Shown one piece after another: positions 1 through 22,855 of a stretch of DNA of 22,855 nt. Each line of letters begins with the position of its first letter. Position 1 is the stretch's first letter. The stretch is from Gemmatimonadota bacterium. GTDB taxonomy: Bacteria; Gemmatimonadota; Gemmatimonadetes; Gemmatimonadales; Gemmatimonadaceae. The stretch is from contig JAOUHR010000002.1 in NCBI GenBank assembly GCA_029884515.1, positions 1 through 22,855 on the forward strand. Reading direction: 5' to 3'. The position numbers and the translations under genes are program-made. Under the pieces are notes generated by a model, which was not told the DNA's origin, did not search any database, and saw nothing but the letters and a program-made list of their open reading frames with translations.

Positions 1-50
1 CCCCTCTCCTGCCAGCGTGGATGCTCAGTATCGGACATCTCGTCGCTCAC
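1..50 (-). CDS. Possible 5' end of an unidentified gene, cut by window edge
   Basis: Downstream of glyA on the same strand, a GTG at 50-48 and an in-frame ATG at 38-36 open a frame that stays open to base 1. From the GTG it reads M-S-D-E-M-S-D-T-E-H-P-R-W-Q-E-R. It starts only 11 bp after the glyA stop, which fits the tight gene packing here. With 12 to 16 residues no family can be recognised, and the frame could be chance. No clear Shine-Dalgarno sequence precedes either start. Confidence 0.3.
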   Translation of the reverse strand, partial: MSDEMSDTEHPRWQER

Positions 51-61
51 GTCCACTGCCA

Positions 62-1339
62 CTACAGGTACAGCGGGAACTCGTCGGCCATCGCCTTCAC
101 GTCGACCTTCACGGCGGCGGCGACCCCGGGGTCCTCGGGGGCGGCGAGGACGCGGTCGATCAGGTCGGCGATCCGCTGCATCTCGGGTTCGTGCATCCCC
201 CGGGTAGTGACGGCCGGGGTGCCGATCCGGATACCACTCGTGACGAAGGGCGACTGGGTCTCGCCGGGCACGGTGTTCTTGTTCACCGTGATCCCGGCCT
301 GATTCAGCGCGTGCTCGGCGAGCTTGCCCGTGAGCGTGGCGCTCTTGGGGCGGAGGTCGGCGAGCATCAGGTGGTTGTCAGTCCCGCCGGAGACGATGTG
401 GAACCCGTGCCCCATGAGGGCCGAGGCCAGCGCGCGCGCGTTGGCGACGGTCTGCCGGGAGTAGGTGGTGAACGACGGCTCCAGCGCCTCCTTGAAGGCC
501 ACGGCTTTCGCGGCGATCACGTGCTCGAGCGGGCCGCCCTGCGTACCCGGGAAGACGGCCTTGTCGATCGCCTTCGCGTGCTTCGCCTTGCAGAGGATCA
601 ACCCGCCGCGCGGGCCGCGCAGCGTCTTGTGCGTGGTGGTGGTGACCACGTCGGCGTGCGGCACCGGGCTCGGGTACACACCCGTCGCGGCGAGGCCGGC
701 GAAATGCGCCATGTCCACCATGAAGATCGCGCCCACCTCCTTCGCGGCGTCCACGAACTGCGCGTAGTCGAGCACGCGCGAATACGCGCTGTAGCCCGCG
801 ATGATCATCCGGGGCTTCTCGCGGCGCGCCATCTCGCGCATCGCCGGATAGTCGATGATGCCCTTGGCATCGACGCCGTAGTGCACCGCCCGGTAGGTGA
901 GCCCGGAGAAGTTCACCGGCGAGCCGTGCGTGAGGTGCCCGCCCTGCGAGAGGTCGAGCCCCAGCACCGTGTCGCCCGGCTTGAGGAAGGCGAGGTAGAC
1001 GGCGGCGTTCGCCGTCGCGCCCGAGTGCGGCTGCACGTTCGCGTGGTCGGCGCCGAAGAGCTGCCTGGCGCGGTCGATCGCGAGCTGCTCCACCTGGTCC
1101 ACCACCTCGCAGCCGCCGTAGTAGCGCTTCCCCGGCAGCCCCTCGGCGTACTTGTTGGTGAGCGCGGATCCGAGGGCCTCGAGCACGGCGGGAGAGACGA
1201 AGTTCTCGCTCGCGATGAGCTCGAGCCCCTCCGACTGGCGCCGCGTCTCCTCGGCGAGGAGTCCCGCGATCGCCGGGTCGGTGCCCTGCAGCGCCGCGCC
1301 GGGCATCCGGCGGTCCCAGGTGTTCCAGCCGGGCTTCAT
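62..1339 (-). CDS. glyA: Serine hydroxymethyltransferase (GlyA)
   Basis: PLP enzyme that interconverts serine plus tetrahydrofolate with glycine plus 5,10-methylene-tetrahydrofolate, the main source of one-carbon units in the cytoplasm. The 425 residues match the usual 410-430. Visible family features are the LIASENF block near residues 41-47, GKRYYGGCE near 70-78, the HSGATAN substrate/PLP region near 105-111, and the PLP-lysine motif [14 protein letters not shown] with Lys at about 238. The ATG overlaps the rpiB stop by 4 nt (ATGA), and a good purine-rich ribosome site (AAGGGAG) lies about 8 nt upstream inside rpiB, which fixes this start. One-carbon units made here feed PurN and PurH, encoded at 16.9-19.1 kb of the window. 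The gene looks intact and ordinary. Confidence 0.97.
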
Positions 1340-1803
1340 GGGTTCGCTCCCTTGGGTGCCCCGATGGGCGTCTCGATCTTCTCCACGCGCCGCTCGTGGC
1401 GGCCACCCTCGAAGCCCGTCTCGAGCCAGGTCTTGAGGATCGCGACCCCGTCCTCCTCGCTCACGAACCGCGCCGGCAGCACGAGGACGTTCGAGTCGTT
1501 GTGCTTGCGCGAGAGCGCGGCGATCTCCGGCGTCCAGGCGACGGCCGCCCGGACGCCCGGGTGGCGGTTCGCCGCGTACGCCATCCCCAGTCCGGTGCCG
1601 CAGAGCAGCACGCCGCGCTTCACCTCGCCGCGCTCCACCTGCTCGGCGAGCGGGTGCGCGTAGTCGGGGTAGTCGGTCGAGGCGGGCGAGTGCGTGCCGA
1701 TGTCGTCCGCCTCGAAGCCGAGCGCGGTGAGGGCGGAGACCAAGTGCTGCTTGAGCTCGAAGCCGGCGTGGTCCGACGCGATGGGGATCCGTTCCTTCGG
1801 CAT
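1336..1803 (-). CDS. rpiB: Ribose-5-phosphate isomerase B (RpiB)
   Basis: Interconverts ribose 5-phosphate and ribulose 5-phosphate in the non-oxidative pentose phosphate pathway. The 155-residue product matches the RpiB/LacAB family (about 145-155). It shows the N-terminal IASDHAG motif (Asp11, His12), the catalytic LLCGTGLG loop (Cys68), the NR..GVRAA segment near 79-87, [14 protein letters not shown] near 100-113 and the C-terminal Arg cluster. The frame is open far upstream, but those extra codons are antisense-like and not RpiB. The ATG at 1803 gives the normal N-terminus, lies 2 bp after the stop of the upstream dehydrogenase gene, and has AAGGG just upstream. Its stop overlaps the glyA start, so glyA is probably translationally coupled to it. 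An allose-phosphate isomerase role is possible, but no allose genes are nearby. Confidence 0.95.
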
Positions 1804-1805
1804 GC

Positions 1806-2882
1806 TCAGCCCTTGTTCGGGTACTGCGGCCGGGTGCGCACCAGCCCGCGCACGGCCGCGATCCGCCGTTCGGCCAGCTTGTCGGCGGCGAGGTAGGTGA
1901 AGACGCCGTCCTCCTTGGCGATGTCGTAGATGCCGAGGATGGTGTCGAAGATCTCGTCGGCCTTGCGCAGCGAGCGCTCGCGGGTCCAGCCCGCGATCTC
2001 GCCGTAGACGTTGATCACGCCCCCCGCGTTCACCACGAAGTCGGGGGCATAGAGGATCCCGCGCTTCGCCAGCGCCGCGCCGTGCCGGTCCGGATCGAGG
2101 AGCTGGTTGTTCGCGCCGCCGCACACGACCTCCACCTGGAGCTTCGGGATCGTGTCGTCGTTGAGGATCGCGCCGAGCGCGCAGGGGGCGAAGATGTCGG
2201 CCCGGGCGGAGTAGATCTCGTCCCCCTGCACCGCCTTCGCCCCGCACTCGTCCACGATGGGGCGCACGCGCTCGGGCCGGATGTCCGTGACGATGAGCTT
2301 CGCCCCCACCGCGTGCAACTCGCGGCAGAGGAAGGTGCCCACGTGCCCGAGCCCCTGCACGGTGATCGTCTTCCCTTCGAGCGAGGAGACGCCCCAGCGG
2401 TGCTTGGCCGAGGCCTCGATCGCGCGGAAGACGCCGTGCGCCGTGACGGGGGAGGGGTCACCGGACTTGTTCGCGAGCCCGGCGACGTGGTCGGTCTCCA
2501 TGTGCACGAAGTCCATGTCGGCGGTGCTCGTCCCGACGTCCTCGGCGGTGACGTAGCGCCCGCCGAGCGACTCCACGAACCGGCCGTGCGCGCGGAAGAG
2601 CATCTCGCGGTTGGCCGTGCGGTTGTCGCCGATGATGACCGACTTGCCGCCGCCGAGGTTGAGGCCGGCGACCGCGTTCTTGTACGTCATGCCGCGCGCG
2701 AGCCGCAGCGCGTCGACGATGGCCTCCTCGTCGGACTCGTAGTTCCAGAAGCGCGTGCCGCCCAGCGCCGGGCCGAGCGTGGTGTCGTGGATCGCGATGA
2801 TGCCGCGGTAGCCCGACGACTTGTCGGCACAGATGACCAACTGCTCGTGGCCGAGTTGGGCGATGGTCTCGAAGAGCTTCAT
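1806..2882 (-). CDS. Leucine/valine-type amino acid dehydrogenase (Glu/Leu/Phe/Val DH family)
   Basis: NAD-dependent oxidative deamination of a branched-chain amino acid to its 2-oxo acid. The 358 residues are close to the roughly 364 of leucine dehydrogenases, well short of glutamate dehydrogenases (410-450). Lys68 (in [10 protein letters not shown]) and Lys80 (in [12 protein letters not shown]) fall at the positions known for Bacillus leucine dehydrogenase, followed by the catalytic Asp in TAEDVGT (about 115). A Rossmann motif GLGHVG lies at about 177-182, with Asp200 at the end of the second strand, which favours NAD over NADP. The CGGANNQL and VNAGGVINV segments are typical. The ATG at 2882 was chosen because the family start (M-K-L-F-E) lies there; the upstream extension runs through a repeat. 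No Shine-Dalgarno is visible. Followed after 2 bp by rpiB. Exact substrate preference (Leu, Val, Phe) is inference. Confidence 0.9.
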
Positions 2883-2985
2883 ATGACGACGGGGGGAGGT
2901 GTGAGGTGGGAGGCGTGAGGGACGCACGGCGAGTGGATCCGGGGTGCGGGCCCGCGGCCCCTCACCCCTCACCGCTCACCCCTCA
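2883..2985 (-). repeat. Intergenic element: (TGAGGGG)n arm, GGATCC centre, C-rich arm
   Basis: Read on the minus strand, four 7-bp units TGAGGGG (the second is TGAGCGG) occupy 2985-2958, and the first TGA is itself the stop codon of the acyl-CoA dehydrogenase gene. A GC-rich stretch, GGATCC (2940-2935) and a C-rich arm with several CCTCAC words follow up to the next start codon. The G-rich and C-rich arms can pair imperfectly. A second element with the same order lies at 19116-19195. Role unknown: perhaps a terminator or attenuator, or an interspersed repeat. Confidence 0.6.
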
Positions 2986-4143
2986 CTCCTTGGAGACAGC
3001 CCTTCCGATGATGATCCGCTGCACTTCAGACGTACCCTCGTAGATCTCCGTGACCTTGGCGTCACGGAAGTACCTCTCCACCGGATACTCCTTCACGTAC
3101 CCGTATCCGCCGAACACCTGGATCGCCTGCGTGGTGATCCACATCGCCATCTCGCTGGCGAAGAGCTTGCACATCGAGACCTCGCCCGGCACGAGCACGC
3201 CGCGGTCCTTGGCGGCCGCGGTCATGTGCAGCAATGCGCGTGCCGCGCTGAGCCGGGTGGCCATGTCGGCGAGCTTGAACTGGATCCCCTGGAACTCGGC
3301 GATCGGCTGGCCGAACTGCTTCCGCTCCGAGGCATGGTCGCGCGCGGCCTCGAAGGCGGCGCGCGCGATGCCCACGGACTGCGCGGCGATGCCCAGCCGG
3401 CCGTGCTCCAGCGACTGCATCGCGTAGATGAACCCCTGTCCCTCCACGCCGATCATCCGGTCGCCCGGCACGCGCATCCCGTCGAACACGAGCTGCACGG
3501 TGGGCGAGGCCCGGAGGCCCATCTTGTCCTCCTTCTTCGCCACCGTGAAGCCCGGGAGGTCGGGCGTGAGGATGAAGGCGGAGATGCCCTTCGAGCGCCG
3601 GCGGTCGTCGGGCGTGTCGGTGCGGATCATCGCGATGACGACGCCGGCGTGCGTGCCGCTCGTCACCCACGCCTTGGTGCCGTCCACGATCCAGTCGTCG
3701 CCCTCGCGGCGCGCCTGGCAGCGGATCGCCGAGGCGTCCGATCCGGCGTCCGACTCGGAGAGGGCGAAGGCGCCGAGCAGTTCGCCGCGCGCCATCGGCG
3801 CCAGGAACCGTCGCTTCTGCGCCTCGGTGCCGAAGGCATTCAACATCTGCGTCGGCAGGGAGTTGTGCACCGACATCATCACCGCCACCGAGGCATCGGC
3901 GGCGGCGATCTCCTCGAGCGCCAGCAGGTAGCTCTTCGCCTCGAGGCCGAGTCCGTCGTACTCCACCGGCAGGAGCATGCCGAGGAAGCCGAGGTCGCCG
4001 AGCTTCTTGATGAGCGAGGGCTCGAAGTGGCTGTCGCGGTCCCATTGCGCCGAGAAGGGCCGCACGTGCTCGTCCGCGAAGGCTCGCGCGGTGGCGACGA
4101 TGGCGAACTGTTCCTCGGTGAGGTCCCGGAGCTCGTGGATCAT
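2983..4143 (-). CDS. Acyl-CoA dehydrogenase, short/branched-chain type
   Basis: FAD enzyme that introduces the trans-2,3 double bond into an acyl-CoA, passing electrons to electron-transfer flavoprotein. The 386 residues match the family (about 380). It shows the N-terminal helical domain, the FAD/substrate segment FALSESDAGSDA (about 126-137), WIVDGTKAWVTSG (about 151-163), the QFGQPIAEFQGIQFKLADM block (about 276-294), QVFGGYGYVKEYPVER (about 342-357), and the catalytic glutamate in EIYEGTSE (Glu369), the position used by short/medium-chain enzymes. The ATG at 4143 gives the normal start; the longer open frame upstream runs into the next gene. It sits 31 bp after hbd in the same direction. 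The substrate is probably butyryl-CoA or a branched short-chain acyl-CoA, which fits the neighbouring amino acid dehydrogenase, but sequence alone does not settle it. Confidence 0.94.
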   Translation of the reverse strand: MIHELRDLTEEQFAIVATARAFADEHVRPFSAQWDRDSHFEPSLIKKLGDLGFLGMLLPVEYDGLGLEAKSYLLALEEIAAADASVAVMMSVHNSLPTQMLNAFGTEAQKRRFLAPMARGELLGAFALSESDAGSDASAIRCQARREGDDWIVDGTKAWVTSGTHAGVVIAMIRTDTPDDRRRSKGISAFILTPDLPGFTVAKKEDKMGLRASPTVQLVFDGMRVPGDRMIGVEGQGFIYAMQSLEHGRLGIAAQSVGIARAAFEAARDHASERKQFGQPIAEFQGIQFKLADMATRLSAARALLHMTAAAKDRGVLVPGEVSMCKLFASEMAMWITTQAIQVFGGYGYVKEYPVERYFRDAKVTEIYEGTSEVQRIIIGRAVSKE

Positions 4144-4174
4144 GCGCGGGCCCGACGCACGAGGCGAGCAGTGC

Positions 4175-5026
4175 TCACGCGTCGTACTGGTAGAAACCGC
4201 GCCCGGACTTCCGGCCGTACCAGCCTGCCGCGACATACTTCCTGAGCAGCGGGCAGGGCCGGTATTTCGGGTCGCCCAGCCCCGCATGCAGCACCTCGAG
4301 GATCGCGACGCAGGTGTCGAGGCCGATGAGGTCGGCGAGCGTCAGCGGGCCCATCGGGTGGTTCATGCCGAGCTTCATCACCTGGTCCACCGCCTCCGGC
4401 GTGCCGACGCCCTCCATCACGGCGTAACAGGCCTCGTTGATCATCGGCATCAGGATGCGGTTCGCGATGAAGCCCGGGAAGTCGTTCGCCTCCACCGGCG
4501 TCTTGCCGAGCGCCCTGGCCAGCGCGACGGTGCGCGTGTTCGTGGCATCGGTGGTCGCGAGGCCCCGGATCACCTCCACCAGCGCCATCACCGGCACCGG
4601 GTTCATGAAGTGCATCCCGATCACCTGCCCCGGCCGCGTGGTGACGGCGGCGATCTCGGTGATGGAGATCGAGCTGGTGTTCGTCGCGAGGATCGCCTCC
4701 TGGCCGGCGAGCCGGTCGAGGTCGCGGAAGATCTGGAACTTGAGGTCCTTCCGCTCGGTGGCGGCCTCGACGACGACGGTCGCGCCCTCGACGCCGTCGA
4801 GCGCCGTGCTCGTGGTGATCCGGCCGAGGGCGGCGTCCTTCGCCGCGGCGTCGAGGCTGCCCTTCTTCACCTGCCGGTCGAGGTTCCTCTCGATGGTCGC
4901 GCGGCCCTTCGCGAGCGCCTCGGCGGCCACGTCGATGAGCGTGACCGGGAACCCGCTGGTGGCGCACACGTGCGCGATGCCGTTGCCCATCTGGCCGGCA
5001 CCGACGATGGCGAAACGATCGGACAT
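4175..5026 (-). CDS. hbd: 3-hydroxybutyryl-CoA dehydrogenase
   Basis: NAD(P)-dependent oxidation or reduction between (S)-3-hydroxybutyryl-CoA and acetoacetyl-CoA. The 283 residues are the standard stand-alone length (about 280-290), so this is not the fused FadB type. The N-terminal Rossmann domain starts with [12 protein letters not shown] (Gly9-x-Gly-x-x-Gly14). The catalytic His139 is in [11 protein letters not shown], with the partner Glu at about 151 and [11 protein letters not shown] near 116-126. The C-terminal domain carries [16 protein letters not shown] and ends in [15 protein letters not shown]. It lies between the CPBP protease gene and the acyl-CoA dehydrogenase gene, and one gene away from the thiolase, so the set forms a short-chain acyl-CoA pathway. 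No Shine-Dalgarno precedes the ATG. Confidence 0.95.
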
Positions 5027-5066
5027 CGGGGAGTCAGTTGCGGGAACGCGGCCTGCGGCCGCGGTG

Positions 5067-5939
5067 TCAGCGGCGGCGTCCGGTGCCCACGGTGGGCGCG
5101 CGCACGCCGAGGAGCAGTAAGCTAATCAGGAGCAACGCCGCGGCGGTGGCCACCCCGCCTTCGAGGCCCCACGCGCCACCGGTCAGCCAGGCCGGTCCCT
5201 GCATCTCGCCGTGGAAACCCGGCGGGAGCTGGAGGTGGAGCCCGCTCACGGGGATCCGGAACACCGCGGCCTGCGCCCAGTTGATCGCCACGTGCGCGAG
5301 CCACGCCGCCGCGAGGCTGCCGGTCGCGTACCGCAGCATCCCGAGGAAGAACCCCGCCACGCCCACGCCGAGGAGCGTCCACGCGGTCGCGCCCGGGTTG
5401 AAGAAGTGCAGCAGCGCGAAACCGGCCGTCGTGCACCCGATCGCCGCGCGCGGCCCCCACCGGTCCAGCAGCAGGCCGAAGAAGTAGCCGCGGAAGATGA
5501 GCTCCTCCATCGCCGCCAGTGCGGCGAAGACGCCCAGGGAGCTCGCGGCGAACGGGAACCAGGGCCCCGGCACGCCGGTGATCACCTTGATGTGCCCCGT
5601 CGAGAGCAGGATGCCACCCGGCAGCAGGACGCCGGCGAGCCCCGCGATCAGCCCGATGGCGAGCGCCAGCGGCCGCCAGCCATCGACCTGGAACCCGGTC
5701 ACCTGCCACTCGGCGCGTTCGAGCAGGGCCACCACCACGACGTGCGCGACCACGAGCGCGAAGGTGACGATGACGGCGATGAAGACGCGCCCTTCCAGCC
5801 CCGGCGGGACGCCGGCCGGGAAGACGGGCTTGAGTGCGATCCCGCAGAGGAAGACCACCAGGAGCGTCGCCGCGGTGAAGGCGACGAGGCGTCCGAGGAT
5901 GCCGATCGCTTCGTCGACCCGTTCGTTGAACGCGGTCAC
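5067..5939 (-). CDS. CPBP-family intramembrane metalloprotease (CAAX protease/bacteriocin-processing type)
   Basis: Polytopic membrane protein of 290 residues with about seven to eight hydrophobic segments, starting at about 15-37 and 52-72. The family motifs are in order: EELIFRG (Glu145, Glu146, Arg150), FALLHFFNP (His178) and LAHVAINW (His216, Asn220), which together form the presumed metal site in the membrane. Family members cleave prenylated or other membrane-bound substrates or act as immunity or scaffold proteins; the substrate here is unknown. The start is a GTG at 5939, 24 bp after the thiolase stop. Its position between thiolase and hbd is odd because no known role in acyl-CoA metabolism exists; co-transcription may be all that links them. 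The C-terminal third contains a [12 protein letters not shown] turn before a last hydrophobic helix. Confidence 0.9.
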
Positions 5940-5963
5940 GCGCGCGCCCGGTGGTTCACCGCG

Positions 5964-7175
5964 TCAGGCGCGTTCCACGCTCAGCGCCACCGCGTTGCCG
6001 CCACCGAGACAGAGCGTGGCGAGACCGGTGCGCTTGCCCCGCTGCTCGAGCGCGTGGAGCAGCGTGACGAGGACGCGCGCACCGCTGGCGCCGATGGGGT
6101 GCCCGAGCGCGATCGCGCCGCCATTCACGTTCACGCGCGCCCAGTCCCAGCCGAGCGCGTCGCCGTCGGCGAGCGCCTGCGAGGCGAAGGCCTCGTTGGC
6201 CTCGATCAGGTCGTAGTCGCCGATCCTGGCGCCGGTCCTCTTCATCAGGTTCCGCACCGCGACGATGGGCGCGAAGAAGAGGTCCTGCGGGTCACCGCCG
6301 CCGGAGGCGTAGCCGGTGATGCGGGCGAGGACGGGGAGGCCGTGCGCCTTGGCGTACGCCTCGGACGCCACCACGAGGGCCGCGCCGCCGTCATTGAGGC
6401 CCGGCGCGTTGCCCGCCGTGACGGTGAGTTCGTCCGGCTTCATGTCCTTGGGCGCATCCTTCGGGAAGGCGGGCCGCAACCTGGCCAGCGCATCGAGCGA
6501 GGTGTCCTCGCGCGGCGACTCGTCGGTGTCCACCACGGTCGGGCCCTTCCGGCCGGGGACCTCCACGGGGACGATCTCCGCCGTGAAGCGCCCGGCCTTG
6601 ATCGCCGCGACCGCCTTCTGGTGCGAGGCGAGCGCGAACTCGTCCTGCCGCTGGCGGGTGACCTTGGCCTTCCTGGCCGTGTACTCCGCGTGGCCGCCCA
6701 TGTGACGGTCATAGAACGAGCACCAGAGCCCGTCGGTGATCAGCAGGTCGCCCATCGCCTGCGGGCCGAACTTGACGCCCGTGCGCATCCCGCGCACGAA
6801 GTGCGGCGCCAGCGACATCGACTCCTGCCCGCCGGCGATGAGCAGCTGCTCGTCGCCCGCGCGGATCGCCTGCGCCGCGAGCATCACCGCCTGCAGGCCG
6901 GAGCCGCAGACCTTGTTCACCGTGTAGGCGGGCACGTCGCCGGGGATGCCCGCCTTGATCGCCGCCTGGCGCGCCGGTGCCTGGCCCACCGCGCCCTGCA
7001 GCACGTTCCCCATGATCACCTCGCCGACCTCGGCCGGATCGATCTTCCCGCGCTCCACCGCGGCGCGGATGGCCGCCGCGCCGAGCTCGGGCGCCGTGAC
7101 GGTGCCCAGGCCCCCGAGGAATCGCCCGATGGGCGTGCGGGCGGCGGAGACGATGACGGGCGTGCGGTCGGGCAT
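5964..7175 (-). CDS. atoB: Acetyl-CoA acetyltransferase (biosynthetic-type thiolase)
   Basis: Condenses two acetyl-CoA to acetoacetyl-CoA, or the reverse thiolysis. The 403 residues match thiolase II (390-400). The acyl-accepting Cys90 is in VNKVCGSG, His359 is in GGAIALGHPIGASG, and the general-base Cys389 is in LCLGGGNAVAL, where most relatives read GGGMG. The loop containing TDGLWCSFYDRHMG resembles biosynthetic thiolases more than FadA. A weak AGAGG overlapping the previous stop is the only ribosome-site candidate for the ATG at 7175. With hbd and the acyl-CoA dehydrogenase it supplies three of the four steps of a butyryl-CoA/acetyl-CoA interconversion; no crotonase is seen in the window. 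A role in polyhydroxybutyrate synthesis (phaA) cannot be excluded. Confidence 0.92.
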   Translation of the reverse strand: MPDRTPVIVSAARTPIGRFLGGLGTVTAPELGAAAIRAAVERGKIDPAEVGEVIMGNVLQGAVGQAPARQAAIKAGIPGDVPAYTVNKVCGSGLQAVMLAAQAIRAGDEQLLIAGGQESMSLAPHFVRGMRTGVKFGPQAMGDLLITDGLWCSFYDRHMGGHAEYTARKAKVTRQRQDEFALASHQKAVAAIKAGRFTAEIVPVEVPGRKGPTVVDTDESPREDTSLDALARLRPAFPKDAPKDMKPDELTVTAGNAPGLNDGGAALVVASEAYAKAHGLPVLARITGYASGGGDPQDLFFAPIVAVRNLMKRTGARIGDYDLIEANEAFASQALADGDALGWDWARVNVNGGAIALGHPIGASGARVLVTLLHALEQRGKRTGLATLCLGGGNAVALSVERA

Positions 7176-7188
7176 GGGCGGAGGACCT

Positions 7189-7755
7189 CTACTGGAAGCG
7201 TCGGGTGGAGTTGAAGCCGATGGTGGCGCCGATGGCCGGCAGGAGCGCGACGATGTTGATCGCGGTCCAGCGCATGCGCGTGCTCATGCCCGCGCGCGGA
7301 CGCCCGTCGGGGTCGAGGAACATCTGCGCGATGCCGACCGCGGCGACGAAGCCGACGCCGGTGCCGAGCGCGGTGGCGTTGAAGTCGCCCGCCTCGTTGC
7401 CCATCGAGCCGATCAGGTAGACGGCCCCGGCCGTGGCCGCACCGCCGACGAGCATGCCGGCCGCGTAGCCGGTGCGCCGCCGCGTGACCTCGCTCTCCAC
7501 GCCGACCAGGTCGGCGATGCCATTGCCGACGTAGCGTCCGAGCACGAAGCCGCCGATGCCGGCGTAGGCGCCGCCGAAGGCCTCGCCGGCGACGCGGACG
7601 GCGTCGAGGCGGGGCTTGCCGAGTTCCTGCGCGGCGAGGGTGGTGGACGCGAGCGCACCGAGCGTCGCGAGCGCGGCGAGCGTCGCGAGCGCGGCGAGGA
7701 GGGCGCGCGCGTGCGCGCGAGCGCGCGCACCGCCGTGGCGGAGCGCGGCGATCAT
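7189..7755 (-). CDS. Hypothetical protein with signal peptide and glycine-rich hydrophobic segments
   Basis: No family recognised. The 188-residue product begins with an Arg/His-rich n-region, then a long Ala/Leu core (about 19-42) ending in a plausible cleavage site (T-L-A-A / Q-E-L), so it is probably exported or anchored. The rest contains three or four Gly/Ala-rich hydrophobic stretches (for example about 60-80, 98-115, 130-145 and 165-180) separated by a short basic segment VTRRRTG, suggesting a small membrane or outer-membrane associated protein. Its ATG overlaps the thrS stop by 4 nt (ATGA), implying translational coupling, and the thiolase gene starts 13 bp after its stop. The signal region is built on an 18-bp tandem duplication and an alternating GC tract. 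Confidence 0.7.
   Translation of the reverse strand: MIAALRHGGARARAHARALLAALATLAALATLGALASTTLAAQELGKPRLDAVRVAGEAFGGAYAGIGGFVLGRYVGNGIADLVGVESEVTRRRTGYAAGMLVGGAATAGAVYLIGSMGNEAGDFNATALGTGVGFVAAVGIAQMFLDPDGRPRAGMSTRMRWTAINIVALLPAIGATIGFNSTRRFQ
7660..7695 (-). repeat. 18-bp perfect tandem duplication inside a signal peptide
   Basis: GAGCGTCGCGAGCGCGGC occurs twice head to tail (7660-7677 and 7678-7695, plus strand). On the coding strand it gives the repeated Leu-Ala-Ala-Leu-Ala-Thr in the hydrophobic core of the signal peptide. It is followed by an alternating purine-pyrimidine GC tract at about 7703-7729. Confidence 0.85.
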
Positions 7756-9722
7756 GACGCCGCCTCCGCGCCCGACCCGGTCAATGCGCGCGACCGGATC
7801 TCCTCCGTGAGCCGCGCCAGGAACGCGTCCACGGAGACGACCTCCTGCTTCTTCCCCGCCCCGCGCGCGCGCACGGCCACCTGCCCGGCCTCGGCCTCGC
7901 GCTTCCCGATCACCGCCATGTAGGGGACCTTCATGACCTCGCCATCCCGGATCCGGTAGTTGAGCGTGTCGCTGCGATCGTCGCAGGCGGCACGGATGCC
8001 GGCGGCGCGGAGTCTTGCCGTCACCTCCTCGGCATACCCCGCGACGTCGTCGGAGATCGGCAGCACGCGCACCTGCTCGGGCGAGAGCCAGAGCGGGAAG
8101 GCACCCGCGAAGTGCTCGATCAGGATCGCGATGAACCGCTCGAACGACCCGCTCACGGCGCGATGGATCACCACCGGCCGGTGGGCGGTGTTGTCCTCCC
8201 CCGTGTACTCGAGGTCGAACCGCTCGGGCGCGTTGTAGTCGAGCTGGATGGTGCCCAGCTGCCAGGCGCGGCCGATCGAGTCGAGCACGTCGAAGTCGAT
8301 CTTGGGGCCGTAGAAGGCGCCGTCCCCCTCCTTCATCTCGTACGGCCGCCCCGTCTTCTCGAGTGCGGCGCGCAACGCGCCCTCGGCGCGGTCCCAGAGT
8401 TCGTCGGAGCCGATCCGCACCGCGGGCCGCGTGGCGAACCTGAGGCGCGCCGCAAGGCCGAAGGTGTCGTAGTACGCGAGGATGAAGTCCATGAGGAAGC
8501 GGACCTCGTCGGCGATCTGGTCCTCGCGCAGGTACACGTGGCAGTCGTCCTGCGCGAACTGCCGCACCCGCGTGAGCCCCGAGAGCGCGCCGGAGAGTTC
8601 GTTCCGGTGCAGCACGTCGAAGGTCACGTACCGCTTGGGCAGCTCGCGGTACGAGTGCTTGGTCGCGGCGAAGTACAGGTGGTGCGAGGGGCAGTTCATC
8701 GGCTTGAGCGACATGTCGTGCTCCTGCGTCTCGCTGTCGAGCACGAGGAACATGTTCTCGCGGTACTTGCCCCAGTGGCCGCTCTGCTCCCAGAGCTTCC
8801 TGGTGTAGAGGAGCGGCGTCTTGATCTCGAGGAAGGCATCGCGCTGCCGCTCGCGCACGAACCCCTCGAGGGTGTTCCAGAGCTGCGTGCCGCGGGGCGT
8901 CCAGAAGGCGGCGCCGGGCGCGACGGGGAAGAACTGGAAGAGGTCGAGCGCCCTGCCGAGCACGCGGTGGTCGCGCTTGCGCGCCTCCTCGATCTGGTGG
9001 AGGTGCGCGTCGAGCTCCTCCTTCCTGAAGAAGGCCGTCGCGTAGATGCGCTGCAGCATCTGGCGGCGCTCGTCGCCGCGCCAGTAGGCGCCCGCGGTGT
9101 GCAGCAGCTTGAAGTGCTTGAGGTAGGACGTGTCGGGGACGTGCGGCCCGCGGCAGAGGTCCGTGAAGGGGCCGTCCGTGTAGGTCGAGATGATCTCGTC
9201 CGAGCCCTCGAAGTCCTCCAGCCGCTCGAGCTTGAGCGGGTCGTCCGCGAAGAGCGTCTTCGCCTCCGCCTGCGAGACCTCGGCGCGCACGAACGGGTAC
9301 TTCTCGGCGATCACCTTCCGCATCTCCGACTCGAACCCCGCGAGGTCCTCCGGCGTGAAGGGCTGGGCGACCTCGAAGTCATAGTAGAAGCCGTCGTCGA
9401 TGGCGGGGCCGAAGCCGATCTTCGCGTCGGGGCGGAGCCGGCGCACGGCGGTCGCGAGGATGTGGGCGCCCGAGTGGCGGAGCACGGCGAGCGCGCGCGG
9501 GTCCTTCTCCGTGAGCACCTGGAACGCACCGCCGGCACGGAGGGGGGTCATCAGGTCCTGCACCACGCCGTCGACCGAGACGGCGATGGCGGCCAGCAGC
9601 AGCCGCGGCCCGATGCTCGCCACCACGTCGCGGGCGAGGGTGCCCTCGGGCACCTCGCGCGTGGCGCCGTCGGGGAGCGTGAGGACGAGCATCTCGGGAG
9701 CGGCGGTGGACGGAGCCATCAT
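7752..9722 (-). CDS. thrS: Threonyl-tRNA synthetase (ThrS)
   Basis: Charges tRNA-Thr and edits mischarged Ser-tRNA-Thr. The 656 residues cover the full bacterial architecture: TGS domain (about 12-70), the editing domain with HSGAH (His83, His87) and CRGPH (Cys190, His194), the class II catalytic core with motif 2 RNELSGALSGLTRVRQF, zinc ligands Cys344, His395 and His520 (same order and spacing as E. coli Cys334, His385, His511), and the C-terminal anticodon-binding domain (about 550-650). Two tandem ATG codons (9722 and 9719) begin the gene. The first overlaps the stop of the preceding 54-aa gene as ATGA and is therefore chosen; the second would remove one residue. The open frame further upstream is not ThrS-like. 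Transcription probably starts in the divergent region near 9990 with a hairpin-rich leader. Confidence 0.97.
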   Translation of the reverse strand: MMAPSTAAPEMLVLTLPDGATREVPEGTLARDVVASIGPRLLLAAIAVSVDGVVQDLMTPLRAGGAFQVLTEKDPRALAVLRHSGAHILATAVRRLRPDAKIGFGPAIDDGFYYDFEVAQPFTPEDLAGFESEMRKVIAEKYPFVRAEVSQAEAKTLFADDPLKLERLEDFEGSDEIISTYTDGPFTDLCRGPHVPDTSYLKHFKLLHTAGAYWRGDERRQMLQRIYATAFFRKEELDAHLHQIEEARKRDHRVLGRALDLFQFFPVAPGAAFWTPRGTQLWNTLEGFVRERQRDAFLEIKTPLLYTRKLWEQSGHWGKYRENMFLVLDSETQEHDMSLKPMNCPSHHLYFAATKHSYRELPKRYVTFDVLHRNELSGALSGLTRVRQFAQDDCHVYLREDQIADEVRFLMDFILAYYDTFGLAARLRFATRPAVRIGSDELWDRAEGALRAALEKTGRPYEMKEGDGAFYGPKIDFDVLDSIGRAWQLGTIQLDYNAPERFDLEYTGEDNTAHRPVVIHRAVSGSFERFIAILIEHFAGAFPLWLSPEQVRVLPISDDVAGYAEEVTARLRAAGIRAACDDRSDTLNYRIRDGEVMKVPYMAVIGKREAEAGQVAVRARGAGKKQEVVSVDAFLARLTEEIRSRALTGSGAEAAS

Positions 9723-9883
9723 CGGGGCGGCACGGCCTGGTGCAGGACGGGAACGTGGCCGACGAAGCGCCAGAAGAGCACGAGGCCGGCGAACAGGAGC
9801 GCGAAGAACAGGCCCCACCCCCACGCCGTGCGCCAGCGCAGCGGGGCGTCGCCGGAGCGTGACGCGGAGGATTGGGCGGACAT
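9719..9883 (-). CDS. Small single-pass membrane protein, 54 aa, coupled to thrS
   Basis: This short frame runs from an ATG at 9883 to a TGA at 9719-9721. The product has a polar Ser-rich N-terminus (M-S-A-Q-S-S-A-S-R-S), a basic patch L-R-W-R, one hydrophobic helix (about 20-40, rich in Trp, Phe, Leu and Ala) and a short tail ending V-P-P-R. Its stop overlaps the first thrS ATG by 4 nt, so ribosomes would pass straight to thrS. GC-rich third positions support real coding. The family is not recognised; it could be a genuine small membrane protein or a leader ORF governing thrS translation. The bases upstream of the ATG are pyrimidine-rich, with no Shine-Dalgarno. Confidence 0.6.
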   Translation of the reverse strand: MSAQSSASRSGDAPLRWRTAWGWGLFFALLFAGLVLFWRFVGHVPVLHQAVPPR

Positions 9884-9912
9884 GGTGCGGATGCGGAGGG
9901 AGGACGCTGGTG

Positions 9913-9954
9913 CCGCGGCTCTTCAGCCCGCGGCGGCGCGCGGTTCCGCGCGCC
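9913..9954 (-). promoter_or_regulatory. Two GC hairpins in the predicted thrS-operon leader
   Basis: Between the likely transcription start (near 9988) and the ATG at 9883 two hairpins can form. One is a perfect 8-bp stem at 9935-9942/9947-9954 with a 4-nt loop. The other is an 8-bp stem with one bulged base at 9913-9920/9925-9933, also with a 4-nt loop. Whether they regulate thrS is inference; hairpins this GC-rich also arise easily in such DNA. Confidence 0.35.
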
Positions 9955-9994
9955 CGGCCGCGCTTGCCGTGCCGCGCGCGAAGGGACAGCGTTC

Positions 9995-10000
9995 AAGGTA
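9995..10000 (-). promoter_or_regulatory. Candidate -10 box (TACCTT) for the thrS operon
   Basis: On the minus strand TACCTT lies about 110 nt upstream of the first gene of the operon, in the 157-bp divergent gap. It matches the TAnnTT pattern also seen before valS, purN and the DUF2723 gene. No convincing -35 box was found. Confidence 0.4.
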
Positions 10001-10040
10001 GCCGCCCGTTCCCACGCCTGCCAACCACGACACGCATCGC

Positions 10041-10763
10041 ATGCCCCAGCCGACGAGACGCGCCGAGACGAGCGACCACACGATCTCCTGGATCGCGGCC
10101 GGGACGGCCGTGGGACTGGTGGCGGGGGCGCTGGTGGCGGAACGGCTGAGTGGCCGAGCGTTCTCGCTGCGAACCCTCTTCGACCGCGGCCGCGCGCTGG
10201 TCGCGCGCGCCTCGAGGCGCTGGGAACCGCTGGTGGAGGCGGCGATCGGCGTGCGCGACGCGTGGGAGGGGAACGGGACCAGCGCCGAGGAGCCCGACGA
10301 CGAGGTCGAGGACGACGAGGACGTGGGACTCGAAGACGAGGATGCGGAGGAGGATGACGTCGACGACGAGTTCGAGGATGAGTCGGACGACGAGGACGAC
10401 GAGGACGACGAGGACGACGACGAGGATGACGAGGAGGAAGAGGAGGAGGAAGAGGATGACGTCGACGACGACGAGGACGACGACGACGAGGACGAGGACG
10501 ACGACCTCGACGACGAGGAGATCGACGACTCCGCCGACGACGCCGACGCGCCCGCCCTCGACGCGCGCGTGCTCGAGGCCTTCACCAACGACCCCGTCCT
10601 CGCCGACCAGGACGTGGAGATCGAGCAGGTGCCCGGCGACGCGATCGTCCTGCACGGCGAGGTGCGGCGCGCGCGTGAGGTGGCCCACGCCGTCACCATC
10701 GCGCGCGGCGTCCCCGGTGTGGCCGCGGTCCGCCAGCGCCTCACGGTGAGGAACCGCCGCTGA
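10041..10763 (+). CDS. Membrane-anchored BON-domain protein with an extreme Asp/Glu-rich linker
   Basis: A 240-residue protein with three parts. Residues 1-70 have a basic start and one hydrophobic segment (about 15-34), resembling the N-terminal anchor of YtxH-like envelope proteins. Residues 83-169 are almost entirely acidic: by my count 72 of 87 are Asp or Glu, including an unbroken Glu run at 131-138. Residues 172-238 form a BON domain (bacterial OsmY and nodulation fold), with VEIEQVPGDAIVLHGEVRR and the conserved glycines of V-P-G-V, a domain that binds phospholipid or other surfaces. The acidic part is encoded by GAC/GAG/GAT triplets at about 10287-10547. It is transcribed divergently from thrS and ends 40 bp before valS. 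Role unknown; envelope stress or cation binding are guesses. Confidence 0.85.
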   Translation: MPQPTRRAETSDHTISWIAAGTAVGLVAGALVAERLSGRAFSLRTLFDRGRALVARASRRWEPLVEAAIGVRDAWEGNGTSAEEPDDEVEDDEDVGLEDEDAEEDDVDDEFEDESDDEDDEDDEDDDEDDEEEEEEEEDDVDDDEDDDDEDEDDDLDDEEIDDSADDADAPALDARVLEAFTNDPVLADQDVEIEQVPGDAIVLHGEVRRAREVAHAVTIARGVPGVAAVRQRLTVRNRR

Positions 10764-10790
10764 CGGTCGCCGCCTCCCTTGATGGGCGGC

Positions 10791-10796
10791 TAGCTT
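10791..10796 (+). promoter_or_regulatory. Candidate -10 box (TAGCTT), leaderless start for valS
   Basis: TAGCTT is followed after 7 nt by the valS ATG, the usual distance from a -10 box to the transcription start, so the mRNA would begin at or next to the start codon. There is no Shine-Dalgarno before this ATG, in line with leaderless translation. No clear -35 box. Confidence 0.45.
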
Positions 10797-10803
10797 TCCA
10801 CGG

Positions 10804-13622
<2,819 letters not shown>

Positions 13623-13626
<4 letters not shown>

Positions 13627-14945
13627 CGCGCCGAGGCTGGCTTCGAGCCGCGGCGCTGGGCGCCTCGATCGGCGCGGCCTGCCTCTCGATCGGCGCGGCC
13701 TGCGCCTCCCCGGGGATGCCGCCGGGCGGCCCGCCCGACGTCGCGCCCCCCGTGCTCGCCGGCGCGTCACCCGACTCGAACGCCGTCGGCGTGAAGGCCT
13801 CGTCGATCGTCCTGCGGTTCAACGAGGTGGTGAGCGAGCGCACCGGCGGCACCGGCGCCGGCAGCTTCGGCACCACCGGCACGCTCGACGCACTCGTGCG
13901 GCTCTCACCAACCGACGGGCGCGACCGGGTGACGTGGCGGCGCACCGCCCTCGAGATCGAGCCGCGCGGCGGGTTCCGCCCGAACACCACCTATCGGCTC
14001 ACGCTCCTCCCGGGCCTGGCCGACCTGCGCGGCAACGCGGTGCGACTGGCGCAGGAGCTGGTGTTCAGCACCGGCGACTCCATCGCCCAGGGTGCACTGA
14101 CGGGAGTGGTGTTCGACTGGGTCGCGGGGCGCCCGGCGGCGCTGGCGCGCGTCGAGGCGTTCGTCGCGTCCGACACCACCTTCCGCTGGGTCACCAGGGC
14201 CGACACCTCCGGCCGCTTCGCCCTTCGCGACCTCACCCCCGCGCGCTACCACGTGCGCGCCTGGATCGACGCGACCGCCAACCGGCAGCTCGACGAGCGC
14301 GAGGCGTTCGACAGTGCCACGGTGAGCGTCGCGACCACTGCCGCGAGCGACTTCTACGCCTTCGTCCACGACACCGTCGGGCCACGCATCGAGGTGGTGG
14401 AGCCCGTGGATTCGCTTGCCCTGCGCGTGAGGTTCGACCGCGCCACCGCGCTCGCGTGGACGCCGGACTCGACGAGCCTCGTGCTGCAGGGCGAGGACTC
14501 CACGCGCATCGCGACGGGCGAGGCGATGCCGGCGACGCGCCACGATTCGCTCGCCCGCGTGGCCCGCGCGCGCGCCGACAGCCTGCGCACCGCCGCGGAC
14601 ACCTCGCGCGCCGCCGCGGACCCGGGACGCGCCGCCGCCGACACCGTGCGCCCGCCTGCCCAAGTGACCGCGCGCGTGACGGGCCCGGCATCCGACACCA
14701 CGCGAGCCGGCCCGGCGCTCGCGCGCCCGGTGCCGGTGCAGAACTGGGTCGTGACGCTCCGCGCGCCGCTCGCGCCGGGCGACTACCGCGTCACCGCGAT
14801 CCAGGCGGAGGGGCTCTCCGGCGCGCGCCGTTCCTCGGAACGGCAATTCAGGATCAGCCCGCCGCCGAAGCCCGTGGAGAAGGACAGCACGGCCGCCCCG
14901 GTACGCCCCCCGCCGTCACGCCCTCCGTCCGGCCGCACGCCGTGA
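13623..14945 (+). CDS. Lipoprotein with Ig-like (Big_5) domain
   Basis: A 440-residue exported protein starting at a GTG that overlaps the valS stop by 4 nt. The N-terminus is basic (T-R-R), then hydrophobic, with Cys27 in GAACASPG followed by MPPGGPPDVAPP, the signature seen in Big_5-type lipoproteins. Residues about 40-150 form the Ig-like fold (SIVLRFNEVVSE, NTTYRLTLLPGLADLRGN, ELVFSTGD). Residues about 158-235 resemble a carboxypeptidase-regulatory-like beta domain (GVVFDWVAGRPAALARVEAF, TSGRFALRDLTPARYHVRAW). An Ala/Asp/Arg low-complexity linker (about 308-345), another beta region (about 372-412) and a Pro-rich tail follow. Probably attached to the cell envelope; function unknown. A 21-bp duplication doubles the S-I-G-A-A-C unit of the signal peptide. 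Confidence 0.85.
13664..13703 (+). repeat. 21-bp-period tandem duplication in lipoprotein signal sequence
   Basis: The 19-nt word CTCGATCGGCGCGGCCTGC occurs at 13664-13682 and again at 13685-13703. It encodes Ser-Ile-Gly-Ala-Ala-Cys twice, giving two candidate lipidation cysteines (20 and 27); the second is followed by the family's conserved P-G-x-P-P-G-G-P. Confidence 0.85.
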
Positions 14946-16309
14946 CCACCGAGCGCCGCTCCCTCCCCTCGGTCGGCGTGGTGCTCGAGCGCCCCGCGAT
15001 GCGCGCGCTCATCGAGCGCTCACCGCGGACCCTGGTGACGGACGCCGTGCGCGCGATCATCGCCGACGCGCGCGCCGACGGGCACGGCGGCGCCACGCTC
15101 CCCGTGGATGACGACGGCTGGGTGCGCGAGGTGGAGCAGCGCATCGCGCACCGCATCGCCCCCTCGCTCCGCGCCACGATCAACGCCACCGGTGTCGTGC
15201 TGCACACCAACCTCGGCCGCGCCCCGCTCGCCGCCCTCGCGCTCGAGGCGATCGCCGAGGTCTCGCGCGGCGCCTCCACGCTCGAGTACGACCTCGCGCG
15301 CGGGGCCCGCGGGTCGCGGCACGTGCACTGCGCCGCGCTCCTCACCGAGCTCACCGGCGCCGAGGACGCACTGGTGGTGAACAACTGCGCCGCCGCGCTC
15401 GTGCTCGCCCTGCAGGCCTTCGCCGCCGGCCGCGAGACGCTCGTGAGCCGCGGCGAGCTCGTCGAGATCGGCGGCAGCTTCCGCGTGCCCGAGATCATGT
15501 CGACGAGCGGCACCACCCTCGTCGAGGTGGGCACGACGAACCGCACGCACGTGGACGACTACCGGCGCGCGCTCGGCCCGCGCACCGGGGCGATCGTGAA
15601 GGTGCACCGCAGCAACTTCGCGCAGGAGGGGTTCGTCGCCGAGGCGTCGGTGCGCGACCTGGCGACCGTCGCGGCGGACGCGGGCGTGCCGCTCATCCAC
15701 GACTTCGGCAGCGGGCTGATGGTGGACCTCTCGCCCTGGGGGCTCACGGGCGAACCCACGGCACGCGACGCGGCGGCGGAGGGCGCGACACTCGTGCTCA
15801 TGAGCGGCGACAAGCTCCTCGGCGGCCCGCAGGCGGGGATCATCCTCGGCCGCGCGGCGGCGGTCGCGCGGCTGCGGCAACATCCGCTCGCGCGCGCGCT
15901 CCGCGTGGACAAGCTCACCCTCGCGGCGCTCGAGGCGACCCTCGGCCTCTACCGCGACACCGCCATCGCCGTGCAGGCGATCCCCGCGCTGGCGATGCTC
16001 ACCGCCACACCGGCGCGGGTGCGCGCCCGCGCCGACGCAGTGGTCGCGACCCTCGCGCGCTACGGCCAACGCGCGCACGTCGCGGCGTCCGAGGCGACGG
16101 TGGGCGGGGGCGCCTTCCCCACCGCGCGCCTCCCGTCGTGGTGCGTGGTGCTCGAGGGCGACGCGGTGACGCTCGAGGCCCGGCTCCGCGCGGGCGCCGT
16201 CCCGGTGATCGGGCGCATCGCCGACGGGCGCCTGCTGCTCGACCTGCGGAGCGTGCTCGAGGCCGAGGACGCGACGCTCGCGACCCTCGTGCGCGCGGCC
16301 CTCGGGTGA
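14942..16309 (+). CDS. selA: L-seryl-tRNA(Sec) selenium transferase (SelA)
   Basis: PLP enzyme that converts Ser-tRNA(Sec) to Sec-tRNA(Sec) using selenophosphate, the bacterial route to selenocysteine. The 455 residues match the family (about 460). It shows the N-terminal helical region with LPSVGVVLERPAM, INATGVVLHTNLGRAPL (about 80-96), YDLARGARGSRH (about 116-127), the VNNCAAALVL segment (about 147-155), EIGGSFRVPEIM, HRSNFAQEGF, HDFGSGLM, and the PLP lysine in MSGDKLLGGPQAGII (Lys291; E. coli Lys295). The GTG start overlaps the previous stop (GTGA), and its own stop overlaps the next GTG. Its presence implies selB, selC, selD and selenoprotein genes elsewhere; none is in this window, although selB often follows selA in other bacteria. 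Confidence 0.95.
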   Translation: MTTERRSLPSVGVVLERPAMRALIERSPRTLVTDAVRAIIADARADGHGGATLPVDDDGWVREVEQRIAHRIAPSLRATINATGVVLHTNLGRAPLAALALEAIAEVSRGASTLEYDLARGARGSRHVHCAALLTELTGAEDALVVNNCAAALVLALQAFAAGRETLVSRGELVEIGGSFRVPEIMSTSGTTLVEVGTTNRTHVDDYRRALGPRTGAIVKVHRSNFAQEGFVAEASVRDLATVAADAGVPLIHDFGSGLMVDLSPWGLTGEPTARDAAAEGATLVLMSGDKLLGGPQAGIILGRAAAVARLRQHPLARALRVDKLTLAALEATLGLYRDTAIAVQAIPALAMLTATPARVRARADAVVATLARYGQRAHVAASEATVGGGAFPTARLPSWCVVLEGDAVTLEARLRAGAVPVIGRIADGRLLLDLRSVLEAEDATLATLVRAALG

Positions 16310-16869
16310 GCGACGCGCCGCGGCGCGCGAGGCGCCCCGCCCTGCTCCTCGACCGCGACGGCACGATCGTCCGCGACGCGCACTATCTCCGCGACCCGTC
16401 GCAGCTCGAGCTCCTCCCGGGTGTCGTCGAGGGGCTGCGGCGATTCCAGGCCGCGGGCTGGGCGCTCGTGGTGGTGACGAACCAGAGCGGCATCGCGCGC
16501 GGGATGTTCACGGAGGCGCAGTACGGCGCGGTCCGCGATGCGCTCGACCGGATGCTGGCTGAGGCTGGCGTGACGCTCGACGGCACGTTCCATTGCCCGC
16601 ACCATCCCGACGTCACCGGCCCCTGCGACTGCCGGAAGCCGGCCACGCTGCTCTACGAGCGGGCGCGCGATGCACTCGGGCTCGACCTCGCCGCGTCGGT
16701 GCTCGCGGGCGACCGCTGGCGCGACATCGCCGCCGCGCCCGCGCTCGGCGCGCGCGGGATCCTCGTGCCGAGCGCCGACACCGGCGACGACGACCTCGAC
16801 CGTGCGCGTCGCGAGGCCGAGGTCGCGGACGGGCTCGTCGCGGTGGGGGCGATGGTGCTCGGCGGCTGA
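16306..16869 (+). CDS. gmhB: HAD-IIIA phosphatase, GmhB/histidinol-phosphatase type
   Basis: A 187-residue HAD-superfamily phosphatase. LLLDRDGTI carries the nucleophile and acid/base pair (Asp16, Asp18), VVVTNQSGIARG is motif 2, and CRKPATLLYERA plus AGDRWRDIAAA supply motifs 3 and 4 (Lys111, Asp136). The four zinc ligands of the GmhB group are visible in CPHHPDVTGPCDC (Cys97, His99, Cys107, Cys109). Family members remove the 7-phosphate from D-glycero-D-manno-heptose 1,7-bisphosphate for lipopolysaccharide core synthesis, and relatives act on histidinol phosphate. With no other heptose or histidine genes nearby, the substrate is inferred from motif type only. The GTG start overlaps the selA stop by 4 nt, so it belongs to the valS-lipoprotein-selA chain. 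Confidence 0.88.
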   Translation: MSDAPRRARRPALLLDRDGTIVRDAHYLRDPSQLELLPGVVEGLRRFQAAGWALVVVTNQSGIARGMFTEAQYGAVRDALDRMLAEAGVTLDGTFHCPHHPDVTGPCDCRKPATLLYERARDALGLDLAASVLAGDRWRDIAAAPALGARGILVPSADTGDDDLDRARREAEVADGLVAVGAMVLGG

Positions 16870-16877
16870 CGCGTCGG

Positions 16878-16883
16878 TAGATT
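16878..16883 (+). promoter_or_regulatory. Candidate -10 box (TAGATT), leaderless start for purN
   Basis: TAGATT lies 6 nt before the purN GTG, the same layout as before valS, and there is no Shine-Dalgarno. It implies that purN-purH can be transcribed separately from the upstream operon although the gap to gmhB is only 20 bp. Confidence 0.4.
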
Positions 16884-16889
16884 CCCCGG

Positions 16890-17546
16890 GTGACGACACC
16901 ACCCCGCGCACGCCTGGCCGTGTTCGCCTCCGGCGGCGGCAGCAACCTCCAGGCCATCTGCGATCACCTCGACGCCCTCGGCGCGGCCGCGCCGGCCGAC
17001 CTCGTGCTCGTGGTGAGCGACCGCAAGGACGCCGTGGCGCTCGAACGCGCGCGGAAGCGCCGGGTGGCGGCGGAGTGGGCGCCCAGGGACGATCCGCAGG
17101 CCGTGATCGAGGTGCTCGAGACCCACGAGGTCGGGTGCATCGCGCTCGCCGGCTACCTGCGGCTCGTGCCGGCGCGGGTGATCGCCGCCTTCCGCGGCCG
17201 CATCGTGAACGTGCACCCGGCGCTGCTGCCCGCGTTCGGCGGCCCGGGGATGTACGGCGCGCGCGTGCACGAGGCCGTGCTGCGCGCGGGCGCGCGGATC
17301 ACCGGGCCCACGGTGCACTTCGTGAACGAGCGGTACGACGAGGGCGCCATCATCGCGCAGTGGCCGGTGCCCGTGCGCGAGGAGGACACGCCCGCCTCGC
17401 TCGCGCGCCGCGTGCTCGCGGCCGAGCACCGGCTCTACCCGCGCTGCGTCGCGGCCCTCTGCGCCGGCGCGCTCACGCTCGGCGACGATGGCCGCGTGCA
17501 CGGCGCGGACGCGTTCGCGTTCGACACGGCTCCCGCCGTCGCCTGA
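16890..17546 (+). CDS. purN: Phosphoribosylglycinamide formyltransferase (PurN)
   Basis: Transfers the formyl group from 10-formyl-tetrahydrofolate to GAR in step 3 of purine synthesis. The 218 residues fit PurN (about 190-220). Visible are the phosphate-binding FASGGGSNLQAI (about 12-23), SDRKDA, LAGYLRLV (about 86-93), and the catalytic triad Asn107 and His109 in IVNVHPALLPAF with Asp150 in NERYDEGAII, followed by Q-W-P-V-P-V. These match E. coli Asn106, His108 and Asp144. The start is the GTG at 16890, beside a promoter-like box. purH follows after 32 bp. The short C-terminal tail beyond the core is not conserved. Confidence 0.95.
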   Translation: MTTPPRARLAVFASGGGSNLQAICDHLDALGAAAPADLVLVVSDRKDAVALERARKRRVAAEWAPRDDPQAVIEVLETHEVGCIALAGYLRLVPARVIAAFRGRIVNVHPALLPAFGGPGMYGARVHEAVLRAGARITGPTVHFVNERYDEGAIIAQWPVPVREEDTPASLARRVLAAEHRLYPRCVAALCAGALTLGDDGRVHGADAFAFDTAPAVA

Positions 17547-17578
17547 CCACCCTTCCCGCACTCCCCACACCCGTCTCG

Positions 17579-19111
<1,533 letters not shown>

Positions 19112-19115
19112 AGCG

Positions 19116-19195
19116 ATGGGGTGAGGGGTGAGGGGGCGCGCGAGGCCGGATCCGCGCCACCTCCCCTCGCACATCTCCCATCTCCCCTCGGCATC
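19116..19195 (+). repeat. Second copy of TGAGGGG / GGATCC / C-rich intergenic element
   Basis: Starting 5 bp after the purH stop: ATGGGG, then TGAGGGG twice (19122-19135), a GC-rich stretch, GGATCC at 19148-19153, then a C-rich arm with repeated CTCCC words up to about 19193. The order and spacing parallel the element at 2883-2985, read in the same sense relative to the upstream gene. The function is not known. Confidence 0.55.
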
Positions 19196-19198
19196 ACC

Positions 19199-19204
19199 TA
19201 CCTT
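19199..19204 (+). promoter_or_regulatory. Candidate -10 box (TACCTT) for the DUF2723 gene
   Basis: TACCTTT lies 38 nt before the ATG, predicting a leader of about 30 nt without Shine-Dalgarno. It shares the TAnnTTT pattern with the valS box. Confidence 0.4.
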
Positions 19205-19242
19205 TCGCGCTTCGCCAAGACCGAGACCCAGACCCAGCCCCG

Positions 19243-21495
19243 ATGGCCGCCGAACTCGACTACCGACCGTCCTACCTCGCCGCGGGCATCGCGGCCGGCC
19301 TGACGTTCCTGCTCTACCTCCTGACCCTCTCGCCCGAGACGGCGATGTGGGACACGAGCGAGTACATCACGGCGGCGTACACGCTGGGCCTGCCCCACCC
19401 GCCCGGGAACCCCCTCTTCGTCCTCATCGGGCGCGTGGCGACGATCCTCCCGATCGCGCCGACCATCGCGATGCGGATCAACCTCCTCGCGGCGGTCTCG
19501 AGCGCGGTGAGCGCGGGGATGTGGTTCCTCGTCACCGAGCGGGTGCTGGTCGGCTGGTTCGACAAGCGCTGGCAGCGCGTGGCCGGCGGCTCGCTCGCCG
19601 TGCTGATCGGCGCCACCGCGTTCACCGTCTGGAGCCAGTCGGTGGTGAACGAGAAGGTCTACACCATCTCGCTCCTGGGGCTGGCGATCTGTTCCTGGCT
19701 CACGGTGCGCTGGTGCGACTTCCCCGAGAGCCCCAAGGCCGACAAGCTGCTGGTCCTCATCGCGTACCTGTGCGGACTGGGCTACGCGAACCACATGGCG
19801 GGCCTCCTCGCGGTGCCGGCGATCGCCATCGCCGTGCTCATCCGGCGCCCCGCGATCCTGCTGCGCTGGAAGCTCATCCTGGCGCTGGCCGCGGCCGTCT
19901 TCGTGGGGGGCAGCTCGTTCCTCACGCAGCCGATCCGCGCCGCGCACTTCCCCGCGATCAACGAGGGCGAGCCGACGGCCTGCCGTGACGGGCTCCAGGT
20001 GTCGTGCACCTTCTCCAAGGGCACCTACGACGCCTTCATGTACAACTTCAATCGCGGGCAGTACGGCAAGCCCGAGTTGAGCCAGCGGCAGGCCCCGTTC
20101 TTCGCCGGACAGGTCGGGATGTGGTGGCACTACTTCAAGTGGCAGTGGCTCCGCGACGCGCACGACGAGCAGCCCCGGCTCCAGTTCACGCTCGCCGCGA
20201 TCTTCCTCCTGCTGGGGCTCGTCGGCGGCTGGGTGCACTACAAGCGCGACCCCCGGAGCTTCGCGTACTTCGGGCCGCTGATGCTCACCCTGACGCTCGT
20301 GCTCATCTACTACCTGAACTTCAAGTACGGCGCCTCGCAGGCGCCGGAGCTGGGGAACAGCGTGGACCGCGAGGTCCGCGACCGCGACTACTTCTACCTG
20401 TGGAGCTTCTCGGCGTGGAGCGTCTGGGCCGCGCTCGGGCTCGTCTACGTGTGGGAGTCCATCGCCGTCCTCATGGGCAGCGAGCGGACGAAGGTCGGCA
20501 CGGAGACCTTCGACCTCCCCACCACGCGCAGCTGGCTCCTCTCCTCCCCCGTGCTCGTGCTCGCGATCTTCCCGCTCATCGGGAACTGGCAGGCCTCCTC
20601 GCGCGCCGGCGAGACCGACACCGCCGACTTCGCGGTCGACCTGCTCAACTCGGTGGAACCCTACGGCATCCTCGTCACCGTCGGCGACAACGACACCTTC
20701 CCGCTCTGGTACGCGCAGGAAGTCCTCGGCGTGCGCAAGGACGTGACCGTCGCCAACACCTCGCTGCTCAACACCGACTGGTACACGCGGCAGCTGATCC
20801 GGCGGCCGATCTTCGACTACGACTCCATCAACGGTCCCGCCGCCTGGCGCGGCAGGAGCTGGCCCAGGCCGGACGCCCCGGTCCTCAAGATGACGATGGC
20901 CCAGGCCGATGCGATCCCGCTCGGCCAGGAGATGCGGCAGGCGCAGCGCTTCACGAAGGGGAACATCAACGCCATCATCCAGCCGCGGTTCCTCACGCGC
21001 GCGGACATCCTGGTGCTGCGCATGCTGATGGACAACGACACGCGCGCGATCCACTTCAGCCGGACCTCCGCCGACCTCGCCGGTGAGCTGGGCCTGAACG
21101 CGTACACCGTGATGCAGGGCCACGTCCGGAAGGTCTACCCGGACTCCGTCACCGAGTCGGCGAACGTCGTGCGCGTCCCCGGCGAGGGCTGGGTGGACGT
21201 GGCCCGCTCGGCTGCGCTCTGGGACGAGTTCAAGGCGCCAGCGTCGCTGATCAGGAAGGGCGACTGGGTGGACGCGCCCTCGCGCGGCATCCCGTACCTC
21301 ATCCTGAGCACCGGCATCGCGACGGCCGAGGCGCTCGTGCGCTCGAATCAGAAGACCCAGGGCGACAGCATCATCGAGACGGTGCGCCGGGTGGCGATCG
21401 CCATGCGCTTCGGCGACATCGCCGGGGAGATCGCGCCGCCGCCCATCCAGTCGGGCGACTCGGTCGCGCGGCAGGCGGTGCCGCTCCGGCCGTAG
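19243..21495 (+). CDS. DUF2723 membrane protein, GT-C-type glycosyltransferase (TMEM260-like)
   Basis: A 750-residue polytopic membrane protein. The N-terminal half has about nine or ten hydrophobic helices. The first loop carries MWDTSEYITAAYTLGLPHPPGNPL (Asp37, Glu40, His52), the acidic first-loop signature expected of GT-C enzymes that use lipid-linked sugars. Further DUF2723 features are SQSVVNEKVYT, GLGYANH and a VDREVRDRDYFYLWSF segment near 368-386. The C-terminal part (about 430-750) is mostly soluble and includes VTVGDNDTFPLWYAQEVLGVRKDV, which is typical of the family. The human relative TMEM260 is a protein O-mannosyltransferase, so this may glycosylate exported proteins; donor and acceptor here are unknown. 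It stands as a single gene between purH and a hairpin terminator. Confidence 0.9.
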   Translation: MAAELDYRPSYLAAGIAAGLTFLLYLLTLSPETAMWDTSEYITAAYTLGLPHPPGNPLFVLIGRVATILPIAPTIAMRINLLAAVSSAVSAGMWFLVTERVLVGWFDKRWQRVAGGSLAVLIGATAFTVWSQSVVNEKVYTISLLGLAICSWLTVRWCDFPESPKADKLLVLIAYLCGLGYANHMAGLLAVPAIAIAVLIRRPAILLRWKLILALAAAVFVGGSSFLTQPIRAAHFPAINEGEPTACRDGLQVSCTFSKGTYDAFMYNFNRGQYGKPELSQRQAPFFAGQVGMWWHYFKWQWLRDAHDEQPRLQFTLAAIFLLLGLVGGWVHYKRDPRSFAYFGPLMLTLTLVLIYYLNFKYGASQAPELGNSVDREVRDRDYFYLWSFSAWSVWAALGLVYVWESIAVLMGSERTKVGTETFDLPTTRSWLLSSPVLVLAIFPLIGNWQASSRAGETDTADFAVDLLNSVEPYGILVTVGDNDTFPLWYAQEVLGVRKDVTVANTSLLNTDWYTRQLIRRPIFDYDSINGPAAWRGRSWPRPDAPVLKMTMAQADAIPLGQEMRQAQRFTKGNINAIIQPRFLTRADILVLRMLMDNDTRAIHFSRTSADLAGELGLNAYTVMQGHVRKVYPDSVTESANVVRVPGEGWVDVARSAALWDEFKAPASLIRKGDWVDAPSRGIPYLILSTGIATAEALVRSNQKTQGDSIIETVRRVAIAMRFGDIAGEIAPPPIQSGDSVARQAVPLRP

Positions 21496-21507
21496 GAGCC
21501 GCACCGG

Positions 21508-21557
21508 GGAGCACCGAGGGGGCGCGCGCCGCGAGGCACGCGCCCCTTCGGTGCTCC
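21508..21557 (+). terminator. Long GC hairpin after the DUF2723 gene
   Basis: The arms 21508-21526 and 21539-21557 pair over about 19 bp (outer GGAGCACCG/CGGTGCTCC, one G-U pair, inner GGGGCGCG/CGCGCCCC) with a 12-nt loop. It starts 13 bp after the stop codon. There is no T run, so it is either an atypical intrinsic terminator or a 3' stabiliser. Confidence 0.7.
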
Positions 21558-21568
21558 GCCGGCGTGCA

Positions 21569-21574
21569 TATTAT
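21569..21574 (+). promoter_or_regulatory. -10 box (TATTAT) for tRNA-Ser
   Basis: TATTAT stands out in GC-rich DNA, 34 bp before the mature tRNA. A weak -35 (TTCGGT, 21547-21552) lies 16 bp upstream inside the right arm of the hairpin. The predicted 5' leader is about 25 nt. Confidence 0.55.
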
Positions 21575-21607
21575 TCGGCACCCGCCGCCGCGCCCCGGCC
21601 GGCGCGG

Positions 21608-21690
21608 GGAGGGCTGGCAGAATGGCTAATGCAGCGGTCTTGAAAACCGCCGTCCGCAAGGACTTACAGGTTCGAATCCTGTGCCCTCCG
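21608..21690 (+). tRNA. tRNA-Ser (anticodon UGA)
   Basis: The cloverleaf can be drawn in full: acceptor GGAGGGC/GCCCTCC with discriminator G at 21690, anticodon stem GCGGT/ACCGC around loop CTTGAAA (anticodon TGA), a long variable arm with stem GTCC/GGAC and loop GCAA (type II tRNA, as expected for serine), and T arm ACAGG/CCTGT around TTCGAAT. CCA is not encoded. The anticodon is UGA (reads UCA and related serine codons), not UCA as in tRNA-Sec, so this is not the partner of SelA. The gene ends 122 bp before the intI start codon. Confidence 0.97.
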
Positions 21691-21812
21691 TCTCGCAGGC
21701 GCGGCGACGTCGCATCGGAATGAGCGCGTTGGCGCGGTTGTGGTGCAGCGATGGTACGGGTCCGGTCACACCGTGGGGGTCCGCGCAGCGATACCGCGAC
21801 CCGCCCACGGAT

Positions 21813-22790
21813 ATGCCGACCGAGAAGCCCCGTCTGCTGACGCAGGTGAAAGGCCGCATGCGTGCGCGCCATTTAAGCCCGCGCACCGAGCAGGCATACC
21901 TGGGCTGGATCCTCCGCTATATCAGATATCACGGCACCCGCCACCCGGCGGAACTCGGTGAGCCGGAGGTGCTCGCGTACCTGACCCACCTCGCGGCCGA
22001 GCGGCGCGTGTCGCGATCGACGCAGATGCAGGCGTTGAGCGCGTTGGTGTTGTTGTATCGCGAGGTGCTGGCGATCCCCATCGGCGACCTGCGCCGCGTG
22101 TTGCGTTCGAACGCGCCGCCGCATCTCCCGGCCGTGCTGAGCCGGGAGGAGGTGGGCGCGCTGCTCAGCCATCTCGCGGGCACGATGCGGCTCGTCGGGC
22201 TGTTGCTGTATGGCGCGGGCCTGCGGCTGCTCGAGTGCCTGACGTTGCGGGTGAAGGACATCGACCTGGCGGCCGGCGAGATCCGGGTGCGCCGTGGCAA
22301 GGGGGGGAAGGACCGGGTGACGATGTTGCCGGAGCGTGCCCGGGGCATCATGGAGGCGCACCTGGCGCGGGTGCGCGGGTTGCACGAGCGGGACCTGGCG
22401 CGCGGTCGTGGGCGCGTGGCGTTGCCGACGGCGCTGGACCGGAAGGCGCCGTCGTGGGCGACCGACCTTGCGTGGCAGTGGGTGTTCCCTGCGGCGCGCG
22501 AGTACCGGGACGCCGCGACCGGCCAGATCTGCCGGCATCACCTGCACGAGTCGGCGGTCCAGCGGGCCGTGCAGCGCGCGGTGCGGGAGGCGGGCATCGC
22601 GAAGCGCGCGACGTGTCACACGCTCCGCCACTCGTTCGCCACCCATCTGCTCGAGGACGGGTATGACATCCGGACGTTGCAGGAGCTGTTGGGGCACCGG
22701 GACGTGAGCACGACGATGATCTACACGCACGTGCTGAACCGGGGACGACTTGGGGTGCGGAGTCCTGCGGACCGGCTGGGGGGGGGATAA
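21813..22790 (+). CDS. intI: Integron integrase (IntI-type tyrosine recombinase)
   Basis: Recombines attI with attC sites of gene cassettes. The 325-residue product is intact. The N-terminal SAM-like domain contains LSPRTEQAYLGWILRYIRYHG (about 21-41) and HPAELG. The catalytic domain has Arg138 (GAGLRLLECLTLRVKDID), Lys at 163/166 (RRGKGGKDRV), His269 and Arg272 (HTLRHSFATHLL), His295 (LLGHRDVSTT) and Tyr304 (MIYTHVL). The extra segment that separates IntI from XerC/D is present (about 203-226, ALPTALDRKAPSW...WQWVFPA). The ATG at 21813 aligns with IntI N-termini; the frame is open back into the tRNA, but those 44 codons are not IntI-like. Codon use differs from neighbours: 12 TTG, one TTA and two CTT leucine codons. 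A run of nine G precedes the stop. Confidence 0.95.
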   Translation: MPTEKPRLLTQVKGRMRARHLSPRTEQAYLGWILRYIRYHGTRHPAELGEPEVLAYLTHLAAERRVSRSTQMQALSALVLLYREVLAIPIGDLRRVLRSNAPPHLPAVLSREEVGALLSHLAGTMRLVGLLLYGAGLRLLECLTLRVKDIDLAAGEIRVRRGKGGKDRVTMLPERARGIMEAHLARVRGLHERDLARGRGRVALPTALDRKAPSWATDLAWQWVFPAAREYRDAATGQICRHHLHESAVQRAVQRAVREAGIAKRATCHTLRHSFATHLLEDGYDIRTLQELLGHRDVSTTMIYTHVLNRGRLGVRSPADRLGGG

Positions 22791-22855
22791 TGGATATGTT
22801 GGTGGTTGTTGCACTCCGGGCGATCGTGGTGGTACGATCAGGTGCAAGTGAATGA
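22790..22855 (+). CDS. Possible 21-codon ORF overlapping the intI stop
   Basis: An ATG shares one base with the intI stop (TAATG) and opens a frame ending in TGA at the last base of the window. The product would be M-D-M-L-V-V-V-A-L-R-A-I-V-V-V-R-S-G-A-S-E, hydrophobic with Val-rich halves. The same bases form an inverted repeat, so this may be chance rather than a gene. Confidence 0.2.
   Translation: MDMLVVVALRAIVVVRSGASE
22809..22847 (+). repeat. Nested inverted repeat downstream of intI
   Basis: The outer arms TTGCAC (22809-22814) and GTGCAA (22842-22847) enclose inner arms GATCGT (22822-22827) and ACGATC (22834-22839) around the loop GGTGGT. The unpaired spacers are unequal (7 and 2 nt), giving two stacked stems with an asymmetric internal loop. 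It starts 18 bp after the intI stop. Two-stem folding with asymmetry is reminiscent of integron recombination sites, but the canonical GTTRRRY core is absent, so a terminator or chance is equally possible. Confidence 0.5.

What the first reader, a model, noticed from the sequence alone, without database searches (positions are those of the whole stretch)
21608..22855. Integron integrase docked behind tRNA-Ser with cassettes expected on its 3' side
intI is intact, with all catalytic residues and the IntI-specific segment. In the classical layout attI and cassettes lie 5' of intI and run divergently, but here the 5' side has only 122 bp before tRNA-Ser and then a housekeeping-like gene, with no attC-like repeats. 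Cassettes, if any, should lie beyond 22855, in the same direction as intI, as in the 'reverse' integrons reported from Treponema and a few others. This would be an uncommon arrangement.
Basis: partly seen in the sequence, partly recalled or inferred. Interest (0 to 1): 0.75.

Follow-up and report, generated by a model that had tools for sequence, protein, structure and literature searches.

The report
Reverse integron cut at contig end
The window ends in an intact gene-capture enzyme gene (integron integrase) of a Gemmatimonadota bacterium whose captured genes, to judge from its relatives, lie just past the contig end in the 'reverse' order, which is known from some other bacteria and is the usual order among this one's relatives.

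Summary
An intact integron integrase gene (21813-22790, +) starts 122 bp behind tRNA-Ser(TGA), with no attC on its 5' side. The window is a whole contig of a 77%-complete Gemmatimonadota bin. It ends 65 bp after intI, so cassettes cannot be seen, and the bin gave no attC hit. The reverse reading rests on relatives. In 80 integrase loci of the same order, 182 of 183 attC hits at E<0.001 lie 3' of intI on its strand (46 loci). Of 37 loci with at least 2 kb of 3' sequence, 34 have them. Their contigs break mostly just 3' of intI; those of the classical clade mostly just 5'. Beside five relatives, the window's tail matches the left part of a probable attI and stops 3 bp before its GTT. The layout is thus usual here and fits the published 'inverted IntI' group. 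Congeners keep this tRNA-Ser locus without intI, and this intI groups with other genera, so horizontal acquisition is likely; a chimeric join at the tRNA is not excluded. A broken second intI lies behind tRNA-Ile in the same bin. Site-specific docking at tRNA is not shown. Verdict: new member of a known kind.

The parts
19243..21495 (+). TMEM260-like protein gene; left neighbour of tRNA-Ser(TGA) in the genus too (flank, not part of the integron)
   Evidence: PF11028, 157.5 bits; a relative in 17 of 17 genus genomes; tRNA-Ser(TGA) follows it in 13 of 17 fetched loci
21608..21690 (+). tRNA-Ser(TGA), intact; left flank of the integron
   Evidence: same tRNA follows the TMEM260-like gene in congeners
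21691..21812 (+). 122 bp spacer holding the left boundary and presumably the intI promoter; no sigma-70-like promoter or terminator match found
   Evidence: scan; only one 11-base match among the 5' flanks of ten related intI loci
21813..22790 (+). intI, intact integron integrase gene (325 aa)
   Evidence: TIGR02249 433.8 bits; PF13495 and PF00589; match to 2a3v over residues 8-322
22839..22855 (+). putative left part of attI, cut by the contig end 3 bp before the expected GTT
   Evidence: aligned with the 3' flanks of five intI relatives (L210, L211, L212, L216, L062), which run on into GTTAGNC five bases after GTGAAT

Best explanation
This is the platform end of a chromosomal integron of the reverse (inverted) type. 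IntI is transcribed toward attI, and the cassettes follow in the same direction. The contig stops inside attI, most likely because the cassette array could not be assembled or binned. IntI would work as in other integrons: it binds the folded bottom strand of attC hairpins and recombines them with double-stranded attI, adding cassettes next to attI (established for integrons generally; inferred here). The unit was probably acquired horizontally from another genus of the same family and sits behind tRNA-Ser(TGA), where congeners have no intI. A second, broken intI behind tRNA-Ile in the same genome is probably what is left of an integron that some congeners still have at that place. Shown: an intact IntI, the relatives' layout, the locus without intI in congeners, and the tree position. 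Inferred: attI at the contig end, a cassette array beyond it, the acquisition, and that IntI is active.
For: Family identity of IntI. Layout in relatives: 182 of 183 attC hits at E<0.001 lie 3' of intI on its strand, in 46 of 80 loci; where at least 2 kb of 3' sequence exists, 34 of 37 loci have attC there. Contig ends within 2 kb of intI: 43 of 80 loci on the 3' side against 4 of 80 on the 5' side; the 48 named loci of the classical clade show the mirror image, 27 only on the 5' side against 3 only on the 3' side. attI: the window's tail aligns with relatives that run on into GTTAGNC. Tree: reverse (52 rows) and classical (10 rows) labels need one change, 0 of 500 shuffles as low, support of that branch 91 (SH-aLRT), window on the reverse side. 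Acquisition: the smallest well-supported sets that hold the window (8 rows, 95/93; 9 rows, 100/99) contain rows of G149, G127, G094 and G150 and no congener. Locus without intI in congeners. Broken second intI behind tRNA-Ile.
Against: No attC, cassette or complete attI is seen in this genome. The bin gave no attC match; that search scores only 150 first-look candidates, but under the same cap it found attC in 9 of 10 other genomes, which I had picked as controls. 3 of the 30 relatives with at least 5 kb of 3' sequence have no attC hit. One weak hit in L225 (E 0.0079) is 5' and on the opposite strand. The attI call rests on about 17 bases, and in L211 and L212 the core is GTTAGCC, which is not a strict GTTRRRY. 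The far flank seen in congeners (tRNA-Ser(GCT), gltX) was not found in the bin. The AU test rejects one clade of the window with its ten congeners, but those congeners' integrases fall apart into three groups themselves, so that test says little about the window alone.
Confidence: 0.84

Rival explanations
1. Solitary intI (an 'In0'): the platform was inserted or left behind without any cassette, and the chromosome resumes after attI.
For: No attC in the bin. 3 of 30 relatives with at least 5 kb of 3' sequence have none by this model. The second intI of the same genome, on C365, is broken, with no attC hit on its 7.3-kb contig.
Against: The contig breaks where cassette variety or repeats would break it; an empty locus might be expected to assemble through to tRNA-Ser(GCT) and gltX, which are missing from the bin. 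34 of 37 relatives with at least 2 kb of 3' sequence carry attC there.
Confidence: 0.13
2. Chimeric contig: the 83-bp tRNA-Ser, identical in another species, let the assembler join this chromosome to an integrase from a different organism of the same community. (This concerns the site, not the layout; it can be true together with the reverse reading.)
For: The 83-bp tRNA is identical in G009, one of 17 congeneric loci compared. intI groups with other genera. No congener's intI was found at this locus. intI has GC3 of 0.90 against 0.98 for the neighbouring gene.
Against: The overall GC of intI (0.70) is close to that of the rest (0.72). In the stretches fetched, the closest relatives outside the genus have no tRNA 5' of intI (L210-L217). 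The 90%-identity cluster that the window's protein represents counts 5 sequences on 2 contigs, but the second contig's context is unknown.
Confidence: 0.1
3. Classical integron with its attI and array 5' of intI.
For: This is the textbook layout; 10 named loci examined here show it.
Against: The 5' side is tRNA-Ser and a conserved chromosomal gene without attC. At E<0.001 no divergent 5' attC was found in 80 relatives, 66 of which have at least 5 kb of 5' sequence. One weak hit of that kind (L225, E 0.0079) fell below the cut.
Confidence: 0.01
4. A mobile island that uses this gene to target the 3' end of tRNA-Ser, as phage-type tyrosine recombinases do. (Also about the site; not exclusive of the reverse layout.)
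For: The position directly behind a tRNA 3' end. intI also lies 205 bp behind tRNA-Ile in G009 and 261 bp behind tRNA-Met in G015, on the same strand, and the broken intI of this genome lies behind tRNA-Ile.
Against: The protein is an IntI, not a phage-type integrase. Only 2 of 80 relatives lie within 300 bp behind a tRNA on the same strand. A tRNA 3'-end duplication cannot be looked for, because the far end is missing.
Confidence: 0.05

Closest known systems
Reverse integrons of Treponema (PMC3607928 and PMC7691350, passages seen)
   Same: intI is transcribed toward attI, and cassettes lie 3' of intI in the same direction; this layout is shown here for the relatives and inferred for the window
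   Different: Different phylum; behind tRNA-Ser in this genome; the array itself is not seen here
'Inverted IntI' sub-clade inside the soil/freshwater IntI clade (PMC8352920, passage seen)
   Same: Layout follows the IntI tree: one change between reverse and classical rows
   Different: I did not place the published reference sequences on the tree; the search listing counts no 'gemmatimon' in that paper
Classical integrons, mostly of Proteobacteria (for example the Nitrococcus mobilis locus L111)
   Same: Same integrase family and the same kind of attC hairpin
   Different: attC sites lie 5' of intI and on the opposite strand
XerC-like recombinase of the same genome (C64, beside ORFs that look like hslV and hslU by inspection)
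   Same: Tyrosine recombinase with a weak match to the window's IntI
   Different: Only partial similarity; not scanned against the family libraries

Membership tests
Integron | intI gene with tyrosine-recombinase catalytic residues and the IntI-specific segment | tested here: met
   TIGR02249 above cut-off over the full model; alignment with 2a3v over residues 8-322; motif positions
Integron | attI site next to intI with a GTTRRRY-type core | tested here: inconclusive
   Left part aligned with five relatives; the core itself would lie past the contig end
Integron | attC sites / cassette array | tested here: inconclusive
   None in the window or bin, but the 3' side is not in the assembly; present in 34 of 37 relatives with at least 2 kb of 3' sequence
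Integron | Recombination activity of IntI on attC x attI | not testable with these tools
   Needs an assay
[quoted passage not shown]
   In this genome only the attI-like tail speaks for it; in relatives 182 of 183 attC hits
Reverse (inverted) integron | IntI falls on the reverse side of the IntI tree | tested here: met
   One change on the tree between 52 reverse and 10 classical rows, window on the reverse side
tRNA-targeting integrative island | Integrase of phage type | tested here: not met
   The integrase is IntI by TIGR02249
tRNA-targeting integrative island | Direct repeat of the tRNA 3' end at the far end of the element | not testable with these tools
   The far end is not in the assembly

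The most novel reading that the evidence does not exclude
In this genus reverse integrons are relocating units (intI, attI and array together) that repeatedly land directly behind tRNA genes: tRNA-Ser here, tRNA-Ile in G009 and in this genome's broken copy, tRNA-Met in G015. A newly landed unit can supersede an older one that then decays. Because in the reverse order intI followed by attI resembles a cassette followed by its attC, the platform might even be moved by its own IntI. The one attC hit found just 5' of an intI on its own strand (L211) would be the kind of site this needs.
Probability: 0.07. Interest if true: 0.75.

Novelty: new member of a known kind. Interest (0 to 1): 0.4.

Why it matters
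It extends the reverse-integron layout from the described cases I found in print to what looks like the usual arrangement in a Gemmatimonadota order, with up to 94 attC hits in one genome (G032). Surveys that expect cassettes only 5' of intI would misread these loci. It also offers a case of turnover: a probably acquired integron at a new site, beside a broken integrase at another. And it shows that the side on which contigs break next to intI is itself a signal of integron polarity.

Tried and rejected
Rfam scan of the window: only the tRNA. A simple attC regular expression found arrays in relatives but cannot give orientation, since the pattern is palindromic; it was replaced by a covariance model. 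Own-genome attC search: nothing at E<=1. Looking for the far side of the integron: tRNA-Ser(GCT) not found. The right-hand neighbours in congeners are gltX-, lexA- and dinG-like genes (Pfam matches, dinG being my reading of the helicase match; positions). In this bin the helicase is on C59, which begins inside lexA, so the junction is missing. A peptidase gene beside the broken intI as a synteny marker: found only in this genome among 17 at E<=1e-40. Promoter and terminator scan around intI: nothing. Literature: nine full-text searches. Among the rows listed (in one search, 20 of 52 papers) I saw no title about integron polarity in Gemmatimonadota; this is not proof that none exists. Papers were seen as passages only; none was read whole.

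Weaknesses of my counts. The 80 loci are the better-scoring matches, not all of them; several genomes give more than one locus. One search used only model hits at E<0.001. Dropped were weaker hits, among them one 5' opposite-strand hit in L225 (E 0.0079), opposite-strand echoes of the same hairpins, and further 3' hits. The model was trained on 20 sites from 7 of the same loci. The ten loci L159-L168, most with integrase fragments (searched), were not in that count. Labels of four of the ten classical rows rest on hits of E 0.005 to 0.04 (L104, L138, L153, L146). 94 of 156 tree rows carry no label, 5 of the 80 relatives were left out of the tree as too short or broken, and L134 and L235 appear to be the same contig counted twice (contig lengths, zero branch lengths). 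The clade lists used I copied from the tree. Confidence values of the rivals are not exclusive: two of them concern the site, not the layout.

Full report
What the window is. The window is one complete contig (C502, 22855 bp) of a 2.74-Mb bin in 548 contigs, 77% complete. It comes from the phylum Gemmatimonadota. Its TMEM260-like protein is 69% identical over its length to that of one named Gemmatimonadota genome (L139) and 72% over residues 2-529 to that of another (L134). Several near relatives of its integrase are named 'Gemmatimonadaceae' or 'Gemmatimonadota' by their sources.

The observation. The described elements are there: a TMEM260-like gene (19243-21495), tRNA-Ser(TGA) (21608-21690), a 122-bp spacer and an intact 325-aa integron integrase gene (21813-22790), all on the + strand. 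The integrase matches TIGR02249 with 433.8 bits (cut-off 265) and aligns over residues 8-322 with 2a3v, deposited as IntI4, with one single-residue gap. The contig stops 65 bp after the stop codon.

Where relatives keep their cassettes. I built an attC covariance model from 20 sites of 7 relatives' loci. I searched it in 80 integrase loci from the window's genus, family and order, the better-scoring ones of those listed. At E<0.001, 182 of 183 hits lie 3' of intI on the same strand, in 46 loci. The one exception (L211) lies 5' of intI, also on its strand. One weaker hit against the pattern (L225, 5' and opposite, E 0.0079) fell below the cut. A 3' attC is present in 27 of 30 loci with at least 5 kb of 3' sequence, 7 of 7 with 2-5 kb, 11 of 14 with 1-2 kb, 1 of 10 with 0.5-1 kb and 0 of 19 with less, as expected if the array is simply cut off. 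66 of the 80 have at least 5 kb on the 5' side.

Contig ends as a second sign. In these 80 loci the contig ends within 2 kb of intI on the 3' side in 22 of 40 plus 21 of 40, and on the 5' side in 0 of 40 plus 4 of 40. In 48 named loci of the classical clade it is the other way round: 27 end only on the 5' side and 3 only on the 3' side. In a group of 12 on the neighbouring branch, 9 end only on the 3' side, none only on the 5' side and 1 on both. In the other 20 named loci it is 9 only on the 3' side, 5 only on the 5' side and 1 on both. The window, with 65 bp on the 3' side, fits the reverse pattern.

attI. The 3' flanks of five close relatives (L210, L211, L212, L216, L062) align with the window's tail and then run into GTTAGNC. 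In each, five bases separate GTGAAT from GTT (sequences; one search counts it for four, and for L216 found an earlier GTGAAT instead). The window has GTGAAT and two more bases, so it stops 3 bp short. In L211 and L212 the core is GTTAGCC, not a strict GTTRRRY. The match is short, so I treat attI as probable, not shown.

Layout on the integrase tree. On a tree of 156 IntI, the 52 rows with a 3' array and the 10 rows with a divergent 5' array need one change of state; none of 500 shuffles needs so few, and the branch has SH-aLRT support 91. 94 rows have no label, and one contig probably counts twice (L134 and L235). A 59-row tree gave the same count of one (26 and 10 labelled rows). The window lies on the reverse side. 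[quoted passage not shown] The reverse layout of Treponema is described in PMC3607928 and PMC7691350 (passages), and PMC9668308 says typical Spirochaetota IntIs are generally in reverse orientation (passage). A review lists Gemmatimonadota among phyla with integrons (PMC8618304, passage). So the kind is known; what my searches did not turn up in print is how regular it is in this phylum.

History of the site. In 13 of 17 fetched congeneric loci (16 genomes) the TMEM260-like gene is followed, 0.4 to 5.4 kb on, by tRNA-Ser(TGA), and in 11 of these 13 then by tRNA-Ser(GCT); 4 of the 17 show no tRNA in the stretch fetched. No attC was found in any of the 17, and the congeners' intI places lie elsewhere. 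So this locus exists without intI, and the integron most likely came in here. The integrase is at most 57% identical to those of congeners but 75-79% over its length to those of G149, G127 and G094 in other genera of the family. Well-supported sets place it with these and no congener (8 rows, 95/93; 9 rows, 100/99). The congeners' own integrases fall into three separate groups, so integrases seem to turn over in this genus generally; for the same reason the AU rejection of one clade of window and congeners (p about 1e-65) says little about the window alone. In the same bin, contig C365 carries tRNA-Ile(GAT) and, behind it, an integrase broken over two reading frames with no match to residues 1-88. 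Its first piece is closest to the integrase of G009 (71%), which lies 205 bp behind tRNA-Ile; its second piece does not favour G009 (best score with G032). G009, G014 and G016 share the sequence before that tRNA, with intI 0.2, 6.3 and 2.5 kb behind it; C365 has only 48 bp before the tRNA. The simplest account is decay of an older integrase behind tRNA-Ile and gain of a new one behind tRNA-Ser; it is an inference.

What is not known. The genome's own cassettes were not found: the bin has no attC hit, while 9 of the 10 other genomes of that call, chosen as controls, do. The right side of the insertion is missing too: no tRNA-Ser(GCT), no close gltX (37% match only), and the contig with the next genes begins inside lexA. 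A chimeric join at the tRNA cannot be excluded without reads: the 83-bp tRNA is identical in G009. tRNA adjacency is rare overall (2 of 80 relatives within 300 bp behind a tRNA on the same strand). By my rough estimate (not computed by a tool; about 45 tRNA genes in 3 Mb, recalled) that is still more than chance, and both cases are in the window's genus; I leave it as a lead.

Verdict. A reverse-type chromosomal integron platform, probably cut in attI by the contig end: real, well supported by relatives, a new member of a known kind, with an arrangement that is ordinary for its lineage.

Noticed in passing
G000 contig C365 (locus L008), 49-123 and about 444-1043: A second integrase of the integron type in the same genome, broken over two reading frames and without a match to the N-terminal part, behind tRNA-Ile(GAT).
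   Followed up: partly
L059 (G009), L067 (G015): intI genes 205 bp behind tRNA-Ile and 261 bp behind tRNA-Met on the same strand, both in the window's genus.
   Followed up: partly
L211:4486-4572 (G127): An attC hit (32.7 bits) just 5' of an intI and on its strand, the only one of 183 on that side; its R boxes look degenerate by eye.
   Followed up: no
L138: A record titled Gemmatimonas phototrophica (a MAG) carries an integrase with a weak classical-side attC hit (E 0.0076) that groups with Desulfobacterales, Poribacteria and cyanobacterial rows; transfer or misbinning.
   Followed up: no
L062, L070, L074, L164 (G022): One genome holds four partial integrase matches on four contigs, up to 83% identical to the window's; three of them have attC hits on the 3' side.
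   Followed up: no
window 16890-19111: ORFs that read as purN and purH by inspection lie upstream of the TMEM260-like gene; ordinary chromosomal context.
   Followed up: no
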